DNA from: a virus
IMG/VR virus record: IMGVR_UViG_3300022744_000030
Location: 1-61,815 of that record
Direction: 5' to 3' (one strand)
Length of the DNA: 61,815 nucleotides
The position numbers and the translations under genes are program-made. Every line of letters begins with the position of its first letter. The stretch's first letter is position 1. The notes beneath the pieces are model-generated. The model was not told the DNA's origin. It saw nothing but the letters and a program-made list of their open reading frames with translations, and ran no database searches. Below, in pieces: positions 1-61,815 of the stretch.

Positions 1-544
1 TAACGTCACCGGCGTGAACATCAATGCCACGTTCGCTAGCATGTGCGCTGACGGTCGGAATGTTGTCTCGAACGATGTGCCAGACGCGGCCACCCATAGA
101 GCGGATCATTTCGGCTTCGTTTTCAAACCGCACATCAGTCACAACTGCGTGGTCAAAGCTGTCAGTGATTTGTTCGATTTTCCGAGCCGCAAGAGTTCGC
201 CATAGATCGTTGTTTACGATGTTGCGACCCCACTCGGTTCCGAGTGTTTGCATCAGTTGGCGTGGAGATTTGCCGATCCATGGAACGACAACTTCTTTCA
301 GACTCCCATTGAAGTGAGCCTCATTGAAGCCAAAAATGGCGCGCATTGCGTCTCGAATAGGGTCGGCGAATGCAACTGTTTTTGCGTTGAATGCCGCCTC
401 AAGCATGCCAGCAGCAGTGTCTTTGCCGCTTCGCGCTTTACCTGACAGCCCAATTATTTTTGGCTTTGGCAGTGCAAAAAATGCGCTCTTATCGACTTCT
501 CCAAAGCCGAGTTGAGCCTGGATTGACTGGGGTTTAGCCACCAT
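1..544 (-). CDS. Deoxynucleoside monophosphate kinase (partial, C-terminus off window)
   Basis: The reading frame is open from an ATG at 544 to the left edge, so the C-terminus is missing. Near residue 32 it has a P-loop, GLSGKARSGKDTAA, followed by an FADPIRDAMRAIFG stretch and a VVTDVRFENEAE segment typical of phage T4 gp1-type dNMP kinases. These enzymes phosphorylate dNMPs in the cytoplasm to feed phage DNA synthesis. The start ATG overlaps the stop of the upstream gene (TAATG), which suggests translational coupling. The family call is good; the substrate range cannot be read from this fragment. Confidence 0.85.
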   Translation of the reverse strand, partial: MVAKPQSIQAQLGFGEVDKSAFFALPKPKIIGLSGKARSGKDTAAGMLEAAFNAKTVAFADPIRDAMRAIFGFNEAHFNGSLKEVVVPWIGKSPRQLMQTLGTEWGRNIVNNDLWRTLAARKIEQITDSFDHAVVTDVRFENEAEMIRSMGGRVWHIVRDNIPTVSAHASERGIDVHAGDV

Positions 545-804
545 TACTCTCCTTTCGCTGTTAACTTACTATGTAACCATGTTGCAAGCATTGAGCCAAG
601 TCCAGCTCCTAGGCCAATAGCCAGGGCAATAATGCCCCAGCCATTCTTTGCCACTGTTGCAACTACATAAACTTCGCACAACGCCATCGCCATGCTTGTC
701 GGAAGAATCCACCAGTATTTCTTGTGGACTACATTCAATTGCTGCCACGACTTTAACGCAACGAAAATGAATGACGAGGTGAAAGCAAGTGCGTAGTTTA
801 TCAT
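544..804 (-). CDS. Small membrane protein, unknown
   Basis: 86 residues with about three hydrophobic segments (roughly residues 3-18, 32-50 and 56-75) and a short basic tail ending SKLTAKGE, so an inner-membrane protein is likely. The composition fits small phage membrane proteins of unknown role; a holin is possible but nothing specific supports it and the endolysin gene is 15 kb away. It lies between the nadV-like gene (15 bp gap) and the kinase (overlap), in the same operon. Confidence 0.65.
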   Translation of the reverse strand: MINYALAFTSSFIFVALKSWQQLNVVHKKYWWILPTSMAMALCEVYVVATVAKNGWGIIALAIGLGAGLGSMLATWLHSKLTAKGE

Positions 805-819
805 AGTTTCCTTAGCCGG

Positions 820-2415
820 TTACGCCTTTTCAAGCACGATGTCTTGGACCCGTGCCCGGATGACCTCAAATGTTTCGTCAATCAACAGCACGCCGTCTTC
901 AAACACAGTTCGAAGCTCACCAGAAGCCTCCTGAGCCTCGGTTTGGCGGTCAAACATCACGTACTCACCGTCGATCAGCTCGACGCGCATGAGGCCGCGT
1001 GCAGACTTCTTCGTCCCGTCGTCAGTCGCCGGGTTTTTGAATAGTGCCTTCAGCTCGCCGTCAACAACAGCAGCAGTGGCTTTAACTGCCATGCCAAGCG
1101 TGTCGCGGCTGACCATCTGGTATGTGTAAGAGCCTACGCCAAACACGACGTTGCTACTTGCAAACCCTCGCTGCTGCAATCGGCGTAATATATCGTCAGC
1201 CCGCTCCAGCGTGATGCTGTCGCCGTAGATCAAACCGATGCACGGGTCGAGTTCACGGTAGCCAAACTTGTTAGTCGTGCCACCAAATGTCTCCCACAGA
1301 ATCTCAATACTACCCTTGATTTCATCTTCAGTCAACTGCTTTCCAGTGCTCTTGCAAGTGAACACGCTTACACACTCAGTCCAGCCGTCTCGCTGAATGT
1401 TTTTCACTTCAGAGTAAAACTCGTCGGGTCGATATCCAGCAATGACTCGTGCAGGGTCGCCGCTGTCAGGGCGCACAACAACCTTTGCAAGTCCAAGCTC
1501 GTTCGGCTTACGTGCCTTGATATCGTCCTTCATCAGTGGTAGGTACTTGGTGAGAACACGCCAATAATCGTAGGTATCCGACACAACTGATACAATACCT
1601 GTCGGGTAGGCCTCGGTTATCCAGCTCTTGATAGTACCGAACTCTCCGAGAACTCTGCTTCCGAGCGACGTTACGCTGTGCTCACTGGCAGGAACCGATG
1701 CAGCAATGAAATACTTGCTGGCATCCACGTTGTAATAGTCTTCAACAAGGTCGATTGCCGCGATAGTATCTGTGCCATTGAACGACATCAAATGTCCAAG
1801 ACCCGTTAGAGCCCCACCATTGCGACCGATGACACCACGCGCAGAGAAGTCATGACACTGGAACATGACATGATTGCGGTTGCCTACTGTTTGGTCTGCA
1901 AAACTGTTGCACAGAGTCAGAAACTGGTACGCAGTGGTCGCAGCAGTGGTAGTAGGCCACAGCTCCGTCGAAAGGGCAGTTTCGATGTACGTGACAAGCC
2001 ATGCAAAATCGTCGTCAGTGTTGACAACGGTCAGTAGAGGAACCTTGAAAGGAACCTTCGAGCCTTCAGGCAGAGCCTTGATCTTCAGTGGCAGGTAGCC
2101 AAGGTCATGCAGAGCTTCAAAGTGGGCCATGCTCACTGAGCCAACGCCAAGAGACGTTTCAACGCGTCGCTTGAATTTGGCAATCACCTGCGCTTTTGGC
2201 TTCTTGAAGAACTCCCTATTCCACTCTTCAATCAAGAAGTCTTTGATGAAGTGCTGAAGGCCAGCAAACACTACTCGCTTTCTGTCATCTGCCCACTTTG
2301 CATACTTGCCAGAACGCGCCGTGAAGTTGGCGTAAATCTTGGTCACGCCATCAACCATGAACTTTTTGTGCGACAGCTTGTAGAAGTCGGCTTGGGTCAG
2401 TGGAAAGCTCTTCAA
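820..2415 (-). CDS. nadV: Nicotinamide phosphoribosyltransferase-like protein (NadV/NAMPT family)
   Basis: 531 residues, close to the usual NAMPT length. The N-terminus PLTQADFYKLSHKKF, the HDFSARG segment near residue 190, VVRPDSGDPARVI near 315 and the GLIYGDSITLERA segment near 400 are the conserved landmarks of this family. Classic members join nicotinamide to PRPP to give NMN. Start is TTG in TTGA overlapping the stop of the Prs-like gene, with an AAAGGAGA ribosome site. The tight pairing with a PRPP-synthetase-like gene means the two act in one pathway: either ordinary NAD salvage, or the phage NARP1 route in which the NAMPT homologue transfers ADP-ribose pyrophosphate. The sequence alone does not decide between them. 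Confidence 0.9.
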   Translation of the reverse strand: MKSFPLTQADFYKLSHKKFMVDGVTKIYANFTARSGKYAKWADDRKRVVFAGLQHFIKDFLIEEWNREFFKKPKAQVIAKFKRRVETSLGVGSVSMAHFEALHDLGYLPLKIKALPEGSKVPFKVPLLTVVNTDDDFAWLVTYIETALSTELWPTTTAATTAYQFLTLCNSFADQTVGNRNHVMFQCHDFSARGVIGRNGGALTGLGHLMSFNGTDTIAAIDLVEDYYNVDASKYFIAASVPASEHSVTSLGSRVLGEFGTIKSWITEAYPTGIVSVVSDTYDYWRVLTKYLPLMKDDIKARKPNELGLAKVVVRPDSGDPARVIAGYRPDEFYSEVKNIQRDGWTECVSVFTCKSTGKQLTEDEIKGSIEILWETFGGTTNKFGYRELDPCIGLIYGDSITLERADDILRRLQQRGFASSNVVFGVGSYTYQMVSRDTLGMAVKATAAVVDGELKALFKNPATDDGTKKSARGLMRVELIDGEYVMFDRQTEAQEASGELRTVFEDGVLLIDETFEVIRARVQDIVLEKA

Positions 2416-2416
2416 A

Positions 2417-3208
2417 TCAAATCTCCTTTACATGCGGCTTTGCCGCGTTGTTCATCAAGTTTGAGACGTAGATTGTCTCGTAGAACGGTGTCAGAATTTC
2501 AACACCCTTCGTGAAAAACCCATGTGTCACGTACAAGTTGAGAGAGGCCGGTTCGTACTTTTTAAGCACCTTGCCAAGCTCAACGAATGTTGCGCCGCCG
2601 TCGCATAAGTCATCAACAACACACACTGACTTGCCGGTAATGGACTCTCCACCGCTGACGCGGGTTTCAATTATCCTTCCAATAGCGTCACGCTTCTTGT
2701 CAGCAACAAGAACTTCCGCACCCTCAAAGGTGGAAGTCAGCTTGAAAATCTTCTTGCTGGCGCCTGCGTCAGGGGCCACAAAGACATCAAAGCTCGGCAG
2801 CATAAATGCACAATCTTCTTGTTCAGTCACCCGCAGGTTGTTGACGACAGCTTCAAGCACATAGCTGTGAGCGTCCATTGTGTAGACGGTGGAGAAATTC
2901 AGACTGTTGATGTAGGCGGCAACCATTTTAAGGGCGTGACCCTCTCCGGAATTGCAGCGGCGGTCTTGGCGTGAATAGGGGAAGTATGGAATGTTCAGTG
3001 AGATACGTTCAACACCCGCGTGCCGCAGCGCATCGACTAACTGCCCAAGCGCAATCAGGTCGTCATTGCCCTCCCACATCAGCGTCACTGCCACTTCCAC
3101 TTCACCATTAGCGAACCCGCTTTCAATCTTTACGCCGACTTCGCCACACGGGAACTTCCACACCTTCAGAGGGATGTCCCATCCCGCCATACTCGTAGCT
3201 TTTAGCAT
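2417..3208 (-). CDS. prs: Ribose-phosphate pyrophosphokinase-like protein (Prs family)
   Basis: 263 residues, about 50 shorter at the N-terminus than cellular Prs. Visible motifs are YFPYSRQDR (cellular YxPYARQDR), YTMDAHS, FVAPDAGASKK and the PRPP-type loop VVDDLCDGGATFV. Cellular Prs makes PRPP from ribose-5-phosphate and ATP. In phage NARP1 systems the homologous enzyme instead pyrophosphorylates ADP-ribose. The stop overlaps the TTG start of the nadV-like gene, so the two are translationally coupled. The shortened N-terminus and the altered loop (LCDGGAT rather than the usual IDTAGT type) leave room for a changed substrate. Confidence 0.88.
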   Translation of the reverse strand: MLKATSMAGWDIPLKVWKFPCGEVGVKIESGFANGEVEVAVTLMWEGNDDLIALGQLVDALRHAGVERISLNIPYFPYSRQDRRCNSGEGHALKMVAAYINSLNFSTVYTMDAHSYVLEAVVNNLRVTEQEDCAFMLPSFDVFVAPDAGASKKIFKLTSTFEGAEVLVADKKRDAIGRIIETRVSGGESITGKSVCVVDDLCDGGATFVELGKVLKKYEPASLNLYVTHGFFTKGVEILTPFYETIYVSNLMNNAAKPHVKEI

Positions 3209-3211
3209 CGC

Positions 3212-3571
3212 TCACACCTCATAGAAGCTGACATCTTCACTGTAGAAGCCGTTGCTATCGCCGTTCCAGCGGATATCAACGTAGCCGTGGCGAGTAGCTA
3301 GCTTGTAGAAGGTCCAAGTACCGATGCGGTATGTTGGGTCTTCTTGGGATTCCTTTGAGGCCACAAGGATCGGGGAATCAATCAGGTCGTCCAAGTAGCC
3401 GACAATCGACTCAATATAGACATCCTCGCAGCATTCTTGGTCGTGGTACATTTCATACGTCTTGCCGTCTTCAGTGTAGAAGATGATCTTGTTGGCGTCT
3501 TGCACTTTAATTTCCTTGATAACCTTGCCACGCAGAACGCTGAAGTCACGGCTCTTGCCCAAAAATCCCAT
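3212..3571 (-). CDS. Conserved phage protein, DUF7448-like
   Basis: 119 residues when started at the ATG at 3571, which follows AAGGAG by eight bases; a start six codons upstream lacks such a site. The pattern of a short KxxF/Y strand, YHDQECCEDVYIESI, then GTWTFYKL and VDIRWNGDSNGFYSE matches the small phage/bacterial family I know as DUF7448. Function is unknown. It is the first gene upstream of the Prs-like gene with only a 3 bp gap, so it belongs to the same transcript. Confidence 0.75.
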   Translation of the reverse strand: MGFLGKSRDFSVLRGKVIKEIKVQDANKIIFYTEDGKTYEMYHDQECCEDVYIESIVGYLDDLIDSPILVASKESQEDPTYRIGTWTFYKLATRHGYVDIRWNGDSNGFYSEDVSFYEV

Positions 3572-3869
3572 TTGCAATCTCCTTTTCAAACATTGTGAAC
3601 TGAATCCGCTGCACCCGTATGTGCTCTGATGTTACATCAGTATAGCCTCTTTCTCTCAGCCATGCAAGTAATTTCAGTGCTTTGATGCGACGAACCTGCA
3701 CGTCGCCGCTGCCGCTACTTAGAACTCCCTTTGGGAAGTCTTTTGGAAAGCGAATCCAAGTAGAGAAAGCTATGTTAACGTCTTTCTCTCCTGAAAGCAA
3801 CGCCGTCAGACAGGCAGTGACAAGTTTTTCGTAATCTCTTGTGCCTGCCTTGGATAGTCGTCTGCTCAA
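3546..3869 (-). CDS. Hypothetical protein
   Basis: 107 residues from a TTG that overlaps the stop of the upstream gene as TTGA. The frame is open further upstream, but that part overlaps a better gene. It is mixed alpha-helical and basic, with a segment VRRIKALKLLAWLRERGYTD. No family recognised. The C-terminus overlaps the next gene's start by 26 bp. The start choice is inference. Confidence 0.5.
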   Translation of the reverse strand: MSRRLSKAGTRDYEKLVTACLTALLSGEKDVNIAFSTWIRFPKDFPKGVLSSGSGDVQVRRIKALKLLAWLRERGYTDVTSEHIRVQRIQFTMFEKEIANGIFGQEP

Positions 3870-4156
3870 GCCCGCTTCATCGGCTTCGTCACAAAGAAGC
3901 CATGATAGATCGGGTAGTTTCGCATGAACTTGCGGGCATACAGCGCGATGAAGTCGTTGCTGATCTTGAAGTCTCCGCCAGTCGTCTTGATTGCAGTCTC
4001 CCAGCGAAGCCGGTTCGCAACAAGCCATGCGCTGCTCTTCTTCTTGCCAGTTGCAATCAGCTCGAAGCTGAACTGCTTGAACAGGTCGTAGACTTGCGGA
4101 TTTTCAGCATCAAAGGCTTCAAAACGGGCAGTTAGTTCGGTATGAACTGTATTCAC
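3866..4156 (-). CDS. Conserved small phage protein, unknown function
   Basis: 96 residues from a GTG with AAGGAG five bases upstream; a longer ORF begins inside the tRNA and is not credible. The core FEAFDAENPQVYDLF, LIATGKKKSSAWLVANRLRWE and FKISNDFIALYARKFM is a pattern I have seen repeatedly in phage hypothetical proteins, and it looks like a helical DNA-associated fold. It precedes the 3546-3869 gene with a stop/start overlap. Confidence 0.65.
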   Translation of the reverse strand: MNTVHTELTARFEAFDAENPQVYDLFKQFSFELIATGKKKSSAWLVANRLRWETAIKTTGGDFKISNDFIALYARKFMRNYPIYHGFFVTKPMKRA

Positions 4157-4185
4157 TCTTTCTCCTTTCTCGTCATTGAGATTTG

Positions 4186-4265
4186 CGCGTCTGGTAGGAC
4201 TCGAACCCACAACCCGGAGCCCGGAGCCTAGAACACTCTTGCTCTATCCATTGAACTACAGACGC
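4186..4265 (-). tRNA. tRNA-Arg (TCT), with a tandem duplication in the variable region
   Basis: Minus-strand cloverleaf: acceptor GCGTCTG/CAGACGC, D stem GTTC/GAGC, anticodon loop GTTCTAG (anticodon TCT), T stem GTGGG/CCTAC with loop TTCGAGT. CCA is not encoded. The anticodon stem is weak (A-C at the first pair, T-G at the last). The variable region is expanded to about 12 nt by a tandem 7-nt repeat (GGCTCCG twice); removing one copy gives a normal 5-nt variable loop. It lies between the polymerase gene and the 3866-4156 gene. Confidence 0.7.
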
Positions 4266-4271
4266 GCAGTT

Positions 4272-7200
4272 TTAGTGGCAGCTAGCCCAGTCGGTGCCTA
4301 GCATGTATCCAGCCGACAATTCTACGTTAAGTTTGTAGTGTTGTCCAGCCTCTCTTACAGCGATTGTTGCAAGCTCGCCAGCACGACAGTAGCCACGGAA
4401 CCAGCCCTTGTCATTGTGAACAGGGTCGCTCCACACCTTTCCGTCGTCGCTCTTGAACGCCTTGCACTCAGCTTCGCTACTGAACTTCTTCCACGTCACC
4501 ATGCTACGGCGAACCTCTAGTTGCGCCTCATCATGGTAGGCGATCAGTTGTTGGCAGAAGTCCTTATTCTTCCAGTCATCGCGGAAAAAGTCAACCCACA
4601 AACCCTCGTCTTTCAACATTTTTTCGTGGATAACCATCGCCCGCTTAGCACAGATGACGCCAGCAGACTGGAATGCCGTGTTGATGACGTTCCCTTTTGC
4701 GCGGATCGGCAACTTTCGGTTGTCGATGCCCATGAGGAACTTCTTCTGGCCCGGACCTTCCCAGTATTTCTGCATCTTTTCCTTGAGTTCTTTCAGCGGG
4801 CTAGCCTGCTCCCAGAACGCATCGAAGATGATCTGACCTGTATCCAGATCGCAGCCCACCGTCTTAGCCACACGCGTTGGTTGAGCATTGTAGCTGCACC
4901 CATACTTGACGTTCTTCGCAGTTGACCGAGGAAACTCACGTCCGAGTATTCCCGTGATCTTACGCGCAAGAACGCTATGGCAGTCATTCGGTTTTTCAGC
5001 CGTCAGACTCACCCCATACTCCGGACCTCCCGCATAGCGGTAGACGTAGTGGGCTTCGATCTTCGCTTCCACAATTTGTTCAGTGGCTTCGCAACAACCA
5101 CCCGAGGATTTAACCTCCGCACGCAGTCTCCTGCGTGTTCAGACTATATCATGGACTTTCGTCCCCTGCCACTTCGGAAGCCATAGGCTTGCTTCCTACT
5201 CTACTCCCTTCCGCATTGCTGCGTGGTTTCGATAGTCGTTGAACGTTACGTGAGCTACCAACTATAGTCTTTAGAAATCGACTTCCAGTTATCTCTGTTC
5301 CAGATTCTAAACAGCTTCTGGTACAAGAGCGTCGTGGACTTCGCCAAGTCCAGCGGCTTCACACCGCTTTGGAACAGGCTGCAAATCTCATGCACTTCTT
5401 CGTTGGTGAAAGTGCTTCTAGAGTGTGTATCTCCTTGCCACCAAGCAACAGACACTCCGGTTTGGAACGCATGCCGCTTGTTATCGCCTTGAGTCATCCA
5501 CTCTAGGTTACTACGATGGTTGTTCTGTTTGTTGCCGTCTTTATGATTGACAGTTCCTAGGTTGTCAGGATTAGGGACAAAGTGCTCGGCTACAAGCCTA
5601 TGCACACTGATTGTCCGTTCTTCGCAGTCTTCGCACAGCTTCACTGACAAGTACTCGTCAGATTGTGTGGACAAGAAGGGCTTCAATAACCTCCCTGTGT
5701 GCCTGCTCCAAACCCTGCCATCCTCGTAAACATCATAAGACGGCGACCAACGCACAGTCTTTCTTTCCATACCTACCTCCTTTCAAATAAGAGGTAGCTC
5801 ACGTCTTCGCTGCTGATTGCCCTCGCCATTGTACGTTAGGGTGTCCCAGCAATTCAACAGGTTTTACATTCGCCAGTCATTAACGAATCAAAGTCGTAAC
5901 CCAGTTGCAGAAATCCGTCATCCTTGTCAACTCCAAAGAGAGCCCGCATGTTCCTGCCATACAAACTGGTCACACGCGGAACATTAGCCACGAGACGGTG
6001 CTTAAAACGGCTTGTGCCAGCTCCGCAGGAGTCCGCAGGGGTCTGGATACGGCCGTCTTCCGCAATGCGCCCAGCGGCCATAAAACCCTTACCAGCGAAC
6101 TCGTCATCATCGTCTAGGTCGTCAGGATCAAACCCTCCGCCCAGGATGCTGTTACGCCTGTGAGCATACGTCAGGTACTCTGACACAAGCTTCGCATGCG
6201 GGAACTGGTCTGCAAGCTCAAGAAGCGCAGGGTCGATTTCTTTTTCCATACCCACGGTAATGGTGGGATTGGTGTAGACCTTCAGCGGCCTCTTCAGGTC
6301 GTGCTTAAGCAACTTGTCTCTGAGTCTCGAAGCAGACACGTCAAGTTCGTTGCAACGGTCACGCTTGAATGGACTAGACAGCGTTTGCTCTACGTAGCGT
6401 TCAACAGTGTCGGCAAACTTATCTGGTGTGAGCTTTTTCTTCTTGCTGTCACAGGTTATATCACGCTCCTTGTATTGCGTAGGACGCCACCCGAGTTCAA
6501 CAAGCCACCCCTTGATGTGGGTAGTGTCCTTGACAGTTGCTGGCTCGTGCGTCACAACAGCCTCGTCGGCTGGCATTGGCATCTTACCCTGCTTGTCGTA
6601 GACCTTGTACCACCAGTGCCCTGATTCCTCCCAAATCGAGCCCCCGTGGCGCTCCACCCACTTCAAAACAACGGCAGAAGGCTCGCCATTCTTCTTGAAC
6701 TGAATCTTCGGAGGAATGTACCCTTTCAGCTTCGTCAACCCCATCGGCTTCGGCGGCAGTAGCGGCTCGACCAACAGCCTAATCTCTTCCATCTTGGCGT
6801 CAAGTTCTCGGACATTTGCCTCTGCGAGTTCAGCGTTGAACCAGAACCCTCTGTGCGACTGTCGGGTGATAATGTCCCGTGTCATCTGCTCAAGCACAAA
6901 CGGGCCTTGCCAGTTCCAACTGCCCATTTCATCCACAAGGTTGAAATAGAGTTTAGCGTTAACTGCAACGTCACGCTCGTTGTACACAAGCATTTCTGGG
7001 TGATACTGGGCAAACTCTGCACCCTTTGGCGAGTTGTACTGGATAAGCCCAAGCTCAATTGCTTTTGCACGCCAGTCGATCTTGTCGAGTCCTAGGCGCT
7101 TACCCCACTCGTCAAGAGAGTGTCCGCCGTATCGGTCTGGGTTCAACACTTTGGACAAAACCAGTGTGTCGATAATTTCAACAGGTCTGCCGTCGATGTA

Positions 7201-7485
7201 GCACTGCTCGCCGATTTCATAGTCTATTCCGAGCCAGAGCTTTAGCACCAGCAAGTCATAGTCTATGATGTTGTGGCCGATGATGGTCGTCATCTTTGCC
7301 AGCAGGCGGGGAAATTCAGTCCGAACCTCGTCACCTACAAACCTGTACACAGCTCCAGTGTCGATGTCTTGAACAACCAAGCACCAAACCATGAACGTAG
7401 GCTTGAGCTTGAATGGGCTAGCCAAGTAGTCGATTGTAGTGTGGTCAAGAAGTGCGTTGGCTTCGATGTCAAATACGCCTCTCAT
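4272..7485 (-). CDS. T7-type family A DNA polymerase, split by a group I intron (exons 7485-5883 and 5071-4272)
   Basis: Joining 7485-5883 to 5071-4272 gives 2403 nt, 800 residues in frame. The exonuclease domain has DIEANAL near the N-terminus, HNIIDYD and YNERD. The polymerase domain has CGAGTSRF, motif A GYDFDSLEAKIEAH (restored only by splicing), motif B RSTAKNVKYGCSYNA and motif C YHDEAQLEV. The protein ends GTDWASCH, like T7 gp5 (GPNWAICH). Start is the ATG at 7485 with AAGGAG four bases upstream. Without splicing, exon 1 runs to a stop at 5854 and loses the active site. It is about 100 residues longer than T7 gp5. The polymerase call is firm; the splice sites are inferred from the reading frame and group I rules. 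Confidence 0.92.
5072..5882 (-). other. Group I intron in the DNA polymerase gene
   Basis: 811 nt separates the two exons. The upstream exon would end in T and the intron in G, as group I introns require, and the joined codons restore DFDSLEA exactly. Near the 3' end the minus strand has GATATAGTCTGA followed by a GC-rich hairpin (the P7/P9 region of phage IA-type introns); the same block occurs in the terL intron. It contains an HNH endonuclease gene. Boundaries may be off by a base or two. Confidence 0.85.
5255..5770 (-). CDS. Intron-encoded HNH homing endonuclease
   Basis: 171 residues inside the polymerase intron. An N-terminal NUMOD4-like segment (VRWSPSYDVYEDGRVWS) is followed by an HNH core: VHRLVAEHF, NHKDGNKQNN and NLEWMTQGDN. 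The C-terminal 60 residues look like a helical DNA-binding part. The start has a full AAGGAGGT ribosome site. Such enzymes cut intronless alleles of the same gene to spread the intron; here the expected target is polymerase motif A. Confidence 0.9.
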   Translation of the reverse strand: MERKTVRWSPSYDVYEDGRVWSRHTGRLLKPFLSTQSDEYLSVKLCEDCEERTISVHRLVAEHFVPNPDNLGTVNHKDGNKQNNHRSNLEWMTQGDNKRHAFQTGVSVAWWQGDTHSRSTFTNEEVHEICSLFQSGVKPLDLAKSTTLLYQKLFRIWNRDNWKSISKDYSW

Positions 7486-7642
7486 CCTTCTCCTTTTCTT
7501 GAACGTAGAAAGTACACCGTACAATCGGTGCATCCGTGTCGTGCGTTGCAAGCACAGGGCTAGTGGTCTTGGTCCGCTCGTTCCACAGCTTTTGTGCCAA
7601 GCTGAGCACAACGCCCTTGATGCAGTTATGGCGCTTCCTCAC
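7469..7642 (-). CDS. Small hypothetical protein
   Basis: 57 residues from a GTG that overlaps the DHH gene's stop (GTGA), ending 17 bp inside the polymerase gene start. The sequence has KGVVLSLAQKLWNER and a charged tail, EKEKDERRI. Not recognised. Coupled position on both sides supports it as a real gene. Longer starts in this frame fall inside the DHH gene. Confidence 0.5.
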   Translation of the reverse strand: MRKRHNCIKGVVLSLAQKLWNERTKTTSPVLATHDTDAPIVRCTFYVQEKEKDERRI

Positions 7643-8475
7643 GCCACCGCCAAGACGTGCCCGCGTGGCACCTTGAAGCCTGCCGCTTTGGCGTGCCCGC
7701 CGCCGCCGTACTGCTTGGCCACATCCGACACGTCCACGCCGTCGTCGGTGGCGCGCAGGCCGAACACGCGCCCCTCGGCCGTGTCCCAATAGCAGGCCGC
7801 AAACGGTTCACCTTGCGCCATCAAGTGCGCGGCATCGCTCACCAGCGTGTAAGGCAGGCTCGCCACCGGCACGTCATAGGCTCCGATCACCATGCGGCGC
7901 CGGCACACCTTCACCAGCTCGGCCACATCCTTGTGGTGCTTGCGTTCAATGGCAGCGCCTGCGGCGGTCATCTTCAGCAGTTCCACCTGATCGGCGCTCA
8001 TCAGCTTGTCCCACAACTCAAAGCTATATTCGTAACTGAAGACCAGCGCCTGAATCTCGCGCGTGCCGGCCAACTTGAAGCGCCACAGGTCGCGGTCTTC
8101 AACGTGGCCCAGCAGCAACGGCCGGTCTTCGCCGGGAAACAGGAAGTCCCATGCCAGCGTTGCCCCGCTGCGGTCAAGGTCTGTGTACTGGCGCAGCCCT
8201 TCAAGCCCGGCCAAGTCTTCAATGGCCGTCTTGTGGTGGTCAATCAGCGTCACCCGCGCAGCCTTGTTCAGCATGTCGGCTACCACGGCGCGCCTGTAGC
8301 TGAAGTCCACCAAGTACACGTCGCGCCCGGTCACGTCGGGCGGCGGGGTCTGGTACACGCCGGCCACATAGTCAGCGGTGTCGCGGTGGTAGCGCCAGAA
8401 GCACCAGGCGGCGCTAAAGCCGTCCGCACAGTTGCCGTGGTAAATCACCAGTGGTTTCGCTTCGGTATCAGGCAT
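7639..8475 (-). CDS. DHH-family phosphoesterase (NrnA-like)
   Basis: 278 residues. YHGNCADGFSAAW near the start, VDFSYRR, the signature IDHHKTA near residue 78, then an HVEDRDLW segment and the DHHA1-type C-terminal GGGGHAKAAGF. This superfamily hydrolyses phosphodiesters with Mn2+ (nanoRNA, cyclic dinucleotides, phosphorylated nucleotides); a cyclic-dinucleotide target would be interesting in a phage but is not shown. Base composition is clearly more GC-rich than the neighbours, as in the lipoprotein gene beside it, suggesting recent acquisition. Start has GGAG upstream. Confidence 0.85.
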   Translation of the reverse strand: MPDTEAKPLVIYHGNCADGFSAAWCFWRYHRDTADYVAGVYQTPPPDVTGRDVYLVDFSYRRAVVADMLNKAARVTLIDHHKTAIEDLAGLEGLRQYTDLDRSGATLAWDFLFPGEDRPLLLGHVEDRDLWRFKLAGTREIQALVFSYEYSFELWDKLMSADQVELLKMTAAGAAIERKHHKDVAELVKVCRRRMVIGAYDVPVASLPYTLVSDAAHLMAQGEPFAACYWDTAEGRVFGLRATDDGVDVSDVAKQYGGGGHAKAAGFKVPRGHVLAVA

Positions 8476-8647
8476 CTCTGCTCTCCATCAAACGCCCCTG
8501 CTGCGGCAGCGGCACGCCTGAGGCGTCAACGGCAACTGGCAGCGGGGCGACAGGTTGAGGCGCCGCAGCATAGGACTCGCCACCACCGCAAGCGGTCAGC
8601 GAAACAGCCAGCAGAGCGGCAACGGCGAAAGTCGAAAACTTCTTCAA
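8468..8647 (-). CDS. Small lipoprotein
   Basis: 59 residues from a TTG start with GGAG seven bases upstream. It begins with two lysines, has a hydrophobic stretch TFAVAALLAVSL and then the lipobox LTAC, so the mature protein should start at Cys20 and be about 40 residues, rich in Ala and Pro. It should be lipidated and sit in the periplasm. The stop overlaps the DHH gene start. It shares the high GC content of the DHH gene. A superinfection-exclusion role is possible but unsupported. Confidence 0.75.
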   Translation of the reverse strand: MKKFSTFAVAALLAVSLTACGGGESYAAAPQPVAPLPVAVDASGVPLPQQGRLMESRDA

Positions 8648-8648
8648 A

Positions 8649-9569
8649 TCAATTCTCCTTCAGTTTGACGGTTTGGTTTGCGACACCAGCGTTGAAACGC
8701 TCAACGTAGGTATCAGAGTACAGGGCGAGAGCTGCATCGTAGTTCTCCCATGCAAATTCCCTCCACCAGCCTGACGTAATGGACGTACAGACCTTCATCA
8801 AGGCAAGCGTAAACGCCTCTTTCGGGGTTTTCTTTCCGGGGTATGGCACGAGGCTTCTTTCTAGTGCAAGCACCATCGCTTCCTCTACGATAGAGTATAG
8901 CTGAATCTGCCTGTCACATGCAAGGAACATTTCCCTACTGCACATCACCTCTTCGTCTTCCGGTTTGAAATACAGGTAGGCCGGTTTGTCAAGGTGTGCA
9001 ACAGCGATATGCATAGTGTCGTGGTCGTACTTTTGGACAACTCCGGTCATTGTAGCATCGAAGAACACCCCCTTGTTGACTTTTAAGTTTGGATGCTTGT
9101 ACGTGTACGTGTCTCGCATCCGCTCTTGGTAGAAGTCATTCCAACTCGGCGGGATTTCACAACCCTTGCTACGAAGCAATTGAATGTCTCGCATTGTTTT
9201 TAGAAAGTGCGGAGAGTCTCTCAGGTATCTGTGCGACATCTTGAGCATGTACAGCAATTCTGTCGTCGGAAGGTGACACGCGTTCCCGTGGATGTCAACG
9301 ATGTTTCGCCATGCGCTCCCGCCTTGCTCTTGCACGAATTTGATGAGCTTCCAAGCCCTTGACCCCTCCCATGCAAGCTCGATTTCACACACGTCTCCGC
9401 GAGCGTTGCGCATGTACATTGACGCGCCGCTGTTGATTGGATAGTATGAAACTGCTCCGAACTTATGCTTGAAGTTCATAACCTCCTCGTATGTTCCAAC
9501 AAGGTCTAAGTCTTTCGGCGTTACATCAAATCCGTGATGCTTCAGTGCAGTTGATCCGATAACAATCAT
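8649..9569 (-). CDS. Nucleotidyltransferase-like phage protein
   Basis: 306 residues. The N-terminus IGSTALKHHG and then TPKDLDLVGTYEE resembles the GS-x(n)-DxD active-site pattern of polymerase-beta-type nucleotidyltransferases (here DLDLVG). The rest is helical, with LYMLKMSHRYLRDSPHF. I recall similar proteins of unknown function in T5-like and other phages (DUF7275-like). The substrate is unknown. The stop lies within the ribosome-site region of the lipoprotein gene. Confidence 0.65.
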   Translation of the reverse strand: MIVIGSTALKHHGFDVTPKDLDLVGTYEEVMNFKHKFGAVSYYPINSGASMYMRNARGDVCEIELAWEGSRAWKLIKFVQEQGGSAWRNIVDIHGNACHLPTTELLYMLKMSHRYLRDSPHFLKTMRDIQLLRSKGCEIPPSWNDFYQERMRDTYTYKHPNLKVNKGVFFDATMTGVVQKYDHDTMHIAVAHLDKPAYLYFKPEDEEVMCSREMFLACDRQIQLYSIVEEAMVLALERSLVPYPGKKTPKEAFTLALMKVCTSITSGWWREFAWENYDAALALYSDTYVERFNAGVANQTVKLKEN

Positions 9570-9626
9570 ACCATCCTTTCGTGAGTTACAGAACAGCCCG
9601 GGCTTCTGGGCTATCTGTCGCCCTGT

Positions 9627-10040
9627 TCAGCAGTTGCTTGAGTACCAGGCCCGACACTGAGCTTCCATTTCCTGAAGAGTGTCAAGAAGCCTTACCATAG
9701 TCCTTGACATATATGCATCGACGGCCGCGCCCTCGTCTCTCGGGTCTTCTAGGCGATACGATAGCGGGCGTTCGTCGTAGTCCTCACCACTGTACGGAAG
9801 TTGGTACGACACACCAGAAGCGTCAGAGACGACAGCGACATCTTTGAGAAGGCTGTTGATGTGGTCAGCAAGAGCCTCTGCTTCTGCTTCAGAGCCTGCT
9901 CCCAACATCATCAGTTCGTTGAACTGCTTCGTAGCCTCTTCGATGCCGTCGGATATAAACTTGACGGCATCTTTTCGCATTGCTGAGCGTTGAGCCTGAA
10001 TCTGATCGATGTCAACGCCGCCTAGAATGATCTTGCTCAT
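9627..10040 (-). CDS. Hypothetical protein, paralogue of the 10050-10295 product
   Basis: 137 residues, acidic, beginning MSKIILGGVDIDQIQAQ. The start (ILGGVDI) and a mid-protein DASGVSYQLP match the neighbour's IVGGIDL and QASGIDVDLY, so the two arose by duplication. Mostly helical. No known function. Confidence 0.65.
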   Translation of the reverse strand: MSKIILGGVDIDQIQAQRSAMRKDAVKFISDGIEEATKQFNELMMLGAGSEAEAEALADHINSLLKDVAVVSDASGVSYQLPYSGEDYDERPLSYRLEDPRDEGAAVDAYMSRTMVRLLDTLQEMEAQCRAWYSSNC

Positions 10041-10049
10041 GTGTACCTC

Positions 10050-10295
10050 TCAGCAGTGGGCAGACGAAGAGTCCCAGTCGTTGACGGTATCAATGTCTTC
10101 CAGCGGCCACCTGAGACTATAGAGGTCCACATCGATACCGGATGCTTGCTGGATGTCCTTGATTTCTCCGAGAAGCTTCTTGATGTTCTCGACGCGCTCA
10201 GCGACGGCTTGAACAGCCACTTGAGTGACAGCTTCTTTTGCCTTCTTGTACTCGTTGAGGTCAATACCACCAACAATGAATTCAGTCTTTGCCAT
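10050..10295 (-). CDS. Hypothetical protein, paralogue of the 9627-10040 product
   Basis: 81 residues from the ATG at 10295, which has AAGGAG ten bases upstream. It starts MAKTEFIVGGIDLNEYKKAK, followed by a helix rich in Glu, Lys and Val and then an acidic end. It shares the GGxDL and ASGxxxxL features with its downstream neighbour. Function unknown. Confidence 0.65.
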   Translation of the reverse strand: MAKTEFIVGGIDLNEYKKAKEAVTQVAVQAVAERVENIKKLLGEIKDIQQASGIDVDLYSLRWPLEDIDTVNDWDSSSAHC

Positions 10296-10419
10296 TTTCA
10301 GATTTCTCCTTTTCAGTTTTGAGGGTTTGTTCTTGCTTGTATTCAAATCCAAAGATCAAGAATGGAAAGAATACAAGCACTGGAGCTGTGAATGCTATAG
10401 CCGCGTAGTACGGATTCAC
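10282..10419 (-). CDS. Small single-pass membrane protein
   Basis: 45 residues from a GTG overlapping the previous stop (GTGA). Residues 6-25 form one hydrophobic helix (AIAFTAPVLVFFPFLIFG), followed by a charged cytoplasmic-type tail, KTEKEKSENGKD. The tail codons contain the ribosome site of the next gene. Not recognised. Confidence 0.6.
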   Translation of the reverse strand: MNPYYAAIAFTAPVLVFFPFLIFGFEYKQEQTLKTEKEKSENGKD

Positions 10420-10583
10420 TTCACTCTCACCAACACGGTACTTGCTTGCGGAATCTCTTTCCTGATGAAATCCGCCGCAGTCTCATGCGTCAGTTCGCCT
10501 ACTTCGTATTGCTGAATTTCGTCGCCGACGCGAACGCCAACTAGGAATTCAGGAATAGGCTCAAAAAGTTCGAGCTGTTCCAT
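10416..10583 (-). CDS. Small hypothetical protein
   Basis: 55 residues from the ATG at 10583, six bases after the previous stop; a 9-codon longer form is possible. Acidic first half (MEQLELFEPIPEF), then VGDEIQQYEVGELTHETAADFI. No family recognised. Coupled to the membrane-protein gene by a GTGA overlap. Confidence 0.55.
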   Translation of the reverse strand: MEQLELFEPIPEFLVGVRVGDEIQQYEVGELTHETAADFIRKEIPQASTVLVRVK

Positions 10584-10588
10584 ATCTG

Positions 10589-10777
10589 TCAGCAATACAA
10601 AGGCTCCCACTCTTGTGTATGAGGGGAGTAGTGTCCGACAATACCGTAGCCGGCAATGCTCATGTTGAAGCCGACGCGTGCCTCGTCAGCAATAGCCTCA
10701 GCTTCAGAAATCTTCTCTTGCGCTTCTGCAATTAGTTGCGCAATCTTGTTGATTGCCTCTTTTTGATGCAGACTCAT
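10589..10777 (-). CDS. Small hypothetical protein
   Basis: 62 residues from the ATG at 10777, preceded by AAGGAG. The first 40 residues form a likely amphipathic helix (KEAINKIAQLIAEAQEKISE), followed by a GYGIVGHYSPHTQEWEPL end. Unknown function. Confidence 0.6.
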   Translation of the reverse strand: MSLHQKEAINKIAQLIAEAQEKISEAEAIADEARVGFNMSIAGYGIVGHYSPHTQEWEPLYC

Positions 10778-10787
10778 CGTTCTCCTT

Positions 10788-11370
10788 TCAGTCGTTGATA
10801 TCAACATTATAGCCCATCAGAGCCGTAGACACACGCGAATCAAGACTATCAATGTGTAAATTGACAACACGCTTGATTTCAGCTTCCTTTGCAACTTTGT
10901 AGGCTGCGAATGCGGCTTCTGGCGAGGGAAACAGCCCAAGGTACTCCACCCGTCCGTTGCAACGCAGTTGAGCAACAAATTTAGCAGCCTTCTTGTTGTA
11001 AGAGACGCCCAGCGGGTAGGCTCCTCTGCTGTTGTTGCAGCTTACAAGTAGCAGGTTTACCTGTCTAGGGACAAATACACACAACTCTGGGCAATAGACC
11101 TTATTGCCCTTCAGCAAAATGTCCTTGTCCAACTCCCCCAGTCCCGTACCCAACTTGCTTCCTGCCCCACTCAATAAACTCATGGCAAGACTTGAAAGTT
11201 GTAGTGCAGCTAGTGTATGTCGGCCTTCGTCCCTGATTAGCCCCACCCGCCTTGCAGCGTTGTCGCATATTATGGTAGTACCGTCCGCCAATAGTGAATA
11301 CGGTCTTTCCGCCTAACGTATCCGTCCCCGCCCACTCTCCACTTTCAGTCTTGAAGTCTTCTATATTCAT
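10788..11370 (-). pseudogene. AP2-domain HNH-type homing endonuclease, frameshifted
   Basis: Two overlapping frames together match the intact paralogue at 26437-27021. Frame 1 gives MNIEDFKTESGEW through to QVGYGTG, and the other frame continues with ELDKDILLKGNKVYCPELC to the end NVDIND. The break is at a run of five G near 11140, where four would keep the frame. The second half carries the AP2-like strands (KFVAQLRCNGRVEYLGLF, PEAAFAAY). Either a real inactivating mutation or a homopolymer sequencing error. Confidence 0.75.
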
Positions 11371-11380
11371 CCGACACCTT

Positions 11381-13159
11381 TCAATACTCAGCAGTATTCT
11401 TACTAAGCCAGTCGTCCTTGTGCATCAACTGGTGCGAGTCATTATCGTACAGAAACTCTCCGCACGGGCCAGTCCTACCGTTGTCCCGGTTCTTGGACAG
11501 GTACACACTGGTAGTGTTGCGAGCTATTTCATCTTCGGCCATCTTATCACGTTGCAGAAGAATGTTCAATGCGGCTGACTTGAAAATAGTAGAGCTGCCG
11601 ATCATGGATTCCTCGTCTGGCATGCCACCCCTACTGGCACTTGTCGCCCCAGCCCCTGCTTTTCTGATGTGACTCACGTTGAAGAACGTAACACTGTGAC
11701 TCTTTACCATGCCTTTCTCCCATTTCATGAATAGCGCCTGTTCTTCGATCGATAACCCGTCTAGTACGTCTGACAGAACATCAATAACGATGACTTTTAC
11801 ATCCATTCCAATGACGAGTTCCTCTATCAGCCGTTTTATATCGTCTACAGAGCCATCCCTGTCGTCAACGAGGTGCCAACGATGGGAACCATCTTCATTG
11901 AAGAACAACTCACGCTCTTTGTCTTTTACCCACTGCGAGTCCAGGAAGCGTTGCTGCTCCTCTCTTGATTGGATATTATTGATCTTCTTGCCAATGTGCC
12001 TAGATAGCATTGATAACCCATACTGCCCAGCATTCAATTCCATCGACACTACCCCGATCTTGTGCGGGCTGTTGAAAATCCAATGATAAATCATCGTATC
12101 AACCCATGTCGTCTTACCGGTCCCTGACCCAGATGCCAAGTTAACGATCTTTCCGAGTGAGATGCCTCCCGCAGTCAGTTCGTTTAGCTCCTTCATAAAC
12201 GGCGGGAAGGGGATTTTCTCCGAACTCACCTCATCCCGCAGGCGTTTACCAAGGTCGCCACTACCGACAATCCCGGCTGGTACATGCTGCTTTGCATTCC
12301 AAAAGTCCTGAATGAAGTCCCTCTCTTTTCCAGCCTTAACGTAGTCATCAGCGTCTTTGAAGCGCATAGACATTATATAGGCTCGACCTTTTGGTAGGAC
12401 TTTTGCTATCTTCTCAGCAGCCTCTTCGCCAGCTTTGTCGGCATCCATGCAGACGATGATCTTTTCAAACTGGTTGAAGAATTCGTAGCGACTTTGCACC
12501 TGCTTGTATGCGCCGCTCTCGCCGAGCGTGGAGCAAACGACAGCAGGTGGTTCAAATTCAGACTTCCCTCGACGTTCGAGGTCGTCCTTGAGCATCTGGT
12601 ACGTGTTCAGGAGCTTGGTTTCACCCCCTACGATAATCACTGTGCGCTTCGAGTTCTTGAAGCGGAACTCGCCGATCATATCGCATTCCTTGCCGACCTG
12701 CCCAATCGGATTAGAAAAGTCTTTAGGGAATACGCGAGTGCGATATCCAGCTAGCTGGCCGTCTATTGTGGTCGGGAAATACTGTTTGCATGGCTCGCCA
12801 GTTTCGGCGTCGTACTCGTAGCGAACTCCGAAATACTTGTTGGTTTCGTCCCGGATTCCACGGTAGCCGTGGCCCTTCGTCCCGGTGTAGCTCTTGATTT
12901 CAGCGTTCTGTTCGTCTGTGATTTTTTCTCTGGTCATTACTTCTTGATCCTCTTCCTCTTCGGCATCCCACCCCATCTTAGCCATGTGCTCATCTGAAGG
13001 GATAGTGAAATTGCAAGACCAGCAAAAGGCGCCGTTACCGGCGCCATATACATGCATATTGTTACCAGCGTTATCGCGGCCGTTACGTCGGCATCGCGGG
13101 CATGCTGTTTTATGGGCATAGCTCGTGTCAATCCCGTATTTCTCTGCTGGTGTCGTCAT
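11381..13159 (-). CDS. T7 gp4-like DNA primase-helicase
   Basis: 592 residues. Residues about 20-50 carry a zinc finger (CPRCRRNG ... CWSC); a TOPRIM domain follows with VGGETK near 180 and CMDADKAGEEAA near 240; the RecA-like helicase domain has Walker A GSGTGKTTW near 345, then VSMELNAGQYG, a Walker B-like VIVIDVLSDV and a C-terminal STSR-type region ending with LSKNRDNGRTG. It primes the lagging strand and unwinds DNA with the T7-type polymerase. Length is close to T7 gp4 (566). Confidence 0.93.
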   Translation of the reverse strand: MTTPAEKYGIDTSYAHKTACPRCRRNGRDNAGNNMHVYGAGNGAFCWSCNFTIPSDEHMAKMGWDAEEEEDQEVMTREKITDEQNAEIKSYTGTKGHGYRGIRDETNKYFGVRYEYDAETGEPCKQYFPTTIDGQLAGYRTRVFPKDFSNPIGQVGKECDMIGEFRFKNSKRTVIIVGGETKLLNTYQMLKDDLERRGKSEFEPPAVVCSTLGESGAYKQVQSRYEFFNQFEKIIVCMDADKAGEEAAEKIAKVLPKGRAYIMSMRFKDADDYVKAGKERDFIQDFWNAKQHVPAGIVGSGDLGKRLRDEVSSEKIPFPPFMKELNELTAGGISLGKIVNLASGSGTGKTTWVDTMIYHWIFNSPHKIGVVSMELNAGQYGLSMLSRHIGKKINNIQSREEQQRFLDSQWVKDKERELFFNEDGSHRWHLVDDRDGSVDDIKRLIEELVIGMDVKVIVIDVLSDVLDGLSIEEQALFMKWEKGMVKSHSVTFFNVSHIRKAGAGATSASRGGMPDEESMIGSSTIFKSAALNILLQRDKMAEDEIARNTTSVYLSKNRDNGRTGPCGEFLYDNDSHQLMHKDDWLSKNTAEY

Positions 13160-13163
13160 CAGG

Positions 13164-13415
13164 TCACGCCAGTGAAATCAAACGCTTCGTAGCGAGGCGT
13201 CGCTGGCGAGTCCAGCAAAGCTCCCGCAGAACGTCCTTGTCCAGTTTTTGATCTTTGCCCATCACCTTCAATTCTTCACGAATTGCTTTGGTCACTTGGT
13301 ACTGGCTAAGAAACTTGAACAGTAGGTAGTCTTGCTCACGTACAGAGATGGAGTTTGCACGCTGCGCAATTCGAGATTGGACACTGGAAATCAGTTTGTT
13401 GAGGGACATCGCCAT
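13164..13415 (-). CDS. Hypothetical protein
   Basis: 83 residues, basic and helical (MSLNKLISSVQSRIAQ, then TRQRRLATKRLISLA). It precedes the primase-helicase gene by 4 bp and directly follows a promoter embedded in a hairpin, so it is probably the first gene of the replication transcript. The charge suggests nucleic-acid binding, which is inference. Confidence 0.6.
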   Translation of the reverse strand: MAMSLNKLISSVQSRIAQRANSISVREQDYLLFKFLSQYQVTKAIREELKVMGKDQKLDKDVLRELCWTRQRRLATKRLISLA

Positions 13416-13444
13416 CTTGTAAGTTCCTTTCTGGTTGTTTCTGA

Positions 13445-13484
13445 GCCGAAGCCGCTATTGTATGCGGCTTCGGCAAGTTGTCAA
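13445..13484 (-). promoter_or_regulatory. Sigma70-like promoter with its -10 inside a hairpin loop
   Basis: On the minus strand TTGACA (13484-13479), a 16 bp spacer, and TACAAT (13462-13457). The -10 lies within the 8-nt loop of a perfect 11-bp inverted repeat (13445-13455 and 13464-13474). It would drive 13415 and the primase-helicase, downstream of the HNH gene. Confidence 0.7.
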
Positions 13485-13487
13485 GAT

Positions 13488-14039
13488 TTACTTGGTGTTG
13501 ATGATGCCCTTGTGTCTTGCAGTGTATTCAGCACCAGTCGAGTTTAAGGCATCTAGCTTGGCGAGTCTGAACTTAACGGTAAGATCAAAAGCACTATCTC
13601 CGTGTCTTAGCATAGAAAACGCCTTCTCTTTGACCTTTCCGCCTTCCATCCACGTCGCTACCCAATAGCTGAATGTCTTTCCGCTTGGGATTTCCCTGAC
13701 TTTATTGTGGACGCCTTTTACTCCGGATGTGTTATCACATCTTACACCCGTATTGTGAGTATTTACTACTTGAGGGACGCAACGCAAATTTTCTATTTTG
13801 TTGTCACTTTTAACGCCATTTATATGATCTACAGTTAAGTTGTTTGGTATGCCTCTATTATTAAGGCAGAAGACAACCCTATGAGCCATAACGTCTTGGC
13901 CTGCAATAGTGACTTTATAGTACCCACTTGTCTTACACAGATAACCAGCCGGTTGGCCTGTCATATGGCGAAGGCAAGAGGTACTCGTCTCGTCGTAGTA
14001 AAATTTCCCACTAGCTTTTTCGTAGTCTATCTCAATCAT
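13488..14039 (-). CDS. HNH homing endonuclease with AP2-like C-terminus
   Basis: 183 residues. HRVVFCLNNRGIP, then VDHINGVKSDNKIENLR (HNH core), a GVRCDNTSGVKGVHNK link and SYWVATWMEGGKVKEKAFS, which is the AP2-type strand pattern. Free-standing, with the ATG overlapping the stop of the SPFH gene (ATGA). It lies between the SPFH lipoprotein and the primase-helicase operon. Confidence 0.88.
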   Translation of the reverse strand: MIEIDYEKASGKFYYDETSTSCLRHMTGQPAGYLCKTSGYYKVTIAGQDVMAHRVVFCLNNRGIPNNLTVDHINGVKSDNKIENLRCVPQVVNTHNTGVRCDNTSGVKGVHNKVREIPSGKTFSYWVATWMEGGKVKEKAFSMLRHGDSAFDLTVKFRLAKLDALNSTGAEYTARHKGIINTK

Positions 14040-14833
14040 TTACGGGTGTCAACAATACCTCGGAAGTCGTAGGGCACAACGATTGCTTGGACCTTGCCAG
14101 CAGCGATACCTTCCGCAATCTTCATCTGTGCCGCTGCCTGCATGTATTGGATCGCGCCAGTATTGGCATTCAGGGCAGCGATTCGCCGGCTCTCGGCCTC
14201 TGCCGTGCGAACTTCGACTTCCTTTTGCAGCAGGCCGTTCTTGGCGCGCACAAGCTCGTTTGCGCTTGCAACGATGGAATCTGCCGGGACAACGCCACGG
14301 ATTTGAACACGAGAAATCGTGATCGAGTTGCCAAGACCTTCGGCTTGCAGCGTTGCGTTGATGATCGCCTTGATTTGCGTCTCCATCGCCTCGCGATTGT
14401 CGTTCATCGTCAGGGCCTCGTACTCTCGCGCAGACTTGTACGCGGCGTTTCGGGCCGTCTGGGTGACGTAATTGTACATCAAGTAGATGTCGCCGTTCGC
14501 TTCAGCGTGAAAGCTACGGCTCTTCGAGCTGTACAGTTCCGCGACCTGACTTTGATTGATGCTGTAGATGACAGACAGGTCAAAGTCCTTCATCGTGCTG
14601 TTGTCTTTTGCAATCGGGGTCATGTTCTCGATGACAGCCGACACGTCCTTGATTGGGAACGTGATGATCGATCCCACCAAGGTTTGGTTGAAGCTGCCTG
14701 GCAGTAGCTCGCCCTGCTTGATTTGCTTGTCATAGCCAATACGCACACCGACTTCGCCGGTTTCGATTCGAGTGCATCCAGCGGACATGATTGCCAAGGC
14801 AGCGATTGCGGTAGCAGCGAAAAACTTCTTCAT
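14036..14833 (-). CDS. SPFH/Band 7 domain lipoprotein
   Basis: 265 residues from the ATG at 14833 with AAGGAG upstream. Signal peptide KKFFAATAIAALAIM with lipobox MSAGC, then GEVGVRIGYDKQI and a long SPFH-type domain (VIENMTPIAKDNSTMKDFDL; SREYEALTMNDNREAM), ending with a helical Ala/Glu-rich region (NGLLQKEVEVRTAEAESRR). SPFH proteins oligomerise at membranes and often regulate proteases or form cages. A periplasmic lipoprotein version in a phage could alter the envelope or exclude other phages; this is inference. A possible promoter (TTGGCT-16-TACACT) lies upstream near 14962-14990. Confidence 0.85.
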   Translation of the reverse strand: MKKFFAATAIAALAIMSAGCTRIETGEVGVRIGYDKQIKQGELLPGSFNQTLVGSIITFPIKDVSAVIENMTPIAKDNSTMKDFDLSVIYSINQSQVAELYSSKSRSFHAEANGDIYLMYNYVTQTARNAAYKSAREYEALTMNDNREAMETQIKAIINATLQAEGLGNSITISRVQIRGVVPADSIVASANELVRAKNGLLQKEVEVRTAEAESRRIAALNANTGAIQYMQAAAQMKIAEGIAAGKVQAIVVPYDFRGIVDTRK

Positions 14834-14853
14834 TGACTTTCTCCTTGTACTGG

Positions 14854-15030
14854 TTAGAAACAAATGACAATCGCTGCCAGTGCAGCGGTTGCCACAGATG
14901 CGGTGAGAAGGGCGACTAGCGCCCATTTTGCAAAGCTCAGCTTCTGTTTGAAAGTTGAACTACGCAACGCAGTGTAGCACAGAAACGAGAGAAGCCAAGT
15001 TATTACGAAAACGCCAATAAGTCTTAGCAA
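14854..15030 (-). CDS. Small two-helix membrane protein
   Basis: 58 residues from a TTG overlapping the end of thyX, with a GAGG-type site upstream. Two hydrophobic segments (LIGVFVITWLLSFLCY and ALVALLTASVATAALAAIVI) are joined by a short basic loop. It could be a holin, given the SleB-type lysin nearby (15706-16218), or a partner of the adjacent SPFH lipoprotein. Neither is proven. Confidence 0.55.
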   Translation of the reverse strand: MLRLIGVFVITWLLSFLCYTALRSSTFKQKLSFAKWALVALLTASVATAALAAIVICF

Positions 15031-15686
15031 CTCACCACCTCAAATGCTGCACCAATTTGTGATGCGATAAGTTTTGCAAGTTCGACGTGTTCCTTCTGCG
15101 TAACGCCGTCTTCTGTGCGTACTTCTAGGTAATGCATCCATGACCGGATAGTGCCATTCACGTACAGCCTACTCATCGTAAGACCTTCTGGCAGAATTAC
15201 GCGCGCGACTTCTTTGGCTAGCCCGTTGTTTATAGCCCACTCATAATGAGTTTTTACGGCAGCCAGGAGTTCGCGTTGTCGTCGTTCCCACTCACTTTTC
15301 AGTCCGTGAGCGTCTTCTCCAAAAGTTTCAAGACTGTTTTGGCGGTTCTTTACGTCTTGAAGACGAAGCTCTCGTAGGCAGAAAGTCGCCTCAAGGTCAC
15401 GCACATCAGCATATCGTTGGCTAAACTCCTGAAAAGAGAAGCTCCGGTGGCGTAAAAGTTGTCGTGCAATGTCACGCGGGGCTTCAACTTCGACGACAGC
15501 ATTTGCCATTTCAAATGGAGACCAGTGCTTGTGCTTCTTAAGATATGCAACAAGCTTTTTCGCAGTGTCCATATTGAACTGGTTGCTTGGATTACTCACC
15601 CGAGCACAGTATGAAATTAGTTCAGAAGCATCATGAATACCTGTAACGACGGGTGCAGTGACAGCGATTAGTTTTGCATTCAGCAT
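15024..15686 (-). CDS. thyX: Flavin-dependent thymidylate synthase ThyX
   Basis: 220 residues with the ThyX signature RHRSFSFQEFSQRY near residue 79 (consensus RHRxxSxNExSxRY, here with Q in place of N). Also HWSPFEMANAVVEVE upstream and LPEGLTMSRLYVNGTIRSW downstream, matching the substrate-binding region. It makes dTMP from dUMP using methylenetetrahydrofolate, FAD and NADPH, so it fits with the dNMP kinase and the NAD genes in this operon block. Confidence 0.93.
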   Translation of the reverse strand: MLNAKLIAVTAPVVTGIHDASELISYCARVSNPSNQFNMDTAKKLVAYLKKHKHWSPFEMANAVVEVEAPRDIARQLLRHRSFSFQEFSQRYADVRDLEATFCLRELRLQDVKNRQNSLETFGEDAHGLKSEWERRQRELLAAVKTHYEWAINNGLAKEVARVILPEGLTMSRLYVNGTIRSWMHYLEVRTEDGVTQKEHVELAKLIASQIGAAFEVVSC

Positions 15687-15705
15687 TAAAATTCTCCTTG
15701 TAAAG

Positions 15706-16218
15706 TCAACCGCCTTTATAACGGTAATCTCGTTCCTTACAGAACGTCAGTTTCCCTATTGGCTTGCAAGCCATGTTAACTGCCCAGTAAGGCTTCCTAC
15801 CACTGTAGAAGAACTTGAAGTTCTTGTACTTGAGAACCAGCCTGTGAGACAGTGCAGAGTGTAGCAGCTTTTTCTGCGCAGAGTCAAACTTTTTTATGCC
15901 GTTGCGCCTGTACCACGAGAACTGGTGCTTCTCCGCCACAACCTGACAGTAAGTCTGCCCAGATTCTACGGCTCTATTGACGATCACGTCAATGACTGCA
16001 CGCTGAGCCCCGAGGGGCTCTCCACGGGCCTCATAGTAAACAGCAGACGCCAGACACTTCTCGTGGCGCTCTGGAATTGCCTCTGCAAACGTCGGCATGT
16101 AGAGCACGCATGCTGCCACTATAACAGACTTCACTGACAATGCGAAAGCCCTGCGACAATAGCGGCGAAACTTACTACCGCTGCGAGAACTGTAACGATA
16201 ACTGCGCGCATTTTTCAT
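15706..16218 (-). CDS. Cell wall hydrolase, SleB family (endolysin candidate)
   Basis: 170 residues. A very basic N-terminus (RSYRYSSRSGSKFRRYCRR) precedes one hydrophobic helix (SVKSVIVAACVLYMPTFAEA) that can act as a signal anchor or signal peptide. The catalytic domain shows CLASAVYYEARGEP, QRAVIDVIVNRA, YCQVVAEKHQFSWY and a CKERDYR end, as in SleB-type peptidoglycan hydrolases. The membrane signal suggests export without a classical holin (SAR-type). Start chosen at 16218, eight bases after the preceding stop; a start at 16242 is possible. Confidence 0.82.
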   Translation of the reverse strand: MKNARSYRYSSRSGSKFRRYCRRAFALSVKSVIVAACVLYMPTFAEAIPERHEKCLASAVYYEARGEPLGAQRAVIDVIVNRAVESGQTYCQVVAEKHQFSWYRRNGIKKFDSAQKKLLHSALSHRLVLKYKNFKFFYSGRKPYWAVNMACKPIGKLTFCKERDYRYKGG

Positions 16219-16225
16219 ACTTTCT

Positions 16226-16465
16226 TCACGTTCGCCAGCCATTGAAGTACAGGTCATGCATCCTTTGCTTCGACTTGGCTGGAATTCTAGGGTACGGCAT
16301 CCAAGAGACAAAGTGCTTTTCGTCTCCGCGCTTCCATGTAACTTCGCAAAGTTTACCACCGATGCTGATGGCGAGCAAGTTGTTTCCTATCGGTGGCGGG
16401 TAGTCGATGATGTCCATCATTTCTGGAGCCTTTACAACAGGCCGCTTAAGTTCTTCAGTGTTCAC
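16226..16465 (-). CDS. Conserved small phage protein, unknown
   Basis: 79 residues from a GTG with GGAGG five bases upstream. The core (IIDYPPPIGNNLLAISIGG, then HFVSWMPYPRIPAKSK) follows a frequent phage pattern: a PPxGxxLL strand and a W-x-P-x-P-xIP end. Function unknown. It sits directly after a terminator hairpin and before the lysin gene. Confidence 0.65.
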   Translation of the reverse strand: MNTEELKRPVVKAPEMMDIIDYPPPIGNNLLAISIGGKLCEVTWKRGDEKHFVSWMPYPRIPAKSKQRMHDLYFNGWRT

Positions 16466-16477
16466 GAAACCTCCAAA

Positions 16478-16500
16478 TGAAAATGGGGCCTTTCGGCCCC
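16478..16500 (-). terminator. Rho-independent-type terminator
   Basis: Minus strand GGGGCC-GAAA-GGCCCC (arms 16500-16495 and 16490-16485) followed by ATTTTCATTT. It would end transcripts coming from the AP2 endonuclease and ligase before the 16226-16465 gene. Confidence 0.65.
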
Positions 16501-16592
16501 AGTTGTTAGTGGTGAGCAACCTCTGTCGAGGTATGTAGTTGACAGATTTACTCGGACATATCCTCTTCAGCACGGATGCAGAGGAAGGTCGG

Positions 16593-17186
16593 CTAGTCGT
16601 CAAGGCCCACTGTAAAGCTCATCAACGCCTCGTAGGCCCTCGGGTCAATCTCGCTCTTGTATTTCTCTGCCATACACCGTACTGTAGCCTCTTTGAGGCT
16701 CTTGTACGCAAGAAATGCCGCTGCCGCTGTGTTGAATATCCCGATGCACTTTCGCCTACCCTCCACATTGCACTGCGCCTGAAATTTCAACCCTTTACGG
16801 CTGACTCCTATCGGAAGCTCACCCCTCAGTTTGTCGTGCTTCAGTGTCAGCGCATTCAATTCGCGCGGGACAAACACGCACGTATCAGGACTGTAGCACT
16901 TGTTCCCTTTTATAAGAATATCCTTGTCGAGTTGCCACCCCACCTTATCGTAGCCGGGTTGGCGCTGACACCACCCCGTAAATAGTTGAAAGTCTTGAAA
17001 TTCTGGAGACATGTAGCAACCAATATATGTTACCGACCTGCGCTGCGTACACCCGCCAGGTTTGCAGCGGTTGTTCATCGCCCTCCAACGAAGATATGCC
17101 CGAGTAAGGTGCTTCTCTCCTTCTGTCCACATCTGCTTCACCCACAAACCGTCTCGGGTAAAGTCATCTACAATCACTGTAATCAC
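16593..17186 (-). CDS. AP2-domain HNH-type homing endonuclease (intact paralogue)
   Basis: 197 residues, GTG start with AAGGAGG upstream inside the ligase 3' end. Alignable by eye with the proteins at 10788-11370 and 26437-27021: AMNNRCKPGGCTQ, TYIGCYMSPEFQDF, LDKDILIKGNKCYSPDTC and a final FTVGLDD. The middle CVFVPRELNAL and the AP2-like KFQAQCNVEGRRKCIGIF are shared. Probably a free-standing homing endonuclease. Confidence 0.8.
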   Translation of the reverse strand: MITVIVDDFTRDGLWVKQMWTEGEKHLTRAYLRWRAMNNRCKPGGCTQRRSVTYIGCYMSPEFQDFQLFTGWCQRQPGYDKVGWQLDKDILIKGNKCYSPDTCVFVPRELNALTLKHDKLRGELPIGVSRKGLKFQAQCNVEGRRKCIGIFNTAAAAFLAYKSLKEATVRCMAEKYKSEIDPRAYEALMSFTVGLDD

Positions 17187-18163
17187 ATATCCTCCTTGGC
17201 CCGAACAGTTTGGAATTGCGGGAACCTTGGCTTGTCTTTATGGCCCTTCGGGAACATCTTTCCCTTCCCGATTGCGCCGATAAATCCTGTCGGGTCGTTA
17301 AAAATTGCAATGCGCTCGCCATGTGTCAAAGCCCCTGGAGATACGTCAACAGGTGTGCCTTTCCCCATGCCGTTGAGAACTTTGCCCTCGAACACTACAT
17401 CTTCGAGTAGCGTGCCGTGAATGCAGCCCACCATACCCTTGCCAATTTTGTTTTCTTTGTGGCTGCTGCGCTCGGTGTATCCAAGCTCATTAACCTTCGC
17501 CTCGTTTAAATTCTCCTGAGCCTCATCAAAACCGTCGATAGTGAACTCAAAGTCGATGAACCGCTTGATTCGCAGGTAGCTCCCGCCCTTCACAGTGGCA
17601 CGCCCGGATTTGTGCTTGCCATTGGGGTCGCGGATGATTACGCCCTCAAAGCCGTCGTCCAGGCACAATTGCTCAAAAGCAAGAAGCTCCTCAGTGGAGT
17701 GTGCCAGTTTGTATGGTACAACCGAGATGCTGGCTGGGAACTCTTGCATTTGCCCTACCTTGGCCTGCGCCGCTGCAATGCGTTCGGCATATGGCAGGCC
17801 AATCACCTCGTCGGCCAAGTAGTCGAAGATATACCAGACAAGCTCTTCGCTTTCCGTCGGTTTGCCGGGCTTTGGAGACTTGCGAGTCACGAAGCCCGTT
17901 GTGTCGCTGCATAGGGTCGCAGATGTCCAGTTACCAAGCGCCAGTTCTCCATCAAAGCCCATGAATTGCGGACCTGAAAATCGGCGCGTCACGAAGCCAT
18001 TTTTGAAAGCCTTCAGAGAGCGTCCAGTCAAGTTCCCGTCAAGATTGATGCCACGTACACCGTCGATCTTCGGGGACACGATTACGGGAAACTTGAGCTT
18101 GTCCTGTTCAAAGTCACAGGCTAGCTGGGGGCGTATTTCAGGCTTGAGCTGGGAAGCTGTCAT
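17183..18163 (-). CDS. ATP-dependent DNA ligase (T7-like)
   Basis: 326 residues. Motif I SPKIDGVRG near residue 30 (Lys adenylated), motif Ia-like GRSLKAFKN, motif III FDGELALG and VWYIFDYL, motif IV DGFEGVIIRDP, motif V GSYLRIKRF, then a C-terminal OB domain. It seals Okazaki fragments alongside the T7-type polymerase and primase-helicase. It is the first gene right of which lies the divergent control region, and it has its own strong promoter. Confidence 0.93.
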   Translation of the reverse strand: MTASQLKPEIRPQLACDFEQDKLKFPVIVSPKIDGVRGINLDGNLTGRSLKAFKNGFVTRRFSGPQFMGFDGELALGNWTSATLCSDTTGFVTRKSPKPGKPTESEELVWYIFDYLADEVIGLPYAERIAAAQAKVGQMQEFPASISVVPYKLAHSTEELLAFEQLCLDDGFEGVIIRDPNGKHKSGRATVKGGSYLRIKRFIDFEFTIDGFDEAQENLNEAKVNELGYTERSSHKENKIGKGMVGCIHGTLLEDVVFEGKVLNGMGKGTPVDVSPGALTHGERIAIFNDPTGFIGAIGKGKMFPKGHKDKPRFPQFQTVRAKEDM

Positions 18164-18195
18164 GTATCTTTCTCCTCTTAGTTGCTAAGACTGAG

Positions 18196-18224
18196 AGTCT
18201 ACCGCACTCACGCCGGGCTGTCAA
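18196..18224 (-). promoter_or_regulatory. Sigma70-like promoter of the ligase operon
   Basis: Minus strand TTGACA (18224-18219), 17 bp, TAGACT (18201-18196), about 30 bp upstream of the ligase start. Confidence 0.75.
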
Positions 18225-18603
18225 GCGCCTAGGGCGCCCATTTGCACAAGAACGGCAGTATTCAGAGCCGTTTAAACGGGCTACAAGCCCTGGTTGGTAC
18301 CACATGGCTACCATGGCATAGCTTGGGCTGTTTAAAGCGCTCTATGGCTCTTTTAGAGCGTTCTAGGGTTGTTGGCACCGACGGTGCAAGCAGCCCAAAG
18401 CGTTGTTCCAGTATTCGCACTAACCAGCGCCCTAGGCGCCAACGACTGAGGTTTCCGGCGTGCGGCTTGTCCGCCACTCGCTCGCCGGTACGGCCATGAG
18501 CTAAAGCATGAGTCTACGTAGTAGACGAATAGCTTTAGCTACTTAGACAATACTTAGGCAAGATATATAATATATATAATATATAATATATATATATATA
18601 TAG
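18225..18603. promoter_or_regulatory. Divergent control region with palindromes, operator and AT run
   Basis: Non-coding. It contains two GGCGCC-type palindromes (18225-18238, 18427-18440), a nested inverted repeat (outer arms 18499-18507 and 18532-18540; inner arms 18512-18517 and 18521-18526), the operator ACTTAGACAATACTTAG (18541-18557, inverted relative to copies at 36.2 kb) and an almost pure A/T stretch (18561-18603). Genes diverge on either side. A replication origin or a phage-regulated promoter hub would fit. Confidence 0.5.
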
Positions 18604-18783
18604 CACAGTCCGAGAACTTTGTCAATAGTTGTGTTGCTTTTTAGGCACACCTACATTGGTGTCAAAAATCTCTTGACGAAGATGCCAAAGTGAAGCACAA
18701 TCTGTTATCAAGACAACATTGATCGGTAAAGCAACCATTGCTGGCATGAAGACAGTAGTGGTCAAACATTTGAAAGGAATCTC

Positions 18784-18936
18784 ATGGATTTGCAACGCAT
18801 TGTTAATGGAGCGCCGGATTTGGTAGAGGAGGTGTTCAATGCGAAGTTCTTCACAGGTTGGATGTTGACTCTGCCTATTGACGGCGCAGATAGTGCCGAC
18901 GAACTTGGTATGTACATGGCCGGCAATGAACTCTAA
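18784..18936 (+). CDS. Small hypothetical protein
   Basis: 50 residues from an ATG with AAGGAATCTC upstream: MDLQRIVNGAPDLVEEVF at the start and an acidic end, DGADSADELGMYMAGNEL. It is the first plus-strand gene after the divergent region. A longer minus-strand ORF on the same stretch lacks a ribosome site. Function unknown. Confidence 0.55.
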   Translation: MDLQRIVNGAPDLVEEVFNAKFFTGWMLTLPIDGADSADELGMYMAGNEL

Positions 18937-19188
18937 TTGAGGTTCCAAAGCTGCTCTAACATTAGGAGAGCTATGGGTGTTTTACGAACAAACTCCTAAG
19001 TTATGTGATAACTAGCAGCATTTTGCCTACACTTCAGACTTTTTGGAAACACTTCGAGGATTTCCAAGGTCGATCCCGGATTTGTGGCATCTCCGCTACA
19101 TGTCCTCCTGCGACTCTTAGTTAGGTATACTTAAACCTTGGGTAAACTGGGTATGATTTACCCCAACTGTAAAAACGAAAGGACACTA
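18937..19188. other. Leader region upstream of the MazG-like gene
   Basis: No convincing gene. It has an 8-codon ORF with a good AGGAG site near 18960-19000 and promoter-like TATACT/TATGAT boxes near 19124-19155. I see no clear terminator. Confidence 0.35.
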
Positions 19189-19659
19189 ATGTCAAATACC
19201 TCCTTCCAGTCTGTCTCCGCCATGAACACAGCGTTCGGCAATAGTCGTGGAAACTACGACGCTGTTGACTGGGATCGACTGAAGTCTCAGTGCAAGAACA
19301 TCTTGGACGAGTACAACGAACTTTTGGAAGCTCTTGAAGAAAAGAGCAAGATTAAGACGCGAGACGCATTGTGTGATATTCAGGTGTTCGCCATGGGCGC
19401 ACAACACTTAATGGGCATCGATGGCGACAACGATATGAAGGATGTCGTTGACGGCGTTATGACTCGCTTCATCAAGAGCCCGGAAGACCTCGAAAATACT
19501 CGTGCGTTCCACTGGCTACGCGGCGTTACCGAAACATACACGGAAGGTCAGTTTCCGACGATGGTTCTGAAGAGTTCGTGCGATCAGCCAGACGCTCCGA
19601 AAGGTAAGTTCCTGAAGAGCGTAAGCTACTCTGACACAGAGTTTCGTGCTGTTGTCTGA
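19189..19659 (+). CDS. MazG-like nucleotide pyrophosphohydrolase
   Basis: 156 residues from the ATG at 19189 (AAAGGA upstream). The helical core ILDEYNELLEALEE followed by RDALCDIQVFAMG has the E-x(2-3)-E ... E/D-x-x-D metal-binding layout of MazG/all-alpha NTP pyrophosphatases. The C-terminal third (SPEDLENTRAFHWLRG, PTMVLKSS, KFLKSVSYSD) is a tail also seen in phage MazG-like proteins. It would hydrolyse (d)NTPs or possibly (p)ppGpp. It is followed by a hairpin at 19842. Confidence 0.72.
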   Translation: MSNTSFQSVSAMNTAFGNSRGNYDAVDWDRLKSQCKNILDEYNELLEALEEKSKIKTRDALCDIQVFAMGAQHLMGIDGDNDMKDVVDGVMTRFIKSPEDLENTRAFHWLRGVTETYTEGQFPTMVLKSSCDQPDAPKGKFLKSVSYSDTEFRAVV

Positions 19660-19995
19660 CGATTGAGGCACGGCCGAGTTGCATGGCGACTTGGCTTCAT
19701 ACTGTTGCGCAGAACTACTCAGAAAGCCACAGCCGAGGAAAAATTTGAGGCAACTTCTCCTATATAGCGCGGAAGTTGCCATGAAACTTTCAGGCGCGCA
19801 AGAACATTGGCTGTTCTTAAACAAACTCGCAAATACAATAAGCCCGCGCACAGGCGGGCCTCACTCTGAAGTGGAATTCTACAGTGATTCAGTCTCGGCT
19901 ACCGTTTGAAATTCTGGCCGAAGTTTTCTGGGGAAAATAAAAATGCAGTTTTCCCTATTAATGGAACCTCCCTCCCTCCCCAGGGCAGCACCTCG
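19660..19995. other. Intergenic region with bidirectional hairpin
   Basis: No supported gene. A GC hairpin GCCCGC-6-GCGGGC lies at 19842-19859; on the minus strand it is followed by TTATTGTATTT, so it may terminate leftward transcription better than rightward. A pyrimidine run (CCTCCCTCCCTCCCC) near 19967-19981 precedes the iteron array. Confidence 0.4.
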
Positions 19996-20132
19996 TATAT
20001 AAGCCCTGGCGAATATAACCGCTGGCTTATATAAGCGGATTCTTATATAAGCGGCGGCTTATATAAGCCATTCAATATATAAGCGAACACTTATATAAGC
20101 TACTTAGAATATAGGCGTTTCAGTATATAAGC
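19996..20132 (+). repeat. Iteron array: nine TATATAAGC repeats with exact 16-bp period
   Basis: Copies of TATATAAGC begin at 19996, 20012, 20028, 20044, 20060, 20076, 20092, 20108 and 20124. Seven are exact; the second (AATATAACC) and eighth (AATATAGGC) are degenerate. Spacers are always 7 bp and differ from one another. Copies 3 and 5 extend to the 12-bp palindrome GCTTATATAAGC. The strict period implies ordered binding of a protein along the DNA, as in replication-origin iterons or partition centromeres. Confidence 0.85.
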
Positions 20133-20346
20133 TTCCTCTTACGTTAGTGTTTGCTGACTTTCATTTTCTGCATATAAATGTTTCGGGCGTGGCATGCCCT
20201 TCGGTCGATTTCAGAATGAGCGTATTCTGACCCCTGCGCCGCAGGAAGTCAACAGAAAATCGAATTGTTACAACTATAAATCAAACGCGCATGTCAAGTA
20301 ATGTTCATCGCGTTTGACCACGAACAACCATGCAAACAGCAGGGGC

Positions 20347-20375
20347 TTGACAAGATCAAAAAGCCCCTGCACAAT
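20347..20375 (+). promoter_or_regulatory. Early-type promoter
   Basis: TTGACA, 17 bp, CACAAT. It lies about 40 bp upstream of the 20415 gene. Confidence 0.65.
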
Positions 20376-20414
20376 GCGAAGCATCAAAACCTGAAACGCA
20401 AACGAAAGCCAGTT

Positions 20415-20705
20415 ATGAAAATTGTCACGAACAATGTCCCGCGATTTACTGTTAACGGATTCGACCTTACAAAGCGTGAGCGTGCAGAATTCGACCACTA
20501 CAGTCCTGAAGAACTGAACAGCGCCGTATTTTTCCGCTATCGTGAAAGCGTATATGACCTCGCAGAATTCATGCGAGTTCAAGACGAAGCCGGCGATCTG
20601 AAAGGCTGGCACGGGTACGCATCGTATTCTTATTTTTCTAGCGTGGTTGTCAAGTTTGTGGATGCTTACGCAGAATCCGTGATCGTCGGCAAGTACTACG
20701 CATAA
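20415..20705 (+). CDS. Small early protein, conserved but uncharacterised
   Basis: 96 residues from the ATG at 20415. FTVNGFDLTKRERAEFDHYS, then FFRYRESVYDLAEFMR and GWHGYASYSYFSSVVVKFVD. I have seen this arrangement (FFRYRGxVYDLxEFMR, YFSGVVVRY) in small proteins of proteobacterial plasmids and phages, function unknown. It has its own promoter and is followed by a terminator-promoter unit. Confidence 0.7.
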   Translation: MKIVTNNVPRFTVNGFDLTKRERAEFDHYSPEELNSAVFFRYRESVYDLAEFMRVQDEAGDLKGWHGYASYSYFSSVVVKFVDAYAESVIVGKYYA

Positions 20706-20710
20706 ACCAC

Positions 20711-20768
20711 AACCCCGAAAGGGGTTTTCAAAAAAGCCCTTGACAGGGTTTTTTGAAAGCCTCAAAAT
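20711..20768 (+). promoter_or_regulatory. Terminator-promoter unit between early genes
   Basis: Hairpin AACCCC-GAAA-GGGGTT followed by TTC (20711-20726), then TTGACA (20740), 17 bp, CAAAAT (20763-20768). It ends the upstream gene and starts the next. Confidence 0.65.
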
Positions 20769-20807
20769 TCAGGCACTGAATCACAACCCCGCTAACGAAA
20801 GCAATCC

Positions 20808-21080
20808 ATGAACAAGACAGAACTCGCCCGGGCGTTCCTCGCCCACAAGCCCGGCGCATGCCACAATGCAAAGACTGACGGCACGGCATATAAGCTGCAC
20901 GGCAGCACCATCGCCCGCCACACGGAAACCGGACAAATCGAATTCTCGTTCTGTGGTTTCTACTCCACAACAACGGCAAGCCACATCAATGAAATCTTGA
21001 AAGCTGCCGGCGCATCGCGCCGCGTGTCATACGCTCAAGCGCGTGACGGAAAACAGCCGGACACTTTCACGATGTTTTAA
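20808..21080 (+). CDS. Small early protein, unknown
   Basis: 90 residues. MNKTELARAFLAHKPGACHN at the start, then YKLHGSTIARHTETGQIEFSF and NEILKAAGASRRVSY. The first codons and 5' leader are nearly identical to those of the 23796 gene. Host-like codon use. Not recognised. Confidence 0.65.
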   Translation: MNKTELARAFLAHKPGACHNAKTDGTAYKLHGSTIARHTETGQIEFSFCGFYSTTTASHINEILKAAGASRRVSYAQARDGKQPDTFTMF

Positions 21081-21087
21081 AACCACA

Positions 21088-21140
21088 AGCCCGGAAGGGC
21101 TTTCTAAGGCTCTTGACAGGGCTTTAGAAAAGCTTAGAAT
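21088..21140 (+). promoter_or_regulatory. Terminator-promoter unit between early genes
   Basis: Hairpin AGCCC-GGAA-GGGCT plus TTCT (21088-21105), then TTGACA (21113), 16 bp, TAGAAT (21135-21140). Confidence 0.7.
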
Positions 21141-21166
21141 TTCCTCATGTCAACGGAAAGCACAAA

Positions 21167-21520
21167 ATGCAAAACCTGAACGCCGATCAAAAGTTTTTCT
21201 ATGCTCACGCGGGCTACAGCTACAATCCGCAGGCTGAAACGGAAGAGCAAGGCCGCGCACGCTGCGCCGTGCAACTGGCACAGGCTGAAGAAAAAGCCCG
21301 GCAAGGCGGTTATGCGTTTGAATGGCAGATTGACCCGGATGTGACGGCCGCAGACTGGTCTACTGATATGGATCATGAAACGTGGCTTTGCACGATGTAT
21401 AATGAAGCCGGCGAGCACGTTTCAAACTTAGGCGGAATTGATTTTGGCCCCGATGGCTCGCCTTATGGCGACACTTACAAGCGAGTAATCGAAGCTGAAA
21501 TTGCAAGCGAAATCGAATAA
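21167..21520 (+). CDS. Small early protein, unknown
   Basis: 117 residues, acidic. The segment YAFEWQIDPDVTAADWSTD precedes WLCTMYNEAGEHVSNLGGID and an IEAEIASEIE tail. The pattern is common among uncharacterised proteins of plasmids and phages. No function known. Confidence 0.65.
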   Translation: MQNLNADQKFFYAHAGYSYNPQAETEEQGRARCAVQLAQAEEKARQGGYAFEWQIDPDVTAADWSTDMDHETWLCTMYNEAGEHVSNLGGIDFGPDGSPYGDTYKRVIEAEIASEIE

Positions 21521-21547
21521 CCACACTTGACGACTGGAAATAAAATC

Positions 21548-21670
21548 ATGTACACCCTGAAAAAGAACGGCGCATTTTGGGAAGTGCGCAGCAGCGCCGG
21601 GATTGTTCAATTCCGAAGCTTAAGCCGTGCAAACTGCACGGACTGGATGAGAGCAAACAACCCAGAATAA
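21548..21670 (+). CDS. Small early protein, unknown
   Basis: 40 residues: MYTLKKNGAFWEVRSSAG, then FRSLSRANCTDWMRANNPE. Too short for family assignment. It sits 27 bp after the previous gene and is followed by a hairpin. Confidence 0.5.
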   Translation: MYTLKKNGAFWEVRSSAGIVQFRSLSRANCTDWMRANNPE

Positions 21671-21674
21671 CCAC

Positions 21675-21693
21675 AAGCCCGCAGGGGCTTTTC
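21675..21693 (+). terminator. Terminator-type hairpin
   Basis: AAGCCC-GCAG-GGGCTT followed by TTC, just after the 21548-21670 gene. Confidence 0.55.
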
Positions 21694-21766
21694 AAAGACT
21701 ATTTCTAATAACCCCGCCTAACCAAACCCCTGCGGATAACCCGCGACAAATAGAAGGAATACCAAA

Positions 21767-21898
21767 ATGCAAAATAACGCACATTACGCAAAGACCCTCA
21801 AGACCCGCCAGCAGGAACAGAAGAGCGAAGAACAGCGCGCACGCTTGCAAAAGCGCCGCAAGTGGGAACGAACGAACACCAAGAGGGAAGCAGTCTGA
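21767..21898 (+). CDS. Small basic protein, unknown
   Basis: 43 residues with AAGGA upstream; strongly basic and helical (QEQKSEEQRARLQKRRKWER). Its charge suggests nucleic-acid or RNA-polymerase contact, which is only inference. Followed by a good terminator. Confidence 0.55.
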   Translation: MQNNAHYAKTLKTRQQEQKSEEQRARLQKRRKWERTNTKREAV

Positions 21899-21910
21899 CC
21901 CGCCAGCAAC

Positions 21911-21940
21911 AAAGCCCGCTTAGTGCGGGTTTTGCTTTTG
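21911..21940 (+). terminator. Rho-independent terminator
   Basis: CCCGC-TTAGT-GCGGG followed by TTTTGCTTTT. Confidence 0.8.
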
Positions 21941-22082
21941 TGAGTCGAAAGGATGCCGCAGGAACGCGCTGGAATGCGCCACAGGCGCCTAACGCTGGCA
22001 CGGTAAGGCAACCACACAGGCGAAGCATTGCAGGCCGTTCTAGGGCGTTTTAATAGGTTTTGACCATGCTAGCTGTAAGGGC
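21941..22082. other. Short intergenic region with palindrome
   Basis: Contains the palindrome GCGCCACAGGCGCC (21976-21989) of the dispersed GGCGCC family and CTAG-containing sequence. No gene. Confidence 0.5.
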
Positions 22083-22111
22083 TTGACTGTCTCGCATTTT
22101 ATGGCAGAATG
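22083..22111 (+). promoter_or_regulatory. Early-type promoter
   Basis: TTGACT, 16 bp, CAGAAT, 31 bp upstream of the 22142 start. Confidence 0.6.
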
Positions 22112-22141
22112 CGAAGCATCAAAACCAAAGACAGGCACGAA

Positions 22142-22450
22142 ATGAAAACCGCCAAGCAACTGCAAAAAGCTTACGAAATGGGAGATTTCCGCGACGTTTA
22201 CGCGGAAATCCGCCGATATGGCGACATCGTGACAGATAAAGAATGGAACGATGAACAGCCCGGCCGATACGCTGGCGCATGGCGTGAAATGTGGATAAAT
22301 CACAAGGGCAAAGGCTGGCATTTCACAATGCACAATGGCGAGATTGTGGAAGCTGGCTATAAGGTGGCGCCTGTGGTTATCGGAATTCATGGGCAGGCTG
22401 TGACGGACGAAGAAAACGAACGAGACAAGCGAATCCGCGACTACAAATAA
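22142..22450 (+). CDS. Small early protein, unknown
   Basis: 102 residues: AKQLQKAYEMGDFRDVYAEI, GAWREMWINHKGKGWHF, then TDEENERDKRIRDYK. Mixed alpha/beta and charged. Not recognised. It has its own promoter. Confidence 0.65.
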   Translation: MKTAKQLQKAYEMGDFRDVYAEIRRYGDIVTDKEWNDEQPGRYAGAWREMWINHKGKGWHFTMHNGEIVEAGYKVAPVVIGIHGQAVTDEENERDKRIRDYK

Positions 22451-22469
22451 CCCTGCAAGCTGTAGGGGC

Positions 22470-22498
22470 TTGACAAGACCAGAACAGGCCCCTACACT
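22470..22498 (+). promoter_or_regulatory. Early-type promoter
   Basis: TTGACA, 17 bp, TACACT. A short dyad (GTAGGGGC ... GCCCCTAC) surrounds it, so it may also act as a terminator or operator. Confidence 0.65.
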
Positions 22499-22528
22499 GT
22501 GAACACAGTAAACAAACCGGGAACAGAA

Positions 22529-22840
22529 ATGAACATTCGCACCGCCGCAAGTGTTGAAAAGCTGGAAACAATCAAGGATGTGACGCGCGCTGACGCCCGC
22601 GCCATCCGCAAAGCGTGGAAGGAAGAAAACCTGAAGCGTGGCCCCGCCCGTGAAAAAATCGACGGAATTCTGCAAACATTTGGAATTGAATATTTAGGTA
22701 TTTACAAACCTTCCGGCGATCATGTATACTATGCAAACACAGGCGACGCATACGCAACAACTGTTGTTTTTATCGGACATCGGTTAATTGTTGCTTGCTG
22801 GGCGGATATGGTAGAGAAAAACCTGATCCGCGAAATCTAA
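22529..22840 (+). CDS. Small early protein, unknown
   Basis: 103 residues. Basic helical N-terminus (DVTRADARAIRKAWKEEN), then GIEYLGIYKPSGDHVYYAN and VVFIGHRLIVACWADM. Function unknown. Confidence 0.65.
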   Translation: MNIRTAASVEKLETIKDVTRADARAIRKAWKEENLKRGPAREKIDGILQTFGIEYLGIYKPSGDHVYYANTGDAYATTVVFIGHRLIVACWADMVEKNLIREI

Positions 22841-22861
22841 AGCCCTACAGTAAAAAGGGGA

Positions 22862-22888
22862 TTGACAAACAAAAACAAGCCCTAGAAT
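22862..22888 (+). promoter_or_regulatory. Early-type promoter
   Basis: TTGACA, 15 bp, TAGAAT, upstream of the 22926 gene. The spacer is short. Confidence 0.55.
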
Positions 22889-22925
22889 ACGTTCATCGAC
22901 TCCCAAACACCCCCGAAAGAACAAA

Positions 22926-23354
22926 ATGACCAAGACCATCAAGACCCTGCGCGCCTTCATCGCTTCCACCGAAATCGACAGCCGCGTGATCCGCGCCATC
23001 GTGCGCAATCTGGGCGGCTGGCAAGCGTTCAAGGAAACGGCACAGGATGTGTGTAATCACGGCGCTGATTCTGGTTTCTCTGGCTTCATCTACTACACCG
23101 AAACAGAAGCATTTGCCAAAAAGTACCGCCCGGAAATAGTGGCGTTCTGCAAGTTGCAGGCCCGTGAATACGGCATGAATACGGCAGAAATGGTGCAGGG
23201 TTTCAACTGCCTGAAGGGCGATTTTTCGTACGACGAAGTTATCGACACGCTGCACGGCCCGAAGAGCAAGGGCGAAACCGTGATTTACAACGCGCTGGCA
23301 TGGTTCATGCTTGAGGAAGTCTGCCGCGCCTTTGAATACTTCAGCGAAGAATAA
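22926..23354 (+). CDS. Conserved hypothetical protein, DUF7222-like
   Basis: 142 residues. GGWQAFKETAQDVCNHGADS, GFSGFIYYTETEAFAKKYR, MVQGFNCLKGD and NALAWFMLEEVCRAFEYF follow the family I know as DUF7222, found in proteobacterial plasmids, prophages and phages. Function unknown. Confidence 0.7.
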   Translation: MTKTIKTLRAFIASTEIDSRVIRAIVRNLGGWQAFKETAQDVCNHGADSGFSGFIYYTETEAFAKKYRPEIVAFCKLQAREYGMNTAEMVQGFNCLKGDFSYDEVIDTLHGPKSKGETVIYNALAWFMLEEVCRAFEYFSEE

Positions 23355-23358
23355 CCAC

Positions 23359-23414
23359 AAAGCCCGAAAGGGCTTTTCTAAGACTCTCGACAGGGGCTTT
23401 GAAAAGCTTAGAAT
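23359..23414 (+). promoter_or_regulatory. Terminator-promoter unit between early genes
   Basis: Hairpin AAAGCCC-GAAA-GGGCTTTT (from 23359), then TCGACA (23387), 16 bp, TAGAAT (23409-23414). Very close to the unit at 21088. Confidence 0.7.
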
Positions 23415-23458
23415 GCAAAGCATCGAAACACGGCAGACAGTCAATAGAAAGCCCGAAA

Positions 23459-23674
23459 ATGTCAAACTATATCAAGACCTTGCAAGACAATAACGAAGCC
23501 CTTAAGCTGGGTGTGGCTCTGGCCCGTGCCGAGTGCGCAGAAATCCGTGCGCATTTACTGTGTACAAAGTTTCAGGGCACAGACCCTGATGGGGCACGCC
23601 GGGACTGGATCGCAACAGGGGATGTTCTGCGCCGCATCGCGGAAATTGACCGGATTTTAGGGTTAGTGGAGTAG
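23459..23674 (+). CDS. Small early protein, unknown
   Basis: 71 residues from the ATG at 23459. Helical: NYIKTLQDNNEALKLGVALA, RAHLLCTKF, GARRDWIATGDVLRRIAEI. Resembles short proteins of mobile elements but I cannot assign a function. Confidence 0.6.
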   Translation: MSNYIKTLQDNNEALKLGVALARAECAEIRAHLLCTKFQGTDPDGARRDWIATGDVLRRIAEIDRILGLVE

Positions 23675-23728
23675 TTCACAGAACTAACCTGTCAAGGTCT
23701 TATATGACCAAACCGTTTTGTAAAACGA

Positions 23729-23757
23729 TTGACAAGCCTAATCAATACAGTCAAAAT
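23729..23757 (+). promoter_or_regulatory. Early-type promoter
   Basis: TTGACA, 17 bp, CAAAAT, about 40 bp upstream of the 23796 start. Confidence 0.65.
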
Positions 23758-23795
23758 ACAGGCACTAGTCGCAAACCAGCTAACGAAAGCAATCC

Positions 23796-24041
23796 ATGAA
23801 CAAGACAGAACTCGCAGCAGACAAGCTTGCATCATTCTGTGCTTTGTATGCGAGCCTGCAAGGAACATCGCTTGAGTGCAGCGCAGAATTCTGCGCTGCA
23901 GTTGAGGATGTTCTGTGCCTTCTCGCCCTCGCTAAAACAGCTACTGGGCTGCACAGGGCATATCTGAATGAAAAAGCTTGGGATGCAGGTCAGGCTACTG
24001 AATCTTATTTCACAGCATACTGGGTTTCGACTCAGTTTTAA
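23796..24041 (+). CDS. Small early protein, unknown
   Basis: 81 residues. The leader and the first codons (MNKTELA) duplicate those of the 20808 gene, but the proteins diverge right after. Remainder is helical, with AEFCAAVEDVLCLLALA. The stop and the next ATG are one base apart, so coupling is likely. Confidence 0.6.
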   Translation: MNKTELAADKLASFCALYASLQGTSLECSAEFCAAVEDVLCLLALAKTATGLHRAYLNEKAWDAGQATESYFTAYWVSTQF

Positions 24042-24042
24042 A

Positions 24043-24222
24043 ATGACTACCTCGCAAACCATTGAAAAAATCAGAGCAGTTGAGATGTTTGATGCCGCTC
24101 ATGCCGCCGCATTGACAGACGATTATGCTGAACTCGCAGAGATAATAAGCTACGCCTGTGACACTCATGGCGTGAAATTCCGCGTAATAGCGGGCGTGGC
24201 GTATGCGCTGAAAAACGCTTGA
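24043..24222 (+). CDS. Small early protein, unknown
   Basis: 59 residues from the ATG at 24043. TIEKIRAVEMFDAAHAAALT then YAELAEIISYACDTHGV. Helical. Its 3' end overlaps the -35 of the next promoter. Confidence 0.55.
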   Translation: MTTSQTIEKIRAVEMFDAAHAAALTDDYAELAEIISYACDTHGVKFRVIAGVAYALKNA

Positions 24223-24247
24223 CAGGCAAGCCAAAACCTGAAACAAT
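24219..24247 (+). promoter_or_regulatory. Early-type promoter
   Basis: TTGACA, 17 bp, AACAAT. The -35 overlaps the stop codon of the previous gene. Confidence 0.6.
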
Positions 24248-24267
24248 CACAACTGAAAGGAACTGAA

Positions 24268-24324
24268 ATGAACTCCGCACTGAAAAGCTTCAGAATTTAT
24301 TCACTCGCTAACCAACTGAGCTAA
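24268..24324 (+). CDS. Possible 18-residue microprotein
   Basis: ATG with AAAGGAACTGAA upstream, 18 codons (MNSALKSFRIYSLANQLS). The site is good, but the ORF is too short to be sure; it may be a leader or a remnant. Confidence 0.3.
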   Translation: MNSALKSFRIYSLANQLS

Positions 24325-24337
24325 CTGAGTTAAACAC

Positions 24338-24490
24338 ATGGCACACGATCACGCATCTAAAGTCCTGTCCATCTGGGCAAAGCTGGAAAAGCTTGAACAA
24401 GAATACGCCCAGTCCGGTGACTGGAAGCGCGCGCAGTGGGCTAGAGCAAAGATGGGAGAGATGGCGGAAAAGCTTTTCCCCGGCAAATAA
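24338..24490 (+). CDS. Small early protein, unknown
   Basis: 50 residues: SKVLSIWAKLEKLEQEYA, then DWKRAQWARAKMGEMAEKLF. One long amphipathic helix with heptad-like spacing, possibly a coiled coil. Function unknown. Confidence 0.5.
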   Translation: MAHDHASKVLSIWAKLEKLEQEYAQSGDWKRAQWARAKMGEMAEKLFPGK

Positions 24491-24502
24491 CCGCAGCTAA
24501 AA

Positions 24503-24703
24503 ATGTCACATTCTCAAGAACTAGTCCGGATCGCAAAATTTGTAAACTCCAACGATATCGGGCTTGCCGGTCAGCGTGCCGTTTTGGTTCAAGGCGGGTT
24601 TGTGCGGATTGAATCAATCGACATCCTGCCGGATGGAACGGCGGTTTCTGTGTTCGATTGTGTCGAGACTCTGGCACAGTCTCGCGCAGTGCTAGGCTAT
24701 TGA
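24503..24703 (+). CDS. Small early protein, unknown
   Basis: 66 residues: SHSQELVRIAKFVNSND, QRAVLVQGGFVRIESIDI, TAVSVFDCVETLAQSR. A small beta-rich fold. Last gene of the rightward early block, followed by a strong terminator. Confidence 0.55.
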   Translation: MSHSQELVRIAKFVNSNDIGLAGQRAVLVQGGFVRIESIDILPDGTAVSVFDCVETLAQSRAVLGY

Positions 24704-24728
24704 TTAAAGGCGCCCTAGGCGCCATACA

Positions 24729-24754
24729 GCCCGCCTTGGGCGGGTTTTCTTTTT
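24729..24754 (+). terminator. Rho-independent terminator closing the early block
   Basis: CCCGCC-TTG-GGCGGG followed by TTTTCTTTTT. Confidence 0.85.
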
Positions 24755-25400
24755 GCCGGGCGAGTGGCGGACAAGCCGCCCCAAAAAGCCGGATTTATAG
24801 GCGCTTTTGCGCCTGTTTTGGCCCCTTTTGGGGCCTTTCTTGCTTGCGGACTGGTCCGCCATAAAAAGGCGCCTAGGCGCCATTCCTTGCACCACAAACA
24901 AGCCCCGAAGGGGCAAGCATTGCACAATAAACACGCGGACGGGTTCGCCCGCTCGCCCGCGTGTGGCACGCCTTTGATTGCTGGCGCCTATGGCGCCATA
25001 CATGCTGTTGAGCAAAACTACAATAAAATCAGCAGCTTATATGCACAAAAATGCAGTATCTAGAATGTAACACGCGAGGCATTAAAACGCCATGCAATGG
25101 CCTGAAGCGAGGCACGCCGCAGGCGTGACGGGTTTCACCCGGCCCCGAAGGGGCGAGTGTGGCTTAGGCGGTTTCAGGCCCTTGTAGGGCCATTCTATGC
25201 CCTAGGATAGCCATCGGGCATCACCAGCGGATAGGCTGCAATAGAAAAAGCAGGGTTTGCTTAAAAATGCAGTTTTCGTAGTTAAGCAAAACAGCCTGAA
25301 ATTGCAGCAGAAAGCCCGCCACCACAGGCGAGCCACAGCAAACAGCCCGCCCTATAGGGCGGGCCATAGGCTAGCCGGGCGGATTTCAAGCCAGCCGCAA
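24755..25400. other. Non-coding, palindrome-rich and CTAG-rich region
   Basis: No gene in about 650 bp between converging gene blocks. It holds perfect or near-perfect palindromes (24868-24881 GGCGCCTAGGCGCC; 24983-24997) and hairpins such as GGCGC-TTTT-GCGCC, CCCCTTTTGGGG and GCCCCGAAGGGGC. The beginning (24709-24723) has a further GGCGCC-CTA-GGCGCC copy. It could hold the recombination site of the adjacent serine recombinase, or be termination or packaging-related. Confidence 0.5.
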
Positions 25401-26099
25401 TTATCCTACAATTTGCCCCATTTGTGTCAGTCTTTTCAGGATATTGTTCACGGTTGACCCGTGCCACTGCCCGCCCCTCGCAGTATACACACCTTGTGTG
25501 TTCAGGGTTGTAGCTATTTGTGCTGTCGTCATCCCAATGCGTCGCAGTGGTAACACCACGCTAGCCAGCCGCAGCGCGAACTGATCGGCCACAGCAGCCA
25601 CAGCAGCAGCGGACGCTAGGCCAGCCCTAGCGCTAGTATCTAGGGGTGTCTTGTGCGTGTGTACTCCGAGGGGTTCACCGCGTGCTTTCTTAGCCTGCAG
25701 CGCCGCCTTAGTGCGCTCACTAACCATTCGCCGTTCTTGCTCGGCAAGCATCGCTTTTAGGTGCAGCATAAACGGCTCACAGTGTAAGCCATCCTCTGCA
25801 CTGGCAAAGCGTACTTGCCGGTTCATTAGGCCCGCTATGAACTCCACTGAGCGGCTTAGCCGGTCTAGCTTCGCCACCAGCAGGACGGCCTTAGACCGCT
25901 TAGCATGGGCCAGTGCAGCCGCTAGGACGGGCCTGCCGTCCACGCCCTTAGCCCCGCTAGCTACCTCTTCATAGGTAGCAAGGATATTCACCCCGCTAGA
26001 GGATGCGAACTGTTCTAGTCTGGCGGTCTGCGCCTCTAGTCCATTGCGACTGTCGCCTTGTTCACGGGTCGATACGCGGGTGTATGTGATGCAGTCCAT
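25401..26099 (-). CDS. Serine recombinase (resolvase/invertase family)
   Basis: 232 residues. N-terminal catalytic domain: YTRVSTREQG (Ser at position 10), LDRLSRS, then AEQERRMVSERTKAALQAKKARG, the E-helix region. C-terminal HTH-like part MTTAQIATTLNTQGVYTARGG and STVNNILKRL. Size is that of small resolvases/invertases, not of large phage integrases. Start has AAAGGAATCTG upstream. Its DNA is CTAG-rich like the gap next to it. Role unknown: dimer resolution, inversion, or a hitch-hiking element. Confidence 0.85.
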   Translation of the reverse strand: MDCITYTRVSTREQGDSRNGLEAQTARLEQFASSSGVNILATYEEVASGAKGVDGRPVLAAALAHAKRSKAVLLVAKLDRLSRSVEFIAGLMNRQVRFASAEDGLHCEPFMLHLKAMLAEQERRMVSERTKAALQAKKARGEPLGVHTHKTPLDTSARAGLASAAAVAAVADQFALRLASVVLPLRRIGMTTAQIATTLNTQGVYTARGGQWHGSTVNNILKRLTQMGQIVG

Positions 26100-26235
26100 C
26101 AGATTCCTTTTCGTTGCTATAGGTATATCCTATCACGAAATAGGCCGTAAGAACAAGACCAAAGGGACATTAGGTTTTGTTCTAGGTCGATTCCGTGGTG
26201 TATACGCGACGAAGAGTAACAGTCAGACCCTACGC

Positions 26236-26386
26236 TTGACATGGGATTGAAACTAGTGCTAGAATGAGGTATGCGGATATTTTGCAGTCTCATGGCGTGG
26301 CATAAGCCCACTGCGGCGTCGGTTAAACACCTCGCTCGCACAAGTACGAAAAACCCGCCACAGATATATTCCTGGGCGGGTTTATT
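26236..26386 (+). ncRNA. Candidate small RNA: promoter, about 115 nt, terminator
   Basis: TTGACA (26236), 18 bp, TAGAAT (26260-26265) gives a start near 26272. About 80 nt later, a perfect 9-bp hairpin AAACCCGCC/GGCGGGTTT (26351-26359, 26375-26383) followed by ATT could end the transcript. No good ORF or ribosome site in between; only a 13-codon ORF. On the minus strand the same hairpin is followed by TTTTT, so it also terminates the AP2 endonuclease gene. Confidence 0.5.
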
Positions 26387-26415
26387 GCAAAGACCAGTGC
26401 TTACTGGTTATCAAA

Positions 26416-26429
26416 TTTTTTTTTTTTTT
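26416..26429 (+). repeat. Run of 14 T
   Basis: Uninterrupted T14 on the plus strand, just after the stop of the minus-strand AP2 endonuclease. Probably part of its 3' region; prone to sequencing error. Confidence 0.7.
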
Positions 26430-26436
26430 GAAAGTT

Positions 26437-27021
26437 TCAGTCGTCAATTTCGACAGTGTACGCTAGCAGGGCTTGGTATACACGATGGTCGATTTGTGAC
26501 TTGTACTCTTCAGCTAGAGTCTTGCATTCGTCTTCTTTAGCTTTCTTATAAGCCGCGAAAGCGGCCTGCGGTGAAGTAAAAGAGCCTAGGTGTTTTTGTT
26601 TTCCCTTCACTTTTACATACGCATAAAACTTATTCCGCTTCTTGTCCAAGCAAACTCCGATAGGCCACTCACCTCTGATAGCATTACTTTTTGTCAGAGT
26701 GGAATTGACCTCCGCTGACACAAATACGCAGAGTTCTGGACAGTAGACCTTATTTCCTTTCAACAGTATGTCCTTATCTAAGGTGCCTTCTCCGTAACCT
26801 ACTTGTGTTATGGCCCACTCCACGAAGTCATGACAAGACTTAAAAGTGGTTGTACAGCCAATGTAGGTCGGATTAAGCTTCTGAAAGCTCCCTCCGATTT
26901 TGCACCTGTTAGTCATATTGTTGTAATACTTTCCACCGACAGTGAAAGTATGCCTACCGCTCACATTTAATGTATACGTCCACTTGCCACACTCATTCTT
27001 GAAATCCTCAATGACCAACAT
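26437..27021 (-). CDS. AP2-domain HNH-type homing endonuclease (intact paralogue)
   Basis: 194 residues. NNMTNRCKIGGSFQK, TYIGCTTTFKSCHDFVEW, LDKDILLKGNKVYCPELC, CVFVSAEVN, then AP2-like KFYAYVKVKGKQKHLGSF and QAAFAAYKKAKE. The intact version of the broken copy at 10788-11370. Either the ATG at 27021 (AAGGAG three bases before) or the next TTG may be the start. Confidence 0.8.
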   Translation of the reverse strand: MLVIEDFKNECGKWTYTLNVSGRHTFTVGGKYYNNMTNRCKIGGSFQKLNPTYIGCTTTFKSCHDFVEWAITQVGYGEGTLDKDILLKGNKVYCPELCVFVSAEVNSTLTKSNAIRGEWPIGVCLDKKRNKFYAYVKVKGKQKHLGSFTSPQAAFAAYKKAKEDECKTLAEEYKSQIDHRVYQALLAYTVEIDD

Positions 27022-27062
27022 TTACTCCTTTTTTCAACCATTAAACCTCTGACTTTGGATTT

Positions 27063-27302
27063 TCAGTAGCTAACGTACTCCGTCTTGATCCGCAGCCTGT
27101 TCATCAAGATGAACGCATCGCGCTCTTCCTCGGAGTTGAACTTCAGCTCAGTCACTTGTAGGCCATCACCGCTGGCGTACTGTCCATCGCCTTGACTAGC
27201 GGCTTCGTCCATCTGGGCGAGTACGTCAGAATCGACAACCCAGTGGATGCTCTGAGCGCCATCACCGTTGTCAGCGATAACAGCGTTGAGAATTGAAGTC
27301 AT
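27063..27302 (-). CDS. Hypothetical protein
   Basis: 79 residues, acidic: TSILNAVIADNGDGAQSIHW, then DGLQVTELKFNSEEERDAFI. The ATG overlaps the previous stop. Unknown function. Confidence 0.6.
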   Translation of the reverse strand: MTSILNAVIADNGDGAQSIHWVVDSDVLAQMDEAASQGDGQYASGDGLQVTELKFNSEEERDAFILMNRLRIKTEYVSY

Positions 27303-27565
27303 GAAGTTCCTTTCAGTTGGTCTTCGTTGAACATGGCTACTGGGAATAGTAAGCCGTTTACGGGTATCTCTCGCCTAGGTGTAGGGCTGTAGAAGCACAC
27401 CCCCTTGTAGTACCGTGCCAGGGCAGTACACATCGCATAGCCAGAGTCGGCCCCGAAGGCCTTCAGGACTTCCATACGTTTGTAATACTCTTTGTCCCAC
27501 CATGCTCCCGTCCTGCTAACTTGCAAGTCTCGGAGTACGGACTTCTTTGGAGTGTACTTGTACAT
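27299..27565 (-). CDS. Hypothetical protein
   Basis: 88 residues from the ATG at 27565 immediately after the signal-peptide gene's stop. MYKYTPKKSVLRDLQVSRTG, KEYYKRMEVLKAFGADSGYA. Basic N-terminus. Longer frames read into the upstream gene and are rejected. Confidence 0.5.
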   Translation of the reverse strand: MYKYTPKKSVLRDLQVSRTGAWWDKEYYKRMEVLKAFGADSGYAMCTALARYYKGVCFYSPTPRREIPVNGLLFPVAMFNEDQLKGTS

Positions 27566-27567
27566 CT

Positions 27568-28047
27568 TCAGAATGAAAACTTCGCACCAACACGGTAGTT
27601 GCCAATGGCTGCACTGCCATGAGCGACAGTGTTGACGCTGAGAATGATGTTGCTGGCCCACTTCGGGGCGTAGCAACGAGTGGCAAGGTTGAGTGCAATC
27701 AGCGACATGAAGTACACGTTGACTTCTCCCATGCTCGGAGTGTTACCGATGAAGATAGAGGCCGGTCCAGTCTCCCGGTAGTGCCTCGGGTCTTTGGCAA
27801 TGTTTCGAGTCGTGCCCCAGTCAGCTACAAGAGCTGCGACAGTTGCGTAGGCGAGCGGGTCGGTCTTCAGGTTGACGGCACACGACGAAGTGGCCTCGAA
27901 CTTGGGCTGCTCCACAGAGGCCCACTCCACTTGAACGACTTCGACGTGATGACTTCCGCCCTTGTACTCCAAGTCTAGAGGCTTAAGTTCTTGGGCAGAG
28001 GCTGATGCAGCGATGGCGAGGATTGCTGCGGCGATGATGTTCTTCAT
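27568..28047 (-). CDS. Exported protein of unknown function
   Basis: 159 residues with a clean signal peptide (KNIIAAAILAIAASASAQ). The mature part has ALVADWGTTRNIAKDPRHY, TGPASIFIGNTPSMGEVNVYF and a hydrophobic segment near 115-135. A DWxxTxxIA...NPxLGxxPS...YF pattern occurs in many proteobacterial and phage proteins of unknown function. Possibly an envelope modifier. Confidence 0.7.
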   Translation of the reverse strand: MKNIIAAAILAIAASASAQELKPLDLEYKGGSHHVEVVQVEWASVEQPKFEATSSCAVNLKTDPLAYATVAALVADWGTTRNIAKDPRHYRETGPASIFIGNTPSMGEVNVYFMSLIALNLATRCYAPKWASNIILSVNTVAHGSAAIGNYRVGAKFSF

Positions 28048-28107
28048 GGAGGGCTCCTTTCGATAGGCTGTTCCGTTTGTTGATGTGTGAATAGTGGCAG
28101 AGCAAGC

Positions 28108-28497
28108 TTACAGTAGCCTTACAACGTCTCTTGTATCAGCAGTCCACTTGTAAACGAATGTAGGAAGACCCTTCTTTATTGCTAGGTCTTTCATGTGGGC
28201 GCTGCCTTTTGATTGTCCATCCCACAAGATAAGGCAAGCATTCGCAAACTTAGCCATTTCTGCGTTGCGTAGGTACCCAGCCTTCTTGCCGTGCTTGTCC
28301 CAGTCTGCTGGGAACTTGTGAACCGCAAGGTTGTTTCGTTCGGCAAACAAAAGGCCCAAGGCATCAGCGCCTCGGGCCATTCCACAGACAACCTCGATAG
28401 ACTGCTTGTGTTGCTTCCACATCCCGCTGTCAACCATCGCAAAGCGTAGGGCTTCGTAGTCATCTACGTTACGGCTGCCTGCGATGATTAACCTCAT
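28108..28497 (-). CDS. SLOG-domain protein (DUF2493/YspA-like)
   Basis: 129 residues from the ATG at 28497 overlapping the upstream stop (ATGA). MRLIIAGSRNVDDYEALR, then EVVCGMARGADALGLLFA and KAGYLRNAEMAKFANACLIL form the Rossmann-like nucleotide-binding pattern of the YpsA/SLOG superfamily. Members bind nucleotide-derived ligands and occur in defence and phage loci; in this phage the ligand is unknown. Confidence 0.8.
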   Translation of the reverse strand: MRLIIAGSRNVDDYEALRFAMVDSGMWKQHKQSIEVVCGMARGADALGLLFAERNNLAVHKFPADWDKHGKKAGYLRNAEMAKFANACLILWDGQSKGSAHMKDLAIKKGLPTFVYKWTADTRDVVRLL

Positions 28498-28700
28498 AGG
28501 CCTAGCCCGATAACCAGCGTTTCGCACATTTCATTGACAGCACTATCTCCAACTTCTACGTTAGCGTGGGCTTTGAGTACGATCCGAGAAAGGGCGTAAA
28601 GTTCTTCCTGGCTCTCAATGACAATCTCATAAAGTTCTTCCTGGCTCTCAATGACAATCTCAATAGGGTTGAATTCAGGCTCCTTGGTTTTAATCTTCAT
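28494..28700 (-). CDS. Small hypothetical protein with an internal tandem repeat
   Basis: 68 residues containing EIVIESQEELY twice in a row, produced by a perfect or near-perfect 33-bp direct repeat. The rest is acidic and helical. Coupled to the SLOG gene. Unknown. Confidence 0.6.
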   Translation of the reverse strand: MKIKTKEPEFNPIEIVIESQEELYEIVIESQEELYALSRIVLKAHANVEVGDSAVNEMCETLVIGLGL

Positions 28701-28999
28701 AGTAGCTCCTTCTTCCCGACAAACTCGTAGAGAGTGATATCGTTAACCGTGTGGATGCCATACTCTCCATACGGAATCCAATCCAGAACCTCGTCCAGCT
28801 CCTCTTCTGTGAAGTAGTTCTCATAGATGTCTTCAACGTCATCGTCCACGTACTCATTAGACGGCCAGTAGTTGTAGTTGGCTTTTAGTGCAGCAACTAG
28901 CTTGTGTAAGAGTGGCAGTTGTACTTCTTGAAGCTCTGTCAGCTCTCGAACGTAGTCACCATCGTTGGCATCGCCAACCACTTCAAGTAGAAATTGCAT
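28697..28999 (-). CDS. Hypothetical acidic protein
   Basis: 100 residues, strongly acidic in the middle (EYVDDDVEDIYENYF, TEEELDEVLDWIPYGEYG). DNA-mimic-like charge, but no family is recognised. ATGA-type overlap with the next gene. Confidence 0.6.
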   Translation of the reverse strand: MQFLLEVVGDANDGDYVRELTELQEVQLPLLHKLVAALKANYNYWPSNEYVDDDVEDIYENYFTEEELDEVLDWIPYGEYGIHTVNDITLYEFVGKKELL

Positions 29000-29111
29000 G
29001 GTTATGCAGTCCTTTCAATATGTGTTGTGAGTCCCAAGGACATTTACTTCTGTTGTGGTTATAGCTACCACACAGAGTACAGCCCAGCATAGTAAGTCGA
29101 GAGTACATCAT
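28983..29111 (-). CDS. Small zinc-knuckle protein
   Basis: 42 residues with AGGAGGT directly upstream of two consecutive ATGs (29111, 29108). CTLCGSYNHNRSKC is an exact CX2CX4HX4C zinc knuckle, as in retroviral nucleocapsid proteins; short phage proteins with C-x2-C-x-x-x-NHNxxxC also occur. Likely a single-strand nucleic-acid binder. Confidence 0.7.
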   Translation of the reverse strand: MMYSRLTMLGCTLCGSYNHNRSKCPWDSQHILKGLHNHAIST

Positions 29112-29175
29112 ACCTCCTAGTCTAGTGCCTTGTTGGGCATCAGCGCTTTGCAGCGTGCCGGCGCAATTCGTAGGG

Positions 29176-29319
29176 CTATCCGTGTGGCACATCGAGCGCC
29201 TCAAGAACCGCCGTAGCCAGCAGGCCAAGCTGGTCAGCATCCCAATCTTGCGGTATGCTAAAGCCCGCATGTCTCATGTGGCCTGCAATGGCTTCGATCT
29301 CTGACTCCGTAAAACTCAT
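29176..29319 (-). CDS. Small hypothetical protein
   Basis: 47 residues with AAGGAG six bases upstream of the ATG. MSFTESEIEAIAGHMRHAGF, then DWDADQLGLLATAVLEALDV. Helical. Unknown function. Confidence 0.6.
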   Translation of the reverse strand: MSFTESEIEAIAGHMRHAGFSIPQDWDADQLGLLATAVLEALDVPHG

Positions 29320-29337
29320 TGTAACTCCTTTGCCTTG

Positions 29338-29601
29338 TTAGGCCCTCCGGTTCCAAGCCTCTACGGCCTCGCGCGTCGTTGGGAAGAACCCACTACTCCC
29401 GCCACATCCGCCGAAACCATCTGGCTGGCTGGCATCGCAGAGCATTACCCACGATTCCGAGTGACCCCAAAACTCATTGTCATAGCCACTATCTTGCTCT
29501 GCCAGTGCCTGCGAAGTTATCAGCTTCAGGGCGCTCCCCTTGCCGCAGAACGGGCAGTTCTTTGGGATCGGTATACACTCCGCGCTCATCGCGTTATCCA
29601 T
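29338..29601 (-). CDS. Lar-like restriction-alleviation-type zinc protein
   Basis: 87 residues. NCPFCGKGSALKL, a later VMLCDASQPDGFGGCGG, and a final TTREAVEAWNRRA. This C-P-F-C-G ... C..C-G ... AxxxWNRR arrangement is that of the Lar/phage zinc-ribbon family. Rac-prophage Lar relieves type I restriction; whether this protein does is unknown. Confidence 0.7.
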   Translation of the reverse strand: MDNAMSAECIPIPKNCPFCGKGSALKLITSQALAEQDSGYDNEFWGHSESWVMLCDASQPDGFGGCGGSSGFFPTTREAVEAWNRRA

Positions 29602-29602
29602 A

Positions 29603-29836
29603 TCACTTGCGCAGCTCCAGAGGCTCTACGAAGAACCTCGGCCTATTTTGTGATGCGTATGTGACTGCCTTGGCTTCGTCGTATCCACAGCCCCGCTGCA
29701 ATGCCGTAGTAAGCTCTTTGACATGCCTCATGTTGCGCTGCGCGCAGTCTGCTTCAGCTCTTTCGGAGTCGTGGTAGCCACAGATGACGTGGTATCCAAG
29801 GTCAACCTCTTCACAGAGGACGAAGACTTCCGTCAT
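29603..29836 (-). CDS. Hypothetical protein
   Basis: 77 residues from the ATG at 29836 (ATGA overlap). TEVFVLCEEVDLGYHVICGY, then an Arg/Ala-rich helix (HDSERAEADCAQRNMRHVK). Similar VYVLcEEVDLGYHV starts occur in other phage proteins; function unknown. Confidence 0.6.
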   Translation of the reverse strand: MTEVFVLCEEVDLGYHVICGYHDSERAEADCAQRNMRHVKELTTALQRGCGYDEAKAVTYASQNRPRFFVEPLELRK

Positions 29837-30030
29837 TCTATGCGTACCCACTTCCACCCAAAAAACACTTCCTGCATTTTTCGCTGGAAGGCATTTGGTT
29901 GTTCTCCGGGTTTAGGCGTAAGGCAGAAGTCTGCGGAAATGTAGCAGTGCCAGCGCTGTGGCTTGTCGTCTTCTGGCGGGAGGATGCTCCACCCAGCTAC
30001 CGCAATTGCGGCTGTTCCAAAATTGCTCAT
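29833..30030 (-). CDS. Hypothetical protein
   Basis: 65 residues from the ATG at 30030 with AGGAGG upstream. SNFGTAAIAVAGWSILPPED, then QRWHCYISADFCLTPKPGEQ and a KMQEVFFGWKWVRIE end. Not recognised. Confidence 0.6.
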   Translation of the reverse strand: MSNFGTAAIAVAGWSILPPEDDKPQRWHCYISADFCLTPKPGEQPNAFQRKMQEVFFGWKWVRIE

Positions 30031-30221
30031 TCTTCTCCTCCTTCGAGTAGTGAATATCTCACCATTGCAAGCTTGAATGCATCGATTCTGTAGATCACGC
30101 CTCTCGTAAGGCACTCCACAACAACATCGTCGCACCAAGAATAAGTTTCGCAGTCAACTACTTTTACCGTCTCACCAGAGCACGATATGTAGACCTGACC
30201 TTCCTCTATCCCATACTTCAT
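30027..30221 (-). CDS. Hypothetical protein
   Basis: 64 residues: IEEGQVYISCSGETVKVVDC, then VVVECLTRGVIYRIDAFKLAMVRY truncated here to its central core VIYRIDAFKLAM. Small beta-barrel-like protein of a kind common in phages. Stop overlaps the next ATG. Confidence 0.6.
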   Translation of the reverse strand: MKYGIEEGQVYISCSGETVKVVDCETYSWCDDVVVECLTRGVIYRIDAFKLAMVRYSLLEGGEE

Positions 30222-30328
30222 AAGTAACCCCTCAGACTTCTTTTGTAGTTGGTAGCTGGTTACGACTCATTCTGACGAATTGTAGCTGGAGTCTTCGTCG
30301 GTATGTACCCTTGTCTGGTGCTTCGCGC

Positions 30329-30445
30329 TTACGAGAGAATACCACAATCTGCTCTGCTGTTGCAAGGCATTCTCTCGTAGCAGAACGATCCCTCGTCCTC
30401 TACAAAATTGCACGAGTGGTACTGGCACTCACTGTAGCCTATCAT
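30329..30445 (-). CDS. Small cysteine-rich protein
   Basis: 38 residues starting at an ATG that overlaps the previous stop (ATGA). Contains five Cys and a His (SECQYHSCNF, SFCYERMPC, ADCG). Might bind a metal. Unknown. Confidence 0.45.
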   Translation of the reverse strand: MIGYSECQYHSCNFVEDEGSFCYERMPCNSRADCGILS

Positions 30446-30693
30446 GACAGTTCAAGCAAGTTGTGCTTGTCAAAGCCGGCAACGCCGTGCTCGCTGACAG
30501 TACACAAGACGTTGTACCAGAAGCCAAAACCCTCTTCCGTGAAGCTCCAGTTATCAAACGACATCAATGCAGCAAATGCTGAGTCATATGGGAATGTGTC
30601 AGGCTTTGGCGAGCTTGCCATATGTGAAGCCCATGCATGCGGGATTCCAAGGTCTTCAGTCAGGTGGGAATACAGGTCAGTATTGATAGACAT
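30442..30693 (-). CDS. Hypothetical protein
   Basis: 83 residues with an AAGGAG site. SINTDLYSHLTEDLGIPHAW, DSAFAALMSFDNWSFTEEGF and FGFWYNVLCTV. Not recognised. Confidence 0.6.
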   Translation of the reverse strand: MSINTDLYSHLTEDLGIPHAWASHMASSPKPDTFPYDSAFAALMSFDNWSFTEEGFGFWYNVLCTVSEHGVAGFDKHNLLELS

Positions 30694-30733
30694 GTGTTTC
30701 TCCTTGTAGGAGGGGCCGTAGCCCCTGTTCGTC

Positions 30734-30925
30734 TCAGTTCAACGCAGCGAGGAATGCAGAGATTACCTCAATTTTCGCCTTCACCATGCAGAGCGCGTTA
30801 TGGCCTTTTGAAGAGTCGTAGAACTCGCCCGGATAGGCGTAGTTTGCGTCTTTCTTCAGGTCTGCGAGAGTATTACTCAGAAACTGCACTGTGTCAAGCG
30901 TCAGCGGAGTATTTACCGGGGTCAT
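30734..30925 (-). CDS. Hypothetical protein
   Basis: 63 residues: LDTVQFLSNTLADLKKDA and ALCMVKAKIEVISAFLAAL. Helical. The ATG overlaps the RNA ligase stop, so the genes are coupled. Confidence 0.6.
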   Translation of the reverse strand: MTPVNTPLTLDTVQFLSNTLADLKKDANYAYPGEFYDSSKGHNALCMVKAKIEVISAFLAALN

Positions 30926-32124
30926 GCTGCCTTCTTCTCCTTGTGCAAAAGGTAGCTGTTGCTGATTGCCTTGAAGCTGAATTCACTGCCGTTCGACTTG
31001 AACACGATGCCTTCACGCTTCACGCCTTTGTTCATACCGTCGCCTTCGGCGAATGCCAGGATGTTGTCAACAACGTCTCGCACAGGCGTTCCTTCAGCGA
31101 AACCGAAGTCAACCAACATAGCACCGTGCTGAAGTACCGGGACATACTTCAGGCCAAGTGCCTTGACGATTTCTCGCGCGACTTCAGGTGAGTGGTAGCG
31201 TTGAGCGTCGATGTCGAAGACATCATACACGTAAAACTCGAAGCCTGCAACCTTTTCATAGTTACCTTGGATGCTGGGGGCAATCAGTTCGCCTTGAACA
31301 GCGATGTTTTGACCGTAGTTTTCCAGGGCTTCAAGAAGGAAATGCTCACGGACATACTGCGAGAAGTGGTTTCCATCATTGATGTCGAGCTGAATGTTAC
31401 GACTGCACAGACCGTCAATGAACGCTGGAGTCTGGACAAGCCCGACAGCCTTCTTGATTGCGTGCCACTTCTTGCCAAACCAGCTCATACGCTTGACAGC
31501 GCGGACTTCGATATCCTCCGCTGCATGCGCGTAATGCGGGCTTAGCTTGTTGACATGGAAAATCGTCATTGAAGACCCGTCGAGCTTGATAGTGACCTCG
31601 AAAGACTGGTCTGCAACTTTCGGAAGCTCGCCAATGTAGTTTTGAACGCGCTCTTGGTCAGTCTTTCGCAGGAAGGACGGGAACGGCTTGGAGCCGGCAA
31701 CCTTGCCAATTCCGCCAGCGTTGCTAGTTGCTTCTTCGGCCGGCTCCCACTTCTCAATCTTGAGAAGTTCAGTAACGTCTTCGCCCTCGACAACTGGGTT
31801 CATACGGACAGATGGCGACAGCTCAAAGTAGTCGCTGATTGGCATAATCAGCCCTTGGCTGATTTGCTTTCGCAGCTTGATAGTCTTCAGACGCATGCCG
31901 CGTTTCGTGCCCCAATTAGTGAAGCGGTCTTCAAACGAGGCGTAACGCTCATCGTCTGCGTTAAGGAACGAGTCAATCTCGAAGTACACGCACAGGTCGC
32001 CGACAGCGAACCGTCCCTTCTTACAGACGACAGTCCAGCCAAGGACATCGACTGCTTCAATAAGGTCGGCGCCGGGGATCGGTCGAACCGACAGCACACG
32101 TTGAATAGATGCAAGCTTTCGCAC
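30922..32124 (-). CDS. RNA ligase, Rnl5/DraRnl-like
   Basis: 400 residues. An N-terminal OB-type domain (ASIQRVLSVRPIPGADLIEA; GRFAVGDLCVYFEID) precedes the nucleotidyltransferase domain with motif I IKLDGSSMT (Lys adenylated), GELIAPSIQGN (motif IIIa region), REGIVFKS (motif IV) and FKAISNSYLL (motif V). The OB-first order fits the Rnl5-like class, which seals nicks in RNA. It may repair tRNAs cut by host anticodon nucleases. GTG start with AAGGAG ten bases upstream. Confidence 0.85.
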   Translation of the reverse strand: MRKLASIQRVLSVRPIPGADLIEAVDVLGWTVVCKKGRFAVGDLCVYFEIDSFLNADDERYASFEDRFTNWGTKRGMRLKTIKLRKQISQGLIMPISDYFELSPSVRMNPVVEGEDVTELLKIEKWEPAEEATSNAGGIGKVAGSKPFPSFLRKTDQERVQNYIGELPKVADQSFEVTIKLDGSSMTIFHVNKLSPHYAHAAEDIEVRAVKRMSWFGKKWHAIKKAVGLVQTPAFIDGLCSRNIQLDINDGNHFSQYVREHFLLEALENYGQNIAVQGELIAPSIQGNYEKVAGFEFYVYDVFDIDAQRYHSPEVAREIVKALGLKYVPVLQHGAMLVDFGFAEGTPVRDVVDNILAFAEGDGMNKGVKREGIVFKSNGSEFSFKAISNSYLLHKEKKAA

Positions 32125-32126
32125 TG

Positions 32127-32270
32127 TTATTTCTCCTTGAAAAGCGGATCATTTTCTGCAGATACGCCAAACACCACGTCCGCGTGTGGTATGTAGGCGC
32201 AAGATGGATTTTGAAATGCATCAGTGTCTTGGTCGTGTGGGAAGAACTGAACCTCGGCACTGGCGAGCAT
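32127..32270 (-). CDS. Small hypothetical protein
   Basis: 47 residues: MLASAEVQFFPHDQDTDAF, CAYIPHADVVFGVSAEND. The ATG overlaps the -10 of a strong promoter, so it would need a transcript from further upstream; this lowers confidence. Confidence 0.4.
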   Translation of the reverse strand: MLASAEVQFFPHDQDTDAFQNPSCAYIPHADVVFGVSAENDPLFKEK

Positions 32271-32297
32271 AATAGCAAAGGCTTGAGCTTATGTCAA
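32269..32297 (-). promoter_or_regulatory. Strong sigma70-like promoter for the RNA ligase operon
   Basis: Minus strand TTGACA (32297-32292), 17 bp, TATTAT (32274-32269). Confidence 0.75.
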
Positions 32298-32323
32298 CTG
32301 CTTACTCATAGCGCGCTGACAGC

Positions 32324-32689
32324 CTACACGTACTTTACAACCCAGAAGTTGATGATGCGTTTACCGTTGTTGGCAAGGCCGAGCTGACCTCGGCCGCCCA
32401 TGTATGCTACCACGCTCCACCCATCTTCCTTGTAGTTGTTTTGCAACCACTGAAAGTAGACTTCCTGTCTGTAGCCCATATCTTCCACTTCAAGCTGACG
32501 CTGCTCTCTAACACACTTTTTACCGATCTTGTCAAGCTCACGCAAGGAGCCCTTCTGCCTGATTCTGCCAAAACCTGCTATCAACGCTCCGAACTCGGCC
32601 ATGCTCATGTCAAAATCGAGGATGCAGATGCCTGAAACTGGGTCTGTCACTTCAAAACTGATGTAGTCGTCTTGAGAGTTGCACATCAC
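32324..32689 (-). CDS. Hypothetical protein
   Basis: 121 residues. YISFEVTDPVSGICILDFDM, EFGALIAGFGRIRQ and VAYMGGRGQLGLANNGKR. The Met-rich start lacks a strong site. Unknown function. Confidence 0.55.
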   Translation of the reverse strand: MMCNSQDDYISFEVTDPVSGICILDFDMSMAEFGALIAGFGRIRQKGSLRELDKIGKKCVREQRQLEVEDMGYRQEVYFQWLQNNYKEDGWSVVAYMGGRGQLGLANNGKRIINFWVVKYV

Positions 32690-32732
32690 CTGTGCGCAAC
32701 GGAACTCAAGTTCAATTCCGTCGTGCTTGTCT

Positions 32733-32951
32733 TCACAGAGCGGCCTTTGCTGCGTTCAGGAACGAAATCAGGTCGTCAATGTCGCCCGCCTTGAACCACA
32801 TACCAGGGATGTCAATGCGAATGGTGTTGTCATCCTTGTCAAACATGTACGCAACGTCAGCGTCCATCACAGGCGTCGAAAAAGAGCCCTCATCAGCGTC
32901 AAGGCTGATGACTTCATTGGCTTGGGGCTTAAAGACGAATTCGCGGTTCAT
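32733..32951 (-). CDS. Hypothetical protein
   Basis: 72 residues: NREFVFKPQANEVISLDADE then GDIDDLISFLNAAKAAL. Acidic; no family recognised. Confidence 0.6.
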   Translation of the reverse strand: MNREFVFKPQANEVISLDADEGSFSTPVMDADVAYMFDKDDNTIRIDIPGMWFKAGDIDDLISFLNAAKAAL

Positions 32952-33018
32952 AGTCTCTCCTTTGTGAAAGCTTCCCGCACTGGCGGGGAGAATTTTGCGC
33001 CTACGGCGCTGTCAGACT

Positions 33019-33480
33019 TCAATCATAGCTCATCTTCAACTGAAGAGCAACTACTGCTGTTGGCTTGTCTCCGCTTGGGTCGGGGACTGGCGGTACAACA
33101 AGAATGTTGGCACCGTACTTGCCATTCTCGTACTGTAGCACACCTAGACCGAGAAGTCCAAGGTTATATTTGTAACGAGGATAGCCGCTTACGAGGCCGT
33201 AGATCGCGCCAGCAGACCAGTTACCGTGTGACCACGGTAGCCACGCCTTGCCTGCGTAGATCGAGAGCCGATTGTAGCTGTTGTTGTATGCGCCTGCAAC
33301 AACTTTCTGATCTTCATCCTTGGCCTTGTACTCAAAGCCGAACCCAGTGTTCTGTTCGTTGAAGTGTGCAGAACGGTCTGAGTGGTAAGACCGGATCATA
33401 GCTGTTGTCCAGATTTCTTGTGCGTTGACGGGCAGCGCCAAGGGCAGAAGCAGCGCCAACGCTGCGAGTGCCTTCTTCAT
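33019..33480 (-). CDS. Exported outer-membrane-like protein
   Basis: 153 residues from the ATG at 33480. Signal peptide KKALAALALLLPLALPVNAQ. The mature protein alternates hydrophobic and polar residues (FGFEYKAKD, VVAGAYNNSYNRLSIYAGKA, GAIYGLVSGYPRYKYNLG) and ends in KMSYD, suggesting a small beta barrel. Similar proteins of unknown function occur in Pseudomonadota and their phages. Confidence 0.7.
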   Translation of the reverse strand: MKKALAALALLLPLALPVNAQEIWTTAMIRSYHSDRSAHFNEQNTGFGFEYKAKDEDQKVVAGAYNNSYNRLSIYAGKAWLPWSHGNWSAGAIYGLVSGYPRYKYNLGLLGLGVLQYENGKYGANILVVPPVPDPSGDKPTAVVALQLKMSYD

Positions 33481-33505
33481 TGTAGTCCTTTCAAGGGGTG
33501 AAGGC

Positions 33506-33541
33506 AATAAAAAAGCCCGCCACGCAAAATGCGCGGCGGGC
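33506..33541 (-). terminator. Rho-independent terminator after the ClpP-like gene
   Basis: Minus strand GCCCGCC (33541-33535), 13-nt loop, GGCGGGC (33521-33515), then TTTTTTATT. Confidence 0.85.
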
Positions 33542-33574
33542 CGCTGTAACGAGGCGCGTAAGCGCCCCTCTTCA

Positions 33575-34192
33575 TTAGTCTGCAGACGCTGCGGTAGCAT
33601 CCTCATAGGCCGCATTGCGCGCTTCCCAGCGGGCAACGAAGCTCTCTGCATCCAGCCAGATGTCCTTGCCAGCGAGAAGGTTGTCAAGCTCTTCCTCTGA
33701 CAGAAACCCTTCGTAGGTCGAGCGCATCACGCGCTCCATGTAGGCGTCTGTATGCTTTGTCTCTGCACGCCAGTCTGAGAACTTCCCAGCGGGGCCTACC
33801 GAGCCGTTGTGGATCAGGCAGTTGAAGTTCTCAGAGAGCGTGAATTCGTCTGCGTTCAGCAAGATGACGCTTCCAGCGGAATGCACGCCACCGGAGGCTT
33901 TGACGATGACCCTAGCACTGCACTCGCGCATAGCGTGAATCAGCGTGTCGGTAGCATCGAGAGAGCCCCCAGGAGTGGACAAGTGAATCTGCACAACGTC
34001 AAGTTCAGATGCAATACTCATCGCTTGGATGGCATCAACAAACTGAGACGCATCAAGGATTGGACCGTACAAGAAGATGTTGTACACGCCAGCATTTGCT
34101 GGCACATACGAGACGCGGAAGGCATTTACGTCTTCGTATCCAGAGTCATCGGCAGACTTCTGAGTGGTGGCCGTTACGCCAAACTTTCGCAT
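33575..34192 (-). CDS. ClpP-like serine protease
   Basis: 205 residues from the ATG at 34192 with AAGGAG upstream. IFLYGPILDASQFVDAIQA, HLSTPGGSLDATDTLIHAM, HSAGSVILLNAD (nucleophile Ser) and NCLIHNGSVG (His) are the ClpP family landmarks. It is separate from the S49-type capsid protease at 44359. It may work with host Clp ATPases or replace host ClpP; its target is unknown. Confidence 0.85.
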   Translation of the reverse strand: MRKFGVTATTQKSADDSGYEDVNAFRVSYVPANAGVYNIFLYGPILDASQFVDAIQAMSIASELDVVQIHLSTPGGSLDATDTLIHAMRECSARVIVKASGGVHSAGSVILLNADEFTLSENFNCLIHNGSVGPAGKFSDWRAETKHTDAYMERVMRSTYEGFLSEEELDNLLAGKDIWLDAESFVARWEARNAAYEDATAASAD

Positions 34193-34202
34193 TGATGCTC
34201 CT

Positions 34203-34715
34203 TTACTTTCCATGTTTTACCGTATAGCAAGCGCCATTAGCATTTAAGTGCGCTATCATTTTGGCCCTATAGGCGACTGCCGCCGCGTAGGCAGGGATAA
34301 GCCCAAACTTCTTCTCCGGGAACGACTTGCTCTTCGTTTCGCCATCGACTTCCCACCAAGCAATCGCCCTAGTACCTCCAGATTTATTGTAGTACCAAGT
34401 CACCCCTGTGTTGCCGGACGTGTTGTTTTTCATCTTACGCCTGTTCTGAACTTGCTCTGAAGGCGTCGCCCATCTTATGTTTCCTAAGATGTAGCCAGCA
34501 TCGTTATCTACCCTGTCAAGTGCGGAGTTAAGGCCGAAATTCGGTAGCGACGAAACATAGGTGTAGAAGCATTCAAAATCGTCAACAAAGTTGTCCCCGA
34601 CCTTGATACCTCTTCCACCGTAGTCGTGGTAAAAAGCGGAGCTAGTGCAGTAACACCGCTTTTTGGCATCGTTCCATGCAACGCGCACCTTACGCCAGAG
34701 GATTGGTTTAACCAT
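34203..34715 (-). CDS. HNH homing endonuclease with AP2-like C-terminus
   Basis: 170 residues. WNDAKKRCYCTSSAFYHDYG, GRGIKVGDNFVDDFECFY, ALDRVDNDAGYILGNIRWAT (HNH-like core), NNTSGNTGVTWYYNKSGG (AP2 entry). Sits between the PhoH-like and ClpP-like genes as a free-standing insertion. Confidence 0.88.
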   Translation of the reverse strand: MVKPILWRKVRVAWNDAKKRCYCTSSAFYHDYGGRGIKVGDNFVDDFECFYTYVSSLPNFGLNSALDRVDNDAGYILGNIRWATPSEQVQNRRKMKNNTSGNTGVTWYYNKSGGTRAIAWWEVDGETKSKSFPEKKFGLIPAYAAAVAYRAKMIAHLNANGACYTVKHGK

Positions 34716-34716
34716 C

Positions 34717-35520
34717 TCAGTTGCTATAGTACATCTTGACGAGTGCCCTAGTCAGCCCCGAACGCACAACATCATCAGGAGAGAACCTGACCACACCAAA
34801 CCCTGCATCTAGTTCATCTATTTCGTCCGAGCTAAGGTAGTTGGGGTGGGTTTGTAGCATTTTTTCAATCAGTCCGACAGTCACCATTAGCCCACTGCTA
34901 TTGCTCAAGTCATTCTGCTTTTCATCTCCAGTGAAAATAAGTTGGCAGTTTTCACCGAGGCGAGTCAAACACATCTCCATCTCAGATTCTGTAAAGTTCT
35001 GACTCTCCTCAAGAATGACGATGCAATCCTCAAATGACATGCCGCGCAGGTACTCTACAGGCTTCATTTCGATTACCTCTTTTTCGAGGCAATACTTTGC
35101 GTACCCTGCACCAAGGAACTTCTCAAGGTGGCTCATCGTCTGAGCAAAGTAAGGCGCAAGCTTTTCCTTGATGTCACCGGGAAGGAGCCCGACTGACTTG
35201 CCAACACTGACCGCAGGACGCACAAGGAAGACCTTCTTGATACGCTTGCTGCGTAACTGCTGGGCTACGCGGTAGGCGGCAAGCATCGACTTGCCAGTAC
35301 CAGCACTTCCAGTCAGGAAGATGATGGGCACACCGTCTGTGAGAAGACCGATGGCTTTACGCTGATTGTTGTTCTTCGGCTCCAGCTTCGGCACTGCTGT
35401 TGCAGTTGGCGCTGGAGCGTCGTTAGAGGCGTACTCCTGTGGCCGGATGAATCGCGGATCGGGTGTGGCGTCGATCTTTTCTCGGCGAGTCTGGCGACGG
35501 GTCTTAAATTTGCTTCCCAA
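34717..35520 (-). CDS. PhoH-like ATPase
   Basis: 267 residues from a TTG with GGAGGTGAAA upstream. Walker A GSAGTGKSMLA, then VRPAVSVGKSVGLLPGD, CIVILEESQNFT (Walker B) and LIFTGDEKQND. PhoH proteins are ATPases linked to RNA metabolism and are frequent in phages. It has its own promoter just upstream. Confidence 0.9.
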   Translation of the reverse strand: MGSKFKTRRQTRREKIDATPDPRFIRPQEYASNDAPAPTATAVPKLEPKNNNQRKAIGLLTDGVPIIFLTGSAGTGKSMLAAYRVAQQLRSKRIKKVFLVRPAVSVGKSVGLLPGDIKEKLAPYFAQTMSHLEKFLGAGYAKYCLEKEVIEMKPVEYLRGMSFEDCIVILEESQNFTESEMEMCLTRLGENCQLIFTGDEKQNDLSNSSGLMVTVGLIEKMLQTHPNYLSSDEIDELDAGFGVVRFSPDDVVRSGLTRALVKMYYSN

Positions 35521-35572
35521 TTTCACCTCCAATACTGTTAATTTCAAGCCGACACGGCTTTGACCTGAACTG

Positions 35573-35601
35573 AGTATACACCTTGAACTTGGTAGAGTCA
35601 A
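35573..35601 (-). promoter_or_regulatory. Promoter of the PhoH-like gene
   Basis: Minus strand TTGACT (35601-35596), 17 bp, TATACT (35578-35573), 53 bp upstream of the TTG start. Confidence 0.75.
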
Positions 35602-35798
35602 TCGGTTCTCAGCAACGATGGTTGTGATTTTTGATCTTCCAGCCGCTTGCGCCCCCACTTCGCAAGGATGAGGTGGTCGAATGTTGCGTTGTCGGGGATA
35701 TCCCCGGTGAAGAACGTCTCTAACAGACTTCTGTAGTGCTCTGCCATCTGTTCGGCATCAACTACGCGTTGCTTTAACTTTGCAACGGCTGCACTCAT
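35598..35798 (-). CDS. Hypothetical protein
   Basis: 66 residues: AAVAKLKQRVVDAEQMAEHY then a DHLILAKWGRKRLEDQ end. Coiled-coil-like N-terminus. Overlaps the upstream stop (ATGA). Confidence 0.6.
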   Translation of the reverse strand: MSAAVAKLKQRVVDAEQMAEHYRSLLETFFTGDIPDNATFDHLILAKWGRKRLEDQKSQPSLLRTD

Positions 35799-36031
35799 GC
35801 TTGCTCCCTCTTTGCGGCTTTTGCCGCTCTGGCGTTAGCCAGAATCTCTGCACGGGTGAGCTTTACTTCGTCCTTGATGTCGCTGTCACGGAGCATGACG
35901 CACTCGAAATTGTACCCCAACATAGCTGGCGGATTTGATGGGTCGAGTTCCCAGCCTTCGTCTGCTGCCTCAAGGATTTGCACAACAAACGATTCTATAT
36001 TGCCAGTCAGGATCGCTTTACTGTTCTTCAT
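35795..36031 (-). CDS. Hypothetical protein
   Basis: 78 residues: AILTGNIESFVVQILEAAD, DIKDEVKLTRAEILANARAA. The C-terminal helix is Ala- and Lys-rich. Function unknown. Confidence 0.6.
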   Translation of the reverse strand: MKNSKAILTGNIESFVVQILEAADEGWELDPSNPPAMLGYNFECVMLRDSDIKDEVKLTRAEILANARAAKAAKREQA

Positions 36032-36152
36032 TCACAATCTCTTCCGGCTCCTCTCCGAGGTAGTCGTCAAGTGTCAGTTGCTCGATTACTGCGTGAAGAT
36101 CAACGTAATCGTCGTCTCCCCACTCCGGGGCTTCGTCATGATTTCGGGGCAC
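36018..36152 (-). CDS. Small acidic protein
   Basis: 44 residues from a GTG with GGAGGT nine bases upstream. Very acidic (EAPEWGDDDYVDLHAVIEQL, then DDYLGEEPEEIVNEEQ). First gene of the leftward block after the divergent region. Could be a DNA mimic; this is speculation. Confidence 0.55.
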   Translation of the reverse strand: MPRNHDEAPEWGDDDYVDLHAVIEQLTLDDYLGEEPEEIVNEEQ

Positions 36153-36779
36153 AGATGATACCTCCATTCAAAGTTAATGATTAAGAGGTATACCTAAGTC
36201 ATTGTCTAAGTTATTGTCTAAGTTATTGTCTAAGTAAACACCTTACTACCTGACTAAATACCCTCTCAGTAAAAATAACTAAGTATTGTCTAAGTTATAT
36301 ACTTTAGTATTTACTATAGTATTACTTAGGAGTTGTCTTAGTCATATAACTAGAGTGTACAGCACGAAGTCGTTCTTGTCAAGCCCTGGAGAGGGCCAGT
36401 TCTCATTGTTGAGAATTCCGGCCCGTCAGGGTCCGTCTTCCGGTGCAGGCGTTGGGCGGCTAGGCCGCTGGTTGGTGCAAAAGACTGTGGCAATGCTTAG
36501 GCTAGCCAGCACCATCGGTGCCAATAGCCCTAGAAGGCTCTAGAACGGCCTAGGAGGCTCCCAAACAGCCTTGCCTAGGCCAGGGTAGCCTGAGGCTGTT
36601 CCAGGGGCTTCTAGAGCGTTCTATGGCCTTCGGCCTGTTTGTGCAAGGAAGGCGCCACAGGCGCTATTCGCAGAGTTGCACCCTTCTCACCCGTAGGGTG
36701 CAGGGCTGGCCCTGTACAGGGCTTGACAGAGCCTAGGCATAGGCTACAATGACGACTGCGCAATGAACCGGGAGGGCGG
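36153..36779. promoter_or_regulatory. Second divergent control region
   Basis: No gene in about 630 bp. CTAAGT recurs at 36194, 36206, 36218 and 36230 (12-bp period, separated by YATTGT), and the exact 17-mer CTAAGTATTGTCTAAGT is at 36279-36295; its inverted copy is at 18541-18557. Further CTTAG boxes occur near 36324-36345. From 36460 to 36740 the DNA is rich in CTAG and GGCGCC-type palindromes (36651-36665). A strong rightward promoter (TTGACA 36723, 16 bp, TACAAT 36745-36750) precedes the late block. Confidence 0.65.
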
Positions 36780-37010
36780 ATGGATAGAACCTTGACTCAG
36801 ATGGTTGGACTTGTGTTCGGGAGGCTGACAGTGGTGGCCAGGGACGGTAAAGACCGGCACGGGCAGGCTATGTGGGCGTGCAGATGTTCGTGCGGTGGAT
36901 CGACCACGGTGCGAGGAGCCCACCTTCTGAAGGGCACGACCGTGTCGTGTGGGTGTGCTTTAGTCGACTTTCCCCAGAGGGACGACGTTAGAGAGGCCCA
37001 CGGCTCTTGA
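36780..37010 (+). CDS. Small zinc-ribbon-like protein
   Basis: 76 residues. LVFGRLTVVARDGKDR then WACRCSCGGSTTV and VSCGCALVD: four to five Cys in C-x-C-x-C-G and SCGC arrangement, common in small phage DNA-binding proteins. First gene of the rightward late block; could regulate it. Its stop overlaps the next promoter's -35. Confidence 0.65.
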   Translation: MDRTLTQMVGLVFGRLTVVARDGKDRHGQAMWACRCSCGGSTTVRGAHLLKGTTVSCGCALVDFPQRDDVREAHGS

Positions 37011-37035
37011 CAGAACCTCTGCGGCGTGTTAAAAT
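37007..37035 (+). promoter_or_regulatory. Sigma70-like promoter
   Basis: TTGACA, 17 bp, TAAAAT, upstream of the 37063 gene. Confidence 0.7.
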
Positions 37036-37062
37036 CCATTCCTGACCAAAATGGAGGTAGCA

Positions 37063-37425
37063 ATGAGCAATCATGACGGCTCCACTACCTCTGTTGTAGT
37101 GGTGATGCAAGAGGAAGCACCGAGCTTCCTGACGAACAGTGTAGACCTAAAGAAGCTCCACACGGACATCAAGCGACACACCAAGGCTGCTATCGAGGCG
37201 CTGGTGTCTATGCTCGACAGCACTGACCAAAAAATTAAGTTGACAGCGGCAACAAAGCTGTTAGAATTCCAAGTGGCGGTAGCGAAAGAGTTAAGCTCTG
37301 ACCAAATGCAACGCCTCATCGCAGAGGTAAAGCTGGTGAAGAATCCCAAGAGCAACTTGGTTCCTGTGGAAGACCATAAGTCCAGACCGCTGGTCGACTT
37401 CACCACAATCCGGTCTGTGGAATAG
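37063..37425 (+). CDS. Hypothetical protein, possible terminase small subunit
   Basis: 120 residues from the ATG at 37063 (GGAGG five bases upstream). NSVDLKKLHTDIKRHTKAAI, ALVSMLDSTDQKIKLTAATK, VAVAKELSSDQMQRLIAEVK: a helical protein with a C-terminal basic/Pro tail. Position upstream of terL, across the tRNA cluster, and size suggest a small terminase; no diagnostic motif. Confidence 0.5.
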   Translation: MSNHDGSTTSVVVVMQEEAPSFLTNSVDLKKLHTDIKRHTKAAIEALVSMLDSTDQKIKLTAATKLLEFQVAVAKELSSDQMQRLIAEVKLVKNPKSNLVPVEDHKSRPLVDFTTIRSVE

Positions 37426-37440
37426 ATTTCATCAAATCTC

Positions 37441-37468
37441 TTGACATCTAGCTATTCTCTTGTAGAAT
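37441..37468 (+). promoter_or_regulatory. tRNA promoter
   Basis: TTGACA, 16 bp, TAGAAT, upstream of tRNA-Tyr. Confidence 0.7.
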
Positions 37469-37486
37469 AGCTACAAGTAAAGACAC

Positions 37487-37573
37487 GGGCGTCTCCCCGC
37501 AACGGTGCGGGACCGGGCTGTAACCCCGGCTGCCTTCGGGCAATGATAGGTTCGATCCCTATGGCGCCCACCA
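37487..37573 (+). tRNA. tRNA-Tyr (GTA)
   Basis: Acceptor GGGCGTC/GGCGCCC, anticodon stem-loop CCGGG-CTGTAAC-CCCGG, long variable arm (CTGCCTTCGGGCAATG), T loop TTCGATC, CCA encoded. Confidence 0.92.
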
Positions 37574-37586
37574 AACAATGATGTAC

Positions 37587-37614
37587 TTGACAAATCAACA
37601 CTGTCATGTACAAT
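37587..37614 (+). promoter_or_regulatory. tRNA promoter
   Basis: TTGACA, 16 bp, TACAAT, just before tRNA-Ala. Confidence 0.7.
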
Positions 37615-37622
37615 GACGAAAT

Positions 37623-37698
37623 GGGCTGTGATTGAGCTGGGGTTCTTGGCTGCTTTGCAAGCAGTTATCGGTGGGTTCGATTCCCACACAGTCCACCA
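37623..37698 (+). tRNA. tRNA-Ala (TGC)
   Basis: Acceptor GGGCTGT/ACAGTCC, anticodon arm GCTGC-TTTGCAA-GCAGT, T stem GTGGG/CCCAC, CCA encoded. The D stem is made only of weak pairs (TTGA/TTGG). Confidence 0.85.
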
Positions 37699-37730
37699 TC
37701 AACAAATACAAACGACAGCGAGGGCTAGTC

Positions 37731-38132
37731 TTGAGTAAAGCAAGTAGTGAAAAGAAGTCTAACCAGCTTGGCATGAACCACAGTACAGCGAGCCACAGGC
37801 TTGTGAAAGACCTTTTGTGGAACTTCATCGTCAACGCAGGCTTGTCAAACTGTTGCAAGTGTGGCAAGCCGATGACGCGAGAAGATTTCTCAATCGAGCA
37901 CGTTGAGCCGTGGTTAGATAGCGACAACCCTGTTGGAAAATTTTTCGACATAGGGAACATCGGATACAGTCATCAATCCTGCAACTTTGCTGACGCGAAG
38001 GGTAATCGGAAGTACGACAGCAGGGAAGAGGCGAAGCAAGCTCACCTGGAAACAGCACGAGCTTGGAAGAGAGCAAATAGAACATACTGCCCGGTCGAGC
38101 GCAAACAGCGTTACGAACGTCTTGGCACGTAG
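37731..38132 (+). CDS. HNH endonuclease within the tRNA cluster
   Basis: 133 residues from a TTG with GAGG upstream. Zinc-binding CCKCGKPM, HNH core IEHVEPWLDSDNP and SHQSCNFADAKGN. Its stop codon ends on the first base of tRNA-Thr. Probably a free-standing homing endonuclease. Confidence 0.82.
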   Translation: MSKASSEKKSNQLGMNHSTASHRLVKDLLWNFIVNAGLSNCCKCGKPMTREDFSIEHVEPWLDSDNPVGKFFDIGNIGYSHQSCNFADAKGNRKYDSREEAKQAHLETARAWKRANRTYCPVERKQRYERLGT

Positions 38133-38205
38133 CCCTGCTAGTTAAGTGGTATAACGCTGGCTTTGTAACCCAGCATCGACTGTTCGATCCAGTCGCGGGG
38201 CACCA
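38132..38205 (+). tRNA. tRNA-Thr (TGT)
   Basis: Acceptor GCCCTGC/GCGGGGC, anticodon loop TTTGTAA (TGT), T arm GACTG-TTCGATC-CAGTC, CCA encoded. One C-C mismatch closes the anticodon stem. Confidence 0.85.
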
Positions 38206-38213
38206 AATATTAT

Positions 38214-38290
38214 GCGCGAGTGACGGAATTGGCATACGTACCGGCCTAAGAAGCCGGGTTCTGTGGGTTCGACTCCCACCTCGCGCACCA
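38214..38290 (+). tRNA. tRNA-Leu (AAG), short variable arm
   Basis: Acceptor GCGCGAG/CTCGCGC, anticodon arm CCGGC-CTAAGAA-GCCGG (AAG), variable loop only GTTCT, T arm GTGGG-TTCGACT-CCCAC, CCA encoded. The D arm is Leu-like (GGAATTGGCATAC). Confidence 0.85.
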
Positions 38291-38298
38291 AGTGTTAT

Positions 38299-38372
38299 GC
38301 AGGTTTGGTCTAGTGGTTGGGCCTTAGCCTTCCAAGCTAATGAGGCGGGTTCGATCCCCGCAATCTGCTCCA
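38299..38372 (+). tRNA. tRNA-Gly (TCC)
   Basis: Acceptor GCAGGTT/AATCTGC, anticodon arm TTAGC-CTTCCAA-GCTAA (TCC), T arm GCGGG-TTCGATC-CCCGC, TCCA end. Confidence 0.9.
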
Positions 38373-38458
38373 AAGAATTTTCGATGACCACTCTTTACGA
38401 GAAAGATGGCGAAGTCCTGGGTCGGGACTAGCTCCAAAACTACTGAGGATTTGCGGCC

Positions 38459-38487
38459 TTGACAGTCAGGCCATAAGGTAGTAAACT
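38459..38487 (+). promoter_or_regulatory. tRNA promoter
   Basis: TTGACA, 17 bp, TAAACT, just before tRNA-Ser. Confidence 0.6.
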
Positions 38488-38496
38488 ACTGTCAAT

Positions 38497-38590
38497 GGGG
38501 AAGTTAGCCGAGCTGGCCTAGCGGCAACGGCCTTGAAAGCCGAAGACCCTGAAAAGGGGTGTGTGAGTTCGAGTCTCACCTTCTCCGCCA
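38497..38590 (+). tRNA. tRNA-Ser (TGA)
   Basis: Acceptor GGGGAAG/CTTCTCC, anticodon arm CGGC-CTTGAAA-GCCG (TGA), long variable arm (GACCCTGAAAAGGGGTG), T arm GTGAG-TTCGAGT-CTCAC, GCCA end. Confidence 0.9.
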
Positions 38591-38597
38591 ACATTCT

Positions 38598-38674
38598 GCC
38601 CTGTTAGCTCAGTTGGCTAGAGCAACCCCCCTTCGCGGGGAAGGTCAGCGGTTCGAGTCCGCTACGGGGCGCCA
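38598..38674 (+). tRNA. tRNA with anticodon TTC (Glu?), unusual loop
   Basis: Acceptor GCCCTGT/ACGGGGC, D stem GCTC/GAGC, anticodon arm CCCC-CCTTCGC-GGGG, T arm AGCGG-TTCGAGT-CCGCT, GCCA end. Positions fix the anticodon as TTC, but residue 33 is C instead of the near-universal T and the first stem pair is A-A. The body looks more like Ala/Val tRNAs than Glu. Confidence 0.7.
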
Positions 38675-38897
38675 AGCATTGTTGATTAACAAGTGGAGTC
38701 AAGAAAGTGACCCTTTCCACTCCGTTCCGTTAGTGCAATAATACTGCAAACCACTATGTCGTAAGTCCACAACATTTCTACGACTTGACATACGCTGGTT
38801 TGCACTTTTCAGTGTAACCACTGACATACAGTATCAGTGCGAGTATTCTTCTGAGCGAAGAATACAAGAATTAAAACTGAGTACAAAGCCATGTCAT
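38675..38897. other. Spacer in the tRNA cluster with hairpins
   Basis: No gene. A perfect 9-bp hairpin GTATTCTTC-TGAGC-GAAGAATAC lies at 38843-38865, next to a weaker dyad (CACTGA...TCAGTG). A TTGACA box near 38800 lacks a good -10. Confidence 0.45.
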
Positions 38898-38974
38898 GCC
38901 CGCCTAGCTCAGTCTGGAGAGAGCAATCGCTTATAAGCGATAGGTCGCTAGTTCGATTCTAGCGGTGGGCACCA
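38898..38974 (+). tRNA. tRNA, probably Ile (TAT), atypical anticodon loop
   Basis: Acceptor GCCCGCC/GGTGGGC, D stem GCTC/GAGC, T arm GCTAG-TTCGATT-CTAGC, ACCA end. The anticodon region ATCGC-TTATAA-GCGAT pairs with only a 6-nt loop; read as CTTATAA it gives TAT (Ile), as in standard Ile loops. The identity is uncertain. Confidence 0.7.
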
Positions 38975-38981
38975 GAATTGA

Positions 38982-39030
38982 TGCGGAGTAGTTCAGTCCG
39001 GTAGAACAGCGTTATACAAGGGCAATTCAG
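38982..39030 (+). pseudogene. 5' half of a tRNA gene interrupted by an endonuclease
   Basis: TGCGGAG-TA-GTTC-AGTCCGGTA-GAAC is a normal acceptor and D arm, after which the sequence leaves the tRNA pattern at about 39010-39020. The expected 3' acceptor strand CTCCGCA is found, with one extra A, at 39481-39488. Confidence 0.65.
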
Positions 39031-39042
39031 AGGAGGTTACAG

Positions 39043-39453
39043 GTGCATCATACCACCACAAAAGGGGACATCGGCGTTGCAATGGTTACTGCTGACTTGC
39101 TTTGTCAGGGCTATGAAGTAATGATGCCAGTATCCGCAGTATCTCCTTTCGATGTCGTAGCTTATCGCTGCGGGAAGTTCTCTAGACTTCAAGTTAAGTC
39201 TAGAGAAGTCGTAAATGGCAGGATTTCTTTTCAGCTCCGCAGAGCAATTATTTCATCAGGGAAGATTGCTCAGGTTCCTCTTTCTAGGGACGACGTAGAC
39301 GGTATTGCAGTATATTGTCCGACTACGAAGTCTTGCTATTACTTGCCGATGGAAGGTAGCCAAACAGTTACGTTGAGGATATCCGAACCGGCTAATGGTC
39401 AACGAACAGGGATCAAGTTTGCTGACGAATACAAAGTATTTAACCTGATTTAA
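39043..39453 (+). CDS. PD-(D/E)XK homing endonuclease (PDDEXK_5/I-Ssp6803I-like) inside a tRNA gene
   Basis: 136 residues from a GTG with AGGAGG seven bases upstream. TKGDIGVAMVTADLLCQGYEV, SPFDVVAYRCGKFSRLQVKSR: the FD ... QVK layout is the PD-(D/E)XK core as in group I intron-associated I-Ssp6803I relatives. The stop codon directly abuts the 3' tRNA half. The insert is too small to hold a ribozyme as well, so it is probably not an intron. Confidence 0.75.
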   Translation: MHHTTTKGDIGVAMVTADLLCQGYEVMMPVSAVSPFDVVAYRCGKFSRLQVKSREVVNGRISFQLRRAIISSGKIAQVPLSRDDVDGIAVYCPTTKSCYYLPMEGSQTVTLRISEPANGQRTGIKFADEYKVFNLI

Positions 39454-39492
39454 GCTGACGGTCGTGGGTTCAAATCCCACCTCACGCAACCA
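39454..39492 (+). pseudogene. 3' half of the interrupted tRNA gene
   Basis: GCTGACGGTC, T arm GTGGG-TTCAAAT-CCCAC, then CTCACGCA-ACCA. It pairs with the 5' half's TGCGGAG if one A is bulged. The anticodon stems of the two halves do not match well, so some sequence was lost or the halves come from two tRNAs. Confidence 0.6.
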
Positions 39493-39496
39493 ATAC

Positions 39497-39572
39497 GGAT
39501 TCTTAGCTCAGTTGGTAGAGCGGCGCCCTTACAAGGCGTAGGTCACAGGTTCGAGCCCTGTAGAATCCACCA
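39497..39572 (+). tRNA. tRNA-Val (TAC)
   Basis: Acceptor GGATTCT/AGAATCC, anticodon arm GCGCC-CTTACAA-GGCGT, T arm ACAGG-TTCGAGC-CCTGT, CCA encoded. Canonical throughout. Confidence 0.95.
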
Positions 39573-39597
39573 GTATTGGCAAAAACACGCAAGTGTT

Positions 39598-39625
39598 GAT
39601 GGTTCGAGCCCACCCATCCAGACCA
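39598..39625 (+). pseudogene. 3' tRNA remnant
   Basis: A T-arm-like GATGG-TTCGAGC-CCACC followed by CATCCAG and ACCA. No matching 5' part. Perhaps left by recombination in the cluster. Confidence 0.45.
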
Positions 39626-39627
39626 TA

Positions 39628-39692
39628 ATCATTTAGCTCTACCTCTTGGCTGTTTCTCCTTCTCCTTGGGCTCGGAGGTAGAGCTAAATGAT
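39628..39692 (+). repeat. Perfect 18-bp inverted repeat
   Basis: ATCATTTAGCTCTACCTC (39628-39645) and its exact reverse complement (39675-39692) around a 29-nt loop. Forms a long RNA hairpin at the end of the tRNA transcript, or is a protein-binding site. Confidence 0.8.
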
Positions 39693-39699
39693 AACACGG

Positions 39700-39733
39700 C
39701 CCCGCTCAGAGGTATCTCTGCTGCGGGGTTTTT
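39700..39733 (+). terminator. Strong terminator after the tRNA cluster
   Basis: CCCCGC, inner stem CAGAG-GTAT-CTCTG, GCGGGG, then TTTTT. Confidence 0.9.
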
Positions 39734-39740
39734 CACATTG

Positions 39741-39808
39741 TATTCTGAGTTCAATGCATCTAGCGTAAACACTGTCCGCAGGTGGCTTGGTGTGTTGAAC
39801 TCAGAATA
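39741..39808 (+). repeat. Perfect 14-bp inverted repeat upstream of the HNH gene
   Basis: TATTCTGAGTTCAA (39741-39754) and its exact reverse complement (39795-39808), 40-nt loop. It ends 23 bp before the ATG of the next gene. Confidence 0.75.
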
Positions 39809-39830
39809 TTTACTTACCTGCGGAGGTTAT

Positions 39831-40409
39831 ATGAAAGTTAGAGTTCCAAATGGCAGAAGTATTGCTCTCTCTAAGAGAAATACGACTCATGGAATGAGTA
39901 AGAATCCTGCCTACAGTAATTGGAAAGATATGGAAAAACGCTGCTTCAATCCAAAAAATAAACGATACAAGGATTATGCCGAGAGGGGTATATCTGTCCA
40001 TCGTGATTTCGTTGAAAGTTTCCCTACTTTCCTTAAAGAAATTGGAGAAAAGCCTGAAGGAAGTGGTTGGAGTGTTGGTAGGATAGATAACAATGCTTGG
40101 TACACATACGGTAATATCCGATGGGAGCGTATCGAACAGCAGGCTAGAAATCATTCAAAACAGCGAAACAATACTAGCGGTATTACAGGTGTCCAGATTC
40201 GTCGTAGGGAGATTTCAGGCAGAATTTACACTACTATCAGTGCCAACTGGTCCGACCCAGAAAATGGAAAGCGCACAAAAGACTTCAGTGTAGACAAGTA
40301 CGGATATGAAGTAGCTATGCAGATGGCCATCGCCTTCAGGGAGATGAAGATTAAAGAGCTGAACTCGAATGGTATAGTATATGAACCATCTCACGGGAGT
40401 AATAAATGA
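39831..40409 (+). CDS. HNH homing endonuclease with AP2-like C-terminus
   Basis: 192 residues from the ATG at 39831 with GGAGG four bases upstream. THGMSKNPAYSNWKDMEKRC, ERGISVHRDFVESFPTFLKE, SVGRIDNNAWYTYGNIRWE (HNH core), NNTSGITGVQIRRREISG (AP2 entry). Its last codons supply the ribosome site for terL, whose ATG overlaps its stop (ATGA). Directly upstream of, and probably homing into, the terL region. Confidence 0.88.
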   Translation: MKVRVPNGRSIALSKRNTTHGMSKNPAYSNWKDMEKRCFNPKNKRYKDYAERGISVHRDFVESFPTFLKEIGEKPEGSGWSVGRIDNNAWYTYGNIRWERIEQQARNHSKQRNNTSGITGVQIRRREISGRIYTTISANWSDPENGKRTKDFSVDKYGYEVAMQMAIAFREMKIKELNSNGIVYEPSHGSNK

Positions 40410-42105
40410 GTGACGACAGGTTAATCTTTGCACCATGTAGTCTGAAGCAGCAGATGATCCTGCTGGATGATGATACAGATATTCTGCTTTGCGGTGGTGG
40501 TAAACTTGTGCCTCCACGTTAAAAACAATCCTCTAACTCGGTGAAACTCTCTGCGAGACAATACCGAGCGAAGCCGCTATAATGGCGGAACGTGTAACGA
40601 CTATCTCGAAAGAGAGTACACCTAAGCGGGTGGAAACGGGGATTACCTGCTATCACAGGTAAAGATATAGTCTGATCTGCATGGCGACATGCAGCGGCCC
40701 ATTTGGGCGGGGAAGGTATAGCAAGCCTTTTTGAACACCATTGGCAGGAGGCGGGAAATCGCACGCATGCCTTACCAAGGCGTTGAAGTACATCAATGAC
40801 CCCGCAGCGCGTGTCATGATCGTCCGACGTAGCTACCCTATGCTGAAGCTGTCTGGGGGCCTTGTAGACGAATCTAAGGGCATCTACACACACTTCGGGG
40901 GTGTGCTCAAGGTTCAAGCCCTGACATGGGTATTTCCTAACGGAGCTACAATCCAGTTCGCGGCTATCCCTGACAACCTAGGCGAGTGGCAGGGGCTGCA
41001 AGCAACGAACATCCTCGTTGACGAAGCCGCAGAGTTCACACAAGAGGAAATCCTGTTCCTACTCTCACGTCTTCGTGGTGCAAAGTACAAGGGACACATG
41101 AACATCACGATGACGTGCAACCCGTCGCGTGACTCATTCCTTTACGACTGGGTTAAGTATTCACTTAATGAAGCAGATGGCATCCCAGCCAACGGAACTG
41201 AAAACATTCGCCGGTACTTCTTCAACGAGTCTGGTAAAATGTACTGGGCAGACAGTGTTGAAGAGCTTTGGGAAAAGCCTGGACAACCTCTAGGCAAGAA
41301 TCGTGACCCGTCTAAAGGCAAGATCACATTCCTTCCAAAGAGTTTCAGGTTCATCCCTCTCACGGTGTATGATAACCCGATTCTGCTGAAGAACAACCCT
41401 GGGTATCTTGCAAACCTGCTGTCACAGCCGCGTGTAAACCAGCTCCGATACCTACATGGGTCTTGGACTGCACGCGCAGAGGGTTCTGGGTTCTTCCGCA
41501 GGGACTGGGTTGAGATTGTTGACTTCCCGCCTGTTAATCCAGTCGCTGTAGTCCGAGCATGGGATATCGCTGCAAGCGTCGTTTCAGAGTCTACACCAGA
41601 CCCGGACTGGACTGCGGGAGTGAAGATGTCTAGAGATAAATACGGCATCTATTACATAGAGCATGTTCATCGTACCAGAAAGTTGACTGACGGGGTTCTC
41701 AAGGACATATCCGACACGGCAAGAAACTTTGATGGCCTAGACTGTCAAGTTACTATTCCTCGTGATCCTGGGGCGGGTGGTAAAGTAGCTAATGCATTTT
41801 TCATCAGGGCATTGGCGGAGGACGGCGTTGCAGCAAAATCTGTTGTAGTGTCTGGTCAATCTGGCAAGATACAGCGCTTCCTACCATTTTGCTCGCTTGC
41901 AGAAAGTGGAGCCGTCCGTGTAGTCCGAGGAGACTGGAACGAGGACTTCCTCTCAGAGCTGGAATGTTTTGAAGGCTCCCGCAATCAACATGACGACATG
42001 GTGGACGCCACATCCGACGCATTCAACACATTGTCGCGTCAAGTTCAACTCCCGACGTTCGCAGTACCCGTGCTTTCACAAGCAAGTCCTGTGCCAACTG
42101 TGTAG
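40406..42105 (+). CDS. terL: Terminase large subunit, split by a group I intron (exons 40406-40501 and 40744-42105)
   Basis: Exon 1 (32 codons) ends LLCGGG; exon 2 starts AGGGKSH; joined they give the Walker A motif CGGGAGGGKSH in a 485-residue protein. Walker B is ILVDEAAEFT near residue 120; the nuclease domain has RAWDIAAS near 275, a PRDPGAGG segment and NQHDDMVDATSDAF at the end. TerL cuts and pumps DNA into proheads. Unspliced, exon 1 stops after 38 codons, so packaging depends on splicing. Confidence 0.93.
40502..40743 (+). other. ORF-less group I intron in terL (Walker A)
   Basis: 242 nt. The 5' exon ends in T (GGT) and the intron in G (ACCATTG), as group I rules require. It contains GGGGATTACC and AAGATATAGTCTGATC with a GC hairpin (GCATGGCGACATGC), matching the 3' part of the polymerase intron. 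No endonuclease inside, but an HNH gene lies immediately upstream. Confidence 0.87.
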
Positions 42106-42108
42106 GAC

Positions 42109-42137
42109 TTGACAAATACATAAAGCCGTGCTACAAT
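42109..42137 (+). promoter_or_regulatory. Promoter of the head-gene operon
   Basis: TTGACA, 17 bp, TACAAT: near-consensus, 24 bp upstream of the portal start. Confidence 0.8.
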
Positions 42138-42161
42138 CACGGCAATCAAAGGAGCAATTAC

Positions 42162-43673
42162 ATGCCTGAAGCGAATACGCCGGAGGGCGTAGACCCCGCT
42201 GCCCTGGCTCCAGACCCGCAAGCAGTCGTCCCGCGACTCAAGCTCGGCGAGCAAGGTGTCCTAGGTCTTAAGACCAGCAACAAGCGAATTCTCGAAGAAG
42301 CTCAACAAGCTTTCCGCTATCCTAACTTCATTTCAACAGTGAACGAAATGCGCAACAACCCTACGGTTGGTGCGGCTATGAATGTTTACAGAATGATGAT
42401 GGCGCGTGTTCCGTGGAGCGTTGAGCCTGCTGAAGATGCCACCGACCAAGACAAGGCTCGGGCAGAGGCTATCCACACGATGATGCACGACATGGACGGC
42501 TCTTGGTCGTCTTTCATTGAAAGTGTCGTCCCGTACCTTGAGTATGGCTTTGCTGTAAACGAGATTGTATTGCGACGCAGACTGAAGCGCAACGGGTCTA
42601 AGCACAACGATGGACTCATTGGGCTGAAAAAGCTTGCACCTCGCAGCCAAGACACGATCTGTGGGTGGGTGTTCTCTGAGGATGGTGCAGACCTTATCAA
42701 AGTAGAACAGTCGCTCACCCACATTGAAAACGCCTACCGTTTCCAAAATCGCACAAATGTCAATGGACGCCTTGAAATTGACAGAGAGAAGTTCCTACTA
42801 TTCTCGGCAAGCGCGACAAAAGGAAACCCAGAAGGCAATTCGATCTACAAAAACATCTACCTCGCATTCAAGCAGCTTTCTCTGCTCCAAAATCAAGAGC
42901 TGGTGGGTATTGCAAAAGATGTTCAAGGTATTCTCAAGATCACAATTCCTCCGCGATATCTTGACCCAAATGCTTCGCCAGAAGACAAAGCTGCAGTAGC
43001 CGCATTCCAGACGATCATCGACAACTACAACGCTGGCACCCAGCGCGGCCTGCTTGTCCCGAACATGATCGACCCGGAATCTAAGCTTCCGCTGTTTACC
43101 TACGACTTGATGGAGTCCAAGGGCGGTGCGAAATACGATACAGAGTCTGTTATCCGTCGCCTACAAGGTGACATCCTTTCTGCTCTCAGTGTCGATATCC
43201 TCAAGCTCGGCGCTGAAGGTTCTGGCTCATTTTCTCTCGCCGAGAGTAAGAGTTCTGTTCTTGCGCTTGCAATCGACTACCGCCTTCGTGAAGTCGCTGA
43301 AGTGCTTAACTCTCACCTCATGCGTACATTGTACGAAATGAATGGCTGGGACACAAGCAAGATGGCAAAGTTTGTCTACTCTGACATCGAAGAAGTCAGC
43401 CTCGAAGAATTCAGCAAGGCAGTGCAGCGAGTGTTCTCCACAAGTGCCATTGAAGTTGATCGCTCTGTTCTCAACCGCGTCCGCAAGGTTCTTGGAGTTC
43501 CTGAGAAGCCAGACGATGAGCCTGTTGACAAAGAAAACCTTCCTTCTGCCCTTGCCGGTAATTCTAGCAAGTCTGGCGCAGGAATGGAAGTAGGCACGAC
43601 TGGAAATGGGACAGCAAAGAACCCGCAAGGCGGCAAGGACACTTCCACGGCTAACGCCGACAATGCCGCTTAG
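42162..43673 (+). CDS. Portal protein (Mu gp29/DUF935-like)
   Basis: 503 residues with GGAG upstream. NPTVGAAMNVYRMMMARVPW, SFIESVVPYLEYGFAVNEIV, KFLLFSASATKGNPEGNSIY, ALSVDILKLGAEGSGSFSLA and LAIDYRLREVAEVLNSHLMR are typical of phage portals. C-terminus is low-complexity (Gly, Ser, Asn). It forms the ring through which DNA enters the head. Position after terL supports the call. Confidence 0.85.
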   Translation: MPEANTPEGVDPAALAPDPQAVVPRLKLGEQGVLGLKTSNKRILEEAQQAFRYPNFISTVNEMRNNPTVGAAMNVYRMMMARVPWSVEPAEDATDQDKARAEAIHTMMHDMDGSWSSFIESVVPYLEYGFAVNEIVLRRRLKRNGSKHNDGLIGLKKLAPRSQDTICGWVFSEDGADLIKVEQSLTHIENAYRFQNRTNVNGRLEIDREKFLLFSASATKGNPEGNSIYKNIYLAFKQLSLLQNQELVGIAKDVQGILKITIPPRYLDPNASPEDKAAVAAFQTIIDNYNAGTQRGLLVPNMIDPESKLPLFTYDLMESKGGAKYDTESVIRRLQGDILSALSVDILKLGAEGSGSFSLAESKSSVLALAIDYRLREVAEVLNSHLMRTLYEMNGWDTSKMAKFVYSDIEEVSLEEFSKAVQRVFSTSAIEVDRSVLNRVRKVLGVPEKPDDEPVDKENLPSALAGNSSKSGAGMEVGTTGNGTAKNPQGGKDTSTANADNAA

Positions 43674-43679
43674 CATAGC

Positions 43680-44378
43680 ATGGCGTACGTTTACTGGATA
43701 CACCTCCCTGAGCACATAGACATGTTCAGGGAAGGCTACATAGGCGTTACTAAACACACGTTGTCCGAGAGACTTAGGCAGCATAAGAAGGAAGCCGCTG
43801 GCGGTAGCACTTACGCTGTTCACAACGCGATTAGAAAGTACGGAAGTGATTTGATTGTGCAACCGTTACTTGAGGCGGATGAAGAGTATTGCTATTGTAT
43901 TGAGGCCAAGCTTAGACCGTCTAGGCACATCGGTTGGAACATAGCCGAAGGTGGAGGAAAGTCCCCGATGCGCGGTGTTACAGGAGAGGCCCACCCTAAC
44001 TTTGGGAAGTCTCTATCAAACGAAACCAGAGCAAAGATAGGTGTAGCCAACTCTGGTCGCAGGAATGGTCTCTACGGTAAGACTGGCGACAAGAATCCGT
44101 TCTTTGGTAAGCGGCACTCTGTGGAAACAAAGGACAAACTTAGGCACAAGCCTTGGGAGTATGCCAAATCCGACAAGTCTGTATGGGCTTCGGCAGACAC
44201 TCTATATTCGCTATTTTGCGAGTTGACGAGAAAGAGCCACTACACGCTGTCACGTATGAGTGGATTAGAAGCTTCCAAGTTGTTTGCAATCGTTCAAAAA
44301 TTCAAATCCGGTTGGATTCCAAGTAGTGATCTAAACTGGTTAGCTTTTAAGGATATTTATGGCGCATCATCTTCATAG
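43680..44378 (+). CDS. GIY-YIG homing endonuclease
   Basis: 232 residues. VYWIHLPEHIDMFREGYIGV (GIY-YIG core, here V-Y-W ... Y-I-G), RLRQHKKEA, AIRKYG, LRPSRHIGWNIAEGG, then NUMOD-type repeats (GKSLSNETRAKIG, GKRHSVETKDKLR). Inserted between portal and protease. Its last codons contain the ribosome site AAGGA of the protease, whose start overlaps it by 20 bp. Confidence 0.9.
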   Translation: MAYVYWIHLPEHIDMFREGYIGVTKHTLSERLRQHKKEAAGGSTYAVHNAIRKYGSDLIVQPLLEADEEYCYCIEAKLRPSRHIGWNIAEGGGKSPMRGVTGEAHPNFGKSLSNETRAKIGVANSGRRNGLYGKTGDKNPFFGKRHSVETKDKLRHKPWEYAKSDKSVWASADTLYSLFCELTRKSHYTLSRMSGLEASKLFAIVQKFKSGWIPSSDLNWLAFKDIYGASSS

Positions 44379-45207
44379 GTTTGCCGCCTCCATTTGGAAT
44401 CGCCCACATCTAATCACGACAGAAGCTTTCAGCGTAGTGCTCGACTACCTTGATTCCCGCAACTCGCTGGATTACAGGATGGACATTTTTGACGGCCCAG
44501 AGCCTGAAGACGATCAAGAAGAGCCGATGTACGCAAACGGCCTCGGCGTCCTTCGTGTAGATGGAAGCTTGACATACAAGCCTGTGATGACGCTCTGCGG
44601 GGAAGCTGGTACTAGCTACCAGTCTCTTGTAAATCAAGTCGAAGACATGGCCGAAGCTGGCGTAAAGACCATTGTCATGGAAGTAACGTCTGGTGGCGGC
44701 GAAGCCTCTCACGTATTCCAGGCTTGTGAAGACATCCGCGCAATTTGCGACGAAAATGATATCACACTTATCGGATATGCAGACACTATCGCAGCGTCTG
44801 CGGCTTACGCCCTCATCTGTGTGTGCGATCAAGTAATCGCTAACCCATCTGCCTCCCTCGGATCAATCGGCTGCGTTGTAGCCCTTCTCGATACGTCGAA
44901 GGCCATGGAAAATGCCGGACTGAAGCGAATCTTCGTCACATCTGGGGAATCAAAGGTTCCGTTTGCTGAGGATGGCTCATTCAAGAAGTCGTTCCTTGTA
45001 GATATTCAGTCTGACGTAGACAGGCTCAATGCAGAGTTTGCCACACACGTCAGCAAGTACACTGGTCTTGATGTAAAGACTATCACCGGATTTGAAGCCA
45101 AAATATTTGATGCTGCAACAGCAGTTGAGAAGGGGCTTGCAAATGCTGTCATGACGAATAAGCAGTTCGCTGCATACGTCTCTCAAATTCAAAAGGAAAT
45201 GCAATGA
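44359..45207 (+). CDS. Prohead protease, S49 family (lambda gpC-like)
   Basis: 282 residues. VMEVTSGGGEASHVFQACED, GYADTIAASAAYALICVCDQ (nucleophile Ser), NPSASLGSIGCVVALLD, SGESKVPFAEDG. S49 proteases in phages mature the head. Unlike lambda gpC, the scaffold part is a separate gene, coupled by an ATGA overlap. Confidence 0.85.
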   Translation: MAHHLHRFAASIWNRPHLITTEAFSVVLDYLDSRNSLDYRMDIFDGPEPEDDQEEPMYANGLGVLRVDGSLTYKPVMTLCGEAGTSYQSLVNQVEDMAEAGVKTIVMEVTSGGGEASHVFQACEDIRAICDENDITLIGYADTIAASAAYALICVCDQVIANPSASLGSIGCVVALLDTSKAMENAGLKRIFVTSGESKVPFAEDGSFKKSFLVDIQSDVDRLNAEFATHVSKYTGLDVKTITGFEAKIFDAATAVEKGLANAVMTNKQFAAYVSQIQKEMQ

Positions 45208-45740
45208 AGCAAAATACAATGCTTGCTCGCCTGATGGCGAAACTTGGAGCTTCTGAGCCTGTTGTATCCACCAGCGTCGAAACCCTTCGGGCAGAGTTTG
45301 ATGCCTTCAAGGCGTCTTCAGAAACTGCGCTTGCGGATGCTACTACTCAGCTTCAAGAGATATCTACAGCCCTTGAAACCGCCGTCGCTGCTGTTGCCGA
45401 GGCTGACGCCAAGGTAGCAGAACTCCAGGCACAACTCGAAGCTGTAAACGCCGAGAAGATTGCCGCTGAAGCTGAAGCCGCTGCAAAGCGCCTCACAGCT
45501 CGCAAGGAAAAGATTGAAGCTGCCGTAGGAACGTCAAAGTCTGGCGCCATTACGGCTGCAACTGAAACGCTTGATGACGCAGCGTTTGACGCTGTTGTGT
45601 CGGCTCTGAGCCTGTCTGTTGATGCCGAGGGCAAGACGGGCATGTTCAAAGAAGTCGGCGTAGCTGCTGAGGCTAACGCTGCGAAGGTCGAAGAATCTGC
45701 TGAAATGAAGATTCTTCGTGAAAAGTACAGCGCAAAGTAA
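45204..45740 (+). CDS. Scaffold-like coiled-coil protein
   Basis: 178 residues; residues about 20-105 form a long Ala/Glu/Lys-rich coiled coil (AEADAKVAELQAQLEAVNAE), followed by a smaller helical end. Position between protease and capsid genes and the ATGA coupling fit a scaffold (lambda Nu3-like). No direct sequence signature. Confidence 0.65.
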   Translation: MKQNTMLARLMAKLGASEPVVSTSVETLRAEFDAFKASSETALADATTQLQEISTALETAVAAVAEADAKVAELQAQLEAVNAEKIAAEAEAAAKRLTARKEKIEAAVGTSKSGAITAATETLDDAAFDAVVSALSLSVDAEGKTGMFKEVGVAAEANAAKVEESAEMKILREKYSAK

Positions 45741-45770
45741 GCGCACCCTCTTTAGCTAAAAGGAAAATCA

Positions 45771-46178
45771 ATGTCTGTTTTTGCAACTGACTCAACCCGC
45801 CTGTCTGGCGTCGTGAAGTACGAGTTTGAACCTGCTACTTCATACTGCCGTGAATCGGTGGTGCTGAATGACACAGCTAACCTCAACCTGAAGGTTGGTG
45901 CTGTTCTCGGCAAGGTAACTGCCACCGGCAAGTACAAGCTCTCGCTCTCGGCTGCTGCTGATGGCTCACAAACCCCGGCTGCGGTTCTCATCGCTGACGG
46001 TCTTGGTCTTTCGACCGACATCACCCTTACCAGCGGTACTGACGCCAAGGCAGTTGTTCTTGTTCGCGGTCCCGTGATTCTGGCTGACGCTGGTCTGCAA
46101 CTCGGAACTGGTCATACTGTGACCTCCGTGAAGACTGCTCTCGCTGGTGCCGGCCTTCTGGTCGAAACCGCAATCTAA
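45771..46178 (+). CDS. Head decoration protein (gpD-like)
   Basis: 135 residues. VVLNDTANLNLKVGAVLGKV, GSQTPAAVLIADG, VVLVRGPVILADAGLQL: the TxxNLxxGTVLG...AVLxxxV...V...GxxxL pattern of lambda gpD-type trimers that stabilise the capsid. Position just before the capsid gene agrees. Confidence 0.8.
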   Translation: MSVFATDSTRLSGVVKYEFEPATSYCRESVVLNDTANLNLKVGAVLGKVTATGKYKLSLSAAADGSQTPAAVLIADGLGLSTDITLTSGTDAKAVVLVRGPVILADAGLQLGTGHTVTSVKTALAGAGLLVETAI

Positions 46179-46186
46179 CTAATCTC

Positions 46187-46876
46187 GTGGGCTGTGTCTA
46201 CTGGATTCACTTGCCAACGCACACAAACCTTTTGACTGAGGGTTACATAGGAGTTACTTCGCGTAGTCCTAGTGACAGGTTTGCTGAGCATCTTAGCGAG
46301 GCTAAGCGGGGTAATTCTAACACACTGTACAAAGCAATTCGTAAGTATGGTGACGAAGTTGTTCTAACAACTCTTGTCTCAGGAAGCGAAGACTACTGCT
46401 TAGAGACAGAGCGAAGATTGCGCCCTAAAGAACGGATTGGTTGGAATGTGGTACAAGGTGGTGGAAAGCCGCCTGCACACGTCAAACATTCCGAACAAGC
46501 CAAGGCGAAGATAGCAGAAGGCGTTAGACGAAGCTCTAACTCCCCTGCGAGACAAGCTGCTGCAAAAGTCAGATCAGGAATAAAACGATCTGAAGACGCC
46601 AAAATAAAGATGCGGGAGGCTGCTAAAGACAGGCTACCGTGGGAAGTATCTAAGGCGGATAAATCGTTGTGGGCCAGGGCGGCTGAAATATTCCAGTTCT
46701 GGCAAGCCAACTCTCACTTGGGATACACAAGCTTGGGTAAACATTTCGGTCTTCCGAATAAGTATGCCCTACAAGGAATGTATCGTAAGTTTAAACAAAA
46801 TTGGAACCCGCTTATAGACCACGAATGGCTGGGCTGGATTCAGACACTAACTGTGAAAAAGGATTTTAAATCATGA
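46187..46876 (+). CDS. GIY-YIG homing endonuclease
   Basis: 229 residues from a GTG. CVYWIHLPTHTNLLTEGYIG, RFAEHLSEAK, AIRKYGDEVV, LRPKERIGWNVVQGG, then a NUMOD-like KHSEQAKAKIAEG and a basic C-terminus. Related to the 43680 enzyme. Inserted between decoration and capsid genes; its last codons hold the capsid gene's ribosome site and its stop overlaps the capsid ATG (ATGA). Confidence 0.9.
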   Translation: MGCVYWIHLPTHTNLLTEGYIGVTSRSPSDRFAEHLSEAKRGNSNTLYKAIRKYGDEVVLTTLVSGSEDYCLETERRLRPKERIGWNVVQGGGKPPAHVKHSEQAKAKIAEGVRRSSNSPARQAAAKVRSGIKRSEDAKIKMREAAKDRLPWEVSKADKSLWARAAEIFQFWQANSHLGYTSLGKHFGLPNKYALQGMYRKFKQNWNPLIDHEWLGWIQTLTVKKDFKS

Positions 46877-47886
46877 TTATTCGTAGCTTTGCAAACGGCT
46901 TTGAAGTGGCCGATTGGACCCAAGAAGTCAACGTAGTCCCTAACCAATGGGGCACAATCGGCCAGCTCGGACTCTTCCAAGAAGAATCTGTCGCTGAGCA
47001 TGTGGTGGTTTTTGAAGAAATCATCAAGGATGGCGGACTCATCGTTGACCGCGTTCGTGGCGACCGTGGATCGCAAGGTAAGGATGCAACTCGCAAGCTG
47101 CATACCTTTGCGGTTCCTCACTTCCCGTATGACGACTACATCAGCCCGCAAGACCTTCAGGGCAAGCGCGCTTATGGCTCGGCTGCCGGTGTTGAAACTC
47201 TCGAAGCTGTGCGCGCACGCAAGCTTGAGCGTATTCGCCAAAACCATGCTTGGACGCTGGAATTCGCCCGCGCACAAGCAGTCACGGGCGCTACCGTGTA
47301 CTCGCCGAACGGCACTGTGTCGCAGAACTGGAACACTGAGTTCGGTGTGACCCGTACATCTGTTGACTTCCTGCTCGGAACTGGCACGACTGAAATGATC
47401 GCGAAGATTGAAGCTGGTATCTCCCAGATTCAAGACAACGCCTTCGGAGCTTCGGTGACCGGAACTGTTGTTCTGACTTCGCCGGAATTCTTCGCCAAGC
47501 TGATTTCGCACGCCTCTGTCAAGACTGCGTATCAGTATTACATGAGCACGCAAGAGCCCCTGCGTCAACGTCTGGGTGGCGCTTCGGCTCTCCACCGTCA
47601 GTTTGAGTTCGGCGGCACGAAGTTCGTTGAAATGCGTGACACGTATGCTGGTCAGCGCCTGATCCCTGCTGGCAAGGCTTACATGGTTCCGATGGGAACC
47701 GATGCGTTCAAGACGTACTTCTCGCCTGCAAACCGCTTCGGCCTGGTTAACACGCTCGGCGAACAAGTCTACGTGTTTGAAACGGCTGACGCCAAGGGCA
47801 CGAAGATCGAAATCGAAAGCGAATCGAACTTCGTCAACGCCCTGCTGCGCCCTGCGCTGGTCGTGGAACTGACATCGTCCAACTAA
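46873..47886 (+). CDS. Major capsid protein (gpE family)
   Basis: 337 residues. GTIGQLGLFQEESVAEHVVV, VDRVRGDRGSQGKDATRKLH, VPHFPYDDYISPQDLQGKRA, RKLERIRQNHAWTLEFARAQ, VEMRDTYAGQRLIPAGKAYM. These are the lambda gpE-family capsid landmarks. Codon use is strongly biased (many CGC, AAG, GAA), as expected of a highly expressed gene. Confidence 0.93.
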   Translation: MIIRSFANGFEVADWTQEVNVVPNQWGTIGQLGLFQEESVAEHVVVFEEIIKDGGLIVDRVRGDRGSQGKDATRKLHTFAVPHFPYDDYISPQDLQGKRAYGSAAGVETLEAVRARKLERIRQNHAWTLEFARAQAVTGATVYSPNGTVSQNWNTEFGVTRTSVDFLLGTGTTEMIAKIEAGISQIQDNAFGASVTGTVVLTSPEFFAKLISHASVKTAYQYYMSTQEPLRQRLGGASALHRQFEFGGTKFVEMRDTYAGQRLIPAGKAYMVPMGTDAFKTYFSPANRFGLVNTLGEQVYVFETADAKGTKIEIESESNFVNALLRPALVVELTSSN

Positions 47887-47914
47887 TCCGATGGCACCTC
47901 CTATAGGGGGTGCT

Positions 47915-47945
47915 ACGGACGTGGCCAGCCAAAGCGGCTGGCCTA
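47915..47945 (+). terminator. GC hairpin after the capsid gene
   Basis: GGCCAGCC-AAAGC-GGCTGGCC (near 47921-47941), no U run; it may stabilise the capsid mRNA end. A weaker GCACC...GGTGC hairpin precedes it. Confidence 0.5.
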
Positions 47946-47959
47946 CTAAAGGAGTAGAA

Positions 47960-49972
47960 ATGGCAGAAGCCGTTGTACCATTGCACGGGATCATCAACAC
48001 AGATACAGAGGAACTTACTGGTCTGACGTACCCCGGGGGTGGGGCTGACAGGTATCCCGCTGGCGATGCAAACAGTTTTTATGCGGAATGGAGTAAATCG
48101 GCTGATACATACTACTCCGCAATCGCGGCAGAGCGCCTAGAGGCCTTTGAAGTCAGACCTTGGAAGGCAAAGCAAGCTGTCGGCCTGCACGGAGCTAGGC
48201 TACCGAGTGGGTGGTACGTGTGGGGAACTAGCTCGGGCTATAAAATTGCGCGCTGTGTCGTACCGGGAGTAACTGGTAACACCGAGCCGGTATGGCCTAC
48301 GTCAACAGTAGACGATTACCACACGCTCCCAGCGACTTATGAAATTGTTGATGGCACGGTAACGTGGAGACTGTTCAACATTACATGTATTTCATCGTCA
48401 ACCGTTGCTGGCGTTCAGGGAAACAATGCAGGTGTCGGCACACAAGCGGACCCAAAATCTGACCCACGCGCAATCCTTACGGGTTTGCAGTCTGGACGTG
48501 CTGTAGCCCTCTCACGAGGCGTAAAATTTGATCAATACAGCAATAACTTCGCCCGTCTATATATCGACCGCCCAGCCAGTGGTGACGCCAGCATTGTACC
48601 GCCGTACTATCGGTCTGTAATTTCATACGGCACCGGCGCGGCTCCGCTAATCAACGCCACGGGCCTTCGGTTTGGAATTCGACTAGCATACTCTACTACA
48701 AGTCGCATCAACGGCTATATCACAATCCAAGATATTGCTGTATCTTCTCCTGTTGTTAACGGGGTAGGTGGGGCGGATAATACAGCCGAGTGTGGGGCAA
48801 TCTGGGGAATCTGTGATACTGCAAATCCTAGCACGTACACGACATTAGACACAAGTGTACATGTCTTTAATTGCGTAGTTTCTGACTTTCACCCTAGTGT
48901 TGCAACTCGGACTGAAACTGGCCTCGACGTAAACGGTATCAAGCTGACTGGCGCAAATAACAGTTTGTACGGCTGTCGGGTAAACAATCAGTGGGATGAT
49001 GCCTACTGGCTGATCGGTTCAAACCTATCAATGTGCCATTGCGCCTCTTATAACGGGGGCTATGCCACTACAGTGTATCCAAACCGAGAGCGTGGGGACG
49101 GCGCGCAAATTAACTCATCACTTCTCAAAGGCAATGGGAATACACCCACCGCTGGCCTATACTTCCTGTATAACAGGATCACAAAGTACACGGCACGCAA
49201 GCATGGGCTGATTATCAATCCTGAAGTATCGACGATGGATGCTAACTTACGTAGTCTCCGCTCTACTGGATATATAATTGCATTCAACAGTGTTGAGGTA
49301 GGAACAGATGATCCGCTAATGTGTATTCCTGCTGCGTACTTGTCTGGATTTAGCGGGGAGGTATTCAACAACGTGTTTATCTCCAAATACAGTGGTACTA
49401 GCCTGGGTACTGCAATCCACTTGTTTGCTGGAGTTCAGTTCTACAACAACGTCGTATCTGTCTCAAGTAGAGGACAGTCACGCGCTGTTGAGGCTGGGTA
49501 CGCCACTGGTAGTGGTAGCGATGGTACTTGGACATCTGATAGCCGACAATCCTCCATATACAACAACACATTCCTTGTAAATGGCGGGGAAACTTCCGAC
49601 TGTTTCGGTGTGTTCAACTGGGGTACTGGTAACGTCATTGATGTCTATAACAATCTAGTCATCGGCGTCGGCAAGAACTCCGCGTATTGCGCAATCCGCG
49701 CCGGTGCGTCAACCCGCGTCGGGTACAATGCGTGGACGAACTGCGCGTCAGGGATGTTCTCTGGCGGCGCCGGAGCTGTCCTTCTCGGCGGAGACGTTGA
49801 CGGTACTGCTGTGTCCTTAAGGATTAAGTCGGACAGTGTGTATCCTACACCTGTCAGTCCGCTATCAATGGCAGGCTACGCGCTTGGGTATCAGCCAATG
49901 TTTGATGCCATCGGACGCCGACGGCAGTCTAAGCCCACCATCGGGGCAATTGAAGCTGACCGTGTAGTCTAA
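47960..49972 (+). CDS. Right-handed beta-helix protein (tail spike/decoration depolymerase-like)
   Basis: 670 residues from the ATG at 47960 (GGAG seven bases before); a start 23 codons upstream lacks a good site and overlaps a hairpin. Residues about 250-620 show repeated short strands with Asn/Gly turns (NNSLYGCRVNNQWDDAYWLI, NNVFISKYSGT, FYNNVVSVSS, IYNNTFLVNGG, VYNNLVIGVG), the pattern of parallel beta-helix (pectate-lyase-like) folds. Such proteins bind or cleave surface polysaccharides. Its place between capsid and connector genes is unusual for a tail spike and might mean a head-attached fibre. Confidence 0.75.
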   Translation: MAEAVVPLHGIINTDTEELTGLTYPGGGADRYPAGDANSFYAEWSKSADTYYSAIAAERLEAFEVRPWKAKQAVGLHGARLPSGWYVWGTSSGYKIARCVVPGVTGNTEPVWPTSTVDDYHTLPATYEIVDGTVTWRLFNITCISSSTVAGVQGNNAGVGTQADPKSDPRAILTGLQSGRAVALSRGVKFDQYSNNFARLYIDRPASGDASIVPPYYRSVISYGTGAAPLINATGLRFGIRLAYSTTSRINGYITIQDIAVSSPVVNGVGGADNTAECGAIWGICDTANPSTYTTLDTSVHVFNCVVSDFHPSVATRTETGLDVNGIKLTGANNSLYGCRVNNQWDDAYWLIGSNLSMCHCASYNGGYATTVYPNRERGDGAQINSSLLKGNGNTPTAGLYFLYNRITKYTARKHGLIINPEVSTMDANLRSLRSTGYIIAFNSVEVGTDDPLMCIPAAYLSGFSGEVFNNVFISKYSGTSLGTAIHLFAGVQFYNNVVSVSSRGQSRAVEAGYATGSGSDGTWTSDSRQSSIYNNTFLVNGGETSDCFGVFNWGTGNVIDVYNNLVIGVGKNSAYCAIRAGASTRVGYNAWTNCASGMFSGGAGAVLLGGDVDGTAVSLRIKSDSVYPTPVSPLSMAGYALGYQPMFDAIGRRRQSKPTIGAIEADRVV

Positions 49973-49973
49973 C

Positions 49974-50032
49974 TCCCGAGGAGTCTACGGGAGCTGGCTG
50001 AAGAGGCGATCTCAAGCAATGGGGTCGCCTCT
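49974..50032 (+). terminator. Two hairpins after the beta-helix gene
   Basis: CTCCCG-9-CGGGAG (49974-49994) and GAGGCGA-15-TCGCCTC (50004-50032). No U tract, so terminator function is uncertain. Confidence 0.45.
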
Positions 50033-50049
50033 CGCCTATTGGAGGATTT

Positions 50050-50121
50050 ATGAGCGAAGCAATTGCCCCGCTGTATGGGCTACAAGCACTAATAGCCTCT
50101 GTTAGACAACTAACCAATTAA
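50050..50121 (+). CDS. 23-residue microprotein resembling the beta-helix protein's N-terminus
   Basis: Strong GGAGG site before the ATG. MSEAIAPLYGLQALIASV resembles the start MAEAVVPLHGII of the beta-helix gene, so it is a truncated duplicate or a real microprotein. Confidence 0.45.
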   Translation: MSEAIAPLYGLQALIASVRQLTN

Positions 50122-50134
50122 ACTGAAAGCCACT

Positions 50135-50539
50135 ATGCCCGTCATTGATCCTTCAACCCCAATTGGGAAGATTCGTCTCAGAATTGGGGATTGGCGCGAC
50201 ATTACCATTCTGCCGGATAGCGTTATACAGTCTGCTCTAGATGACTGTCAAGGTAACGTCCCGCGTGCTGCGAGCCTCAGTGCGCAATATGTTCTTGCCA
50301 CGCTGACTGCAAAAACTCACCGGAAAATTTCTCAACTTGAAACTTGGTCTGGAGAACAGTTCAAGAACTATGTAGAGTTTCTGAAGTTGACTATTTTGAA
50401 CCCAAATATGATGTCAACGTCACCTGTACCATATACGGGGAACGCGACTGGCGACCATCCATTGATTGCATTTGTAAAACAATGGAACGACAGTTACGCG
50501 CTTGACAGAGAGGTCCACGGTGTATTCTCAGGACTTTGA
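50135..50539 (+). CDS. Head-tail connector protein
   Basis: 134 residues. IGKIRLRIGDWRDITILPDS, AASLSAQYVLATLTAKTHRK, WSGEQFKNYVEFLKLTIL: helical, size and position of a gp6/adaptor-type connector that binds the portal. No decisive motif. Confidence 0.65.
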   Translation: MPVIDPSTPIGKIRLRIGDWRDITILPDSVIQSALDDCQGNVPRAASLSAQYVLATLTAKTHRKISQLETWSGEQFKNYVEFLKLTILNPNMMSTSPVPYTGNATGDHPLIAFVKQWNDSYALDREVHGVFSGL

Positions 50540-50927
50540 TGATGCAGTGGCCGACCTAATCGGTGAGTTCGGGCTGGCATCTAACGGAGAGAACAAGTAC
50601 AGGAAGATCATCGCCAGCACATACTCTGCGGAGCTTGGAGAGGTTTCTACCACAGTTGTTGAGTACCAGATTCAGGCGGTGTTGACTGACCTTACACTCC
50701 AAAGTAATGGCTATAGTGTGAAGTACGGTACGATGGTTCAAGCAGGCGACAAAGAAGTATTTGTCCGCCCACCTCACAAGGTTGGAACTACTCTAACTCC
50801 TATCACAATAGACCCTGCTACAGATGTCATTGAGATTCGTGGTGTGAGCTACAAAATTGTTACCCAAAAGGAAATCAACCCTACGGGCAATGATCCACTT
50901 CTGTACAGTTTCTACGTGCGGAAGTAG
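50520..50927 (+). CDS. Head closure/head-tail joining protein
   Basis: About 135 residues from a GTG with AGAGAGG upstream (a TTG six codons earlier is possible). AVADLIGEFGLASNGENKYR then QAGDKEVFVRPPHKVGTTLT and IEIRGVSYKIVTQKEINPTG. The beta-rich C-terminal pattern is that of phage stopper proteins. Followed by a promoter. Confidence 0.6.
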   Translation: MYSQDFDDAVADLIGEFGLASNGENKYRKIIASTYSAELGEVSTTVVEYQIQAVLTDLTLQSNGYSVKYGTMVQAGDKEVFVRPPHKVGTTLTPITIDPATDVIEIRGVSYKIVTQKEINPTGNDPLLYSFYVRK

Positions 50928-50951
50928 TTCTAACAACGGATTGGGCGAGTC

Positions 50952-50980
50952 TTGACAATATCAGGACGACGTGCTACAAT
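50952..50980 (+). promoter_or_regulatory. Promoter of the tail-gene operon
   Basis: TTGACA, 17 bp, TACAAT: near-consensus. Confidence 0.8.
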
Positions 50981-51000
50981 CATAAATACTAAAGGAAGCG

Positions 51001-51429
51001 ATGGGACAATTCGCGGACTCGGTGAGGGCCAACAATACGAGAGTATTGATGAAAATCAACCGGCAATGTTTTCAAATTGCCAAAGAGCTTTTCACATCAG
51101 TTGTAGAACTCACTCCTTCTCCTTCAAATCCTGGGCACTACGCCCACGGCTGGCTGTCTAACCAGTGGTATCCGGAGTCCGGCTCTTTTTCAGAAGAGCT
51201 TAGCAGCTCAAAAAGCCCAAGCGGCGCCGATAGCCTCAACAGAATCAACGCCCTCCGTGGACGGGAATTCTTTGGGAAAGACGGAAAGTTGACACTCACA
51301 AACAACCTCTCATACGCCTATAGAGCCGAAGTTCTGGGCTGGCCTATTTCCGATGGCTGGTCTGGGCAAGTAGGTCCGTATCGTATGGTGGCCCTGTCAA
51401 TCCAAGCAATCGCCACGAAATATAAATGA
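51001..51429 (+). CDS. Tail completion/neck protein (HK97 gp10-like)
   Basis: 142 residues. VRANNTRVLMKINRQCFQIA, TPSPSNPGHYAHGWLSNQWY, YAYRAEVLGWP. The xxTPVxxGxxxxxW and (Y)A...E pattern of HK97-gp10-type tail proteins is recognisable. Coupled (ATGA) to the next gene. Confidence 0.65.
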   Translation: MGQFADSVRANNTRVLMKINRQCFQIAKELFTSVVELTPSPSNPGHYAHGWLSNQWYPESGSFSEELSSSKSPSGADSLNRINALRGREFFGKDGKLTLTNNLSYAYRAEVLGWPISDGWSGQVGPYRMVALSIQAIATKYK

Positions 51430-51836
51430 GCAACGCACTAATTCGCTCAGCTCTTGAGTCTCGATTGATGACCTGGGCTAACTCCCAAACTCCGACACCT
51501 ATCCCGGTTTCGTTCCAGAACATAGCGTTCACTAAGCCAGCCGGGGCTATATTTTTGGAGTGCTTTCTTATCCCTAACCTGACAGTTAACAACGAACTCT
51601 CTGGAAGTCGAAAGACTTTGAAGGGGTTGTTTCAAGTCAACTGCTGGGCACCGAAAGGCAACGGGATGAGGCAGGTAGAAGCACTGTCACAGAGCATTGT
51701 CGATCTTTATCCGATTGTGCCGAAGACTGGTGTAGTATCTGTCGAAGAGACTCCCTCAATTGAACGGGCGATTCCTGACGATTCTGGCTGGGTCATCGTT
51801 CCAGTTCTCATTAAGTATCGATACGAGTCGGTATAA
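51426..51836 (+). CDS. Tail terminator protein (DUF4128/gpU-like)
   Basis: 136 residues. ALIRSALESRLMTWANSQTP, IPVSFQNIAFTKPAG, KGLFQVNCWAPKGNGMRQVE. The family ends the tail tube polymer and joins it to the head. Position is as expected. Confidence 0.7.
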   Translation: MSNALIRSALESRLMTWANSQTPTPIPVSFQNIAFTKPAGAIFLECFLIPNLTVNNELSGSRKTLKGLFQVNCWAPKGNGMRQVEALSQSIVDLYPIVPKTGVVSVEETPSIERAIPDDSGWVIVPVLIKYRYESV

Positions 51837-51848
51837 CAAAGGAAACCA

Positions 51849-52205
51849 ATGGCTGTAATCACCCAAGTAAACGGCGTAAGGGATGCAAATGGCGCTGTAA
51901 ACGTCACCCGTACAACCCTTTCAGCATCAGATTCCCTAACCTTCCAACAGGGCAGCGATCAGATTCTGCTTCTGTACAACACCACTGCCTCGCCAGTTGT
52001 TGTGACACTTACTGGCACTGCGCCGGTGTCGCTCAACCCAGACGGGTTTGGTGGAACTATCTCAACCGCAGGCGGCAAGGCAGTAACTGTCCCAGCCAGC
52101 GGAAGCACCCTCCTCGAACTTGACGACATCTGGGCGTTTCTTGCCGGAACAGGTGCAGTCACTGTAACGGGTGGAACCGGCCTAACGGCTCACCTGTACG
52201 TTTAA
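51849..52205 (+). CDS. Small structural protein, unknown
   Basis: 118 residues, Thr/Val/Gly-rich and beta-rich (RTTLSASDSLTFQQGSDQI, SPVVVTLTGTAPVSLN). No ribosome site stronger than AAAGGAAACCA. Possibly a decoration or tube-associated protein. It sits between the tail terminator and tail tube genes. Confidence 0.55.
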   Translation: MAVITQVNGVRDANGAVNVTRTTLSASDSLTFQQGSDQILLLYNTTASPVVVTLTGTAPVSLNPDGFGGTISTAGGKAVTVPASGSTLLELDDIWAFLAGTGAVTVTGGTGLTAHLYV

Positions 52206-52227
52206 TCTTCTCTGAAAAGGAAAAATC

Positions 52228-52665
52228 ATGGCTGTCATGACCTCCGCTGGTTCAACACTAGCACTCTCGGCCTCAGCGCCTGCTACGTTTGACGCTACTG
52301 GCTACAACGCTCTCACATATACCCTGGTCGGTGAAGTTACTGACCTCGGCGAAGTTGGACGTGAATACAACCTTGTGAATCACACTCCGCTCGGCAACCG
52401 TCGCGTGCAGAAGTTCAAGGGGTCGTACAACAACGGCTCCCTGCAAGTGCAGATGGGTCGTGACACGACTGATGCCGGGCAAACCGCTCTGCAAACTGCG
52501 CTTGGCGTTGACACTGCTTACACGTTCCGCCTTACGCTCCAGAACGGTAAGAAGCTCTATTTCACTGGCGTGGTGATGAGCTACAAGACCAACGTCGGCT
52601 CTGTTGACCAGATTACGGGCGCAACAACGACTCTCGAAGTGACTACCGATATCATCGAAGTCTAA
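52228..52665 (+). CDS. Major tail tube protein
   Basis: 145 residues. TYTLVGEVTDLGEVGREYNL, NHTPLGNRRVQKFKGSYNNG, YTFRLTLQNGKKLYFTGVVM, VDQITGATTTLEVTTDI. Small beta-sandwich tail tube proteins have this VxxITDLGE...G pattern. High-expression codon use and a following terminator support a major structural protein. Confidence 0.8.
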   Translation: MAVMTSAGSTLALSASAPATFDATGYNALTYTLVGEVTDLGEVGREYNLVNHTPLGNRRVQKFKGSYNNGSLQVQMGRDTTDAGQTALQTALGVDTAYTFRLTLQNGKKLYFTGVVMSYKTNVGSVDQITGATTTLEVTTDIIEV

Positions 52666-52671
52666 TCGATT

Positions 52672-52692
52672 GAAGGCCCTTCGGGGCCTTTT
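52672..52692 (+). terminator. Rho-independent terminator after the tail tube gene
   Basis: AAGGCCC-TTCG-GGGCCTT followed by TTC; stable tetraloop. Confidence 0.7.
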
Positions 52693-52782
52693 CAATGTAC
52701 TTCAGATAGTGCATTGCAAAGGCTCAACAAGATTCTCATTGATGAGAACGATGTCATCTTACCACAACTGAAAGGAACTATA

Positions 52783-53672
52783 ATGTTTGATCTGACCACT
52801 CTGGCTCTCAAGGACACCTTCGACCTGCAACTGCGCCACCCTGTTTCGGGCGAGCCTCTGTTCGCTGACGGAGAAGGGAAGCAGAAGCCTGTGACAATCA
52901 CTCTATACGGCACTAGCTCGAAGCAATACCGCAACGCTGTTACTGCCATGCAAAACCGGCAACTGAAGCGCACCGCGAAGAAGGAAAAAGTTTCGGCAGA
53001 AGTGATGCGCGAAGAGGGCATCGAACTCTTGGTGGCTTGTGTCGCAGGGGCGCAGAACCTCGGCATCGGTGGAAGCGCTGTGAAGGACGAGTCGGGATTC
53101 CGTACCGTATTCTCGGACCCGAAGCTCTCGTGGATCAAGGACCAAGTTGACGAAGCCCTAGGAGATACGTCAAATTTTTTGGCGCAGTAAGCAAGTCACT
53201 CTCGTTGTATGTACGCCAGCTCGGCTGGCTGCATGCTACGCCTGAAGGTTCAAAGAAGCCACGCCTTGCTACGTTCAAGTCGGTGGATGAAAATCATCCG
53301 TCGCTTAGGCTTCCCGAGATAGAACAAGAACACGCGGCTGGATACCTAGTTGGTCTGCTGCATGAAGCTGGCCTCATGTCATCCAATGGCATGGGGCCAG
53401 TTCCACTTTCATGGTCTGAAATTGAAAGTTGGATTAGATGTACGGAACTTGATCTGTCCTTGTGGGAGAGGTTGACGATCAAGAATCTGAGCGAAGAATA
53501 TGTGGGTGAGCTATCACAAGCTACTGCAAAAGATCGCCCGGCGCCGTTCCGTCACGTCGAAGATGAAGAGGAAATCGACCGCAGTGCGGTTGAAAACAAG
53601 ATTCTGGCTGTCCTGCGAGGATTCAATCGCAAGCGGGCAGAAGACGATAACGAGTCTAAGGAGCTAGCATGA
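52783..53672 (+). CDS. Tail assembly chaperone pair with programmed -1 frameshift (G and G-T type)
   Basis: The first product is 52783-53190 (135 residues; DLTTLALKDTFDLQLRHPVS; ends DTSNFLAQ). At 53175-53181 the heptamer T-TTT-TTG lies exactly in X-XXY-YYZ phase. Slipping back one base continues as GAVSKSLSLYVRQLGWLHAT to a stop at 53672, giving a 296-residue fusion. This is the lambda G/GT arrangement, made in low amounts and needed for tail-tube assembly on the tape measure. The downstream part alone has no good start (TTG at 53205). Confidence 0.85.
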
Positions 53673-56600
53673 CAATGGACGTATCTCGTCTTGGCGTCGT
53701 AGTTGAGTCAACAGGTATTACAGAGGCCACAGAGGCCTTGGCCGGCCGTAATGGTCAGGGCGGGCTGGCTGGGGCTGCCGATAAAGCGGAAAAGAATGTT
53801 ATCAGGCTTACGTCGTCATTGACTAGCTTGCTTGGTACTAACACCTCTGCGACAATGGCTGCATGGTCGCAATCTCTTGCTGGACTAGGCACGGCCTTGG
53901 CGTCAATTAACCAGAACGCCACAGCGACTGCGAAGACGCTACAGCAGTTGGTCAACGACATCGGCACTGCCACAACTGCAACAAACAAATCTGCAAGTGC
54001 TGTAGATCGTCATTCATCGTCTAACACTGTGATGACCTCCACAATCACGGCGATGACGACAGCTTTCTCAGTCTACACCGCGCTCAATTTTGCTGGTAGT
54101 ATTGTCAAGCAAGCCGATTCGTGGCAGATGATGACAGCTCGACTCGAAAACGCAACTGGAAGCATGAACAATGCAAAGGTTGCTCAGTCTCAAATGTATG
54201 ACCTTTCTCAACGTCTGCGAGTTCCGCTTGAAGACTCTGTGAAGTTGTATACCCGCCTCGCGCCGTCTATGCAGCGAATGGGTAAGGACTCGGAATATGC
54301 GCGAAAGATGGTTGAAGGCATTGCTATGTCACTTCAACTCGGCGGCGCAAGCGGCGCGGAAGCATCTTCAGTGATGCTCCAGCTATCTCAGTCATTCAGC
54401 TCTGGCGTGCTCAATGGTGCGGAATTTAATGCTGTGGCCGAAAACGGCTCGGTGCTCATGCGCGCCCTTGAAAAGTACACGGGGAAGAGTACAGCAGAGC
54501 TGAAGAAGATGGGCTCTACTGGCAAATTCTCTATGGATATTGTTGGTAAGGCTATCGAACAAAACCTTCCACAGTGGAGCGAACAGTTTGACAAGATGCC
54601 GCTGACATTTGAAGGTGGTGTGCAACGAATCAAAAATGCGTGGACAAAGGCTATCGGTGAAATGGGGCAAGACACGGGGTTCAATCAAGAACTCTCGAAG
54701 TCTCTCCGTGTAATAGAAGAAATGATCCCCGCCGTGGCCCGGGGCCTCGGTGATGCATTCATCAGCGTCATGCGCTGGGTGCAAGAGAACAAGAACACCA
54801 TCGTAGAAATCTGGGACCAGATTGTCGGTCTTGGAAAGGACATCTGGAATATCGGCGGAATGCTTGGTAACTGGATTGGTGCTATTTTTGGTGCGGGTGA
54901 AGGCTTCAGCCTGATTGGAGCTGCGCTGTTTACAGTACGCATGCTCATTGCTGGTGCCATTGATCTCCTGAAGGTTGCTGGATGGGTTATTGCAAAGATC
55001 GGTATCAGCGTTGCTGAGTTGGTCGTGGCTCCATTCACATGGCTGCTGTCTGCAATCGGCATGGTCGGCGATGCCATTAAATCGCTCTTCAGCGGCCTCG
55101 CGGCTGGAGCCAAGGCCGTAGGCGCTGACCGACTAGCCGGAGGCTTTGAGACGGCTTCTAGTGTTATTGGTGATATCACCACTGGCGTGAAGGACTTCAA
55201 CGGAAACGTCATCGCTTCGTTCGGTAAGGCCCATGAAGTTGCTGATAGCTGGGTGAAGGACTTGAAGGAAGGTAATGGTGAGCTGGATAAGCTCATGAAG
55301 GGTGGCGACAAGCTCGCTACTTCTACTGCTACTACGACACTTAAGATGGACCCGACGGAGTGGAATGCAAACCCCCGCCCGAAGGTCCCCGTAGATGAGA
55401 AGGCCCTGAAGGCAGCAGAGGCTGCTACCAAAAAATTTAACGAAGAGCTGGATGCTCTGAATGCAAAGCTGAAAGAGCAAGATGAACTTCGCAAGCGCCT
55501 TGCAGCTCACGGTCTTGACTACGACAAGGTAGAGCCAGCTCAAAAGAAGGTTATTGAACTCGAAGAACATCTGCTACGGCTGCAAGGACAAAAGGCCGGT
55601 GCCGCCACAACTCTGGCTATTTCCCGCCAACAGGAGTTGATCGCCATCGCCAAGAAGACCGCCGCTATAGAAGTAGAAAATGAGCACACTCTTGAAACTC
55701 TCAAGATTGAGAAGGCTAGACAAGATCAAGCCAATTCTAAGCTGAAGACGCTTGAAGAAGAGGCGAAGGCTATCGAGTACAAGGTGCAGACTTATGGTAT
55801 GGCTAAGGGAGCTATTGAAGAACTCGAAGCTGCTGAAACCCGCCAACAGATTGCAGCGATGCTAAATGCTGGGCCGTTGTCACAGGCTGAGCAAAAGTTG
55901 GTGGAGACTCTTCAGGCTCAACTGACCATGCGTGAGCGGATTGCCGCAGCGGCTGGTACGCTTGGCTCCCTCCAAGTCGAGGCAGAGTTTAATAAGCTGC
56001 TAGACCCGAAGCGAGCCGAAAAGTTCGGCGATGCCCTAGCAAACGGGATGGGTAAGGGTCTCAAGGCTGTTGGTGCGCTGATGAATGCTTTTGACAAGTA
56101 TGAAGCACGCATGAGCACTGTCAAGAAGGCTTGGGAACTCGTTAACAATGAAACTGACCCGACCAAGAAGGCCAAGATGACGAAGGAAGCTGCGGAGTTT
56201 GAAGCCGAAGCTCGAATCAAGTCTTACGGAGATATGGCAGGGGCTGCAAAGGGGTACTTCGCTGAAGGCTCTCGTGGATATAAGGCACTCGAAGCTGCGG
56301 AAAAGACTTTCCGTGCTTTTGAAATTGCCATGGCTGTCAAGTCGTTCGTAGAGAAGTCTGGACTCCTTGAAGCATTCACAACTTTGTTTGTTACGTCAAA
56401 GGCTACTGAAACTGCGGCTGAAGAGGGGTCCGTAGGGCCACACCTCTTAGCTGAAGCGGCAAAACAGGGTGCAAATGCAATCACTGCGTTGACTAGTGCA
56501 TTAGCTGCACCATTCCCTGAAAACATCCCTGCTTTTGCCATGGTTGCAGCTATGCTAGCGGCCATCGGTGTGGCGGTTAGTGGCGGGGGCGGGGGTTCGG

Positions 56601-58846
56601 TTGACCAAGGAAACACTGGAACTGGTACTGTATTTGGCTCCCCAGGGGCTGCCAGTAAGAGTATCGAGAACTCAATTTCAGCCCTTGAAGCCGTTGATAC
56701 AACAACCATGCGCTACTCGGCACAGATGGCTGCGAGCCTGAGGTCTATCGATGCGAGCATGGGTGGACTGGCTAACCTTGTTGCACGCGGAGCGGGTATT
56801 GATCTCGGGCAGGCGGGTATTGATGTTGGTTTTGAGCGCAGCGTGATTGGAAACGCTATTGCTGGGGTTGGAGACTTTCTTGCCAGCATGGGCGACATGC
56901 TGTCCGGCATGGTTGGTACGAAAATTGCAGACCTCTTTGGGACAAAGACCTCTGTTAAGGGTCAAGGACTATACGGCGGCGCACAGAACCTTGACAGCAT
57001 TCTATCCAGGGGATATAATGCTCAAGTGTACGCAGACATTGAGAAGAAGGATAAGGTGTTTGGTATCACGACATCTACCAGCAATTCTACTGCCTACGGC
57101 CAAGCTGGGGCTGAAACGTCTGACCAGTTCACGAAGATTTTCCGTGGGTTCAACGACGCTGTTTCTGGTGCTGGAGAATCCCTCGGAACACCTCTTAGTG
57201 ACATCGAAGCACGCTTGCGTGGATTTGTTGTTGACATCGGCAAGATTAAGCTTGACGGATTGTCGGCTGAACAAATCAAGGAAACGCTGGGCGCGGTTTT
57301 CAGTGCTGCCGGCGATAGAATCGCTAAGGCTGCCATTCCTGGTCTTGAGGAGTTCCAGAAGGTCGGTAAAGGATACCTTGAAACCCTTATTCGAGTTGCA
57401 GCGGGCGTAGAGGCAGCGAAGTTTCAGCTTGAAAATCTTGGCATTGCAGCCGTCGATTTTTCATCGATAATTAATAAGCAGGGCGACGTTGCTACTGAGA
57501 TTGTGCGCCAAAGCCTTGTGAAGCAAGAGTCTGAGCTGCGAGACTTTACTACCAATATCTTCGGACATGTTCTAGAGTTCCAAAATCAGGTAGCAAACGG
57601 AATCGGTGAAATCATCAACGACTTCTCAGGGTCTGTTGAAGACATGGTAGCCCTGTACAAAGACCTCGTAAGCGCACGCGATAAGCTTAATGCGGTCGGT
57701 CTTGGCTCTGACCTCGACCGTGACCTGATTCGAGCTGCTGGTGGCCTGCAAAGACTGATTAGTGCCCTCGACGCATATAGTGAAGGGTTCTTCAGTGAAG
57801 CAGAACGGAACGCATCTAAGCTCTCCAAGCTTCGTATTGAGTTTGAGAAGCTCGGTGTTGAAATGCCAATCACGAGAGTGGGTTTCCGCTCCCTGATTGA
57901 CCAGCTCAACGCCTCTGGCTCTGAAGGGGAAGCCCTTGCGATCAAGGTGCTCACCCTCTCGGGAGCATTTGCTGAACTGGCAACCGCCGCTGATGCTGCT
58001 GTATCTACTGCCAGAGACAATCTCCGTACTGCGTATGACAAGGAAGCTGAGTCTATCACGAACCTTCGTGACAAGTTCTTGGACTTCTCAAAGTCTCTCG
58101 GAGACTTTAAATCATCCCTCATCACCGGAGATATGTCACCGCTGTCTGGCACTGAAAAGTACCTTACAGGGCTGGCAAGATACGACGAAGTTTCAAAGCG
58201 AGCCAAGGCTGGGGACCAAACTGCAATCTCGAACTTTGAAAGCGTAGCAACAGAGTTCCTGAAGATGTCGCGCAGTATGTTTGCCTCTGGCAACCAATAC
58301 ACGGTAGACTTTAATCGCGTACTTGCAGAAACGACGGCACTCGAAGCCAGCACAGCAGGCCGGGCAACTGTCCAGCAGCAGAGTCTTGATGCCTTGAACA
58401 AGCAAGTCAACGGGCTTATCACGATCAACGAAAGCATCCTCACAGTTGCTCAAGCAATTGAAAAGCTGCGGACTGTTGTTGGCATGGGTGTTGTGGCATC
58501 AACCATTAATGGCTCCCACGCAAACGGGCTTTCGTATGTCCCATTTGATGGCTATGTTGCAGAACTTCACCAAGGCGAAGCAGTGCTTACGGCATCTGAA
58601 AACAAGGCATATCAAATGGACTACGCTCAGTACGGTCGGAAGTCTGACGAAGCTCTTGTGTCTGAAATCAAGGCCCTGCGCCAAGAGGTTCAGAGCCTTC
58701 GGGAAGGTCAACGCGAACAGACTGGTCAGCTCATTGCAGCCAACTACGATGCCCAAGAGCGTAATGCTCAGGCTGTCGTGGAAGGTACGATGGACGCTGT
58801 TGGTGCAAACTCTTATGCTGAAAGGGCTAAGGTAACTCTCTCATGA
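53669..58846 (+). CDS. Tape measure protein
   Basis: 1725 residues, ATGA overlap with the chaperone gene. LARGNxxG-like start, coiled-coil segments (KAAEAATKKFNEELDALNAK; LEEEAKAIEYKVQTYGMAKG), hydrophobic regions near 410-480 and 955-980, and an N-terminal lambda-like TMP domain (LRVPLEDSVKLYTRLAPSMQ; GVLNGAEFNAVAENGSVLMR). At roughly 1.5 angstrom per residue the tail would be about 250 nm. It sets tail length and is ejected into the host envelope. Confidence 0.93.
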   Translation: MTMDVSRLGVVVESTGITEATEALAGRNGQGGLAGAADKAEKNVIRLTSSLTSLLGTNTSATMAAWSQSLAGLGTALASINQNATATAKTLQQLVNDIGTATTATNKSASAVDRHSSSNTVMTSTITAMTTAFSVYTALNFAGSIVKQADSWQMMTARLENATGSMNNAKVAQSQMYDLSQRLRVPLEDSVKLYTRLAPSMQRMGKDSEYARKMVEGIAMSLQLGGASGAEASSVMLQLSQSFSSGVLNGAEFNAVAENGSVLMRALEKYTGKSTAELKKMGSTGKFSMDIVGKAIEQNLPQWSEQFDKMPLTFEGGVQRIKNAWTKAIGEMGQDTGFNQELSKSLRVIEEMIPAVARGLGDAFISVMRWVQENKNTIVEIWDQIVGLGKDIWNIGGMLGNWIGAIFGAGEGFSLIGAALFTVRMLIAGAIDLLKVAGWVIAKIGISVAELVVAPFTWLLSAIGMVGDAIKSLFSGLAAGAKAVGADRLAGGFETASSVIGDITTGVKDFNGNVIASFGKAHEVADSWVKDLKEGNGELDKLMKGGDKLATSTATTTLKMDPTEWNANPRPKVPVDEKALKAAEAATKKFNEELDALNAKLKEQDELRKRLAAHGLDYDKVEPAQKKVIELEEHLLRLQGQKAGAATTLAISRQQELIAIAKKTAAIEVENEHTLETLKIEKARQDQANSKLKTLEEEAKAIEYKVQTYGMAKGAIEELEAAETRQQIAAMLNAGPLSQAEQKLVETLQAQLTMRERIAAAAGTLGSLQVEAEFNKLLDPKRAEKFGDALANGMGKGLKAVGALMNAFDKYEARMSTVKKAWELVNNETDPTKKAKMTKEAAEFEAEARIKSYGDMAGAAKGYFAEGSRGYKALEAAEKTFRAFEIAMAVKSFVEKSGLLEAFTTLFVTSKATETAAEEGSVGPHLLAEAAKQGANAITALTSALAAPFPENIPAFAMVAAMLAAIGVAVSGGGGGSVDQGNTGTGTVFGSPGAASKSIENSISALEAVDTTTMRYSAQMAASLRSIDASMGGLANLVARGAGIDLGQAGIDVGFERSVIGNAIAGVGDFLASMGDMLSGMVGTKIADLFGTKTSVKGQGLYGGAQNLDSILSRGYNAQVYADIEKKDKVFGITTSTSNSTAYGQAGAETSDQFTKIFRGFNDAVSGAGESLGTPLSDIEARLRGFVVDIGKIKLDGLSAEQIKETLGAVFSAAGDRIAKAAIPGLEEFQKVGKGYLETLIRVAAGVEAAKFQLENLGIAAVDFSSIINKQGDVATEIVRQSLVKQESELRDFTTNIFGHVLEFQNQVANGIGEIINDFSGSVEDMVALYKDLVSARDKLNAVGLGSDLDRDLIRAAGGLQRLISALDAYSEGFFSEAERNASKLSKLRIEFEKLGVEMPITRVGFRSLIDQLNASGSEGEALAIKVLTLSGAFAELATAADAAVSTARDNLRTAYDKEAESITNLRDKFLDFSKSLGDFKSSLITGDMSPLSGTEKYLTGLARYDEVSKRAKAGDQTAISNFESVATEFLKMSRSMFASGNQYTVDFNRVLAETTALEASTAGRATVQQQSLDALNKQVNGLITINESILTVAQAIEKLRTVVGMGVVASTINGSHANGLSYVPFDGYVAELHQGEAVLTASENKAYQMDYAQYGRKSDEALVSEIKALRQEVQSLREGQREQTGQLIAANYDAQERNAQAVVEGTMDAVGANSYAERAKVTLS

Positions 58847-60312
58847 CGGATCAAGAATTCGCAGCGTGGCTAGACAACCCCGCTGCAATTCGCTGTATCC
58901 TTGTGGAAGTAGATGTGAAGGCGGGCGGTAGCGTGGTAACACGTTACCTCTCTAATCGGGGGTATGTGACTGGACCGTCAGACACCCCTGCCAACACCCT
59001 CTACAGTCCCTTGGTAGTAGGCGGAATCAAATACACTCAATCGCTAGCTCTGGCCGGCGATGTGTCACTCAGTTTCGGCGATATTGAACTGAACAATATC
59101 GATGGCTCACTAGACAGTTGGCTGGATGATTATTGGAGCAACAGGCAGCTTAAAATTTTCGTAGGAGACGTGTCTTGGCTGCGATCAGACTTCAGGCAAA
59201 TCTTCAACGGAATTACGACAGGTATTGATACTAGGTCACGTACAAGAATCAATATCAAGATTAGCGACAAACTTCAGAGACTGAACACTCCAGTTTCAGA
59301 AACAAAAATCGGCGGCACCTCGTCGCTGGCTGATAACCTCATCCCCATATGCTTTGGGGAGTGCCACAACATCACACCCGTATTGGTTGATGCGGCGCTG
59401 TATGAGTACCAAGTCCACAACGGACCTATCGAGAGCATCATCGAAGTTCGTGACAACGGTGTGCCTGTGCCGATCACTCCGTTCTTGGCTACGGGAAAGT
59501 TCCGACTGACCAGTCCGCCAGTAGGGACGCTCACATGCAGTGTGCAAGGTGACAAGAATACGACGTATGTGAATGACGTGGCTGGCATAGTCCAACGGCT
59601 TGTAACGGGCTTTGGAAGTGCTACTCAGAGGTTTACGACGGCTGACCTAGACACAGCTAAGCTGTATGCATTTGCAACGGCCAACACGTCGCCAATCGGG
59701 CTGTACATGAAGGACAGAACAAACGTACTTGAAGCTTGTAATAAGGTGGCGTCGAGTGTCGGGGCAAGGCTCGTAATGTCTCAGGCCGGGTTGATGTCTA
59801 TTGTAAAACTTACGCTACCTCAAGGTAGTGCGGGAACGACAGTAACCTCGGCAGACATGGTTGAGCGTTCACTTGAAGTTTCACAACTGGTTCCCGTGGT
59901 TGCGAGTGTAAAGCTAGGATACTGCAAGAACTGGACAGTTCAGAGTAATCTTGAAACTGGCATCCCTGCGGCGCATATTGCGCTATACGCAGAGGAGTGG
60001 CTAACAGTTACTCGGGCAGATACTGCAGCAGCGGCAAACTACAATCTGTACACCGAGCCTACAATGATTGAGACTTTGCTTCTCACAGCGTCGGACGCCA
60101 CCACAGAGGCACTGAGGCGTTTGAATATGTTCAACGTACAGCGCAGGGTGTACAAATACACAGGATATTACTCGTTGATTCAAGAAGAACTCGGTAATAG
60201 TCAAACAATCAGGCACAGCCGTTTCGGGCTATCAAGCGGTAAAACAGGGCAGATTATCTCGATCACAAAAGATTGGATCAGCCCGAAAGTAGACTTTGAG
60301 GTGTTAATCTAA
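58843..60312 (+). CDS. Tail tip/baseplate protein, unknown subtype
   Basis: 489 residues, coupled to the tape measure gene (ATGA). IRCILVEVDVKAGGSVVTRY, LSLAFGDIELNN-like LSFGDIELNNIDG, FNGITTGIDTRSRTRINIKI, DKLQRLNTPVSETKIGG. This layout (short beta repeats then a long C-terminal domain) occurs in tail-tip proteins of phages that lack a lambda-type gpJ neighbour. The exact role is not clear. Confidence 0.7.
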   Translation: MTDQEFAAWLDNPAAIRCILVEVDVKAGGSVVTRYLSNRGYVTGPSDTPANTLYSPLVVGGIKYTQSLALAGDVSLSFGDIELNNIDGSLDSWLDDYWSNRQLKIFVGDVSWLRSDFRQIFNGITTGIDTRSRTRINIKISDKLQRLNTPVSETKIGGTSSLADNLIPICFGECHNITPVLVDAALYEYQVHNGPIESIIEVRDNGVPVPITPFLATGKFRLTSPPVGTLTCSVQGDKNTTYVNDVAGIVQRLVTGFGSATQRFTTADLDTAKLYAFATANTSPIGLYMKDRTNVLEACNKVASSVGARLVMSQAGLMSIVKLTLPQGSAGTTVTSADMVERSLEVSQLVPVVASVKLGYCKNWTVQSNLETGIPAAHIALYAEEWLTVTRADTAAAANYNLYTEPTMIETLLLTASDATTEALRRLNMFNVQRRVYKYTGYYSLIQEELGNSQTIRHSRFGLSSGKTGQIISITKDWISPKVDFEVLI

Positions 60313-61815
60313 TGGCAACAGTAGTCAATGCGCGAGACGTGCAGCTCCCGCTAGCGAACCCACGTCTGAACCTTGTCACTATGGCCAGTAACATTCAGGT
60401 AGACCAGTCGAATGTGACTGGGCTCGGCCTTATCGTTGCTGGTACTAAGCAAATCTGGCTGTCTTCAACTTCCCAGATTTTCCAAGTCCCCAAGGCGGGG
60501 AGCACTACGCCTGCGTCAATCACAGTGACGGCAAACGTGCGCAATTTGACTACTACACCTACACTGACAATTGTCGCAGGTAGCGGCACAATGTCGGTTG
60601 TCCCAGCTCTCACGGCCGGTGTATTCACGTTCACGCCCGCCCAGCTTACGTCGGACGCTGTTACCCTGCGCCTTACGCTGGTGGAGAACAGCGTGACATA
60701 CTCCGACGACTTAACTGTTGTTAGGGTTCGTGAAGGTATTGACTCCATTTCGGGGTTCCTGACAAACGAGTCCCACACCCTGCCCGGAGACAGCTCGGGC
60801 AGCGTTACAAACTACGCAGGGGCTGGCGGAAACTTCAAGGTATTTCAAGGAACCACTGATGTCACAACTGTCTGCACGTTCGCCTTGGTGGCTGGCGGAA
60901 ACCCTGATAACCTGACGTACACCTTAACTGCAGCAGGCGCAAGTGCTGGTGCATTCTCTGTGACAGGAGGGTATCCTACGGCAAAGAACGTGACAACGCT
61001 TACGTTCCGTGCAACCTTCGGCACATCGACCATAGACAAGATTTTCACAGTGTCGAAGGCGAATGCTGGGGCTGCCGGTGCCCCGGGCGCTGCTGGCGCC
61101 ACAGGCACAGCCGGTGCCCGAGGTTCGCAGACCTTCTACGTCGCCCTCTCTGGCGGTACAAACACATACAGCGATACTCTGGCCACCACCACGGCTACGT
61201 CTAACGGCGGGCCTATTATGAATGACTTTGTTGTTCAGTACAACAACTCTGTCAGCTTTTCACAGACAAAGTTCTGGAACGGTACTGCATGGGTTCTTGT
61301 TAATACAGTTGTTGACGGGAACCTTTTGGTATCTGGAACGGTTGGTACAGCAGCCCTGGCGGCAAATGCCGTCACGGCTGGCAAAATTGGTGCAAACGAA
61401 GTAACTACAGATAAACTGAAGGTAACCGGCAAGGGTAGCGCACTTAATGATGACCCAGCGTTCTCTGATCCTGCGGCGTGGACTGTCACGACCGGCGCGG
61501 TGGCATACAAGAGCAACACAACTGCCACAGGCGCGGCTGGAAGCCTCTATATTGACTCCACAACTCTAGACTCCCGTGCAGAGAGCCGAAATATTCAGAT
61601 CAATCCTTCCAAGACTTACAAGTTGACAGCTAACCTGTTCTCCGGGACAGGCTCTGATCGAAATATGTATCTGTATGTCCGGATGTTCACGGCAGCGGGT
61701 ACTGAAGTGGGCTCTACGGGCTGGGGTGGTTTGTACTCTGGATACGTCTTCGGGGGGCTCGTGTCGCCTCAAAACCAGTGGGTAGAGTGTGGTGGACAGT
61801 TTGGTGCGGGGGTAG
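60312..61815 (+). CDS. Tail fibre/tail-tip protein with collagen-like stretch (partial)
   Basis: Open to the right edge, at least 501 residues, starting at the ATG that overlaps the previous stop. Immunoglobulin-like beta segments at the start (NIQVDQSNVTGLGLIVAG), then a short Gly-X-Y collagen-like segment (GAAGAPGAAGATGTAGARG) near residue 255, then TFYVALSGGTN. Later AALAANAVTAGKIGANEVTT is typical of phage host-specificity/fibre proteins. The missing C-terminus should carry receptor binding. Confidence 0.8.
   Translation, partial: MATVVNARDVQLPLANPRLNLVTMASNIQVDQSNVTGLGLIVAGTKQIWLSSTSQIFQVPKAGSTTPASITVTANVRNLTTTPTLTIVAGSGTMSVVPALTAGVFTFTPAQLTSDAVTLRLTLVENSVTYSDDLTVVRVREGIDSISGFLTNESHTLPGDSSGSVTNYAGAGGNFKVFQGTTDVTTVCTFALVAGGNPDNLTYTLTAAGASAGAFSVTGGYPTAKNVTTLTFRATFGTSTIDKIFTVSKANAGAAGAPGAAGATGTAGARGSQTFYVALSGGTNTYSDTLATTTATSNGGPIMNDFVVQYNNSVSFSQTKFWNGTAWVLVNTVVDGNLLVSGTVGTAALAANAVTAGKIGANEVTTDKLKVTGKGSALNDDPAFSDPAAWTVTTGAVAYKSNTTATGAAGSLYIDSTTLDSRAESRNIQINPSKTYKLTANLFSGTGSDRNMYLYVRMFTAAGTEVGSTGWGGLYSGYVFGGLVSPQNQWVECGGQFGAGV

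Follow-up and report, generated by a model that had tools for sequence, protein, structure and literature searches.

Iteron-type replication origins such as those of RK2, R6K, P1 and the lambda O sites have steps of about 17-22 bp, each origin being read by the product of a linked Rep or O gene, and some known iteron origins have no DnaA boxes. Tandem iterons with strict spacing are also a known form of ParR/TubR-type partition centromeres, and E. coli oriC carries three AT-rich 13-mers as direct repeats approximately 16 bp apart beside DnaA boxes. The stretch of freshwater phage DNA analyzed here (IMG/VR record IMGVR_UViG_3300022744_000030, 61,815 nucleotides, hereafter the window) contains nine copies of TATATAAGC in tandem (Table 1). 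The array resembles the plasmid and lambda-type iteron origins in its tandem direct repeats, variable spacers and non-coding location (those origins being often beside DnaA boxes as well), but differs from them in its 16-bp step, in that a search for a linked initiator gene found none, and in a motif that also occurs singly between DnaA boxes in other phages. It differs from the 13-mers of oriC, which are three copies of another sequence, and the spacers of the window are not AT-rich. On balance, sequence comparison makes it most likely that the array is the iteron block of a phage replication origin; its iterons would form a new family, marked by the 16-bp step and by a core that DnaA boxes also flank as a lone site.

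Every step between successive copies in the window is exactly 16 bp, with no base gained or lost between any two of them, and seven of the nine copies are exact. The in-phase chain score of the array is 23, compared to a maximum of 3 in shuffled sequence, both when the whole window was dinucleotide-shuffled 100 times and when the local 400 bp were shuffled 2000 times, and no other periodic signal in the window is as strong; the coordinates and shuffles thus confirm the nine copies, the 16-bp period and the two degenerate copies reported in the preliminary description, which also stated correctly that the spacers differ from each other. The mean pairwise identity of the eight 7-bp spacers is 31%, versus 91% for the nine cores, which indicates that the copies are not recent identical tandem duplicates: recent tandem duplication would be expected to leave similar spacers, and because the spacers are unrelated, the core and the register look maintained. 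The claim that the spacing is under selection is supported by this turnover of spacers with a held core and register, and by the occurrence of the same 16-bp step in unrelated phages; cooperative binding of a putative protein along the array, as also proposed, is plausible. Four of the nine copies reach the palindrome CTTATATAAG (at 20026, 20042, 20058 and 20090), of which approximately 0.05 copies are expected in the window and none is found there outside the array. Folded as a single strand, the array is only mildly stable (z -2.8), and its palindromes account for this stability, so a structured-RNA reading was set aside; no RNA element near the array was found in Rfam at gathering level.

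Table 1. Coordinates of the array and of neighboring features in the window.
Feature	Position	Strand	Basis
MazG-like nucleotide pyrophosphohydrolase gene, left neighbor	19138..19659	+	phrog_2144, 1.1e-17
Terminator-like stem-loop, left edge of the non-coding interval of the array	19840..19861	-	consensus match only
Whole array, nine TATATAAGC copies, 16-bp steps	19996..20132	+	
Copy 1, TATATAAGC	19996..20004	+	
Copy 2, AATATAACC, degenerate	20012..20020	+	
Copy 3, TATATAAGC; extended palindrome GCTTATATAAGC 20025-20036	20028..20036	+	
Copy 4, TATATAAGC; palindrome CTTATATAAG from 20042	20044..20052	+	
Copy 5, TATATAAGC; extended palindrome GCTTATATAAGC 20057-20068	20060..20068	+	
Copy 6, TATATAAGC	20076..20084	+	
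Copy 7, TATATAAGC; palindrome CTTATATAAG from 20090	20092..20100	+	
Copy 8, AATATAGGC, degenerate	20108..20116	+	
Copy 9, TATATAAGC	20124..20132	+	
Sigma70-like promoter TTGACA-17-CACAAT, start of rightward small-gene cluster	20347..20375	+	promoter scan
Small gene, right neighbor, start codon inferred	20415..20705	+	phrog_1845, 3.4e-10

The array is non-coding, in an interval bounded by a terminator-like site and an early-type promoter. To its right is a run of small genes annotated without function, presumably early, and further to the left are leftward genes of replication (primase-helicase, ligase, DNA polymerase and ThyX); the previously assigned position between the MazG-like gene and the early genes is therefore right, given the match to PHROG 2144 and the presumably early character of the small genes. 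A search with the first small ORF (20415-20705) as the query found no relatives. A repeated box, CACAATGCGAAGCATCAAAACC / CACAATGCGAAGCATCAAAAC, occurs in the window at 20369-20391, at the -10 end of the sigma70-like promoter, and again at 22104-22126, and also in the relative G028; CACAATGCGAAGCATCAAAACC is probably an early-promoter family. No DnaA boxes were found near the window array by a box scan and a degenerate search. The GC skew minimum of the window is at 36.3 kb and not at the array, but skew was rejected as an origin marker because it follows gene direction.

Two exact copies of the core at a 16-bp step were found in 48 stretches by an exact pattern scan of 2.9 million viral contigs, many of these stretches being arrays of 3-12 copies, mostly intergenic, in diverse uncultured phages. 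When the gap was left free, 16 bp was the dominant step (64 occurrences, plus 9 at 32 bp), and steps of 10, 17 and 18 bp came mainly from two other recurrent elements. The unit consensus over 26 distinct arrays is (C)(T)TATATAAGC (logo of 92 distinct units: C58% T62% T-A-T-A-T-A-A-G-C77%), and the other positions are near-random. Limnohabitans phage DC31 was the only cultured phage with a credible match among 50,697 phage records searched by BLAST, the sensitivity of which for short repeats is limited; a BLAST search of 72,556 plasmids, similarly limited for short repeats, found no array, and a plasmid origin was rejected as the source of the element for want of such a match. A GTDB-wide scan found no comparable spacer-variable array of the phage type; its triple-copy form returned mostly a simple repeat, TATATAAGTATATAAG, in Psychrobacter and three-copy operator-like sites upstream of ArsR-family genes in relatives of Bacillus, with TATATAAG at 16-bp steps (L055, L060, L061, L065, L066, L069, L071, L078, L082), where an unrelated regulator apparently uses the same 16-bp geometry.

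The window phage and the DC31 group are distantly related, with 47% identity in primase-helicase, 41% in portal protein and 38% in TerL. In DC31 and its uncultured relatives the array touches a DnaA-box cluster, and within 600 bp of arrays there are 1.25 DnaA boxes per kb versus 0.08 per kb elsewhere, all of the strong clusters near arrays being in DC31-type phages. The palindrome CTTATATAAG, of which 0.1-0.25 copies per genome are expected by chance, lies between inverted DnaA boxes in DC31, G001, G016, G020, G021, G025 and G037. When TTATNCACA, CTTATATAAG and TGTGNATAA were searched for in this order and gaps of 0-25 bp were permitted, 90 composites (65 of them distinct) emerged, and in 84 of them both gaps are 8-10 bp, giving the form TTATNCACA-(8..10)-AGTCTTATATAAGACT-(8..10)-TGTGNATAA (for example, L234:6173-6219 and L250:2296-2341). 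This fixed geometry cannot be due to chance, and the composite of TTATNCACA, AGTCTTATATAAGACT and TGTGNATAA, present in at least 84 phage loci and apparently unannotated, looks like a widespread phage origin element. Curvibacter phage P26059A has one intergenic composite, at 72339 (L243:22339). Only eight of the 84 composites have an array within 500 bp and 76 have none, so the array is an optional, multiplied form of a site of origin type. None of 349 genomes of Pseudomonadota and none of 369 genomes of the class of G051, a sample that may not include Limnohabitans-like hosts, contained the composite; it is thus seemingly no simple copy of a common host origin, and its absence from the sampled genomes, which may not cover Comamonadaceae and in which the orders of G121 and G067 are too small to be informative, disfavors a copy of the host chromosome. 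A second iteron family, 20-bp repeats resembling CAGTCA[CGT]AAAATGAACGGTT, flanks the DnaA boxes on their far side in DC31 (L126:19850-20110), G003, G021 and G037.

In the window, DC31, G016, G021, G037 and P26059A, the interval from the ClpP gene to the ThyX gene contains either an array or a composite, so the window array is placed like the origin-like elements of its relatives, and it stands where they have DnaA-box clusters. The putative origin regions of DC31 and P26059A, which are not annotated as such, share with the window the palindrome CTTATATAAG in this position; DC31 also has a 16-bp array, unlike P26059A with its single site, and both phages differ from the window in having DnaA boxes. 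As expected of an iteron origin, the window array is a non-coding series of direct repeats that keep a single register; adjacent DnaA boxes, also expected, are absent from the window and present in the DC31-type relatives. Because some iteron origins are without DnaA boxes, their lack in the window lowers the likelihood of its membership in this class but does not exclude it.

From these comparisons we infer that the sites are origins, that replication starts at the array, that the units are bound by a dimer, and the other properties of the binding protein. Each unit would be a half-conserved palindrome with the consensus (C)(T)TATATAAGC, and a dimeric DNA-binding protein, encoded by the phage or by the host, would occupy successive 16-bp units, placing neighboring sites on opposite faces of the helix; the bound protein may then help to open the duplex or to load the phage primase-helicase. 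In the DC31 group, the location of the AGTCTTATATAAGACT palindrome between two inverted DnaA boxes implies that the factor would act there beside host DnaA; in the window, where DnaA boxes are absent, the array alone would mark the origin. No initiator-like or helix-turn-helix/ribbon-helix-helix (HTH/RHH) candidate was recognized among the 55 small ORFs of the window, in which unfamiliar folds are possible, and phylogenetic profiling found no phage protein that tracks the presence of the array; candidates for a phage-encoded binder were rejected because the proteins common to array phages are also in array-less relatives, or are structural or metabolic. A more specific proposal, tentative and rather doubtful, is that CTTATATAAG is the site of an unrecognized origin-binding factor, probably supplied by the host and common to many freshwater phages. 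Its three supposed uses, mostly as a single site in the form TTATNCACA-9-CTTATATAAG-9-TGTGNATAA, in some phages as 16-bp arrays, and in the window as an array that replaced the DnaA boxes, are taken together possible but not probable. If this proposal is true, the origin of the window phage is free of DnaA boxes.

The main rival to the origin reading is an early-gene operator, at which a regulator of the phage or the host would regulate early transcription and take no part in replication. In several large phages (for example, L010, L012, L016 and L029) a good sigma70-like promoter (TTGACA..TATAAT) precedes the start of the array by a few tens of bases, several unrelated phages have the same array beside terminase genes or just downstream of such promoters without DnaA boxes, and the array of the window is approximately 215 bp upstream of the early-type promoter, but it overlaps no promoter found in the promoter scan. 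The three copies of TATATAAG at a 16-bp step before ArsR-family genes in relatives of Bacillus suggest that such a geometry can serve a winged-helix repressor; these autoregulatory sites resemble the array in step but differ from it as bacterial promoter operators with an adjacent regulator gene, of which the window has none, and a phmmer search with Bacillus ArsR proteins as queries yielded no credible match in the ORFs of array phages. Since the palindrome is moreover locked between DnaA boxes in DC31-type phages, an operator is unlikely, although less so than the other alternatives. One of these is that the array is a binding platform or decoy, unrelated to initiation, for a host nucleoid or defense protein that prefers TpA steps. 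It would fit the failure of any phage protein to track the array, the sharing of the array by several unrelated phages and the infection of Limnohabitans by the sole cultured phage that has it, but a fixed geometry with DnaA boxes would be unexpected, and we consider a decoy improbable.

A packaging or terminase-recognition site, that is, a pac- or cosB-like array bound by the small terminase, is suggested by L006, L017, L026, L028, L036 and L047, in which the array precedes a gene for the small or large terminase by a few hundred bp; with the terminase gene (TerL) of the window 20 kb from the array, and the DC31-type arrays at DnaA boxes kilobases from TerL, such a function is very improbable. 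The preliminary description had compared the array to replication iterons or a partition centromere. The former comparison is supported by the related phages with the same core in or beside origin-like clusters of DnaA boxes in the same gene neighborhood. The latter gained no support: strictly spaced tandem iterons do match the general form of ParR/TubR-type centromeres, but the window genes scanned (55 small ORFs and the larger genes) yielded no ParA, ParM, TubZ or ParR family, the array was found in none of the 72,556 plasmids, and phage DC31 is a clear-plaque isolate (PMC12195039), so that a centromere is hardly credible.

The array is optional rather than strictly conserved. Relative G028, with approximately 80% nucleotide identity to the window where aligned, has neither the array nor the interval around it; its MazG gene continues directly into the second half of the following gene, perhaps through a genuine deletion or through a misassembly in a contig that is without much of the genome. 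The closer long relative G036 (61% identity in TerL, 55% in primase) also has no array; close to its ClpP gene, an intergenic gap contains three DnaA boxes and no CTTATATAAG; G037 has kept the composite without an array. The search of related phages that had been proposed therefore gave a divided answer, in that the DC31 group has the core or array and G028 and G036 do not, and absence from close relatives, named beforehand as evidence against the array, was partly found.

The literature searched contained no recognized description of TATATAAGC, CTTATATAAG or GTCTTATATAAGAC as such an element, and the P26059A paper makes no mention of origins or repeats. For most lytic phages that infect uncultured bacteria the origin is not known; here one specific sequence word, its fixed spacing and a composite with DnaA boxes are linked across many freshwater phages, and because two of these are cultured (DC31 and P26059A), the origin and its binding protein are open to direct test. 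If the origin reading is true, it would also show how, in a single lineage, an iteron array may come to take the place of DnaA boxes at a phage origin.

Other features of the window genome were observed. Contig G035, 99.97% identical to the window, extends 503 bp to the left of position 1 without a match to the right end, so the window does not represent a whole circular genome. A group I intron (Rfam RF00028, 70 bits) at 40479-40694 (+) is just before the terminase ORF at 40741, in which the family match begins at profile position 174; the intron probably splits the terminase gene. The DNA polymerase gene (ORFs 5854-7611 and 4272-5072) is interrupted by approximately 0.8 kb with an HNH-type ORF (5070-5883, -), likely a mobile intron or endonuclease insertion, and G028 aligns on both sides of this segment with almost nothing between. 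Another HNH-type ORF (13488-14039) is absent from G028 at a clean joint, where the blocks aligned to 11540-13512 and 14063-15012 abut, and a perfect 33-bp tandem duplication is located at 28597-28662.
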